Shown: one piece after another, positions 1 through 31,565 of the stretch
How positions within the stretch are numbered: position 1 is the stretch's first letter
Layout of the letters: the number at the start of each line of letters is the position of its first letter
Virus record (IMG/VR): IMGVR_UViG_3300025620_000026
Location: 1-31,565 of that record
Reading direction: 5' to 3' (one strand)
Source of the DNA: a virus
DNA length: 31,565 nucleotides
Translations under genes and position numbers: made by a program
Notes under the pieces: model-generated
Told to the model about the DNA's origin: nothing
Database searches by the model: none
The model's input: only the letters and a program-made list of their open reading frames with translations

Positions 1-43
1 ATACATACCTTTTGTAGATATAGCTTTAGAAATATTTCACTAA
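1..43 (+). CDS. 3' end of an unidentified upstream gene (partial)
   Basis: The frame that starts at base 2 is open from the window edge and reads YIPFVDIALEIFH before a TAA at 41-43. That stop shares its last base with the nrdB start codon (TAATG), the same 1-base coupling seen between several other gene pairs here. Thirteen codons are too few to name a family. The position suggests another member of the same plus-strand nucleotide-metabolism operon, but this is inference. Confidence 0.5.
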   Translation, partial: YIPFVDIALEIFH

Positions 44-1002
44 TGGGTTTGTTTGATGAGCGCATAGCGTACAAACCGTTTGAATACCCTGATTATTACA
101 CGGAGGGTTGGTTAAAACAAGCACAAGCATTTTGGTTACACACTGAAATACCTATGCAAAGTGATATTAAAGATTGGAAAGAAAAACTAGATGAAAAAGA
201 AAAAAACCTTGTCGGGAACATACTTCTTGGATTCGCACAAACGGAATGCGCGGTATCAGACTATTGGACCCAGAAAGTCGTATCGTGGTTTCCTAAACAC
301 GAGATAAGACAAATGGCTATGATGTTCGGTTCACAAGAAACTGTACATGCTGTAGCATATAGTTATTTAAATGAAACTTTAAAACTAGAAGATTATGAAG
401 CGTTTTTACACGAACCTGCGACAGCCGATCGTTTTGATAACCTGGTTGCTTATGATGGCAACGACAGTGTGGGTATTGGAACCTCCCTTGCTATCTTCTC
501 TGCTTTTGCAGAAGGTGTTAGCTTATACAGTGCCTTCGCTGTACTTTATTCTTTTCAGCTACGCAATTTACTTAAAGGCATCGGACAACAAATGAAATGG
601 TCTGTAAGAGACGAAAGCTTACATAGTAAAATGGGTTGCCAGTTGTTTAGACATATGTGCGAAGAAGATAAAACACTTTTAAGTGCTTGTGAATCAGACA
701 TATACAAAGCGGCTAATACTATGGTTGATTTAGAAGAAAAGTATATAGACAAAATGTTTGAGATGGGTGATATTGAAGGTATTAAAGCTCATGACTTAAA
801 ACAATTTATAAGAAAAAGAGCTAATGAAAAACTTATTGAACTTGGCTATAAAAAAGCTTTTGAGTTTGACGAAAAAGCAGCTGACAACCTTAATTGGTTT
901 TATCATCTTACCGGGGGCGTCACTCATACTGATTTCTTCGCTATTAGGCCGACTGACTATAGTAAGGCAAATGAAGGAGAAGATTTTGAAGACATATGGT
1001 AA
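43..1002 (+). CDS. nrdB: Class I ribonucleotide reductase, beta (small) subunit
   Basis: This is the radical-generating subunit of class I ribonucleotide reductase, which pairs with NrdA to reduce ribonucleoside diphosphates for phage DNA synthesis in the cytoplasm. At 319 residues it is a compact but complete NrdB. The dimetal ligands are visible: E68 in QTECAVSDYW, E99 and H102 in ETVHAVAY, E157 in FAEGVSLY, and E191 and H194 in RDESLH. Tyr106 lies four residues after H102, where the radical tyrosine sits in E. coli NrdB (H118/Y122), so a tyrosyl-radical enzyme is expected. The acidic tail ending FEDIW is the usual docking peptide for NrdA. The start overlaps the preceding stop (TAATG) and no Shine-Dalgarno sequence precedes it. 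The 3' end overlaps the next gene by 7 bases. Confidence 0.96.
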   Translation: MGLFDERIAYKPFEYPDYYTEGWLKQAQAFWLHTEIPMQSDIKDWKEKLDEKEKNLVGNILLGFAQTECAVSDYWTQKVVSWFPKHEIRQMAMMFGSQETVHAVAYSYLNETLKLEDYEAFLHEPATADRFDNLVAYDGNDSVGIGTSLAIFSAFAEGVSLYSAFAVLYSFQLRNLLKGIGQQMKWSVRDESLHSKMGCQLFRHMCEEDKTLLSACESDIYKAANTMVDLEEKYIDKMFEMGDIEGIKAHDLKQFIRKRANEKLIELGYKKAFEFDEKAADNLNWFYHLTGGVTHTDFFAIRPTDYSKANEGEDFEDIW

Positions 1003-1247
1003 CAAAAATAAAACTACTTAAACTGTTAGCTTATACAAACAAGCTAACATCATATCAGAAGTTCGCATCACGTGTAGGTTACATGGGTGCGGGTTTTTTG
1101 ATAGCAGGACAATGGACATTAGATCCTAGACTTTTTATGATAGGATTTGTATGTGTAATAGTACAAACGTCATCAAGAAAACAATGGAATCTTGTTGCGT
1201 TAAATATTAATGGGCTAATTGCCTGGATAACTCATTTTATAAAATAA
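996..1247 (+). CDS. Small membrane protein encoded between nrdB and nrdA
   Basis: An 83-residue protein I cannot assign to a named family. It has a basic N-terminus (KIKLLK), hydrophobic stretches around residues 29-38 and 47-57, and a C-terminal stretch near 66-82 (LVALNINGLIAWITHFI), so two or three membrane segments are plausible. It lies wholly inside the reductase operon. Its start overlaps the end of nrdB by 7 bases (996-1002), and its TAA shares one base with the nrdA ATG (1245-1249). The tight overlaps argue that it is translated with both subunits. Whether it anchors the reductase at the membrane, transports something, or is only carried along is unknown. Confidence 0.82.
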   Translation: MVTKIKLLKLLAYTNKLTSYQKFASRVGYMGAGFLIAGQWTLDPRLFMIGFVCVIVQTSSRKQWNLVALNINGLIAWITHFIK

Positions 1248-2965
1248 TGTGGAACAATGAATGGAAAAAAGGTGAAGACTACCCAAAGTGGGGAGACACC
1301 GACGTATACAAAAAAACAATATCTGGAGGATACTTATATCAAGGAGAAACACCAAAGGAAGCTTATAAAAGAGTTGCAAAGACGGTTGCTCGTAGATTAT
1401 ATAAACCAGAAATGGCAGAAACTTTTTTCGAGTATATTTGGAACGGCTGGCTATGCTTGGCTAGTCCGGTACTTAGTAATACCGGTACTGATCGTGGTCT
1501 ACCTATTAGCTGTTTTGGTATCGATGTTGCTGACAGTATACAAGACATAGGACAAAAAAACTTAGAGATGATGCTACTCGCTAAGCACGGCGGTGGAGTT
1601 GGTATCGGTATAAATCAAATAAGACCCGCTGGCGCTAATATAACAGGAAATGGAACATCTGATGGAGTTGTGCCGTTTTGTAAAATTTACGATTCAACAA
1701 TACTCGCCACTAATCAAGGATCTGTCCGAAGAGGAGCTGCTTCAGTTAACATCAATATTGAGCATGCCGATTTCGAAGACTGGATCGAAATTAGAGAACC
1801 TAAAGGAGACGTTAATCGTCAATCCCTCAACCTACACCAGTGTGCTGTGGTCGGCGACAAGTTCATGCGAAGAGTTGAAGCAGGAGATAAAGATGCTAGA
1901 AAAAGATGGAGTAAATTATTACAAAAGCGTAAAGCAACTGGAGAACCTTATATTTTATTTAAGGGAAATACAAACAAAAATAACCCAGCAGCATACAAAG
2001 ATAACGGTCTCAAAGTTCATATGACAAACATATGCTCTGAGATAACATTACACACTGATGAAAATCATAGTTTTGTATGTTGCTTATCATCATTAAATTT
2101 AGCTAAATATGAAGAATGGAAAGGTACAAACCTTATTTATGATAGTATATGGTTTCTTGACGGAGTCATGGAAGAATTTATACAAAGAGCTAAAGGTTTA
2201 CGAGGATTTGAAAACGCGGTCCGCTCAGCTACCAAAGGCAGAGCGTTGGGCCTTGGAGTATTGGGCTGGCATACGTACCTACAAGAGAAAGGGATCAGCT
2301 TCGAAGGTTTACTTGCTCAGTTTGAAACTAGGAAAATATTTAGTCAGATTAAAATTGAAAGTGAAAGAGCTTCAATGGCGTTGGCTGAAACTTATGGAGA
2401 ACCTTTATGGTGTTCTGGAACTGGTTTACGTAATACTCATTTACGTGCTGTTGCTCCTACTGTTAGCAATAGTAAGCTTAGCGGCAATGTTTCGCCTGGT
2501 ATTGAACCTTGGGCTGCGAATGTTTTCACAGAACAAACAGCTAAAGGTACTTTTATAAGAAAAAACCCTTCTCTAGTTAAGTTGTTAAAAAAATTAAAAA
2601 TTAACAATGAAGAAACTTGGAAGAAAATACTTGCTGATGGTGGTAGTGTACAGGATATTGCAGAGCTAGATGATGTTGTTATGTCACATGACACTAGTGC
2701 AAAAGATGTGTTTAAAACTTTCAAGGAAATTAATCAACTAGAATTAGTTAATCAAGCTGGATTGAGACAGCAATATGTAGATCAATCAGTTAGTTTGAAT
2801 TTAGCTTTCCCTAGCGTTGCTACGCCTAAGTGGCTTAACAAGGTTCACTTTGAGGCTTGGAAAAAAGGTGTTAAAACTTTATATTATACTAGGACAGAAT
2901 CTGTTTTACGTGGAGATATAGCTCAACAAGCAATGAACGAAGATTGTTTAGCTTGCGATGGTTAA
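1247..2965 (+). CDS. nrdA: Class I ribonucleotide reductase, alpha (catalytic) subunit
   Basis: This is the catalytic subunit that reduces ribonucleotides with the radical supplied by NrdB. The expected sites are present. Cys89 (PISCFG) and Cys278/279 (FVCCLSS) match the redox pair, and N261-C263-E265 (NICSEITLH) match Asn437/Cys439/Glu441 of E. coli. Tyr546-Tyr547 (TLYYTRTES) match the radical-transfer pair. The C-terminus ends CLACDG (Cys567, Cys570), the swinging tail that is re-reduced by thioredoxin or glutaredoxin. At 572 residues it is much shorter than bacterial NrdA (about 750-760). It begins directly in the catalytic region and lacks the roughly 90-residue N-terminal ATP-cone. Its start overlaps the preceding stop (TAATG). 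A terminator follows about 75 bases downstream. Confidence 0.96.
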   Translation: MWNNEWKKGEDYPKWGDTDVYKKTISGGYLYQGETPKEAYKRVAKTVARRLYKPEMAETFFEYIWNGWLCLASPVLSNTGTDRGLPISCFGIDVADSIQDIGQKNLEMMLLAKHGGGVGIGINQIRPAGANITGNGTSDGVVPFCKIYDSTILATNQGSVRRGAASVNINIEHADFEDWIEIREPKGDVNRQSLNLHQCAVVGDKFMRRVEAGDKDARKRWSKLLQKRKATGEPYILFKGNTNKNNPAAYKDNGLKVHMTNICSEITLHTDENHSFVCCLSSLNLAKYEEWKGTNLIYDSIWFLDGVMEEFIQRAKGLRGFENAVRSATKGRALGLGVLGWHTYLQEKGISFEGLLAQFETRKIFSQIKIESERASMALAETYGEPLWCSGTGLRNTHLRAVAPTVSNSKLSGNVSPGIEPWAANVFTEQTAKGTFIRKNPSLVKLLKKLKINNEETWKKILADGGSVQDIAELDDVVMSHDTSAKDVFKTFKEINQLELVNQAGLRQQYVDQSVSLNLAFPSVATPKWLNKVHFEAWKKGVKTLYYTRTESVLRGDIAQQAMNEDCLACDG

Positions 2966-2970
2966 AGGCT

Positions 2971-2986
2971 AAAAGTTATGACTTTT
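2971..2986 (+). other. Weak hairpin just after nrdA
   Basis: The arms AAAAGT (2971-2976) and ACTTTT (2981-2986) enclose a TATG loop six bases after the nrdA stop. With only six A/T-dominated pairs it is weak on its own. It may protect the mRNA 3' end or be chance in AT-rich DNA. Confidence 0.25.
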
Positions 2987-3041
2987 TGATACATACAATA
3001 ACCAATGTGTATAAAAAATCAAATAATCTATACATATAATT

Positions 3042-3071
3042 AAAGGGAGGTCTTACGACTTCCCTTTTTTT
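3042..3071 (+). terminator. Intrinsic terminator of the nrd operon at the convergent junction
   Basis: An 11-pair stem (3042-3052 with 3057-3067) closes a TTAC loop and runs into seven T residues (3065-3071). One pair, 3049/3060, is G:U only in plus-strand RNA; the minus-strand transcript would have an A/C mismatch there and lacks a good U tract. The structure therefore best fits termination of rightward transcription from nrdA. The stop codon of the leftward lipoprotein gene (3053-3055) lies in the loop, so the two convergent transcripts share the element. Confidence 0.88.
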
Positions 3072-3424
3072 ATTCTAATAGCTTTGTTTTGCTCTGATGT
3101 AGCAGGTTTGCTAATCGGCTTATTGTTATTATTACTATTATTATTATTTGAGTTGTTGTTATTATTACTAGGACTATATATAGGTCTGTTGTTATAATAA
3201 GGTTGATAATAATTAGGATATTGATTCCAATTATTATAATAGTTATTAGGATACCTTATTATTTTATAATAAACATTAGGTCTTATCATGTTTATAGGTA
3301 ACCTAAGAGTATCACCAGTTTCCGTAACAGCCAATACATGCGTTACCATTATCTTAGGTTTTTGATCATGCACGGCACAGCTACCTAAAACTATGCTTAA
3401 TAAAATTAAAATTGATTTTTTCAT
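3053..3424 (-). CDS. Asn-rich outer-membrane-type lipoprotein
   Basis: A 123-residue secreted lipoprotein, started at 3424 because MKKSILILLSIVLGSC is a clean type II signal with lipobox cysteine C16. An upstream in-frame Met at 3493 would overlap the preceding gene by 65 bases and bury the signal. The mature part has a short folded-looking stretch (about residues 25-56, VTHVLAVTETGDTL), then a Tyr/Asn/Pro-rich segment, an Asn tract at 87-101, and a basic tail. It is the last gene of the leftward transcript, four bases after the DUF6321-like gene. Being near the peptidase and single-span proteins, it could act as an outer-membrane spanin partner or as a superinfection-exclusion lipoprotein. 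Neither role is shown by the sequence. Confidence 0.8.
   Translation of the reverse strand: MKKSILILLSIVLGSCAVHDQKPKIMVTHVLAVTETGDTLRLPINMIRPNVYYKIIRYPNNYYNNWNQYPNYYQPYYNNRPIYSPSNNNNNSNNNNSNNNNKPISKPATSEQNKAIRIKKGKS
3122..3166 (-). repeat. AAT/AAC trinucleotide tract encoding poly-Asn
   Basis: Fifteen consecutive codons encode thirteen Asn and two Ser (residues 87-101 of the lipoprotein) as imperfect AAT/AAC trinucleotides. The tract probably forms a flexible linker between the folded part and the basic tail. Such a tract is prone to length change by slippage. Confidence 0.8.
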
Positions 3425-3428
3425 ATAA

Positions 3429-3812
3429 TTAACATTTCCAACGCCTACGCGCTGCTTTACCTCTTTCACCAGTCCAACCCTTAGACCTAGCACAGAAAGA
3501 TTTTCTTCTTTTAGCAGCTTTACTACCTGGTTTTACATCACCAGTTACAGCTGTTTGTAATTTACTACCTGGGTTTTTAGCTTTATAAGCTTTAACACCT
3601 TTTGATGTCATACCAGCACCTTCTTCAGTAGATCTAAAGTTTCTACCTTTACCCTTAGTAGTCTTTCTTATTTCTTTTTTATTTTTTCTTTCAGCTCTAC
3701 GTTCAGTTCTAAACTCTTTACGTTCAGCTCTAGATTCTTGTCTTTCTTCCTTTGTTCTCTTTTTTAACAAAGGAGAGCTGTGTAGTGCTTTTTGCCTAGC
3801 TAACCAAGTCAT
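3429..3812 (-). CDS. Basic DUF6321-like protein
   Basis: A 127-residue, very basic protein. Residues about 15-55 are almost all Lys, Arg and Glu (repeated RAERKEFRTERR-like text), probably one charged helix. Residues about 67-127 contain GMTSKGVKAYKAKNPGSKLQ, then AAKRRKSFCAR and a C-terminal RRRWKC. This pattern (NPGSKLQTAVT, KSFCAR, terminal W-x-C) matches what I remember of DUF6321, a family common in marine phages and of unknown function. The conserved Cys and Lys/Arg could suggest nucleic-acid or metal binding, but that is a guess. Its start overlaps the preceding stop (TAATG, 3810-3814). The charged N-terminal helix is longer than I would expect for the core family. Confidence 0.82.
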   Translation of the reverse strand: MTWLARQKALHSSPLLKKRTKEERQESRAERKEFRTERRAERKNKKEIRKTTKGKGRNFRSTEEGAGMTSKGVKAYKAKNPGSKLQTAVTGDVKPGSKAAKRRKSFCARSKGWTGERGKAARRRWKC

Positions 3813-3973
3813 TATTTAGGTACACATTTATTAACACGTTTAATAGCACCACTAGCAGTTTTTGCACCACTAGGTGAATCTTGTGTTCCTACTTTTTTAT
3901 ATTCAGGCCAACAATCAATTCTTAACGGTGAATTAAAATGTGTTGCGCTTTGGACTTTCTTACATATACTCAT
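3812..3973 (-). CDS. Small hypothetical protein, 53 residues
   Basis: A short gene between the peptidase and the DUF6321-like gene, supported by its junctions. Its ATG overlaps the peptidase stop (ATGA, 3970-3973), and its TAA overlaps the next ATG (TAATG, 3812). The product starts MSICKKVQSATHF, has three Cys (4, 21, 50) and a central CWPEYKK, and ends in a basic KRVNKCVPK. There is no membrane segment or signal. The family is not recognised; the three cysteines and basic character might indicate metal or nucleic-acid binding. Confidence 0.72.
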   Translation of the reverse strand: MSICKKVQSATHFNSPLRIDCWPEYKKVGTQDSPSGAKTASGAIKRVNKCVPK

Positions 3974-4428
3974 ATTACCATGTATTTAGTTTTGTTATTT
4001 TCGTCTTTATATGCTTTTAAACATCTGTTTCTATTTTTGTCATCACTTACGTAACTAATATGAACCCAGTTAGGATTTTTATCAGTACCAAACTCCCATA
4101 TCATTTGATCAAACGATAAATTTTCTTTTATCCACTTATACATTTCTGCATTAGTAGCATGACCAAATGTGTCATCAATATCAATTGCTTGACCGTGACA
4201 GTGTTGTGATTTAGAACTTCCGCCAATAGCTTTATTAAGTTCAGGTCCACGATAAAATGAATTGATCTTTATAGGACCTCCTACGTGCTCTCTAAGAGGC
4301 TCAAACACTTTTTCTGATATAGTAATCATGTTTAATAAATGATCGTCAGTGGGATCGTTTTTAATACCTAGCCTTTCTGCTGTTCTGCTATACACTCCTT
4401 CGTGTAGACTTACGTGTTTACTTAACAT
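3970..4428 (-). CDS. M15-type peptidoglycan peptidase, probable endolysin
   Basis: A 152-residue zinc peptidase of the M15 (D-Ala-D-Ala carboxypeptidase-like) type, expected to cut peptide cross-links of host peptidoglycan. The signature SxHxxGxAxD is at residues 74-83 (SQHCHGQAID), giving zinc ligands H76 and D83; the third ligand is H123 in NWVHISY. E112 in IWEFG is the likely catalytic base, and FYRGPELN (58-65) is the usual substrate-side segment. There is no signal peptide or membrane span, so it would need a holin-like partner to reach the wall. The single-span proteins upstream are candidates. Its start overlaps the end of the preceding gene by 11 bases. It is a single domain with no cell-wall binding module. 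Confidence 0.9.
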   Translation of the reverse strand: MLSKHVSLHEGVYSRTAERLGIKNDPTDDHLLNMITISEKVFEPLREHVGGPIKINSFYRGPELNKAIGGSSKSQHCHGQAIDIDDTFGHATNAEMYKWIKENLSFDQMIWEFGTDKNPNWVHISYVSDDKNRNRCLKAYKDENNKTKYMVI

Positions 4429-4645
4429 TTTTCTTTTTTCTTCCTTTTCTAGCCTTGCCTTTTACAGCATCAACAACATCTCCAGCTTGATTACCAACTT
4501 CTTTTACAGCATTAGCAACATCTTTAACTTCTTGTTTTACGGCTTTTGCTCTTTTAGAAACTTCTTTAGCTGTTTTTATTACTTTTTCGTCTATAGTTGT
4601 TTTACTAAAAACCCATTCCCAAAATGATTTAATTAATTTCTTCAT
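4418..4645 (-). CDS. Small amphipathic helical protein with basic tail
   Basis: A 75-residue protein of unknown family. After a short aromatic N-terminus (FWEWVF, residues 8-13), residues about 19-62 form a repetitive Lys/Glu/Ala/Val pattern (for example KEVSKRAKAVKQEVKDVANA), which predicts one long amphipathic or coiled-coil helix. It resembles LEA-like or apolipoprotein-like repeats. The end is strongly basic (KGRKKKNVK). The Trp/Phe-rich start and amphipathic body could bind a membrane surface, and the tail could bind DNA or phospholipid. It overlaps the peptidase gene by 11 bases, which ties it to the same translation unit. No function is claimed. Confidence 0.75.
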   Translation of the reverse strand: MKKLIKSFWEWVFSKTTIDEKVIKTAKEVSKRAKAVKQEVKDVANAVKEVGNQAGDVVDAVKGKARKGRKKKNVK

Positions 4646-4649
4646 ATTA

Positions 4650-5060
4650 TTAAAATTTACTAGCGTTATTTATTTCGTTTATTGATTCTTGAATTTCTTG
4701 TAGATCAGTAGGTAGCAACAAGTCTAAACCAGCTTTAAATGTTGCTTGTTTCTCACCATCTTTAAATATAATTAGTGTTGGTGCCATACGTATTCTATAT
4801 TCTTTTTTAGCGTTTGGAGCTTTAGAAATATCTACTCTATAGTATAGAGCATCTTTTACTTGTTCCCATTCGTCAAAACAATTTTCTTTATTAAAATCTG
4901 CCCAAAACTCTATAAGAATAGTTTTGTCATTGTCATCTCCAAAGGCAGAATTACCAGACACTACCTCTTCAAAATTATCATCAGTTAACCAGTATTTATC
5001 AGGAACATCTGATTGTGAAAAAGATAAAAATGGTATTAAAATTAAAATTAAATATTTCAT
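4650..5060 (-). CDS. Secreted thioredoxin-fold protein lacking the CxxC active site
   Basis: A 136-residue protein with an N-terminal signal (MKYLILILIPFLSFSQS) and a thioredoxin-like body. The beta-strand and helix start read TILIEFWADFNKENC at residues 47-61, and the cis-Pro loop reads RMAPTLIIFKDGE at 91-103 with Pro94. Aligned to the canonical WCGPC, both catalytic cysteines fall at Asn57 and Asn60, and the only Cys (61) is one residue late. Ordinary disulfide exchange is therefore unlikely. With its signal peptide it should act in the periplasm, so it is not the reductant for the phage reductase. A chaperone-like or binding role is possible. Its ATG overlaps the preceding stop (TAATG, 5058-5062). 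Confidence 0.82.
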   Translation of the reverse strand: MKYLILILIPFLSFSQSDVPDKYWLTDDNFEEVVSGNSAFGDDNDKTILIEFWADFNKENCFDEWEQVKDALYYRVDISKAPNAKKEYRIRMAPTLIIFKDGEKQATFKAGLDLLLPTDLQEIQESINEINNASKF

Positions 5061-5380
5061 TATCTATTCTTTTGTATTTCGTATATTCTTTCGTCTAGCT
5101 TATCTAGTTTTTCTAATATCATTTCTACGTCATCTTGAGTGTCCATGATAGTGTTACGTATTAACTCGTCTTTTAACTCCCACTCTGTTTTAGATATAGT
5201 AGGCTTAGGCATTTCCATAGCTAAAGCTATATCTGCCTTTAAGCTAAACCAAACACCAGCTAGTGATACTATACCAAATACCAACGCTCCTATTGTTTTT
5301 AATGATACTCCAACGTCTGGTTTACCATCACCATCTATATCTAAGCCTATTTTATAATTTTCGTCTAAGTTCTTTGCCAT
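5060..5380 (-). CDS. Single-span membrane protein with Ca-loop-like motif (paralogue A)
   Basis: A 106-residue protein with one membrane segment at about residues 27-47 (IGALVFGIVSLAGVWFSL) and a charged C-terminal helix (about 64-104) that looks coiled-coil. Just before the membrane segment is DIDGDGKPD (14-22), which fits the DxDxDGxxD calcium-binding loop of EF-hand/dockerin type. It is clearly related to the next gene upstream: both have the GIVSxAGVWFxLxAxIA block and a later QDDVE. One span plus a coiled coil next to a peptidase suggests a holin-, antiholin- or inner-spanin-like role in lysis, but no established family was recognised. Confidence 0.82.
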   Translation of the reverse strand: MAKNLDENYKIGLDIDGDGKPDVGVSLKTIGALVFGIVSLAGVWFSLKADIALAMEMPKPTISKTEWELKDELIRNTIMDTQDDVEMILEKLDKLDERIYEIQKNR

Positions 5381-5383
5381 GTC

Positions 5384-5698
5384 TTATTTTTTAGCATTAT
5401 CTATTTCTAGTGCTTTAACTATATATTTTAAGTTTTCAACATCATCTTGAAGATACATTATTCTTAAGTCTTGCTTAGCATCGTCTGGCAACGCACCCAT
5501 CTCTCCTCTTGGCCACTTAATTCTAAACTCTTCATTTAGCTCTACAGCATCTTGCATTCTAACTACGTCTAATTGTAGCTGAGCTATTTCAGCTGTTAAC
5601 GTAAACCAAACTCCAGCTATTGAAACAATACCTACTACAGCGCCAATTACAGCTTTTATATCTAGTGATACTTTAGATGTTTCATTTATTTCTTCCAT
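5384..5698 (-). CDS. Single-span membrane protein (paralogue B)
   Basis: A 104-residue protein with one membrane segment at about residues 15-35 (IKAVIGAVVGIVSIAGVWFTL), followed by helical, charged sequence. It shares the GIVSxAGVWFxLxAxIA block and the QDDVE motif with the 106-residue neighbour, and was probably produced by tandem duplication. It lacks that neighbour's calcium-loop-like motif and has a central insert (KWPRGEMGALPDD, 61-73). Its start overlaps the beta-barrel stop by one base (TAATG at 5696-5700). A lysis or envelope role is inferred from context only. Confidence 0.82.
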   Translation of the reverse strand: MEEINETSKVSLDIKAVIGAVVGIVSIAGVWFTLTAEIAQLQLDVVRMQDAVELNEEFRIKWPRGEMGALPDDAKQDLRIMYLQDDVENLKYIVKALEIDNAKK

Positions 5699-6894
5699 TA
5701 TTTAAATGTAAAATTAAGTCCAACACTACTATTATATATTTTGCTATCCCAAAACTTAGTATATTCACCTTCTATGAATACACCTATTGATTTACTAACT
5801 TTCCAACCAAACATTAAGCCGGCTTGGTAATCGTCCCATTGCTCTCCATCAAGTTGATTATTATGACCACCTTTTCCCCAGCTATTACGATGTAGGTAAC
5901 TAAAATCTACGTTACCTTTAACATATTTATGATAAGGTAATATGTAATTAGCGTAAGCATGTAACCAAAAATTAGACTTGTAGTGGTAAAAATCAATTCC
6001 GACAATAGGGGCAATTTCTGCAAATGGCTCTAATTCGTCCCAAGCTTCATTATTAAATCTGTTCATTAAATCACCAAATACTTCGTCTCTAAACTGTAAA
6101 TCTGTATAAGCAACTATACTACCGTCACCATCAACCCAATACCAATCAGAAGTTGAGTTACCATTTTGATCGTTAGACGTGTAATATATATCGTCATAAC
6201 CATATAAATAACCTAGCGAATACCAAGGGTTAGCAGGGTAATCTACTCCTGGATCAAAATCATACTGTACAGTTTCGTTCAACCATATTTCAATTGGATT
6301 ATATCCGTAAGGTTGTTGATGTGTTCTGTATATTGCACCCGCGGATATACTTAATTTTTTACCAATAGGTAATCTAGCTCTTATTTCACCAGAAGTATAC
6401 TCAAAACCTACATTACCAGATTCTCTTGATTCAAATTTAGCAATATGATACTTACCAGTATGTCTTACAAATAATCTTTTATTAGTAAACTCATCGCCGT
6501 TTTGTCTTTCTTTTTCCCAATGTAGCAAATACTCTAAACCTTTAACCGCTGAAGTTGGCGCAGATAAAGCTGTTTGTTTTTCAATATCCGCATCACCTGT
6601 CCAAAAGTTACCTGGTTTACTTTCGTAACCAAACCTAGCTAGTTTACGTATACCAAAACCAAACCTATAATCATAAGGGTGATATGTTGTTTGATCTATA
6701 ACCTCTGGTATACCATAAAAATCTTGAGGATCTGTTCTAACAAAATATTCTTTAACTTCCATTTGAGGATTACTTACATCCCCAGCCACATATACAGTTC
6801 CATATTTTAAAAAGTCTTTATAAACGTTTTCAAAAAACTGAGCGTTTACTGTTGTGCTTAAAAAAAGCAATAGAATTACTAGTATTTTTTTCAT
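5698..6894 (-). CDS. Phage-encoded outer-membrane beta-barrel protein
   Basis: A 398-residue exported protein. The signal peptide MKKILVILLLFLSTTVNA is followed by QFF, a typical Bacteroidetes signal peptidase I site. The mature part is rich in aromatic residues and alternating polar/hydrophobic strands, with Tyr/Trp-rich turns (for example YLYGYDDIYYTSNDQNGN). The last strand ends SVGLNFTFK, close to the aromatic-ending beta-signal of outer-membrane barrels. There is no lipobox and no helical membrane span. Such a protein could alter the host surface to block superinfection, help release, or be a virion component. It directly follows the giant internal protein gene, leads the envelope cassette, and overlaps its successor by one base. 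Confidence 0.85.
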   Translation of the reverse strand: MKKILVILLLFLSTTVNAQFFENVYKDFLKYGTVYVAGDVSNPQMEVKEYFVRTDPQDFYGIPEVIDQTTYHPYDYRFGFGIRKLARFGYESKPGNFWTGDADIEKQTALSAPTSAVKGLEYLLHWEKERQNGDEFTNKRLFVRHTGKYHIAKFESRESGNVGFEYTSGEIRARLPIGKKLSISAGAIYRTHQQPYGYNPIEIWLNETVQYDFDPGVDYPANPWYSLGYLYGYDDIYYTSNDQNGNSTSDWYWVDGDGSIVAYTDLQFRDEVFGDLMNRFNNEAWDELEPFAEIAPIVGIDFYHYKSNFWLHAYANYILPYHKYVKGNVDFSYLHRNSWGKGGHNNQLDGEQWDDYQAGLMFGWKVSKSIGVFIEGEYTKFWDSKIYNSSVGLNFTFK

Positions 6895-6896
6895 AA

Positions 6897-9800
6897 TTAA
6901 TTTTTGTTTTTTCTTTTTTTATAATCTTCGTAAGCAGATGAACCAGATCTTCTTTTTCTACCTCTTTTCTTTTTCTTTTTTAACTTTTCTAATTTATCGT
7001 CAGCTTTAGACCCAACATCCCAAGTGTTCCAACCTAAGAAATTAGCAAACCTTTGCCAAGCCTTATTTTCTCTGTTTAAACTAGCTCTAACATTGTTTAT
7101 TTTATTAAACAACCTATCTAAAGGTATGTTAGTTCCAGCCGCAACAACATTACCAAAAGCTTGATATATAGGATTACCTATTCCAGGACCATAATCAGCT
7201 ATAGCTTCTTTGTTAAATTTCCAAGTTTGAATACCTGAGTATAGCTTTCTAGCTTTACTACCTATTGGTGGAGACAAGTTCATAAACTCAATAACAGTGT
7301 AAGTGTGATCAGCGTTCCAGCCTTTGTCTTCTTGTGCTTTAAATTTTAATAAAATATTTTTTATTGTTGACAAACCAGCACCATAAACACCAGTACCTCT
7401 TAATATAGTATCGACCATACTGTTAGCCATTCTAGCACCTTTTTTGTCTAGTATTGCAGCATCTTCTTCGTCATCTTCAAAAGCTAATGCAAATATAGCG
7501 TTTTGTAAAGCTGTAAAAATTAAGTTTTGTACAAAACCGTAATATGCTATTTTAGATATATGTGTTTTAGCATCACCTCTACCATTATATAAATCAAGTA
7601 TAGATTTTTTAATCAACCTAGTATACTGCATTGGTGTGTTTTGAAATGCTAATATTAATCTACCTAATGGACCAGCTTGTTGTTGTGATATTAAATCTGG
7701 TCTAGATGATTGCTGAGATTTTTCAGATGTTTCAGCAAAATCTTCAAAAGCTTTTGTTTCAGCTTGCTGTTTAGTAAAACCTTGTTTAGTATATGTTTTA
7801 ATTCTGTTTCTATAAAAAGTAGCACCACCAGATGCAATAGCAAAACTATCCGCTAATTGAGTAGGTGTAAAACCTAATCTAAGTAGTTCTTTTAATAATG
7901 CTCCAGGAGTATTACCTCTACCTCTTATTGATTTAGCAAGTTCAGCATGGTTGACATCTGTTTGTAAACCTGATCTTCTTTGCTTTAACATGTCTGAGTT
8001 AAATATGGTACTAAAGTCTTCTATGTATTGATCAAAATTTAATACAGCACTAGCGGCTTTAATAGGGCTATTGTCTGACCAGTTTATAAAGTTAACCATT
8101 GATATTGTTTGTAAAACAGCAGACCTCATATTAAAGAACATAATAGCTCCTACAGAGTTATTCACCCAATTCTGGAAAGTATTAACTAATTTATTGTTAC
8201 CTGTTGTCCTATTTGTGCCATTTTCCATTCTCCACAGAATATCTTCAAGCGCAGACCTAAAATCATCACCATATATAGCCTCAATTTTATTTAGATTTTC
8301 TTTACTAAATATTTCATTTTTATTGTTGATCCATTCACCTAAATATCTTTTTCTATTTTCTTTAGATGTTAAATCGCTGATATCACTAGCTACACTACCA
8401 TCTAACCAGTTTTCACCTGGTTTTATGTAGTTAGTGTCTTTAGACATGTTGTATACACTGTCTGCGTAAGCTTTTATATCAGAATATTTTTCTACAAAGT
8501 TTATTAATGACTGAGCTTCGTTTTTACTCATACCGGGTATGCTATAACCGTTTCTATTCCATATGTAAACCCTAACAGCATCTTGCATGAAGTACTCACC
8601 TTTGTTAAGCTTTTTGTTTAAAGATTCATTAACACCAGGGTATTGTTTTTTAATTAAATTAAAAGCATCTACATAAGCTTGCTTAGCTCTATTCATAGCC
8701 GCGTTAGCTTTAGCAAAAGGTTTAAACAATCTTAATTCAAAAAACTTCATTTGAAGCTCTCCTCTTTTACCTTTAGCTAAAAACTGATATATTAAACCTT
8801 GAAAATCTTCAGCACCAGGTGGTATAAACCAACTGCTTTTAACTCTAGCTCCTTTAGCTTTAGCTGCTGCAGCATTAAATCTTTTTTCTGATTTAACACC
8901 TTTAGTTCCTTCTAGTATATCGTTAAATATATCTGAGTTACCTTTTTTACTAAACTGAAGCTTAGCTTGTTCAACATTAGGATTAAGGTTAAGATGATTT
9001 AATGTGTCTTGTACTGCTTTTACGTTTTTATAAGCATCATCAGCAAAGTAAAAATCATTATAACCTTCAGCTGCTTTTTGAGTTATCCAATCAGCTTTAG
9101 CAGATGGTCGTCCGTCTTCTAAACCTGTAATGTTTTCTATAGGTATATTTAAACCAATACCTTTTAAAAACGCGTGTATAGCATATGCAGCTTCTTGTGG
9201 CCTAGCAGTTAGTACAAATATATTCTTGCTTCCAAACTTGCCCTGTCTTTTTAAAGCAAGATCAGCTAGTGGTCCTTTTTTACCGTCAATAACTTTAGTA
9301 AATTCACTAAAGTCAAACTCTGCGCCAGCAGCTTCTAAGTCGGCTGACTTTAAAGCAAACTCAGTAGCATCTATTTTAATATTTTTACCATCAGGCATTT
9401 TTACTAATATCTTGCTATTAGTTCTAGCTAATGTATCATCAAAATCAAATACACTAATACCTTTAGGTGTTTTACTAAATTGAATTTCTGCTTTTATTAT
9501 ATTAGCAGACTTGTTATATTCTGTTTTAGAGTATTGTAGCCCTGTATCTATAATTTTACCTGTAGAAACATCATACAAACGTAAACCCGTGCCTGAGTAC
9601 CTGTTATCAGTAGGTTTAGAACCTACTTTGTGATCTATACCCATAGCTGATTGAGTTCCGTCTTCTCTAAGTTTTTTATCAATTAAATCTGGTAAAACTA
9701 GCGTTGCGTAATTTTCTAACTCTGCAACTAAAGTTTCTTTGTTACCAGTTATAACATAGTCATAAACTAAACCTTTTATATAGTCAGCTGGTATCATATG

Positions 9801-12800
9801 CTCTAACACACCTGGATCATTTTTCTTATCTGAAAAATTTTTAAATGTTAATACATTATCATTTTTGTCTAACATTAGAAATTTAGGACCAGCAGCTGCT
9901 TTACCTACACCAACCATGTTACCAAATTGAGTTACTAAAACCCATTGTACTTGTTGATATGTTAAATCACCATCTACAATACCTTTTCTTAATACATCCG
10001 CAAGCTTAAGCAATATACGTCTATCTTCTAAACTACTGTTGTATAATTTTTTTACAAAAGCTTTTTTACCGTCATCATCAAGTTTGTTAAACGGATTACC
10101 GTAGTACCAGTTCTTTTTGGTTATGTTACCATCTCTAAAACCATCTTTTGTAGATTCTATATTTAAGTTTCTGTTTGTGTCTTTAGTATCTTTAAATGCA
10201 GAGTAATATGCTTTATTTCTTTTACCATTGCTTTTAAACTCTGGTATAGCTTTTGCTTCAGATTTTTTAATTTCTAAACCAACATTATCACTAACCTCAA
10301 AACCCGCTACTCTAGCTGGATTTGTAACACCTTGATATATACCTCTTATAAACTCACTTTTAGTTAATTTTTTAGATATATAGCTTATAGCTTTTCTAGC
10401 GCTATTAACACCGTCTAAACTATTTAAATCTACTATACTTTTAATACCATACTTAGCATTTAAAACTTTAACAGTAACCTCGCCTTCACTTATTTTTGTA
10501 TGTAAATTATCTATAGCAAAATCAAGACCTTTTTGTTTTTCTTTAGCAAAAGTATTTTTTGCCATCCAAGGTTTCCCTAATTGTTCAGCTATCTTTCTAG
10601 CATCTTTTATATCAGAAGCTTTTAGTACTTGTGATATAGCGTTAACTAACCACCTTTCGTTAGTTCTTTCTATATAGTTAGTTCTATATACATGCTTAGC
10701 ATATGGAGTTTTTAAAGCATCTACAACAGCTTTACTTTGTTTAGAATCATACATTGTTTTGCTAAACTGAATAGTAGTATCAAAGCCTCTACCTTCAATT
10801 GCTTTTTTATCTAAACCTACATTTATATCTTTTATTAATTGCTTAAGCTGTATGTCTGCAATTGCAACCCCACTCATTTCAGCAACTTCAAAAAGCTTTT
10901 TAAGAAACTTACCGTCTGTCAATAAATGACTAACTTCTATTTTATTATATTCAGCCGCTATTTCTTTGGCAAGCTTTAACTGTTTAGCTTTAAGTGTAGT
11001 ATATTTACCTAATGTAAAGTAAGCACCCCACTCTCCTCTAGTAGGCGCTGTCATTTCAAAGATAGCGTTACCTTGAGCTGTTTTTTCTCTATCTAATTGT
11101 TTAAGCTTAAATAGTTTACCGTAAGATTTTTTTATAGAACTTAACGGAAACGATTTAACAGCTGTTTCATAACTGTCGTTAATAAACTCTTTGTATTTTT
11201 CACTAACAACCAAGTTACCTTCTTTGTTAGATATTTCACCCATCTGATCTTTTATAGTTCTAGATATATACTTGTCAACATTTTCTTCTATGTTCTCTAT
11301 TATTTTATCAGTTGTCAAATGTACTCTACCGATGTTTTTAATTAACACCATACTTACGTCTCTTGAAACATCTTTCTTAACAGTTTCGCTATAAAAGTCT
11401 TTATTTTTTCTATCTTTAAGTTTGTCAAAGCTAGTTAGTTTTCTAGCCTCTTTACCTTGATCTACGTTAGATACTTTATTTGTTTTATTGCTTACTGATT
11501 TTTTTAAAGTACCATCTTCTCTGTTTAAACCTTCATTAGCAGCGTCTTTAGCAAAGTATGTAAACACTTCTTTAGATCTTTCTTTAAAAAAAGTATTAAT
11601 ATAAGCAGCTACGTTGTTATATTTTTGTTTTTCAGATTCAAAATCTTGAACTAAACCAACTACGTTTCTGGCCTTGCTATTTGCTTTTTGACTAGGTATC
11701 TTATCATACAACATCATAGCAATCATGTCTTCTTTTTTATCTTCAAAGACTTGTTTTTGATTTAACGTATAGTTACTACCTTCTTTTAAACTATTAAAAA
11801 CAGATTCAGCCATACCTCGGTATAACATAGCTATTTCAAAACCAGCTTCTGTTTTATTTTCATTATTATTATATATATCATTAACTTTCTGAGCTTCAGC
11901 TGAAGTTTGTGATTTTTGTAACCCACCTTCCTGCGCTAGGTCAACACCACCTATAGCCGCTTTAGCCTCAGAGCTAAGTCCTTTTGTATTCTTGCTGTAA
12001 TCTTTAATGAAGTTGTAAACACCTTGTCCATCTTTAAATGATATATTATCAAAACCTTTACCTACAAAAAAGCTTTTTATAGCGTCTCCGGCTTTACCCA
12101 TAGCGCTTTTGTTAAAGTTAACTTTTTCTTGAGCTATAAGATCTGAAAACACTTGAGCGTATTCAGTAGCAAACTCTTCTTTAGTATTGTAACCTCTGTT
12201 TTTCATTTCAGCGTCTACAATTTTTCTATTCTTACTACTCATCGCTCTTCTAATACCTTTAACCATCTTAGATTGAGCAGCGACATCACCAACTTTAGCA
12301 TTCATTACTTTATGTAAAAACTCATGCTTAGCTACATTTACTTGACCTGTTTTTCTAGCAACTTCTTTATTTACAAATATCTTACCATTTACAGTAAAGC
12401 CAGCTACCTCACCTTTGTTATTTGTAAACTCTTGTTTTGATTTTTTATCAACCTCGCTTAGGTTTTCCATAGCAGCCTCTGTTTCTAGAGTGCTATTTAA
12501 TATGTTTGTTTCTAGGTTTTTAGCTGATTTTTCTGATTTAACAGTAGACTCTAAAAACTCTATGTTTTCAGCAAGCTTCATGTCACCAATCTTTTGCTTA
12601 GCTTTATCGTATTTAACTAAAAATCCATCTGAAGCCACCTTGTGTTCAGCTTCGGTTATTTGACCTGTTCTTAGTTTTTTATTTAATTCAGTAATTTTAA
12701 AAGCAGTAACATCTGATAAATCATTAAAGCTTTCTAGTTCTGATATTTGCTTACCGTTTAGGCTATTATATATTTTGTTACCTTTTTGAACTTGATCAGC

Positions 12801-14015
12801 AATACTCATTTCTAAGCCATCAATCTTGTTTTGTAAACCTTGTCTTACTGTTTCGTCTTTAGTTGTATTTAACTTAACTCTTAGCTGAGTCATTTCAGCT
12901 ATGTCAGTGTCTAGCTTGTCACCATCAACAGCACCTCTAACTTGATTCATAGCTTTAACGCTATATGTTCCAGCTACCATACCACCACCACCTATAGCAC
13001 CTTGTAGACCAGCTTCTAAACCTTCTTCACTAGTTATAGCTTCTAAAAAAACTTGTCCTGCTTTAGACTCTTCATTTGTACCAGCAACTCTACCTAGTTC
13101 ATCGTTAACAGCATCAATACCATGTTGTGTTATCTCAGTTACAGCTTCAGTACCACTAGAGGCTAATAAACCTAAAGCACCTCTGGCTTTTGAACTATAC
13201 ATTACCTTAGATAAAATAGATTTTGGTATTAATTTACTAGCGCCTCTAGTGTAAGGGTTTAACTGTGCAGCACCGTAAGCCACTGTAGCTAAAGTACCTA
13301 TACTTTCTGATGCCATGCTAGCTACACCTAACGTAACAGGTGTGACGTTATCAGCCTCTCCGCTCGTTATTAACTCTTCTAAAGACATACCTAGGTTCTC
13401 AGCTTTTTGCTTGTTGTACTCCGCGTAATTTCTAGCTGTAAAATCAGCAAAATAACCCATACCAAAAGTAGCTGTACCATAAGCAACACTACCTATCATA
13501 TTTGTTATAGCGTTAACTGTACCAGCAGCCGCTCCACCAAGGTCACCTTTTTTCCAACTATCAATTATACCTTTAGTTTGCTTCATCTCCATTTGATCCT
13601 CTTCGTATCTAGCTAAAGCTTCTAATGTATTCTTACTACCAATATCACCACCTAGCCAAACATCTTTATTTTCTAGGTTTTCTTGACCATATATAGCGCT
13701 AAAAACAGCGTTAGTTGTTATGTCTTTAGCAGCGTCTTTACCACCATCATCACTATAAAACTCTCCTATGTCACTAAAGTTTTCAAAAAGATTACTAAAA
13801 GAGTTTTTGATTGATTGCCAACTACTTATCTCTGGTAATTCCGATGAAGTATTTACCGAATTGGAGTCCGTATCTTCTGATCCCGTGTTTGACTCCACTT
13901 GTACAGGATCCGATGTCTTTCCCGGCGAGTTGTAAGATTTTATAACAGTTGCTATATTCTCTTCAGGCTCACCAGCCTCGATCATGCGCTGCACGATTTT
14001 TTCTAGTTCGTTCAT
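6897..14015 (-). CDS. Giant multidomain internal virion protein (metallopeptidase-like and HAD phosphatase domains)
   Basis: A 2372-residue protein, probably packaged in the capsid and ejected with the DNA. Residues 1-60 are acidic and Ser/Thr-rich. Residues 155-355 hold several Gly/Ala-rich hydrophobic segments (for example AVAYGTATFGMGYF) that could insert into membranes. An HExxH site (HEFLH, 564-568) with glutamates at 613, 614 and 618 suggests a zincin peptidase. Residues 1517-1680 are a HAD phosphatase: DFDDT 1524-1528, LTARP 1602-1606, FADD 1657-1660. Residues 1730-2180 are a long helical region ending in a hydrophobic segment (2156-2179). The tail (2340-2372) is Lys/Arg-rich. Short (I/L)Q(F/Y)SK motifs recur at domain borders (1082, 1493, 1511, 1686). 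The start immediately follows the upstream stop. I saw no RNA polymerase signature. Confidence 0.88.
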   Translation of the reverse strand: MNELEKIVQRMIEAGEPEENIATVIKSYNSPGKTSDPVQVESNTGSEDTDSNSVNTSSELPEISSWQSIKNSFSNLFENFSDIGEFYSDDGGKDAAKDITTNAVFSAIYGQENLENKDVWLGGDIGSKNTLEALARYEEDQMEMKQTKGIIDSWKKGDLGGAAAGTVNAITNMIGSVAYGTATFGMGYFADFTARNYAEYNKQKAENLGMSLEELITSGEADNVTPVTLGVASMASESIGTLATVAYGAAQLNPYTRGASKLIPKSILSKVMYSSKARGALGLLASSGTEAVTEITQHGIDAVNDELGRVAGTNEESKAGQVFLEAITSEEGLEAGLQGAIGGGGMVAGTYSVKAMNQVRGAVDGDKLDTDIAEMTQLRVKLNTTKDETVRQGLQNKIDGLEMSIADQVQKGNKIYNSLNGKQISELESFNDLSDVTAFKITELNKKLRTGQITEAEHKVASDGFLVKYDKAKQKIGDMKLAENIEFLESTVKSEKSAKNLETNILNSTLETEAAMENLSEVDKKSKQEFTNNKGEVAGFTVNGKIFVNKEVARKTGQVNVAKHEFLHKVMNAKVGDVAAQSKMVKGIRRAMSSKNRKIVDAEMKNRGYNTKEEFATEYAQVFSDLIAQEKVNFNKSAMGKAGDAIKSFFVGKGFDNISFKDGQGVYNFIKDYSKNTKGLSSEAKAAIGGVDLAQEGGLQKSQTSAEAQKVNDIYNNNENKTEAGFEIAMLYRGMAESVFNSLKEGSNYTLNQKQVFEDKKEDMIAMMLYDKIPSQKANSKARNVVGLVQDFESEKQKYNNVAAYINTFFKERSKEVFTYFAKDAANEGLNREDGTLKKSVSNKTNKVSNVDQGKEARKLTSFDKLKDRKNKDFYSETVKKDVSRDVSMVLIKNIGRVHLTTDKIIENIEENVDKYISRTIKDQMGEISNKEGNLVVSEKYKEFINDSYETAVKSFPLSSIKKSYGKLFKLKQLDREKTAQGNAIFEMTAPTRGEWGAYFTLGKYTTLKAKQLKLAKEIAAEYNKIEVSHLLTDGKFLKKLFEVAEMSGVAIADIQLKQLIKDINVGLDKKAIEGRGFDTTIQFSKTMYDSKQSKAVVDALKTPYAKHVYRTNYIERTNERWLVNAISQVLKASDIKDARKIAEQLGKPWMAKNTFAKEKQKGLDFAIDNLHTKISEGEVTVKVLNAKYGIKSIVDLNSLDGVNSARKAISYISKKLTKSEFIRGIYQGVTNPARVAGFEVSDNVGLEIKKSEAKAIPEFKSNGKRNKAYYSAFKDTKDTNRNLNIESTKDGFRDGNITKKNWYYGNPFNKLDDDGKKAFVKKLYNSSLEDRRILLKLADVLRKGIVDGDLTYQQVQWVLVTQFGNMVGVGKAAAGPKFLMLDKNDNVLTFKNFSDKKNDPGVLEHMIPADYIKGLVYDYVITGNKETLVAELENYATLVLPDLIDKKLREDGTQSAMGIDHKVGSKPTDNRYSGTGLRLYDVSTGKIIDTGLQYSKTEYNKSANIIKAEIQFSKTPKGISVFDFDDTLARTNSKILVKMPDGKNIKIDATEFALKSADLEAAGAEFDFSEFTKVIDGKKGPLADLALKRQGKFGSKNIFVLTARPQEAAYAIHAFLKGIGLNIPIENITGLEDGRPSAKADWITQKAAEGYNDFYFADDAYKNVKAVQDTLNHLNLNPNVEQAKLQFSKKGNSDIFNDILEGTKGVKSEKRFNAAAAKAKGARVKSSWFIPPGAEDFQGLIYQFLAKGKRGELQMKFFELRLFKPFAKANAAMNRAKQAYVDAFNLIKKQYPGVNESLNKKLNKGEYFMQDAVRVYIWNRNGYSIPGMSKNEAQSLINFVEKYSDIKAYADSVYNMSKDTNYIKPGENWLDGSVASDISDLTSKENRKRYLGEWINNKNEIFSKENLNKIEAIYGDDFRSALEDILWRMENGTNRTTGNNKLVNTFQNWVNNSVGAIMFFNMRSAVLQTISMVNFINWSDNSPIKAASAVLNFDQYIEDFSTIFNSDMLKQRRSGLQTDVNHAELAKSIRGRGNTPGALLKELLRLGFTPTQLADSFAIASGGATFYRNRIKTYTKQGFTKQQAETKAFEDFAETSEKSQQSSRPDLISQQQAGPLGRLILAFQNTPMQYTRLIKKSILDLYNGRGDAKTHISKIAYYGFVQNLIFTALQNAIFALAFEDDEEDAAILDKKGARMANSMVDTILRGTGVYGAGLSTIKNILLKFKAQEDKGWNADHTYTVIEFMNLSPPIGSKARKLYSGIQTWKFNKEAIADYGPGIGNPIYQAFGNVVAAGTNIPLDRLFNKINNVRASLNRENKAWQRFANFLGWNTWDVGSKADDKLEKLKKKKKRGRKRRSGSSAYEDYKKRKNKN
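8958..9467 (-). other. HAD phosphatase domain bounded by QFSK motifs
   Basis: This interval encodes about residues 1517-1686 of the giant protein. It carries the ordered HAD motifs: DxDxT (D1524, D1526, T1528), the Thr motif in VLTARP (T1603), a Lys (K1640) in the motif III position, and FADD (D1659, D1660). This resembles polynucleotide 3'-phosphatase and nucleotidase-type HADs. The domain is framed by IQFSKT at 1511-1516 and LQFSKK at 1686-1691. Substrate is unknown; nucleotide or nucleic-acid 3' phosphate is a reasonable guess. Confidence 0.82.
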
Positions 14016-15197
14016 TTATTCTGAGTATTTCTCTATTAATGATTGTGCGTCTCCGCCACTTGTTTTTTGAGTTTTAGGCCACATATCGTCTGGTATGTTT
14101 TGGCCTGATAATATATATTGTAAATCGTTAGGATCGTTTGGATCCACAACTATTTCTTTACTTCCGTTGTAATAAGTATATAATCCTTCTTCTTCTTCTA
14201 AAGGTACTAGCTCGTCATTACCACTGAGTGTTCTATTTAGAACAGATGGATCTCCTTGACCTAAAGCTTCCCAACCAGCATTAATGTTATCTAATCTAGC
14301 TTTGTATTTTCTACTAGAAGCTGTACCACCACTAAACTTTCCTCTACTTTGATTTGTATTGTAACTATCTAAAGCAGTATTTTTAAACATATCTAAATAA
14401 GAGTCAGCAACTATTTGTTTAAGCTCTTCTGATCTTGAATCATCATATATAAGATCTCTAGATAAACCTAAACCACCATCCATTATAAAATCATCCATAG
14501 CTAAAGACTTAACAGTGTCTCTATTGTTCATCATTTTATTTAGCTTCAATCTGTATATTTGTTCTTGTCCTTTAGACAAAGGTGCTTTTAATTTAAAAGC
14601 TTGTTCATTCATGTTTAATATTTCACCAGCTGCGTTGTTATCTTTAACTGTGTAGTCAGGTAGGTCATTAAATTTTATAGCTCCACCGTCATTTTCAAAC
14701 ATTAAATCACCTGAATTACTTATTACCATATCCATTTTATCAGTATAAATACCACTTAACATGTTAACTTTATCAGGATTATTAGCGTCACTAAGGTTAC
14801 CTGCATAGCTAGTTTTCAAATACTCATCTTTATATGTGTGATAATTTGTAAGTTGATTATTTAAATTTTCAAAAGCAGATTCCTTTTCCTGAACCATCTG
14901 TCTAAGTTGTAAATTCTGTGGACTACCTGCTGGTGTGTTTTTTATTCCAAGTTTTAATTTTGCTATTTCAGATTTTTTATCAAAAGCCCATTTTTGTACG
15001 CTACCTTTATATTTAGGTGGTATTTTAGCTAATTCAACACCATCTGGTAACTTATCTAAATAAGCGTTTACTCTATCGTTGTTTATTTGTTTAGCTTGTT
15101 TTTCTCTAAAAGCTATGTTTGGATTTTGTTCTTTAGAAGTATTCGGGTTTTGTGGACCTGCTAAATCTTGTAAATATTGTTTTGTCTCTAATGCCAT
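14016..15197 (-). CDS. Probable internal virion (ejection) protein
   Basis: A 393-residue, mostly helical, charged protein without signal peptide or membrane span. Lys/Gln-rich helices (about residues 70-125) are followed by a mixed region (130-240) and an acidic loop EEEEGLYTYYNGSKE near 335-350. No enzyme motif is visible. It sits between the Gln/Ala-rich protein and the giant internal protein, with its stop abutting the giant gene's ATG. This matches the position of the second or middle ejection protein in podoviruses of the T7/P22 pattern. The role is inferred from position and composition. Confidence 0.75.
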   Translation of the reverse strand: MALETKQYLQDLAGPQNPNTSKEQNPNIAFREKQAKQINNDRVNAYLDKLPDGVELAKIPPKYKGSVQKWAFDKKSEIAKLKLGIKNTPAGSPQNLQLRQMVQEKESAFENLNNQLTNYHTYKDEYLKTSYAGNLSDANNPDKVNMLSGIYTDKMDMVISNSGDLMFENDGGAIKFNDLPDYTVKDNNAAGEILNMNEQAFKLKAPLSKGQEQIYRLKLNKMMNNRDTVKSLAMDDFIMDGGLGLSRDLIYDDSRSEELKQIVADSYLDMFKNTALDSYNTNQSRGKFSGGTASSRKYKARLDNINAGWEALGQGDPSVLNRTLSGNDELVPLEEEEGLYTYYNGSKEIVVDPNDPNDLQYILSGQNIPDDMWPKTQKTSGGDAQSLIEKYSE

Positions 15198-15207
15198 CTT
15201 TTGTTAT

Positions 15208-15897
15208 TTATTGAGTTGAATCAGCACCTGGTCGATGATTAGCACCACCTGGTAAGAATGTACTACCAAAACCTACAGCTTCACCAATACCACCCATTAA
15301 TTGTTTTGTAGCTCTTTGTTTTTCAGCTATAGCACCTTCGTACCTTTGACCAGCTCTACTTAACATACCGCTAGTTCTAGCAGCTTGAGCTCTTCTAGTG
15401 TACATTTCACCTTCTACTTGTCTAGCATCCATCTTACCTTGTTCCTGCATTACAGTTAACTGATTAGCAGCTTCTTGCTGACCAATACTAGTAGTTGCTT
15501 GTTGTAAGTTTTGTGATTGTTGATTTGCCATTGATTGAGCTAGAGCCGCGATACCAGATCCACCAGCTGCGCCTTGCAAGTTTTGCATAGTGTTACCTAA
15601 AGCCTGCTGCTGCTGTTGAGCTAACATATCAGCTTCTTGTGTGTTTACAGTTAAATCTTCATATACATTCTGCTGATTAGCATAAGGGTTAGATATGTCT
15701 TGACCCTCTAAAGCAGCTAATTGTTTGTCATAACCAGCTTTAGCCTCTCTCATTTCTTTTTTTCTTGCTCCACTACCTATCATTCCACCTGCTATTTTAG
15801 AGCCTATTTTAAGACCAGCAGCTATAACTAAAGGACCTATGCCGTAATCTACGCTAGGTTCTACGTATGGTAATGTTTCTAATAATTCTATTATCAT
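15208..15897 (-). CDS. Gln/Ala-rich internal virion protein
   Basis: A 229-residue protein. The N-terminal third has a glycine-rich hydrophobic stretch (IGPLVIAAGLKIGSKIAGGM, residues 20-39) that could insert into a membrane. The middle is very rich in Gln and Ala (poly-Gln at 94-98, repeated NQQSQNLQQ-type text) and predicts long helices. The tail is Gly/Arg-rich. This composition is typical of small podovirus ejection proteins (T7 gp14 or P22 gp7/gp20-like), which help form the envelope-crossing channel. It is the first of three adjacent internal-protein genes. No sequence homology to those proteins is claimed. Confidence 0.72.
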   Translation of the reverse strand: MIIELLETLPYVEPSVDYGIGPLVIAAGLKIGSKIAGGMIGSGARKKEMREAKAGYDKQLAALEGQDISNPYANQQNVYEDLTVNTQEADMLAQQQQQALGNTMQNLQGAAGGSGIAALAQSMANQQSQNLQQATTSIGQQEAANQLTVMQEQGKMDARQVEGEMYTRRAQAARTSGMLSRAGQRYEGAIAEKQRATKQLMGGIGEAVGFGSTFLPGGANHRPGADSTQ

Positions 15898-15930
15898 CTC
15901 TTTAAATTTTTATATTTATATAATTACACG

Positions 15931-16275
15931 TTATCTGCTACTTTCAACTACTTCAGAGCTAACATGAAATATTTCAGCAGCGGTAGTGCTGTTGTTTTGT
16001 AAATCAATTTCAGCATAGTAACCAGCTATGCTACCCATACTAACCGTATTGTCTTTACTAAACAATATAAAATCAGTGGCTGAAGGTCTAACAGCAAAAG
16101 GTTCTATATTGCAAGATATTGTAAGATCTGTAACAGCTGTTATAACACCTATTTTTTTTATATCTCCAGCTGTATTAAAACCTCCGACAGCAGAAGTAGA
16201 TGCGTAATAAGCAGTGTCACCTACCTGAACTGAATCTTGTACCGGGTATGAAAAAGTTAATGTTATGTTTGCCAT
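15931..16275 (-). CDS. Small beta-rich structural protein
   Basis: A 114-residue protein predicted to be mostly beta strand, without signal or membrane span. It begins MANITLTFSYPVQDSVQVGD and ends SSEVVESSR. The segment SIAGYYAEIDLQNNSTTAAE (residues 82-101) recalls a small conserved protein next to tail-fibre genes in marine phage contigs, but this is from memory. The length and location, just downstream of the 600-residue beta-sandwich protein, suggest a tail or fibre accessory or decoration protein. Confidence 0.72.
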   Translation of the reverse strand: MANITLTFSYPVQDSVQVGDTAYYASTSAVGGFNTAGDIKKIGVITAVTDLTISCNIEPFAVRPSATDFILFSKDNTVSMGSIAGYYAEIDLQNNSTTAAEIFHVSSEVVESSR

Positions 16276-16284
16276 GTTTTATTT

Positions 16285-18087
16285 TTATGGGTTATTTGCT
16301 AAACTAACAGCTATGTTAAACGTCATATCAGAGCTAGCATCTATTACTTCATCTAGTTTTGCGGTCCAACTATAATGTAAATCTTGAGATGGTGCAACAC
16401 CAACTAAACTAGTTTTAGTTATAGTTAAGTTTTGTGTTTGATGAAAAGCTGAAGAGCTTGCCGCAGACATGGTAAGTGTTATTTGTTGTAAATTATTTCC
16501 GTAGAAGTTACCATACATAACACCAGTACCACTAGTTAAGTTTGTTAGTGATAAAGTTCCATACGCTACTGATTTAGATGCTGTAGCACTATTACCGTTA
16601 CCATCGTTATATGATGCTCTATGTGCTCCTAATATTATTCCACCACCTGCTCCAGAAACCGTAGGTGTGTATAATCTAAAACCACTAGAACCACTAACAC
16701 TTTCTGCTGCCATAAAATTACCAAGATCTAGCACATGAGAAGACGCTGTTGACCCAAAAAAGTCTACATTAGAAACAACAGTAAACGTTAAGCTTTGATT
16801 TCCAGAAGCATTTAATGTAGATGGACTAACCGTAACGCTTGTTATATCTATAGATGAGTCAGTTCCTGACGATGAGTTTGTATTGGTAGAAATAAAATCT
16901 TCAGCTAATGGTAGTCTCGTTAAAACCATATCAGCGTCGTCTGTTAAAACTAAAACAGATGTTACTGTTTTTGTAAAATCATACTCAACAAAAGGTTGAC
17001 CAATATGTACAGCTGAAGGATCAGATGTAAAAGTTCTTGAATCTGCAGCTGCATCTGTTTTAACAGTATACGTAACATCACCTATTTGTGATATAGAAAA
17101 ATTAACCTCTTGATCACCATTAGAATCTATGTTAGCTGCTAATTGAGATCCACTAAATGGCACGGTACTTAAAGTAAAAGTGTATAAATCATTATCTGTT
17201 ACAGCTGGTATATTTATATCAAATAAAATTAAACCAGAAGAAGGTATAGTACCTGTAAATGAAACCCCATTAACAAAATCACTTGTCGTAAAGTTGTATG
17301 ATAAAGAGTCTTCGTTAACCATACTTAATCTAAACTGCGCTCCAACATCTCCATATATTGCTAGTTTTCTAGTACCTCTATCAAAAGTCATTGTAGAAGT
17401 ATTTAATCTAAAAGCCGTTATTTTACCTGTTGAAACGGCCGTTATAGTGCCACTAGCGTTTGCTACAAAATCTATATTATCACCGCTTATTGTTTCGCTA
17501 GGTACAATTGCTTTTACTGTAAATGTTCTAGCAGTTAAGTAAACATCGCTAGTATAAGTATCTGTTACTGTTACAGTATAGGTTTCTTCCAACCCAGTGG
17601 CTATAGTATAAGAAGGTGGTGTTTCAAAAAACTTACCTGAAGATGCTGTAAACGTTTTTGTAAATAAAGTAATTGTAGAACCTACAACACCTGATCCACT
17701 ATAAGCTACACTTGATTGACTAGCTGGGGTTGCGTTAGCTACCACAGTGTCAAAAGTACCACTTATTGTTTTTGGAACAAGCTTTTTTAATATAGCCGCT
17801 CCATCTATATCTATGACAAAATCTACATCAGCGCTAGGTGTAAACGAGTTATTTATATCAACAGTTACAGAAACCTCGTTATTGTCAGCATATGGTGTAG
17901 TTGAATTAGCTAAAGTTATACTAGCTATACCTGTGATACTACCTGTGTTGTTTGTAAAATCAGAAGCTTGTAAAACATAACCGTTGTCAGGTTTTATTTT
18001 CAAAACTAAACTAGCTAAAGAACCTACAGCTTGTCCACCTGGTGTCTGCGTTGATGTTGAATTTATAGTGCAGTTAGTTAATGCCAT
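16285..18087 (-). CDS. Ser/Thr-rich beta-sandwich tail fibre or surface protein
   Basis: A 600-residue protein dominated by Ser, Thr, Val, Asn and Gly with alternating beta-strand patterns throughout and almost no charged helices. Repeated phrases such as SVTVDINNSFTPSADVDF, FTVKAIVPSETISGDN and SLTFTVVSNVDFF resemble immunoglobulin-like or bacterial adhesion-type sandwich domains, probably four to six in series. There is no signal peptide, so it is likely a virion part rather than an exported host protein. It lies directly after the stabilisation/hub gene (one-base gap), where tail fibres or head fibres are often encoded. Receptor binding is plausible but not shown. Confidence 0.75.
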   Translation of the reverse strand: MALTNCTINSTSTQTPGGQAVGSLASLVLKIKPDNGYVLQASDFTNNTGSITGIASITLANSTTPYADNNEVSVTVDINNSFTPSADVDFVIDIDGAAILKKLVPKTISGTFDTVVANATPASQSSVAYSGSGVVGSTITLFTKTFTASSGKFFETPPSYTIATGLEETYTVTVTDTYTSDVYLTARTFTVKAIVPSETISGDNIDFVANASGTITAVSTGKITAFRLNTSTMTFDRGTRKLAIYGDVGAQFRLSMVNEDSLSYNFTTSDFVNGVSFTGTIPSSGLILFDINIPAVTDNDLYTFTLSTVPFSGSQLAANIDSNGDQEVNFSISQIGDVTYTVKTDAAADSRTFTSDPSAVHIGQPFVEYDFTKTVTSVLVLTDDADMVLTRLPLAEDFISTNTNSSSGTDSSIDITSVTVSPSTLNASGNQSLTFTVVSNVDFFGSTASSHVLDLGNFMAAESVSGSSGFRLYTPTVSGAGGGIILGAHRASYNDGNGNSATASKSVAYGTLSLTNLTSGTGVMYGNFYGNNLQQITLTMSAASSSAFHQTQNLTITKTSLVGVAPSQDLHYSWTAKLDEVIDASSDMTFNIAVSLANNP

Positions 18088-18088
18088 C

Positions 18089-21000
18089 TTAGTCGTTATT
18101 TTCTTTTAAAGTTATAGTTATGTTAGCTGGTGCAACATCACCTGATATACTTGCCATGTTACCAATACCTTGAACCGAAAACTCTTCAGTGTCAATATTA
18201 TCTAGAGTAGTAGCTGTACCGTGTATAAAATTAAACCATTTACCTTCTTTACCTTTAAACTCATTAGCTTTACCTGATTGTAAGTCTGTTTCAACAGCTG
18301 TGTTAAACCAACCAAATTTAGTTATGTTGTTATAATATTCAGTGTCACTTAAATCTTGTTTCCAATAAGGTTGAGATCCTTCATAATTAAGAGTTTTAAA
18401 ACTTTTAACCACGTCTGGATTATCGTTAAATATTAACTTTATACTAGAGTTGTATTGTACTCCATAGAAATTATTTCTAACTTCGTTATCATGAGAATAC
18501 ATTTCTCCATTTTTAAACGTGTAATACATATTGTTTAGTGATATACCATTTTCTGGTATATATGACTTTCTACTAGGCCAACCAGCTACGTTTTCTTTAA
18601 ATGAAACAGTATCATCAGCACCTCTAACTGTATTACTTTGTAGTGATATGTTATATGATCCTTTTTTATCGTCAAAAGAACCTATAGCTATTTGACTAAC
18701 CGCTAGTTTGTCCGTAAAGTAATCAGCCATACCTTTAGGTGATAAAGGTTCTAAACCATCTCTAGACAACCTTAAAACAGCTCCTCTGGCTCTGTCAGTA
18801 AAATAACTTCTAAAACCATACTTAGCAAAGCTTTCGGGGTTTAAACTTATACCAAAGTCACCTACATAAGGCATTGATTGACCTAGAACAGCACTGTTAG
18901 ATGTTATATTAGCGTTACCATCAGCGTTAAATAACGCGTCTTTGTTTGTTAATACTCTTAAAACTTTGTCTTCACAAAAAACAGTAACATCAGTGTCTCT
19001 AGTATTAAGCTTTTGTATACTACCATACTCTGGATTAAGGTCTTTAGTTATAGATTCAGCCATTATAAACTGATTTAATCTATTTACACTAGCTGTAGAG
19101 TTAAATATACCTGAAAAAATTAAACCATTTGTTTTTACCTCTTCGTTGTATTGTTCAGCAACAGTACTACTAGCTTTAACACCTTTACTTATTTTTTTAG
19201 CGTTATAGTCGTCTCTTATTCTGTTAGACTCAACACCGTTGGCAAAAGAGTAGCAATTATGATAATCTAAAGCTATATCGTCACCATGCGTGCTTATAGC
19301 GTAAGCATTACTAGCTTCGTAATATATGTCTAACTCAGCAACTTCTTTAGGTTCAGTCTCCCATATACCTGGATTATCCGTGGTAAAACCATCTAAGTCG
19401 TCTTCGTCTACGTAAGTTGTACCTATTTGTATAGGTGTATGATATTGATAACCATCTATTATATTAGTAATATTATCTTCTGGAGCCCATTGTATTGGTT
19501 TGTCTAGTTTTATCGTAAATATTATAACTCTTGAAGACGCGAAAGTACCTGTTCTTCCACCACCACCACTTTTTCTACCTTTATACATTATAGCTCCACC
19601 TCTTCTATATCCTTTTATTTCATAAACTGTAGAATCAGGATCACCAGAAAACTTTATGTAGTTACCAATTGTTTGTAATGAATTAACAAAATCTTTATGT
19701 TCAGGAGCTACTGTATTACCAAATTTAATCCACTCACCCCAAACAACGTCATCTTGACCATTAGAGGTGTTTCTACCTTTTTTACCAAAATTATGAAAAG
19801 CTAACTCAACCACACTCTCACCTTGTCTTATTCCATAACCCTGAGTGTTAACTATAACTGAGTCAGATACCTCTCCTAAGTCTCTATTAACTTGAAGGTC
19901 TCCTTCTCCACCTAAATCTTTCCACCAATTAAATTTCTTAAACCTAGGTATAAACCAATCAGCAGTGTGATCCGTGCCAGTTCCTTTGTCTTTATTTCTC
20001 CAGTAATTATATCTAGTGCTTTGGCCTCCACCGGTGTTAGCGCCTAGCGATGTACCCGCGTCATTTCCAACTTGCCAAAAATTATTTTGAGATAATATTC
20101 TTATTTCATCTATGTTATTAAACTTTAGTATATTTTGCTCTAAAGTAGAATCTCTATATATTTTAGCAAAAAACCTTCCTTGAAATTCTGGTTTTAGTTT
20201 TCTAACTTTCTGAGCAATCTCTACTGTCATAGAAACGCTTTGTATTGTGTTGCCATCTCCTACTGTACCTAACCAATTAACATCAGACTCGTCAAATGTT
20301 TTTTCTATGTTTATTTGCCAGTATTTGTTTTCTGGGCAATTAGTGCTTGTTCCAACAAACTCTAAGTTACTAGCAGCTCCTTCGTATACTATGTTAGCTA
20401 TGTCGTAGTATTTTGTTACGTTGTTACCTTTTTTAATTCTAACCATTAAATCAGTTAGCGTGTGTATTGAGGCTGTAGATAAATCAATATCATCACCACT
20501 ACCAGTAGTACCACCAAAATGTGGTTTCCATAAAGTTCTTGGTATTCGTATTTTTGTAGTGCTTTTTTCAGGATAACCACCGTCTATAAATAAATTACCA
20601 TTACTATCTGCCGTAGCTATACCTTTAGATACTTTTTGTATTGTTAAAAAATCAGGTGCATCGTTTTCTATAGCTATAACTTTGTATCTAGCTTCTTCTT
20701 CTACAAAAGCATCACTATCGTGTTTCTTTTTAAGTATTATAAAAGTTTCGTCGTTAACTTTGTTTCTTTCTGCGGACGGAAAAGCTAACCAAACGTTACC
20801 ATCTTCAGCGGGATAATGTCTATCCATTGCTAAATTATAGTACTCAGCTGATGTTTCTTTTAAAAAGTATTTATAATGCGTAGCCCATAACGGCGGGTTG
20901 TTTAAAAGTTTTACTTGTAAAATATTCCAATTTACAGCTTGTGATTTAGGTAGTTGAATTGACCCAGTAGTATCTGTTAATACTGGTGTTTCTCTACCAA

Positions 21001-22501
21001 ACTCATCTCTATAAACCACACCAACTTGATATGTTCTCATAGATTTAACTGACTTACCTGGTGTTCTAATACCGTAATCTGTACTGTCTGATTGTATTAT
21101 TGAAACACTAAACTTAGGTGTTATCTCTGCGTTATTAACATCTTTAATATCATATTGTTGAGTATAATTACCGTAAAGTAACCTATTAGCCGTAAACTCT
21201 TGAGCTTTAGCTTTTTTAGGAACATTATCCCAAGGCCTAAGCAACTGATTAGATGGTAATATCTTGTATATTATTTCAGATTCTATAAGCATAGAGTTGT
21301 TAGTCCACTCTTCGTCTTGATCTTCAGGTTTTCCTTTTAAACTTTTTACTGTATAAATATTAGTGCTACTATCTTCTTTATATAATATATCAACTTCAAC
21401 TACATCTTTAGGCATGTAGCTAGTTATGAAATTAGATATAGTTAATTTCTTTAAAGAATTAACCATACCTTTATTAAAACCTTTTTTAGGTGCGTAATCA
21501 AATTCACTTGGCAAAAAAGCAACTTGACTAAAAGGACCAATAGCGGAGTACTGTCCATCATCGTACTTATATCTATATGCAAATCTAGGAAACTTAAATT
21601 CAAACAAAGATTTATCTTCCATTAATATAACTTTCCAGTCTTGAGTACCAGTAACTATACCGTCAGAAACTGAATCTAGGTTTAGCTTAAACGAGTTTGG
21701 TGAAAAAGAAAGTAAATCTATAACAGTAGCTATAACCTCATCATCTTCGCTATCATCTAGTATTGTAAACTTTAATCTATCACCAACCTGAAGATTCATG
21801 TTGTGTTGAAATGTAAAGTTGCTATCAGAATCAGGGTGAGCACCAGGTGGTAAAGCTTCTCCACTACCGTCTACAAAGCTTTTTGCTATACATACACTCT
21901 CTACTATACCTGACCTAGCAGATGCTGACATAGATATAGTTGGTGCTTGTATCGGTGATTTCTTTATAACAGTTACATCATCTAATGTAAAATTATAAGT
22001 TGCTGTTGAGTGTGCTGTTGTTAACGCGGTATGCGTCGTGAAGTTTGAAGAACCTGCTTTAAATTTTTTAATATCAACAGTTTTAGGTTCTGATCTGTTA
22101 TCTGTAAAAAATAATAAACCTTCTATTATGTTAATACCAGTTACTAAGTTGTTTCTACTTAAATCTAAAACACCTGTAGTGTCAACTAGAACAGGTGAAA
22201 CTGTTTTTGAATATTGATCATATTCTACTATAGCATCAACTGAAGTACCAGCTATAAGCCAATATATTTTATCATTAGCTGAATCTCTACATGATCCTAT
22301 ACACTTAGCCCCGTCTATACCTATAGCTGAAGCGTAAGCTAGTTTATTACCGAGAACGTTTTGAATAGAACCCACGTCATCACCCTCTGAGCTGGCTACT
22401 TGTACGTTTAAAGCGTCTCTGTATTCACCACTAGGAACTAACCTTTCGTCCAGGTCTTTGTTCATTCTACCCGAGCGAAAATCTCGTTTAATTTCTGGCA
22501 T
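18089..22501 (-). CDS. Tail hub / packaged-DNA stabilisation protein (P22 gp10-like)
   Basis: A 1470-residue virion protein. The N-terminus has FRSGRMNKDLDERLVPSGEY (8-27) then RDALNVQV and VGSIQNVLGN. I recognise this as the start of the 'stabilisation protein' family found in many marine podovirus-like contigs, equivalent in place to P22 gp10, T7 gp12 and the muzzle-type protein of crAss-like phages. Residues about 60-160 alternate short beta repeats (IYWLIAGTSVDAIVEYD, GLLFFTDNRSEPKT) that fit a beta-propeller. The remaining 1200 residues are mixed beta domains, much longer than P22 gp10 (about 470), so extra tail or receptor functions may be fused. It lies between connector and fibre genes, three bases from the former. 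Confidence 0.86.
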   Translation of the reverse strand: MPEIKRDFRSGRMNKDLDERLVPSGEYRDALNVQVASSEGDDVGSIQNVLGNKLAYASAIGIDGAKCIGSCRDSANDKIYWLIAGTSVDAIVEYDQYSKTVSPVLVDTTGVLDLSRNNLVTGINIIEGLLFFTDNRSEPKTVDIKKFKAGSSNFTTHTALTTAHSTATYNFTLDDVTVIKKSPIQAPTISMSASARSGIVESVCIAKSFVDGSGEALPPGAHPDSDSNFTFQHNMNLQVGDRLKFTILDDSEDDEVIATVIDLLSFSPNSFKLNLDSVSDGIVTGTQDWKVILMEDKSLFEFKFPRFAYRYKYDDGQYSAIGPFSQVAFLPSEFDYAPKKGFNKGMVNSLKKLTISNFITSYMPKDVVEVDILYKEDSSTNIYTVKSLKGKPEDQDEEWTNNSMLIESEIIYKILPSNQLLRPWDNVPKKAKAQEFTANRLLYGNYTQQYDIKDVNNAEITPKFSVSIIQSDSTDYGIRTPGKSVKSMRTYQVGVVYRDEFGRETPVLTDTTGSIQLPKSQAVNWNILQVKLLNNPPLWATHYKYFLKETSAEYYNLAMDRHYPAEDGNVWLAFPSAERNKVNDETFIILKKKHDSDAFVEEEARYKVIAIENDAPDFLTIQKVSKGIATADSNGNLFIDGGYPEKSTTKIRIPRTLWKPHFGGTTGSGDDIDLSTASIHTLTDLMVRIKKGNNVTKYYDIANIVYEGAASNLEFVGTSTNCPENKYWQINIEKTFDESDVNWLGTVGDGNTIQSVSMTVEIAQKVRKLKPEFQGRFFAKIYRDSTLEQNILKFNNIDEIRILSQNNFWQVGNDAGTSLGANTGGGQSTRYNYWRNKDKGTGTDHTADWFIPRFKKFNWWKDLGGEGDLQVNRDLGEVSDSVIVNTQGYGIRQGESVVELAFHNFGKKGRNTSNGQDDVVWGEWIKFGNTVAPEHKDFVNSLQTIGNYIKFSGDPDSTVYEIKGYRRGGAIMYKGRKSGGGGRTGTFASSRVIIFTIKLDKPIQWAPEDNITNIIDGYQYHTPIQIGTTYVDEDDLDGFTTDNPGIWETEPKEVAELDIYYEASNAYAISTHGDDIALDYHNCYSFANGVESNRIRDDYNAKKISKGVKASSTVAEQYNEEVKTNGLIFSGIFNSTASVNRLNQFIMAESITKDLNPEYGSIQKLNTRDTDVTVFCEDKVLRVLTNKDALFNADGNANITSNSAVLGQSMPYVGDFGISLNPESFAKYGFRSYFTDRARGAVLRLSRDGLEPLSPKGMADYFTDKLAVSQIAIGSFDDKKGSYNISLQSNTVRGADDTVSFKENVAGWPSRKSYIPENGISLNNMYYTFKNGEMYSHDNEVRNNFYGVQYNSSIKLIFNDNPDVVKSFKTLNYEGSQPYWKQDLSDTEYYNNITKFGWFNTAVETDLQSGKANEFKGKEGKWFNFIHGTATTLDNIDTEEFSVQGIGNMASISGDVAPANITITLKENND

Positions 22502-22504
22502 GCT

Positions 22505-23404
22505 TTAGTGTTTTATTTGTTTAGATTTACCTCTCATTACTTGAGTTAGCTCTTCTATCTTTATATTTGATAATCTTAATTTAGCTTGTCTAATTGCCGC
22601 AAACCTTTCTTTTTTAAATCTTTGTACTATGTACTCTTGTATATTTTCTCTAGTAGATAGTATAGCGTGAGCTATCCACTTGTACATTGCTTCTTCAGCA
22701 AACTTATGTACTATCATTTCAGAATCTGTACCTAAACTATCGCTAACATATTTTAACGTTATAGTTTTGTTAGATAAGTCAGAGCTAAAATGTATTCTAC
22801 CTTTTAGTTCGTCTATAAAGAAAACACCATTAGATTGAGCGTTTTCTGGATTTAAACCAAATCTTTTACCTGTGTCTGTATGATACTCGTATAAGCTTTG
22901 ATCAGAGTTTTGAGAAGTGCTAGTAGCATTAGAGCTAAAAGCTGTCCAGGTGTCTGAATCACTAGCTGTTGAAAGTTTACTACTACTGTCAAAAGTATAA
23001 TGAAAGTTACCATCCTGTAGTATAGCTGTTGGGTTGCTAGTTTTTCTAGCAGGATATATTATGTGCTCTAAACCACTGTCATCATGAAAAGTAATTTTAA
23101 CATAGTTAACATAATCATGAGGTAATGGCATTGTTAAAGAAGGAGGTATTTCTATCTCTTGAGCTTTAGTAGATTTAAAAGTGTCGTAGCTAAGTTCTTG
23201 TATTGCTCTTTGAGCATGAAACAAAACATCTTGTCTTCTTACTCTAGGTATTATTTTACCTTCACCAACATAGCTAATTAAGAAGTTTCCTACAATGTCT
23301 TTTAAACTTATAAACTGATAGTTACCGTAGTTTTCGTCTCCATTATTAAAGACGCCGTTGGCACCTTCATAATAATTTTCATTTGTTCCTGTTAGTAATG
23401 CCAT
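22505..23404 (-). CDS. Head-tail connector / tail tubular protein
   Basis: A 299-residue protein. Residues about 30-110 contain LKDIVGNFLISYVGEGKIIP followed by RVRRQDVLFHAQRAIQELSY, and the C-terminal third is helical (KFAEEAMYKWIAHAIL, then RFKKERFAAIRQAKLRLSN). This alpha-beta layout and gene position (between the 244-residue connector and the large hub) match the ring proteins beneath a podovirus portal, analogous to T7 gp11 or P22 gp4. The assignment is by order, length and resemblance to a marine-phage family, not by a defining motif. Confidence 0.72.
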   Translation of the reverse strand: MALLTGTNENYYEGANGVFNNGDENYGNYQFISLKDIVGNFLISYVGEGKIIPRVRRQDVLFHAQRAIQELSYDTFKSTKAQEIEIPPSLTMPLPHDYVNYVKITFHDDSGLEHIIYPARKTSNPTAILQDGNFHYTFDSSSKLSTASDSDTWTAFSSNATSTSQNSDQSLYEYHTDTGKRFGLNPENAQSNGVFFIDELKGRIHFSSDLSNKTITLKYVSDSLGTDSEMIVHKFAEEAMYKWIAHAILSTRENIQEYIVQRFKKERFAAIRQAKLRLSNIKIEELTQVMRGKSKQIKH

Positions 23405-23408
23405 CTAT

Positions 23409-24143
23409 TTATTGTTTTTCTTGTGTTATCTGTTGAGACTCTTCTGTAGCAGCTGTTTGATACAAGCTTGGATCTTTAAGTATTATACCAGATAGTTCTA
23501 ATATTTTAATAACCAAGTTCTTTTCTTCAGCAGGGTGTAACTCAAAGTTTACCGTTGAACTACTATTGTATAAAGCTTTTTCATTAACAATAGTAAAACC
23601 CCAAGAAACTGTAGCTGGTCTAGCTATGTAGTTACAAACAACGTTATCACCACTTGTTATACTTGTAGGGTATATTTTTATTCTATTATTCCTATGTGAC
23701 TCAGTACTTCCTGAATCTCTAACGTAAACTGGGTAAGTTTCTGTAGGAGCAGTTAACGGTGAGTTTAATATATGGTGAATGTTATTTTGATTTATTTTTT
23801 CTATCTCAGCATCATAACCACATTTATCAGTATATAGTTCACCCATCCTATAATGATCTGGAAGTATACCTATACCAGCTCCGCTTACAGACACTGTTTC
23901 TCTATACTTTTCAAATATATCTATCTTTTCATTTATAAGATCTATCATGTCAGCGTAAGTAGTGTCGTTTTTTCTCTGCATCACTTCTTCGAACTGACTC
24001 AGGTCATAAAAATATTGTTCAAATATACTCATTTGAGCTTGGTTAGCTAACAAGTTAAACTCTTGAGGTGTTATATAACCTCTTTGTTCTTTATTAGCTA
24101 TAGCTAAAACTCTTTGATATACTGTGTCTATACTTACTGCCAT
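23409..24143 (-). CDS. Connector / ring protein
   Basis: A 244-residue protein with a helical N-terminal half and beta-rich C-terminal half. It opens with VSIDTVYQRVLAIANKEQRG and YITPQEFNLLANQAQMSIFE, a pattern I recognise from structural genes of marine phages next to the capsid gene, usually called a connector or hypothetical structural protein. No catalytic motif is visible. It is the first gene after a terminator-like hairpin (24165-24183), so it heads the tail block. It ends four bases before the next ring protein gene. Confidence 0.74.
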   Translation of the reverse strand: MAVSIDTVYQRVLAIANKEQRGYITPQEFNLLANQAQMSIFEQYFYDLSQFEEVMQRKNDTTYADMIDLINEKIDIFEKYRETVSVSGAGIGILPDHYRMGELYTDKCGYDAEIEKINQNNIHHILNSPLTAPTETYPVYVRDSGSTESHRNNRIKIYPTSITSGDNVVCNYIARPATVSWGFTIVNEKALYNSSSTVNFELHPAEEKNLVIKILELSGIILKDPSLYQTAATEESQQITQEKQ

Positions 24144-24149
24144 GTTTAT

Positions 24150-24183
24150 TTATTTTTATAATAAAGCCACCATTACGGTGGCT
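24150..24183 (-). terminator. Terminator-like hairpin between capsid and tail blocks
   Basis: On the minus strand a perfect 7-pair stem AGCCACC/GGTGGCT (24183-24177 with 24171-24165) closes a GTAAT loop. It is followed by TTATTATAAAAATAAAT, which is T-rich but interrupted. It begins 16 bases after the stop of the 253-residue gene and lies before the tail-block gene. The stem is GC-rich in an AT-rich genome. It may be a partial terminator, an attenuator or an RNA-processing site. Confidence 0.7.
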
Positions 24184-24198
24184 CTACCATAATGTGTA

Positions 24199-24960
24199 CT
24201 ATTTAAGTTTCTTTTGTATTGTAATTAAAACTTCCATACCCTCGTCAGTTTTAAACCAAGCGGCTAAAGCTGAATATGGATGCTCTTCAAATGGCACGGA
24301 AAATAACTTTCTTCCGTTACTTGCCCAAGAGAACACTCTATTGTCTGGTGATAATTTTATTATACCAGCTTCTGTTGCTTTAACACCTAAATCTCTAAGC
24401 TGTACAGAATCATCTTGCAAAAGCTCTAAGAATAAATAAGGATTATTTCTAGCCATTAACATAACGTCTCTTCTTATTTCTTTAGATGACATTTTGCTAA
24501 CTCCACTTCCTTGTTCAACTCTTAAAATTGCTTCAGCTTGATCTATTTCTATTTGTTTTGAAGCAACTAAAGCTTCGACTTCAGCTTCAAGATATTCTAA
24601 ATCAGCATTAGCATTTTTAACTTCATCATGCTCTTTGTAGATTACTCCTTTTAAAGGGTGATATAAGCTTAATAATTTTTGTAGATTTTGTTTTCTGGCA
24701 GGTACAACTAATGTACCACTTCTAAAAGCAATATGACCTAAAGTAGCTTGACCTTTTTGCTCACTAACTAGTGGCGATGTTTGGTTTGTAGCATATTTTA
24801 TTTCTTCTTGCACTCCAGTTTCTTTGTTAAAATATAACAAAGGTTTTCTACGTGTATGTCTACTAGGTATAACATACAGTAAAGGATTTCCTTCACCCAT
24901 AAGGTGGTATATCCTGTCTTTAATTTCCCATCCATCGATGGATTTTGTTTGTTTTTTCAT
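24199..24960 (-). CDS. Conserved capsid-region protein of unknown role
   Basis: A 253-residue protein with no signal or membrane span. It begins MKKQTKSIDGWEIKDRIYHL, continues SRHTRRKPLLYFNKETG and LGHIAFRSGTLVVPARKQNL, and has a central acidic helix (KNANADLEYLEAEVEALVAS, 115-134). I recall similar proteins next to the capsid gene in marine phage genomes; none has a clear function. Being between the major capsid and connector genes, it may be a head-completion or capsid-associated protein. It is bracketed by two hairpins (24165-24183 and 24991-25015), so its dosage may be set separately from both neighbours. Confidence 0.72.
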   Translation of the reverse strand: MKKQTKSIDGWEIKDRIYHLMGEGNPLLYVIPSRHTRRKPLLYFNKETGVQEEIKYATNQTSPLVSEQKGQATLGHIAFRSGTLVVPARKQNLQKLLSLYHPLKGVIYKEHDEVKNANADLEYLEAEVEALVASKQIEIDQAEAILRVEQGSGVSKMSSKEIRRDVMLMARNNPYLFLELLQDDSVQLRDLGVKATEAGIIKLSPDNRVFSWASNGRKLFSVPFEEHPYSALAAWFKTDEGMEVLITIQKKLK

Positions 24961-24975
24961 GATATAATATAATTT

Positions 24976-25015
24976 AATAAAAGTAATAATTACCCCCGTT
25001 GATATAACGAGGGTA
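24976..25015 (-). terminator. Terminator downstream of the major capsid gene
   Basis: On the minus strand TACCCTCGTT pairs with AACGGGGGTA (25015-25006 with 25000-24991) around an ATATC loop. This gives ten pairs including one G:U, followed by ATTATTACTTTTATT. In plus-strand RNA that G:U becomes C/A, a mismatch, so the element is tuned to leftward transcription. It lies 23 bases after the capsid stop, as expected for a terminator that limits read-through from a highly expressed gene. Confidence 0.82.
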
Positions 25016-25038
25016 AGAATTACATTGGTTAATAGTAA

Positions 25039-26508
25039 TTAGTCACCGATAACTCCATCAGCAGACTTTAGCAAAACAAAGTTGTTTGCTGCTTGAACAC
25101 ATAAACATCTCTCAGATAAGAAATGAACGTTCATAGCGTCTTCATCAGAAGTAAAGTTACCTCCTACAGATCCTGTGATCCAAGATTTCATTCTTCTATC
25201 GTCAGCTTCAGAAGCTCTGTATCTAACGTGTAAGAATGGTCTTGCAATGTTTTTACCAAGTGCTTGGTCATAAACAGTTGAAGTTCCAGCAGGAACAATA
25301 ACACCTTCAATGTCTTTAACTAATCCACGAGTTGTAGAATCGTTTAAGTATTTCCAGTCAGTTTTGTAGAAATCGTAAGAACCTCTTCTGAATCCAGAGA
25401 AGCCTAAGTTAAGCGCCATATCTTCAGAGTTGTCAAATACACCGTAAGATGTACCTCCAGTTCCGTAAGAATTTTGAGAAGCTAACATGTTATCGATAGC
25501 AAGAGATACTCCTCTGTTAAGGAACATCATGTTTTCTTCGATAGCACCTTGCTTGTCAAGTTCTTGTAAGATAAGGTCAAAATCAGCTAAACCGTCAGCA
25601 GCTTCAGATCCACCGAAATCAGCATCAGAGTAAACTAATCCTCTTGACTCGATAGCAGCAAACATACCTTCAGAACCTTTAACAGTAAAACTGTTAGATC
25701 CAACTCCAGGGTCAGCACTAAATGAGTGAGCAGCTTTTTCAGCTTCAATCATAGTCATTTCTAATTGATCCTCAAATCTTAATCTAGCTTCGTGCTCAGA
25801 TTTTAAGTACCATAAGTATCCAGATGTTCCAACTTCAGTTGTAACTTCAACCCACCCAATTTGAGCAGTGTCAGATCCGTTTACAGAATACTTGTCTCTA
25901 ATAATGATTGGTGAATTGTTAAAGTATTCGCTTTTAGCGTTTACAGTGTTACCAACATTTATAGATCCTTTTCCGTACTCAGAACCGTATACAAATAAAG
26001 AAAGTCCAGTTGTAGCGGCTGTGTTATCAAAACCTCCAGCAGCAGCTCCGTTTAAAGCAGTAGCTTTGTAAGGAACAGCAGTTCTAGTAGTAGAAGAAGG
26101 CGTAGCAGTGATATAACATTTAACAGTTTTACCACCTTTACTTATAACAACAGTGTCTCCAATGTTAACATAAGCAGCGTTATCTGCACTAGAAAATGTA
26201 ATTTTGTTTAAAGCAGCGTCTCCAGATGCAGCAATTGAACAGTCGTCAAATGCAATGTGAATTCTACCTTGCTCAGACCAAACTACTTGATCAGAAGCCA
26301 TTGGCATTTCAGCTCCTACCATACGTAAGAAACCTCCAATAGTTCTATTTCCATATCTTTCTACTTCTTTTTCATACACTTCTGGTAAGAATTGTTTTGT
26401 GAAATTAAAGTCGTTACCTGTAATAGACAGGTAATTGCCAGCAAATAAAGATTTGTCTGGTCTTGGTGTTAGGTGCGCTAATGCAGCACCCGTTGAATTA
26501 AAAGCCAT
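25039..26508 (-). CDS. Major capsid protein
   Basis: A 489-residue shell protein, assigned from its place after the scaffold gene, its length, and its composition: Gly/Ala/Ser-rich, no long basic tail, no membrane span. The N-terminal arm reads AFNSTGAALAHLTPRPDKSL and is followed by a helix with FLPEVYEKEVERYGNRTIGG. Later come a beta-rich insert (about 100-230), a long helix (RLRFEDQLEMTMIEAEKAAH), and the C-terminal HVRYRASEADDRRMKSW and VQAANNFVLLKSADG. An HK97-type fold is expected but cannot be proven from sequence by eye. Its codon use looks richer in C-ending codons than its neighbours, consistent with high expression. A strong hairpin follows. Confidence 0.86.
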   Translation of the reverse strand: MAFNSTGAALAHLTPRPDKSLFAGNYLSITGNDFNFTKQFLPEVYEKEVERYGNRTIGGFLRMVGAEMPMASDQVVWSEQGRIHIAFDDCSIAASGDAALNKITFSSADNAAYVNIGDTVVISKGGKTVKCYITATPSSTTRTAVPYKATALNGAAAGGFDNTAATTGLSLFVYGSEYGKGSINVGNTVNAKSEYFNNSPIIIRDKYSVNGSDTAQIGWVEVTTEVGTSGYLWYLKSEHEARLRFEDQLEMTMIEAEKAAHSFSADPGVGSNSFTVKGSEGMFAAIESRGLVYSDADFGGSEAADGLADFDLILQELDKQGAIEENMMFLNRGVSLAIDNMLASQNSYGTGGTSYGVFDNSEDMALNLGFSGFRRGSYDFYKTDWKYLNDSTTRGLVKDIEGVIVPAGTSTVYDQALGKNIARPFLHVRYRASEADDRRMKSWITGSVGGNFTSDEDAMNVHFLSERCLCVQAANNFVLLKSADGVIGD

Positions 26509-26525
26509 AGTTTAATTTTTAATGA

Positions 26526-27707
26526 TTATTTTTTAAGTTTAATTTTAAAGTCATTAGAAGATTCACCAGATATAGCTCTTACTTTAAAACCACTAACATC
26601 AGCAACTTTTTCGTGAATACCACGAGGTGCCATATCAATGTTTTTAGATTTAGCAATACTATTTTTTATAGCATCAGCCTTACCTTGTTCGTAAAAGTGA
26701 TTAGCAACCAAGTCAGGATTCATTGCTGTAAACAAAGACTTATGATAACCCTTAGCATCTGACATTTCATTGTTTTCGTTTAAGAACTTCTTAGTGAAAT
26801 TATTAATGTCGCTTTGAGTATTTTTAATCTTATCAGCATCCTTAACGTTAAACCTATATTTCTTATCACCCACGGAATAATCAAAACCTTTGAAATCTTT
26901 GGTGAAAACATTTTCAGTTTTCTTTAAAAATATAGATTGGTGCTTTTCGTTAATCTTTGATTCCTCATTATAACGATTGAAAAAATCAATTGCTTTCTTT
27001 TGCTCAGGCGCTAACCTGCTTCCAGCTTTGATCTCTTCGTAATATTTAGACTTTTGCCCGTCTAGGTGGCTTTTAGCATTTGCAACTTGCTCTTTTAATG
27101 CTAATTTTTTTCTTCTTATATCTCTTTCCTCATCAACTTCTTCATCATATTTAAAATTGTCTTCCATTAAGAAATCAATTTCATCTCTATTTAAATGAGG
27201 TTTTGTTTGTGAGTAGAACTCTCTAAGCAAAGCGTTATCTTCTAACTTAGAATAATCTTGATTTAACTTAACGTAGTCTTCTAAACTACCACCAGTTTCA
27301 TCAATAAAATCTACTACTTTCTGTATGTTTTCAGGTAAGGGTGTTCCAGATTCTCTAGCTTCTTCAACAGCTTCAGCCACTTCTTCTGTTAACTCTTCTG
27401 TTTTTTCAACAACCTCTTCTTCAGTAATCTCCTGTAAAACAGGTTCTTGCTCTTCAACTTGTTGTTCTTCTACAGTTTCTTGTTCTAAGACTGGTTGTTT
27501 TATTTCGTTTGTATCACTAGTAGGAGCTTTTTCTTCTACGCTTGATAAATCTAATTTAACAGTACCGTCTTCTAACACTTCGTTTTTTGGAGCAGTTACC
27601 TCTGCTTCTACCTTAGTCTCAACTTCTTGTTGGTCTACTAAGTCTTGTTCAACGTTTGTTGTTTCTACAACCTCTTCTTGAACATCGTTTTCTTGATTTT
27701 CAGCCAT
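26526..27707 (-). CDS. Capsid scaffold protein
   Basis: A 393-residue acidic, helical protein between portal and major capsid genes, the usual place for a scaffold. Residues 1-115 are a low-complexity run of Glu, Val, Gln and Thr (for example VEEQQVEEQEPVLQEITEEE) and are probably disordered. Residues about 150-290 are charged helices. The C-terminal third (KSNIDMAPRG-like region to KLKK) is basic, fitting a segment that binds the capsid protein. There is no Ser/His protease motif, so a maturation protease is not apparent here. The assignment is from position and composition. Confidence 0.8.
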   Translation of the reverse strand: MAENQENDVQEEVVETTNVEQDLVDQQEVETKVEAEVTAPKNEVLEDGTVKLDLSSVEEKAPTSDTNEIKQPVLEQETVEEQQVEEQEPVLQEITEEEVVEKTEELTEEVAEAVEEARESGTPLPENIQKVVDFIDETGGSLEDYVKLNQDYSKLEDNALLREFYSQTKPHLNRDEIDFLMEDNFKYDEEVDEERDIRRKKLALKEQVANAKSHLDGQKSKYYEEIKAGSRLAPEQKKAIDFFNRYNEESKINEKHQSIFLKKTENVFTKDFKGFDYSVGDKKYRFNVKDADKIKNTQSDINNFTKKFLNENNEMSDAKGYHKSLFTAMNPDLVANHFYEQGKADAIKNSIAKSKNIDMAPRGIHEKVADVSGFKVRAISGESSNDFKIKLKK

Positions 27708-27732
27708 AATATAATATTATAAAATTAAAAAA

Positions 27733-30162
27733 TTATCTTGGATCAAAAGAATTCAATCCAAATCCACCACCAAGTATATCATTACTTGAAGACTCAAAGT
27801 TTTTAGGTGGTTTTTTGTTATTTCTTTGGTCTATTAGCTCACTTTGTTGTGATGCTTGTATTTTTGTTCGATCGTCTTTACGATCTTCTTTGTATTTGTC
27901 CTTACTTTCTATAGACTGTAAGTCCATTTTCTTAAGCTCTTGATTTATTTTAAACTCGTGATTCATGAGTTCTTTTTTAAGTAAAGCTTCTTGTTGTAGC
28001 TTTCTAGTTTCAAAATCAGCTTCCATTTTCATTAACTCCATCTTTTGACTAGTAATAGCTTGCTGCTTTTCTATCTCAGCTTGAGCAGCAACTTGTTGAG
28101 TCTGCGCATTAGCCTGTGCTTGAGCCTGTATGTTTTGCTGCTGCATTTGCATGTCTTTAACTTGCTTTTTCTTTCTACGTATTTTAAGTAGTTGATTAGC
28201 TAGTTTAATGTTTTTAACATCTCTAAGATCAATAGCGTCTTCAAGGTCTATACTTTGTTGTTGTAAGGCCATTTGAATATTGTTCTCCAACATTTGTTTT
28301 TCTTCTTCATCAGGCGCTAATTCTATAAATATACCAAAATCATACAAATGCAAGTTGTTCATTTCTTCTAGTGTAGCTACATTGTGTGTACCTATACTTT
28401 GTATAAAAGCATTTCTAGTAGGAGAATACTCTAAAACATCAGAAACTCTTAAGCTTATTAACTCAGCAACTTCAGAAGTTAAGAATAAACTACTTTGTAG
28501 TATATGTCTAGTAGCTGTATTTGAGTTTGCAGCTGCTATTTTTTGAACACCAACTAAAGCATCTTTTGAAGGTGTAGACGCGTCTGAAGCTTCATTAAGG
28601 CCAGTTACGTCACGTATCATTTGAAGATAATAGTTATACGTACCTATTAAGCTTTGCATTTTAGAACCACCAGCTCCACTAGATATTTCTTGAATAGGTA
28701 CTTTACCTGGGTTCATATCTCCATCGCTAGTCATTGATCTACCAATTATACTACCAGTTTGGAAAAACATGTTTAATGCTTCTTGTGGATTGTAGTTTGT
28801 GCCGTTACCTAAATCTATTTCAGCTAAACCGTCAGCATCTAAATATATACCATCTGGTACTAATCTAGACATAACTTGTTGTAGTTTAAGATGTGTTAGT
28901 TGAATCATGTCTGCGAAACCAGTTATTCTACTGACTAAAGACTCAATTCTACCTTTATACATTCTAGGCGCAACCATACTGTAGTTCATTTTAACTTTAG
29001 TATAATCACTTTTAGGTCTCATCATATTTTTAGCCATTTGCCATTTAAGTAACTTTTTAGTACCTAATATGATAGCTCCTTCGTATAAAACTTCTATAGA
29101 TCTAGAAACTTTACCATACTTAGCCTCCATAATAGCATCCATTAGTGGATTAAATGTATCGTCTTTTACTATTATTTTACTAGCTCCAGTAGCTGTTTCT
29201 TTTACTTTATAAACTTCGTTAGCGTATGTTTTATAATTAAAATATAAAACTTGAACTTGATTTTTATCGACTTGATTAGATTCGGTTAAACTTCTATTGT
29301 AGAAACCTGAGTTTTGAAAACCTTGGCCTACAATATCCATTAAACTTTTTTCATCTAAATCAGGAAATTCTTTTTTTAATTCATTTACAGTTACGTTTTT
29401 AACTTCACCAACATAATATACGTCGTCAAAATAAGGTGAATCAGTATATGAATAAACTAAATTAGCTGGATCAACGTAATCAATTTTAATACCTGAACTT
29501 TTACAAAAAGTAGTTTTGCTAGCCCCAATACCAAGTGTTACTAAATCATAATTAACTCTTCTTCTAGTTAAATCATAATTATTACCATTTAAAACAGTGT
29601 TTATAGCTTGCTCCTCAGCTAGCTCAACAGCTTGTTTGTAGGTTAATTGCATGTGTAGTTCTAGCTCTTCTATTGAGTCAGGTAGTTCCTCTTTTTTATT
29701 TTCTCTAATATCAACACCAAAAGCAGTTGAAGCGAACTCAGCGATATCTTCAGTTTCCATGTCTCTTATTAAAGATTCCATGTACTCTGTTCTTTTACTT
29801 ATACCGTAAGGATCTTGTGAATAAGCTTTTATATCAAAAACTCTCTCTGATATACCGTTCACTACTATATCTACAAACTTAGGTATAATAGGTACTGGTT
29901 TCCAGTCTAAGTTTAAGTAAGATAAATCACCATTAATAGATAACTCATCTTTATATTTTTGTATTGATTGTTCTCCCCTAGCATACAATCTAAGTTTATG
30001 AAACTCTGTTTGATTTCCGTAAAATCTATTAGTACCTGAGTCACGCTTAAACCACTCGCTTTCTATAGCTTTAGCAACCTTAAGACCGTACTCGGTACCC
30101 ATCTTCTCAGAGTCACTTGCGACTTGACTTGGAAAATAACTTTTTACAACTGACTCAGCCAT
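27733..30162 (-). CDS. Portal protein
   Basis: An 809-residue portal, the dodecameric ring at the packaging vertex. The crown/wing regions are mixed alpha-beta. Residues about 408-470 carry the stem-type helices (SLVSRITGFADMIQLTHLK), and 517-560 hold RDVTGLNEASDASTPSKD followed by ALVGVQKIAAANSNTATRHI, the conserved portal segment I also recall from crAss-like and marine podoviruses. Residues 640-780 are a long Gln/Lys-rich coiled coil (QAQANAQTQQVAAQAEIEKQ), which could form an extended barrel into the capsid as in P22. It follows the terminase gene by one base and is spaced 25 bases from the scaffold. Confidence 0.9.
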   Translation of the reverse strand: MAESVVKSYFPSQVASDSEKMGTEYGLKVAKAIESEWFKRDSGTNRFYGNQTEFHKLRLYARGEQSIQKYKDELSINGDLSYLNLDWKPVPIIPKFVDIVVNGISERVFDIKAYSQDPYGISKRTEYMESLIRDMETEDIAEFASTAFGVDIRENKKEELPDSIEELELHMQLTYKQAVELAEEQAINTVLNGNNYDLTRRRVNYDLVTLGIGASKTTFCKSSGIKIDYVDPANLVYSYTDSPYFDDVYYVGEVKNVTVNELKKEFPDLDEKSLMDIVGQGFQNSGFYNRSLTESNQVDKNQVQVLYFNYKTYANEVYKVKETATGASKIIVKDDTFNPLMDAIMEAKYGKVSRSIEVLYEGAIILGTKKLLKWQMAKNMMRPKSDYTKVKMNYSMVAPRMYKGRIESLVSRITGFADMIQLTHLKLQQVMSRLVPDGIYLDADGLAEIDLGNGTNYNPQEALNMFFQTGSIIGRSMTSDGDMNPGKVPIQEISSGAGGSKMQSLIGTYNYYLQMIRDVTGLNEASDASTPSKDALVGVQKIAAANSNTATRHILQSSLFLTSEVAELISLRVSDVLEYSPTRNAFIQSIGTHNVATLEEMNNLHLYDFGIFIELAPDEEEKQMLENNIQMALQQQSIDLEDAIDLRDVKNIKLANQLLKIRRKKKQVKDMQMQQQNIQAQAQANAQTQQVAAQAEIEKQQAITSQKMELMKMEADFETRKLQQEALLKKELMNHEFKINQELKKMDLQSIESKDKYKEDRKDDRTKIQASQQSELIDQRNNKKPPKNFESSSNDILGGGFGLNSFDPR

Positions 30163-30163
30163 A

Positions 30164-31565
30164 TTAATTTTCTATTAGTTTTGATCTGTTGCCAGATTGT
30201 TTGTATCTAGCAAATTTTAAATTTATTTTTTCTTTCTTTATATTGGCATTTGGTTTATATAAATGTCTGTTACAAGCCATTATAGCTAGTCCAGAAGAAA
30301 TAGAAGCATCAAACTTAGTTCTATTGTTTATATCAAATTTAGCCCAGTCTTCTAAAGTTCTATTAAAATTAACTTTACCATACGTACCGTCTTGTTTTCT
30401 ACCGACATGATCTTGTATGTACATTTCAATAGCAGCAGCGTGAGACTGCTTAACATCTTCACTTGAGTTTGGTATACCACCTACTTCTTTTTCAGCAACA
30501 GATAGTTTGTTCCAGATTTTATCTGGCCTATTCATGCTAAAACCTCTGTATCCTCTTCTTCTTAAGTAGTATAATAATCTAGGTTTGTTATTCTCTGCTA
30601 ATATTGGCATACCATAAAAAACTAAAGCCATTAACATATCTTCAAAAAATATCTCTGCGGTTGGTGGTCTATCTACGTATTCTAAAAAAAACTGGTTTGG
30701 TGGACAATCTTCCATGCTAAACTTTGTTAAGCCGTGTAAAGCTCCTTTAGAACCTACACCATCAACTGTTCCTGATATATCATAACTGTCACAACCAAAA
30801 GCACCCATATGCTCGTTACCTGGAAATTTAATACCATTTTTTATTATAACGTTGTTTTGTAGATTAGCTGGTGGTGTCCAACTTACTCTAAATCTACCAT
30901 TACTATCTGGGTAAAATATAACTTTACCATCTTTAACACCATTCAACCATTGAAAGTTACCTTTAGTAACTGCGTTATCAATATTTAATTCTTCGTTATA
31001 ATCTATTTGTTCGTATATTTTAGCTAAATTAAATATACTATTTTTAGTTTCATCTCTGAATGCATGTTCTGTTGTGCGGGGAAACTGTCTATAGAACTCA
31101 TTAAGTGCATCAGGATCGTTCTTAAGACCCTCTACTTCATTGTTCCAATTATCTATTACTCCAGTGTCGATATATTCTCCATAAGGGCCAGAGACTTCTT
31201 TATCTGGAGTGTCAAAAACAGGTACTCCATAAGAATCAATGAATCCTTCGTAGTTCCATTCCATAGGAATGAACAAAGAATAGAGTCCTGACTTAGTCTG
31301 ACCGTTCCTGTTTCTTTGAGTAACATCCGAGTCTTTATATAATCTTTTAAAATTGTCTCCACCTTTATCTAAAGCATTTGAGGTTGAACCCATTATACAT
31401 TTACCAATAATTCTACTACCTAGCCTTAGTGTTGTTTTAGTAACTCTCCAGTTATTTAATATATTGTTTGGCCTCTCCCATTTACCACTTTCATCATGAA
31501 CTAATAACTTTAGTTTTTCACCATCATAACTATTGTCACCTGTATTTTTCCAATCTATAGTAGTA
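30164..31565 (-). CDS. terL: Terminase large subunit (5' end beyond the window)
   Basis: This is the packaging motor and headful nuclease. The frame is open from the right edge, so 466 residues are visible and the N-terminal Walker A part is missing. The first visible stretch reads TTIDWKNTGDNSYDG and includes LLVHDESGKW, with the Walker B Asp-Glu, then GSTSN, the coupling motif. The Met at 31393 is internal to this motor region and is not the start. The C-terminal nuclease is complete: Asp in GCDSYD, Glu in LAENNKP and Asp in FDASIS (residues 202, 267 and 362 from that Met) are the likely D-E-D metal ligands. It heads the visible leftward virion block. Confidence 0.9.
   Translation of the reverse strand, partial: TTIDWKNTGDNSYDGEKLKLLVHDESGKWERPNNILNNWRVTKTTLRLGSRIIGKCIMGSTSNALDKGGDNFKRLYKDSDVTQRNRNGQTKSGLYSLFIPMEWNYEGFIDSYGVPVFDTPDKEVSGPYGEYIDTGVIDNWNNEVEGLKNDPDALNEFYRQFPRTTEHAFRDETKNSIFNLAKIYEQIDYNEELNIDNAVTKGNFQWLNGVKDGKVIFYPDSNGRFRVSWTPPANLQNNVIIKNGIKFPGNEHMGAFGCDSYDISGTVDGVGSKGALHGLTKFSMEDCPPNQFFLEYVDRPPTAEIFFEDMLMALVFYGMPILAENNKPRLLYYLRRRGYRGFSMNRPDKIWNKLSVAEKEVGGIPNSSEDVKQSHAAAIEMYIQDHVGRKQDGTYGKVNFNRTLEDWAKFDINNRTKFDASISSGLAIMACNRHLYKPNANIKKEKINLKFARYKQSGNRSKLIEN

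Follow-up and report, generated by a model that had tools for sequence, protein, structure and literature searches.

The locus and the giant protein

The window, i.e. the whole analysed stretch of 31,565 nucleotides, carries on its minus strand a single ORF for a giant protein of 2372 aa. A full-length identical copy of the protein is present in a longer IMG/VR contig, and the protein is a member of a large marine phage family (Bacteroidota phage). Two ORFs at 1-1002 and 1247-2965 on the plus strand, opposite to the structural genes, were assigned by eye to the small and large subunits of a ribonucleotide reductase (window 1-2965). An endolysin gene at 3970-4428 (phrog_894) is located near two adjacent small ORFs at 5060-5380 and 5384-5698 (GIVSLAGVWFSLKADIA and GIVSIAGVWFTLTAEIA), whose paralogue-like products have one transmembrane segment each. 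The transmembrane pair at 5060-5698 and the adjoining endolysin are likely a lysis cassette. The features of the giant protein, all on the minus strand, are listed from the N- to the C-terminus.

6897..14015, minus strand: giant polyvalent-type protein, 2372 aa, motif carrier, single ORF
11988..12512, minus strand: zincin-like metallopeptidase (MPTase) domain, about residues 502-676, with HEFLH at 564-568 and Glu 618
11907..11921, minus strand: degenerate motif copy LQKSQ, residues 699-703, after the MPTase; seen from the forms in relatives; coil with pLDDT<50
10758..10772, minus strand: motif copy IQFSK, residues 1082-1086; coil 1067-1093 with pLDDT<50
9546..10742, minus strand: module without family match between copies 1082 and 1493; largely confident AlphaFold2 (AF2) segment
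9525..9539, minus strand: motif copy LQYSK, residues 1493-1497; segment 1493-1503 with pLDDT<50
9471..9485, minus strand: motif copy IQFSK, residues 1511-1515, directly before the HAD domain; low pLDDT, helix end
8970..9470, minus strand: HAD phosphatase domain, about residues 1516-1682; from Foldseek and from PHROG matches of homologues
8946..8960, minus strand: motif copy LQFSK, residues 1686-1690, directly after the HAD domain; segment 1681-1691 with pLDDT<50
7011..8918, minus strand: conserved helical C-terminal block, about residues 1700-2335; 50-88% identity across relatives

Searches with the protein itself detected nothing in Pfam and PHROGs, and tblastn of the whole sequence against 50,697 phage records gave no match. 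A homologue set of about 118 giants above 1500 aa was collected from IMG/VR scans, 93 of which remained after redundancy removal. HExxH is present in 88 of the 93 (0.008 expected per protein). Two further giants of this set, L141 and L145, have an HExxxH variant (HEMIVH, around residues 1066-1075), a form of the MPTase known from polyvalent proteins (Iyer et al., 2017, PMC5512222). The H, E, L, H and E columns of the MPTase are at least 90% conserved, the conserved Glu lying about 50 residues past HEFLH.

AF2 models were calculated for residues 485-1200 and 1181-2372 and are of moderate quality (pTM 0.38 and 0.45). Foldseek yielded nothing significant for the first model; in the second, HAD folds alone stood out, by probability. 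The HAD region matched HAD acid phosphatases with a probability of 0.99 but an E-value of only 0.27. It shows the signature GISVFDFDDT at residue 1518, and its final helix/strand ends near 1681. A polynucleotide kinase family, phrog_415, was matched by 15 of 43 homologues. The C-terminal block contains AGPLGRLILAFQNTPMQY. The module at residues 1092-1490 (9546-10742) is in part predicted very confidently (block pLDDT up to 96) and contains LEHMIPADYI and GIDHKVG, by eye weakly HNH-nuclease-like. Compared with L002, a relative of 80% identity, hardly any differences are seen in the first ~60 residues and similarity resumes from the MPTase onward, while residues ~60-545 (window 12385-13840) are unrelated. 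This alignment indicates that close relatives have exchanged residues ~60-545 as an entire module, whose end lies directly in front of the MPTase.

Relatives of the portal are found in flavobacterial podoviruses, namely Flavobacterium elemo phages, Cellulophaga phi38:1 and phi13:2, and Maribacter Panino. Giants follow the late structural genes at the same place in the gene order in phi38:1 (gp101), phi13:2 (gp127), elemo phage 13-1A and Panino (CDS0069). Their N-terminal module is homologous to that of the window protein family, and a structural-protein annotation has been given to several of them. Neither HExxH nor the strict motif is present in three of the four; the protein of elemo phage 13-1A has HExxH and one MMFSR. 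Judging by how these positional homologues are annotated, we infer that the window protein is carried in the virion and probably injected.

The window protein resembles the polyvalent proteins in its giant size, in its disparate enzymatic domains with a zincin-like MPTase, and in a predicted role in the injected cell (Iyer et al., 2017). It combines biochemically unrelated domains (MPTase, HAD phosphatase and C-terminal block in 2372 aa), and its MPTase shows the HExxH/HExxxH with a downstream Glu. Of the named LPD domains of polyvalent proteins, none was detected by Pfam in the window protein; LPD18 was found in two homologues (best E 5e-4) and LPD14 weakly in one.

Motif copies in linkers and at module borders

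The window protein was scanned for strict copies with the pattern [ILV]Q[FY]SK. Four copies of the form [IL]Q[FY]SK were found, against a composition expectation of 0.01, and none of 5000 shuffles of the protein contained more than one. Their positions (1082, 1493, 1511 and 1686) and that of the degenerate LQKSQ (699) had been given exactly in a preliminary description, which had also noted that two copies frame the HAD domain. This framing is confirmed, copy 1511 preceding the GISVFDFDDT signature and copy 1686 following the HAD end at ~1681. The strict motif is absent from the other ORFs of the window, one looser LFSK occurring in an ORF of 114 aa (15931-16275).

Several copies are retained in relatives. 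In three relatives of 80, 55 and 50% identity, copy 1686 is kept as [IA]QFS[KR], with QFS invariant among four aligned homologues, and copy 1082 as IQFSQ, VQFSR or IQFST. Copy 699 corresponds to VQYSQ in the 80% relative and to VQKSR in the 50% relative; LQKSQ is a degraded version of VQYSQ. An exact copy 1511 is absent from the nearest relative (80% identity).

Copies 699, 1082, 1493 and 1686, four of the five, are located in segments with pLDDT<50 between better predicted domains. Copy 1511 has a pLDDT of about 55 (block means 52-58) at a helix end. About 18% of the modelled residues have pLDDT<50, and by our own arithmetic at least four of five copies would fall there with a p of about 0.004. 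The linker at 829-857 contains no motif. Burial in a folded core, named beforehand as evidence against a border function, was not observed: the copies occupy exposed linkers of low confidence.

Module breakpoints were taken from all-against-all alignments of the giants. At least five breakpoints lie within 15 aa of 69% of the motif copies, compared with 18% of random positions in the same proteins; the maximum in 2000 permutations was 32%. Without the HAD-flanking copies, the values are 66% and 16%. Alignments end at linkers anyway, so this result shows the motif at module borders and not as a cause of exchange. In homologues, the motif is not absent but is found between domains that are the same or have been swapped, and together with the copies flanking HAD in homologues the breakpoints uphold the earlier proposal of a domain-border mark. 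There is strong support for the motif marking domain borders in the giants.

The copies are encoded by different codons (synonymous codon identity 0.62 versus 0.55 expected), which indicates that selection acts on the peptide. The motif serine is AGT in 57% of the copies compared with 27% overall, a hint at the codon level that some copies may share ancestry. A recombination joint at the DNA level was rejected, no conserved nucleotide sequence being common to the joints. Of the recombination-derived joint suggested in the preliminary description, the coincidence of motif and module joints therefore stands, but the copies are not conserved as DNA.

These data bear on the possibility that the tag is an inherited border sequence, riding with recombining cassettes and their linkers and having no role of its own. 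The coincidence with breakpoints would fit, and the AGT excess hints at common descent; in addition, the residue before F/Y (Q or K) is coherent within proteins and follows C-terminal relatedness. However, three residues are fixed in otherwise scrambling linkers, serine codons of both the TCN and the AGY type are found, and the core is also present in proteins from other groups of phages. Such a passive origin is considered improbable.

Enrichment in the family and in other polyvalent proteins

The frequency of Q[FY]S[KR] is 0.24 per kaa in the giants, compared with 0.04 in the remaining large ORFs of their contigs. After occurrences with similar flanks were collapsed, FSK ranks third among the over-represented tripeptides of the family, behind TPE and DPN, both of which resemble common proline turn motifs. 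Q directly before the F of FSK is enriched (z=6.5). A strict copy is absent in 36 of the 93 homologues, many of which have degraded forms. Among 81 HAD-bearing giants, [FY]S[KR] follows the HAD domain within 45 aa in 44, a count partly due to shared descent, and precedes it within 45 aa in 32, with about 5 expected on either side. Inside the HAD domain of these giants, no excess of [FY]S[KR] was found (13 versus 17).

Polyvalent proteins outside the family were gathered by searches for LPD38, LPD1 and MuF_C in Pseudomonadota and for LPD38 in Bacteroidota, and were treated as non-family. The Bacteroidota searches yielded mostly short proteins, so the outside set is mostly from Pseudomonadota; 12 of the 13 proteins scanned with Pfam derive from Pseudomonadota genomes or their phages. 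In these 13 proteins, some of which are mutually homologous and which Pfam covers only in part, the density of [FY]S[KR] up to 60 aa from a Pfam domain edge is 5.7 times that elsewhere (odds ratio, p=2e-6, n=13). Control tripeptides of four classes are flat around the domain edges of the same proteins. The outside consensus is looser, the residue before F/Y rarely being Q. L217, L228, L269 and L221 contain 5, 6, 6 and 4 copies of [FY]S[KR], respectively, where composition predicts 1 to 1.8. LPD37 is framed by a pair of copies in L221 and in L269, copies lie on both sides of an ART-PolyVal match in L228, and LPD1 is followed by a copy 9-10 aa on in L217, L228 and L267. HExxH or HExxxH was present in all 17 polyvalent sequences examined, outside-family proteins included, several of the latter having HExxxH. 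Related tags in the joints of unrelated giant phage proteins from other bacteria suggest that injected proteins have a signal of the type 'cut or handle here' in common.

A composition effect, by which FSK would arise by chance in the linkers of lysine- and serine-rich proteins, is very improbable. The giants are indeed rich in K and S, and the raw count of FSK is only 1.6-fold above a neighbour-based (Markov) expectation. Against this, a mere 0.01 copies are expected in the window protein and FSK stays enriched after the collapse of similar contexts. The positional enrichment with flat control tripeptides contradicts a composition effect.

A candidate processing signal and its reader

The motif hydrophobic-x-[FY]-S-[KR] may well be a short linear processing signal in the linkers of injected polyvalent proteins, most likely a cut site, although this reading is by no means assured; the likeliest protease would be the MPTase in cis. 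According to this proposal, the tag is kept in disordered linkers between the modules. The giant would be made and packaged as one chain, its conserved C-terminal block and its N-terminal module acting in the assembly of the virion and in ejection. Cutting at the tags, putatively by the zincin-like MPTase domain of the same chain, would take place while the head matures or once the protein has been injected. Enzymatic modules, e.g. the HAD phosphatase, would thereby be freed, and any module landing between two tags would be released automatically.

Polyvalent MPTases have earlier been proposed to process their own proteins, and N4 vRNAP has an MPTase yet is packaged uncut (Iyer et al., 2017, PMC5512222). 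In the present family, 88 of 89 strict copies are located C-terminal of HExxH, with one observed on the N-side versus 29 expected; this bias is partly shared descent, and several control tripeptides are biased in the same way, more weakly. No strict copy was found in L142 and L151, the two giants without detectable MPTase, or in three cultured relatives without HExxH, few proteins in either case. An MPTase is also present without the motif in P1 DdrB and without the strict motif in MW202828. P1 DarA, DarB and DdrB were considered as motif carriers and rejected, no copy being present in any of them. Within a protein, the residues before F/Y tend to be of one type, Q or K (59 of 150 pairs; maximum of 47 in 2000 shuffles), a coherence inseparable from descent. 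In a partial Mantel analysis, the Q/K type tracked C-terminal relatedness and showed no link to the MPTase sequence beyond relatedness (partial r=0.08, p=0.15). The MPTase as determinant of motif specificity is not supported by this analysis; it is thus the best candidate reader, not an established one.

Alternatively, the tag may be a binding handle for a chaperone, an unfoldase or a virion channel protein, aiding the threading and refolding of modules during ejection. The exposed linkers and the conservation of the peptide fit a handle equally well, and the combination of hydrophobic and basic residues resembles DnaK-type sites. However, chaperone sites are usually less specific than this narrow Phe/Tyr-Ser-Lys/Arg signature, and a handle does not predict that copies lie so predominantly on the C-side of the MPTase. 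For the cargo proteins of phiCrAss001, unfolding and refolding during ejection have been proposed (PMC10172136), in line with a handle. Overall, a handle appears somewhat unlikely. These cargo proteins, gp45-gp50, are large, virion-borne proteins of a Bacteroidota podovirus with proposed tail ejection, and by description they are like the window protein, a large protein of a Bacteroidota phage. The paper on phiCrAss001 does not mention cleavage or proteases (PMC10172136).

Processing at short linear motifs is known from other phages. The prohead protease gp245 of SPN3US cuts internal head proteins after A-X-E (PMC10052503), and P1 DarA is trimmed by Pro (PMC12810830). Like the SPN3US motif, which directs processing, the window motif is short, linear and repeated. 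It differs in its location at folded-domain borders instead of N-terminal propeptides, in a candidate protease within the same chain, and in that its cleavage is putative. While motifs of the T4/phiKZ-type prohead proteases end in Glu, hydrophobic-Q-[FY]-S-K lacks this residue. The window motif resembles the SPN3US gp245 and P1 Pro sites by its logic but not by its sequence.

Both the polyvalent proteins and the prediction that they process themselves have been published (Iyer et al., 2017). No earlier mention of the motif was found: a text search of that paper (PMC5512222) revealed no border motif, and a search for the motif string in the open-access literature gave nothing relevant, an earlier description elsewhere being possible. 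More tentatively than the cut site itself, hydrophobic-x-[FY]-S-[KR] could perhaps represent an undescribed 'cut-here' code across phages of different bacterial phyla, read by built-in zincin metallopeptidases and turning one chain into separate effectors during infection. Ever since polyvalent phage proteins were described, it has been a standing question whether each works as a single machine or is a polyprotein that is cut into parts. With a defined border motif, this question can be put to a direct test, by exact ends in virion proteomes and by point mutations expected to block processing. As an annotation rule, the motif marks domain limits in giant phage proteins with mostly unnamed domains.

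A double motif recurs in the window protein (9471-9539) and in L049, L055, L056 and L065: two copies separated by 14-20 aa immediately precede the HAD or kinase module, as if a short peptide might be cut out. L055 (170-12301) is a homologue of 4044 aa with six strict copies in all; in the region of residues 2406-2612, two of them, 15 aa apart, directly precede a P-loop kinase (Zeta_toxin/AAA_33, 1.5e-11). This kinase and the HAD modules matching a polynucleotide kinase PHROG suggest injected enzymes for the processing of nucleic-acid ends. In one member of alignment A3, a segment matches Sigma70_r2 (8.7e-6); a sigma factor-like domain within an injected giant protein would be of interest.

Follow-up and report, generated by a model that had tools for sequence, protein, structure and literature searches.

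The phosphatase of T4 Pnkp, in which Arg176 is important, follows a kinase (kinase at residues 3-157, phosphatase motif from 165). According to main-text passages of Iyer et al. (2017; PMC5512222), polyvalent proteins are large and multidomain, are encoded beside late genes and include a zincin-like peptidase. Passages of PMC12633501 describe the virion RNA polymerase gp50 of phage N4 as an ejected protein, and passages of PMC10172136 place the crAss001 cargo genes gp45, gp46, gp47, gp49 and gp50 downstream of the muzzle gene. Here we describe P0001, a giant protein encoded in the window (the whole 31,565-nucleotide stretch of DNA analysed; Table 1), which joins a zincin-like domain to a HAD phosphatase domain in a late virion operon.

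Genomic setting

The window is assigned, by its muzzle family, to an uncultured crAss-like phage. The muzzle C-terminal family PF25729 scored 44 bits (cut-off 27) and was found in 13/13 related records tested, 12 above cut-off, and in 0/14 controls; named muzzle matches were mainly to Flavobacterium, Cellulophaga, Tenacibaculum and Maribacter phages. Judging by these nearest named phages and by the titles of related metagenome contigs, the habitat is probably marine.

Relatives were drawn as two sets, the best 80 of 389 and, seeded with a kinase-bearing protein, the best 80 of 209, so the family counts given here describe a sample. Counts over 115 complete, non-redundant members leave out three sequences that duplicate the window or L003 (L001, L006 and L010), L021, open-ended ORFs, ORFs shorter than 1900 aa and near-duplicates.

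Muzzle-side genes flank the P0001 gene on one side and a conserved 398-aa gene on the other; late virion genes (muzzle, portal and others) adjoin it, a neighbourhood typical of polyvalent proteins, and these neighbours recur in many first-set loci. Homologues of the 393-aa upstream gene occur in 44/82 first-set loci, some of them incomplete, and mostly lie directly upstream; in the second set the neighbours recur less widely, 40/78 loci giving a BLAST match to at least one of them. We consider it likely that P0001 is a virion protein, and by its gene position and by analogy to crAss001 and N4 it is probably injected with the DNA.

In cultured phages, large proteins encoded in or close to the corresponding position (phi38:1 gp101, Panino CDS0069, Gundel_1 gp74) gave no HAD, zincin or C-terminal profile match, and crAss001 polymerase gp50 as query matched nothing in six relatives, in a search run without a positive control. 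Searches with the whole of P0001 (Pfam scan, PHROG scan, tblastn against phage records) returned nothing convincing, segments of the window's P0001 gave no Pfam match above a family cut-off, tblastn with the HAD domain alone gave no convincing match among phage records, and the best tblastn matches of a P0001 relative had E 0.1-0.3.

Table 1. Features of the P0001 locus (positions in the window).
Feature	Position	Strand	Basis
P0001, polyvalent cargo-like protein, 2372 aa	6897..14015	-	ORF call, relatives and neighbours
N-terminal region, residues 1-468, very variable	12612..14015	-	alignment
Gluzincin-like domain, residues 469-704	11904..12611	-	alignment and predicted fold
HEFLH, residues 564-568	12312..12326	-	pattern and alignment
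E618, presumed third zinc ligand	12162..12164	-	invariant in 44/44 zincin domains
Variable middle region, residues 705-1510	9486..11903	-	alignment
Border motif IQFSK, residues 1082-1086, 'mid' site	10758..10772	-	pattern
Border motif LQYSK, residues 1493-1497, 'pre' site	9525..9539	-	pattern
Border motif IQFSK, residues 1511-1515, just before HAD	9471..9485	-	pattern
HAD phosphatase domain, residues 1517-1683	8967..9467	-	alignment, PHROG, re-aligned fold
HAD motif I DFDDT, 1524-1528	9432..9446	-	pattern and alignment
HAD motif II TAR, 1603-1605	9201..9209	-	pattern and alignment
HAD motif III K1640	9096..9098	-	alignment
HAD motif IV DD, 1659-1660	9036..9041	-	pattern and alignment
Border motif LQFSK, residues 1686-1690, 'post' site	8946..8960	-	pattern
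Helical C-terminal region, residues 1691-2372, well conserved	6900..8945	-	alignment and predicted fold
393-aa protein directly upstream of P0001	14016..15197	-	homologue search of first-set loci
crAss-like muzzle protein, late virion operon context	18089..22501	-	profile match

Domain architecture

A first-pass annotation had placed HEFLH and a complete HAD motif set (1524-1660) in one ORF, and both the patterns and their conservation in the family bear this out; the extent that it gave, 8958-12326, does run from HExxH to just past the HAD domain, but the gene is twice as long. HExxH lies 700-1300 residues ahead of HAD in 108/115 members, the window's own copy included, against a chance rate of 23 in 23,000 shuffled 600-residue windows (0.001 per window). 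Seven members did not score: EELFH stands in L160 and L181 and HEKAGH in L121, L172 carries HEVLH and was counted as a miss through a mis-set HAD start, and HExxH was not found in L072, L073 and L080. The predicted zincin-like and HAD domains are co-conserved throughout this large family of uncultured crAss-like phages, and a single long chain accordingly combines unrelated enzymatic domains, as in polyvalent proteins.

Around these domains conservation is uneven: mean column identity was 13% in an alignment (A8) of 49 N-terminal parts, zincin included, and a Glu-His pair at 1405-1406 is nearly invariant within the otherwise variable middle region, where LPD18 matched 2/60 middle regions (best 8.9e-4; the window's own not among them). 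The C-terminal region contains one hydrophobic stretch (2160-2179). Among the 50 BFVD matches listed for its model, 9 carry polyvalent-type names (PolyVal, LPD, MuF; E 2.8e-7 to 3.4e-4, TMq 0.22-0.48, TM-scores <0.5), a moderate resemblance of the predicted fold to the ends of phage polyvalent proteins. The polyvalent layout proposed at first pass accordingly fits the architecture and the gene position, and the C-terminal fold moderately. The C-terminal region, the border motif and the nested kinase of relatives are additions to that annotation.

In the zincin-like domain, H564, E565, H568 and E618 are the sole invariant columns among 44 aligned domains, so that the 'downstream Glu ligands' of the first-pass annotation narrow to one residue; the conservation of catalytic residues that it had proposed to check holds here, and in all 70 HAD domains aligned. 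The model (pLDDT 84, pTM 0.84) sets HExxH within helix 93-106 and E618 within helix 144-160 (model numbering), the gluzincin arrangement of HExxH and a downstream Glu on a second helix. Structure prediction, also proposed there, gave a HAD fold and weaker support for a zincin fold: the best re-aligned structure reached Z 6.5, below the level that the tool calls safe, and 26/28 re-aligned matches listed were, by title, lethal-factor-type toxins, Zmp1/PPEP-1, YbeY, collagenases, MATCAP or selecase. Several top matches fall on the lethal factor N-terminal lobe (chain range 48-260), which we take to be non-catalytic, and the lethal factor catalytic part stands in row 8 (Z 5.5). Foldseek with the zincin model gave E 3 or worse, and PDB sequence searches with the domain gave nothing convincing. 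By conservation both modules are real, the zincin fold having the weaker support. We expect the predicted zincin to be catalytic in the window's protein, with self-processing at least as likely a role as action on a host protein.

A five-residue motif at module borders

The motif [IVLMA][QK][FY]S[KR], new in the present analysis, marks three module borders. There were 109 border copies against 1.8 in local shuffles, and 109/117 copies fell within border windows; the motif is present in about half of the relatives, 58/115 proteins having no strict border copy. The motif is possibly a processing site, a role we hold tentatively, and two accounts compete.

The zincin might cut its own chain at the motif and so set modules free, either within the virion or in the host, as has been proposed in general for polyvalent proteins (PMC5512222, main-text passages). 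This account, plausible but short of likely, gains from the border placement, with the 'post' copy lying in a linker that is modelled with low confidence (1685-1690, pLDDT <50), from the presence of the motif in 48/75 proteins with the window's zincin type vs 9/40 without, and from a second letter that is all Q or all K in 35/35 multi-copy proteins. However, once the second position was left free 11/34 multi-copy proteins were non-uniform, the 21/21 agreement between 'mid' and 'post' copies rests on 2 independent switches, the association gave 3 supported independent pairs on the first-set tree and was not significant, and half of the proteins go without a strict border copy. Proteins with a degenerate zincin (EELFH) also keep the motif (L160, three border copies; L181, three; L192, two).

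That persistence would suit an uncleaved element with a part in structure or assembly, either a strand or a peptide that docks on portal, chaperone or neighbouring module, and segments of one crAss001 cargo protein are bound inside the tail and at the portal (PMC10172136, in passages). Against such an element, which we rate neither above nor below self-cleavage, the copies stand in differing sequence surroundings, and one is in the poorly modelled stretch noted above.

Three ideas about the motif fell away or lost ground. The motif-zincin link of the first set (32/45 vs 1/15) weakened in the larger set; an apparent gene fission just after a motif copy in L021 proved, in a three-frame reading, to be a frame slip; and generality among polyvalent proteins was not borne out in four proteins, a small number, P1 DarA, DarB and DdrB having no loose match and N4 gp50 two.

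The HAD domain and its candidate substrate

All motif residues of the HAD superfamily (DxD, S/T, K, DD) are present in every HAD domain aligned: D1524, D1526, T1528, T1603, R1605, K1640, D1659 and D1660 are each conserved in 70/70. The 50 re-aligned matches listed all span model residues about 8-188 (Z 9.7-13.8), as expected of the HAD Rossmannoid fold, and nearly all are named HADs or HAD-containing enzymes. The predicted phosphatase is very probably active.

By a narrow preference, we take polynucleotide ends as its substrate. After re-alignment the closest folds were those of the T4 Pnkp-type 3'-phosphatase, with T4 Pnkp and bacterial Pnkp1 chains ranking 1-5 of 991 (Z 13.8-12.4, rmsd 2.3-3.2); PHROG 415 'polynucleotide kinase' matched 60/70 members with E no worse than 0.1 (best 1.8e-8); and this same domain houses a nested Pnkp-like kinase in some relatives. 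These three results bear against the unlikely alternative of a generic HAD phosphatase whose substrate is a host nucleotide, sugar phosphate or phosphoprotein and which plays no part at nucleic-acid ends, its Pnkp likeness being general HAD likeness. That alternative draws on several others: rank 5 (Z 12.4) is tied with rank 6, a non-Pnkp (Z 12.1), and other HADs follow closely (Z 9.7-12.1); Foldseek's own ranking is headed by Ceg4, class C acid phosphatase and Lem4, with Pnkp absent among the 50 matches listed (E 0.09 or worse); and DUF2608 matches 50/70 members (best 4.9e-5) and PHROG 1238 'phosphoheptose isomerase' 30/70 (best 1.8e-5). In addition, residue 1535, aligned to T4 Arg176, is K in 39, N in 15, Q in 8, M in 5 and R in 2 of 70, so T4's contacts are not all retained. 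An hhalign comparison of HAD with T4 Pnkp covered motif I only (31 columns, probability 39), and PDB sequence searches with the domain gave nothing convincing. The first-pass guess of a 3'-phosphatase therefore keeps the structural ranks, PHROG 415 and the nested kinase on its side, but has the Arg176 position and the Foldseek list against it.

A kinase nested in the HAD domain of relatives

In 27/78 ORFs of the kinase-seeded second set, a Pnkp-like kinase sits inside HAD, between motifs I and II; the HAD of the window and of 85 first-set ORFs has no P-loop and no such kinase. The insert matched Pfam AAA_33 (4.7e-17) and Zeta_toxin (2e-13). A PDB profile search placed four chains first (1.4e-6 to 2.4e-6, best 4gp7), which we take to be the Clostridium thermocellum Pnkp kinase, and also reached zeta toxin 1gvn (1.8e-4), PezT (1.6e-3) and the T4 kinase 1ly1 (1.9e-3); hhalign paired 152 columns of the insert with the kinase part of T4 Pnkp (E 3e-7, probability 93).

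The zeta-toxin matches allow another, rather improbable reading, a sugar kinase directed against cell-wall precursors with HAD in the same pathway; one BFVD relative is labelled UDP-N-acetylglucosamine kinase, and main-text passages of PMC5512222 report zeta-toxin-like kinases in certain polyvalent proteins and in MuF fusions of phages. The higher AAA_33 score, the presumed Pnkp chains ranking first, the long alignment to the T4 kinase part and a partner domain that is itself Pnkp-like argue for the Pnkp-like assignment. As to a ligase, a KLDG ligase-like ORF lies in a longer contig carrying an identical copy, and RNA_ligase matched below cut-off in 2/13 records; the PF09511 profile matched nowhere, controls likewise.

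Proposed role

From architecture, conservation, predicted folds, the nested kinase and the motif statistics, we infer how P0001 might be packaged, injected and processed, and on what substrates it might act. Our working reading, which we hold by a modest margin over doubt, is of a polyvalent virion-cargo protein bringing a gluzincin-type peptidase and an end-healing phosphatase. P0001 would be synthesized late, together with the structural proteins, then packaged and ejected before or alongside the genome, the helical C-terminal region serving packaging or ejection. The gluzincin-type metallopeptidase would most likely act in processing, on the polyprotein or on a neighbouring virion protein, with the border motif at module junctions as a processing or recognition site. 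Where host defence or entry had broken nucleic acid, HAD would remove 3'-phosphates from the ends and so leave them fit for sealing by a ligase, and in a subset of relatives the nested Pnkp-like kinase would prepare 5' ends too. The notion that HExxH and the HAD motifs arose by chance in a rapidly evolving filler protein, which the want of a convincing Pfam, PHROG or phage-record match for the whole protein might encourage, can practically be discarded given the invariant catalytic residues (44 zincin and 70 HAD domains) and the pairing in 108/115.

A bolder version, in which modules are freed at a shared, concertedly evolving five-residue code to yield a complete or partial end-healing enzyme at entry, with kinase nested in phosphatase in some phages, that mends host-nuclease breaks before phage gene expression, is a long shot. 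If end healing by P0001 is true, the phage imports such an enzyme with its DNA, and repair of defence damage could precede phage gene expression; the border motif would offer concrete sites bearing on the 2017 idea of zincin-processed polyvalent proteins, or on another reader of the motif.

Comparison with known systems

A literature search, of mainly open-access text and no bioRxiv preprints, found no description of a P0001-type architecture in the text covered. The main text of PMC5512222 contains 'phosphatase' 0 times and 'crass' 0 times, and the passages covered hold no HAD, nested polynucleotide-type kinase or repeated border motif; the likeness of P0001 to polyvalent proteins lies in the features named at the outset, in a C-terminal model matching some polyvalent-named proteins and in LPD18 in 2/60 relatives. 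The crAss001 cargo proteins are likened to P0001 by gene position and patterns, not by homology: gp47 (2341 aa) likewise has one HExxH (HEAFH, 2157), none of the five shows DxDxT by pattern, and the loose border motif is absent from gp45, gp46, gp47 and gp50 and occurs once (IKFSR) in gp49. N4 gp50 is, like P0001, a giant with a HExxH domain (HELVH at 2228) and then a large helical C-terminal region (PMC12633501, in passages), but it carries an RNA polymerase and no DxDxT motif by pattern. Four BFVD proteins, A0A218MMX7, A0A218MLT5 and A0A218ML07 (uncultured virus) and A0A7S9STY3 (Virus NIOZ-UU157), are 33-49% identical to the HAD + C-terminal model; they are named uncharacterized, apart from A0A218MLT5, named UDP-N-acetylglucosamine kinase. 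Finally, T4 PseT/Pnkp and bacterial Pnkp1, the best re-aligned structures, have the HAD fold with the same motif set as P0001, and T4 Pnkp and some P0001 relatives both have a P-loop kinase of Pnkp type; the P0001 HAD is, unlike that of T4 Pnkp, embedded in a 2372-aa virion-operon protein with the T4 Arg176 position unconserved, and where the T4 kinase precedes the phosphatase, that of the P0001 relatives is nested within it.

An HExxH motif and a HAD motif set recur together in long viral proteins

The first-pass annotation had proposed that one predicted injected protein joins HExxH peptidase-like and HAD phosphatase modules in a polyvalent layout, and we recovered both motif sets in the 2372-aa protein at the residues tabulated below. 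Its gene lies in a minus-strand late operon of the 31,565-base window, which also encodes a portal protein, other structural proteins of the virion and a crAss-type muzzle protein; four smaller genes follow the muzzle gene, then come the 2372-aa ORF and a 398-aa ORF, and two ribonucleotide reductase genes lie on the plus strand. A 100% identical copy of the protein is encoded on a 68.9-kb contig (L002), together with terminase, GroEL, primase/helicase and tail fibre proteins. The host is probably a marine member of the Bacteroidota.

Coordinates of the features discussed
Feature	Nucleotides (strand)	Protein residues
Protein under study, 2372 aa	window 6897-14015 (-)	1-2372
Zincin domain		469-704
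HEFLH motif		564-568
Glu-His pair, often EHxxP	window 9798-9803	1405-1406
HAD domain		1517-1683
HAD motifs		1524-1528, 1603-1605, 1640, 1659-1660
C-terminal region		1691-2372
Ligase-like KLDG ORF, crAss-like contig	L093 7791-8645 (-)	
crAss001 gp47, 2341 aa	L090 6120-13145	HEAFH at 2157
Maribacter phage Panino CDS0069, 1829 aa	L088 20697-26186	

Scanning viral contigs with the HAD alignment returned 389 relatives, the best 80 of which went into our first set. When a kinase-bearing relative served as the query instead, 209 came back, and the best 80 of these went into the second set. Combining both and removing redundant and incomplete proteins and those shorter than 1900 aa left 115 (the pooled set). 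Bacterial and archaeal genomes yielded 16 relatives, by title all metagenome-assembled. HExxH and HAD motifs are both kept in the window's protein and three aligned relatives, and an HExxH lies 700-1300 residues ahead of the HAD in 108 of the 115 pooled proteins (chance rate: 23 of 23,000 shuffled 600-residue windows). Three full-length members (L072, L073 and L080) had no HExxH that we could find, and stand-alone short ORFs of 123-173 aa in metagenome-assembled genomes (L109, L110 and L111) match the HAD profile.

Conservation in relatives also upheld the proposed catalytic residues: the HAD motif residues are invariant in 70/70 members, and H564, E565, H568 and E618 are the sole invariant columns among 44 aligned zincin domains. 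These four are the residues that a gluzincin would be expected to keep.

Predicted structures favour the HAD module more firmly than the zincin

Within the model of residues 1503-2372 (pLDDT 78.8, pTM 0.66), the HAD half of the first-pass proposal held, with Pnkp chains leading the structural re-alignment: T4 Pnkp phosphatase 5uj0 was the top structure (Z 13.8, rmsd 2.3, 126 residues), ranks 1-5 were all Pnkp chains, and rank 6 was another enzyme tied with rank 5 (Z 12.1). Foldseek's own ranking put other HADs on top, with no Pnkp among the best 50 matches listed. PHROG 415, labelled polynucleotide kinase, matches 60/70 members with an E-value of 0.1 or lower (1.8e-8 for the strongest). A strict T4 reading is weakened, since the residue at the T4 Arg176 position is not conserved across HAD members and profile comparison with T4 Pnkp aligned the first motif alone.

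For the peptidase-like half, the AlphaFold model of the domain (pLDDT 84, pTM 0.84) leaves a zincin fold supported but not proven. The best Foldseek match had an E of 3; on re-alignment of the candidates, lethal-factor-type toxins, Zmp1/PPEP-1, YbeY, collagenases, MATCAP and selecase made up 26 of the 28 matches listed (Z 6.5-2.4). Several of the top ones map to the N-terminal lobe of lethal factor, whose catalytic part appears in row 8 (Z 5.5). Some relatives carry HExxH at the same sequence place, yet go unrecognised by the zincin profile. In L160, L181 and L192, where EELFH stands in place of HExxH, the domain is perhaps a dead peptidase.

Some relatives nest a kinase within the HAD

Between HAD motifs I and II, 27 of the 78 HAD-bearing second-set ORFs, a sample seeded with a kinase-bearing protein, carry an insert of ~195 residues that contains a Walker A motif; the insert is present in 0/85 first-set ORFs and 19/115 pooled proteins. 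Pfam matched it to AAA_33 (4.7e-17) and Zeta_toxin (2e-13). Against the PDB, a profile of 22 inserts found best 4gp7, 4jst, 4mde and 4gp6 (1.4e-6 to 2.4e-6; labelled metallophosphoesterase), which we take to be the Clostridium thermocellum Pnkp kinase domain, followed by zeta toxin (1.8e-4) and T4 kinase (1.9e-3); T4 Pnkp aligned with the insert profile over 152 columns (3e-7). As such a kinase and phosphatase occur together, work on nucleic-acid ends is favoured.

Two loci in opposite orientation on one contig (L143 and L145, contig 3300025131_000066) encode kinase-bearing proteins, 3450 and 3520 aa long, and a phage may thus hold two copies. A ligase-type KLDG motif occurs in a 284-aa ORF of the longer contig bearing the identical copy; RNA_ligase matched 2/13 records, both sub-threshold. 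Ligase-like KLDG ORFs occur in two crAss-like contigs (L093 and L194), below the RNA_ligase cut-off.

The modelled C-terminal region moderately resembles polyvalent proteins

The C-terminal region is well conserved among relatives, and 57 BFVD entries match the model that covers it and the HAD at E below 0.001. The top four can be recognised as relatives from sequence (33-49% identity; uncharacterised viral proteins). Many of those just below come from long phage proteins sharing 10-15% identity, and 9 of the best 50 listed bear names of polyvalent type, such as PolyVal, large polyvalent protein-associated domain or MuF (E 2.8e-7 to 3.4e-4, TMq 0.22-0.48). This modelled likeness appears real by E-value and moderate by TM-score, and we call the protein polyvalent on account of it, the architecture and the gene position. 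Within the poorly conserved middle region, a Glu-His pair is nearly invariant (at least 90% of 60), and may mark a third enzymatic module.

A five-residue motif marks module borders in about half of the proteins

The 115 pooled proteins contain 117 copies of the pattern [IVLMA][QK][FY]S[KR], 109 of them inside three border windows: 35 copies at 300-530 residues ahead of the HAD ('mid'), 26 within 80 residues ahead ('pre') and 48 within 25 residues of its end ('post'). Local shuffles within these windows gave a mean of 1.8 copies (maximum 6, 500 runs), the reversed motif gave 0, and [IVLM][QK][FY]S[KR] appeared in 1/225 other plus-strand ORFs of at least 200 aa in the first set, that single copy lying in the front half of a frame-slipped gene (L021). 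At least one border copy is present in 57/115 proteins, across 25/59 greedy C-terminal clusters; the window's post-HAD copy lies within a model stretch of pLDDT under 50.

Wherever a protein has more than one border copy (35 cases), the second letter is the same throughout: Q in 13 proteins, K in 22, mixed in 0; with the second position freed, 11/34 multi-copy first-set proteins are non-uniform. On the first-set tree, mid and post sites match each other in 21/21 proteins, but with no more than 2 independent switches; shared ancestry is thus a possible cause of the agreement. The proteins with degenerate EELFH zincins retain the border motif, which disfavours simple self-cleavage and leaves a processing site and a docking element as equal readings.

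Proposed mechanism and comparison with known systems

We propose that the protein would be packed in the virion, perhaps via its helical C-terminal part, by extension from crAss001, for which passages of PMC10172136 report five cargo proteins found by mass spectrometry. The zincin may trim the protein itself or another virion protein; processing by a zincin-like peptidase was proposed for polyvalent proteins by Iyer and colleagues (in passages of PMC5512222). Inside the host, the HAD would mend broken ends so that a ligase could join them, helped in some phages by the nested kinase.

The virion cargo protein gp47 of crAss001 has one HExxH, and by this motif other crassvirus cargo may also include a zincin. 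Panino CDS0069, downstream of muzzle genes and annotated as tRNA methyltransferase, was unmatched by the family profiles. In the main text of PMC5512222, 'phosphatase' and 'crass' have 0 occurrences each, and we found no description of a zincin plus HAD, with or without the nested kinase, in passages of that paper or in literature searched by title and abstract start. Taken singly, the components (polyvalent proteins, zincins, HADs, Pnkp) are already known, and N4 gp50, as described in part of PMC12633501, follows a similar plan, with an HExxH domain and then a large helical domain.
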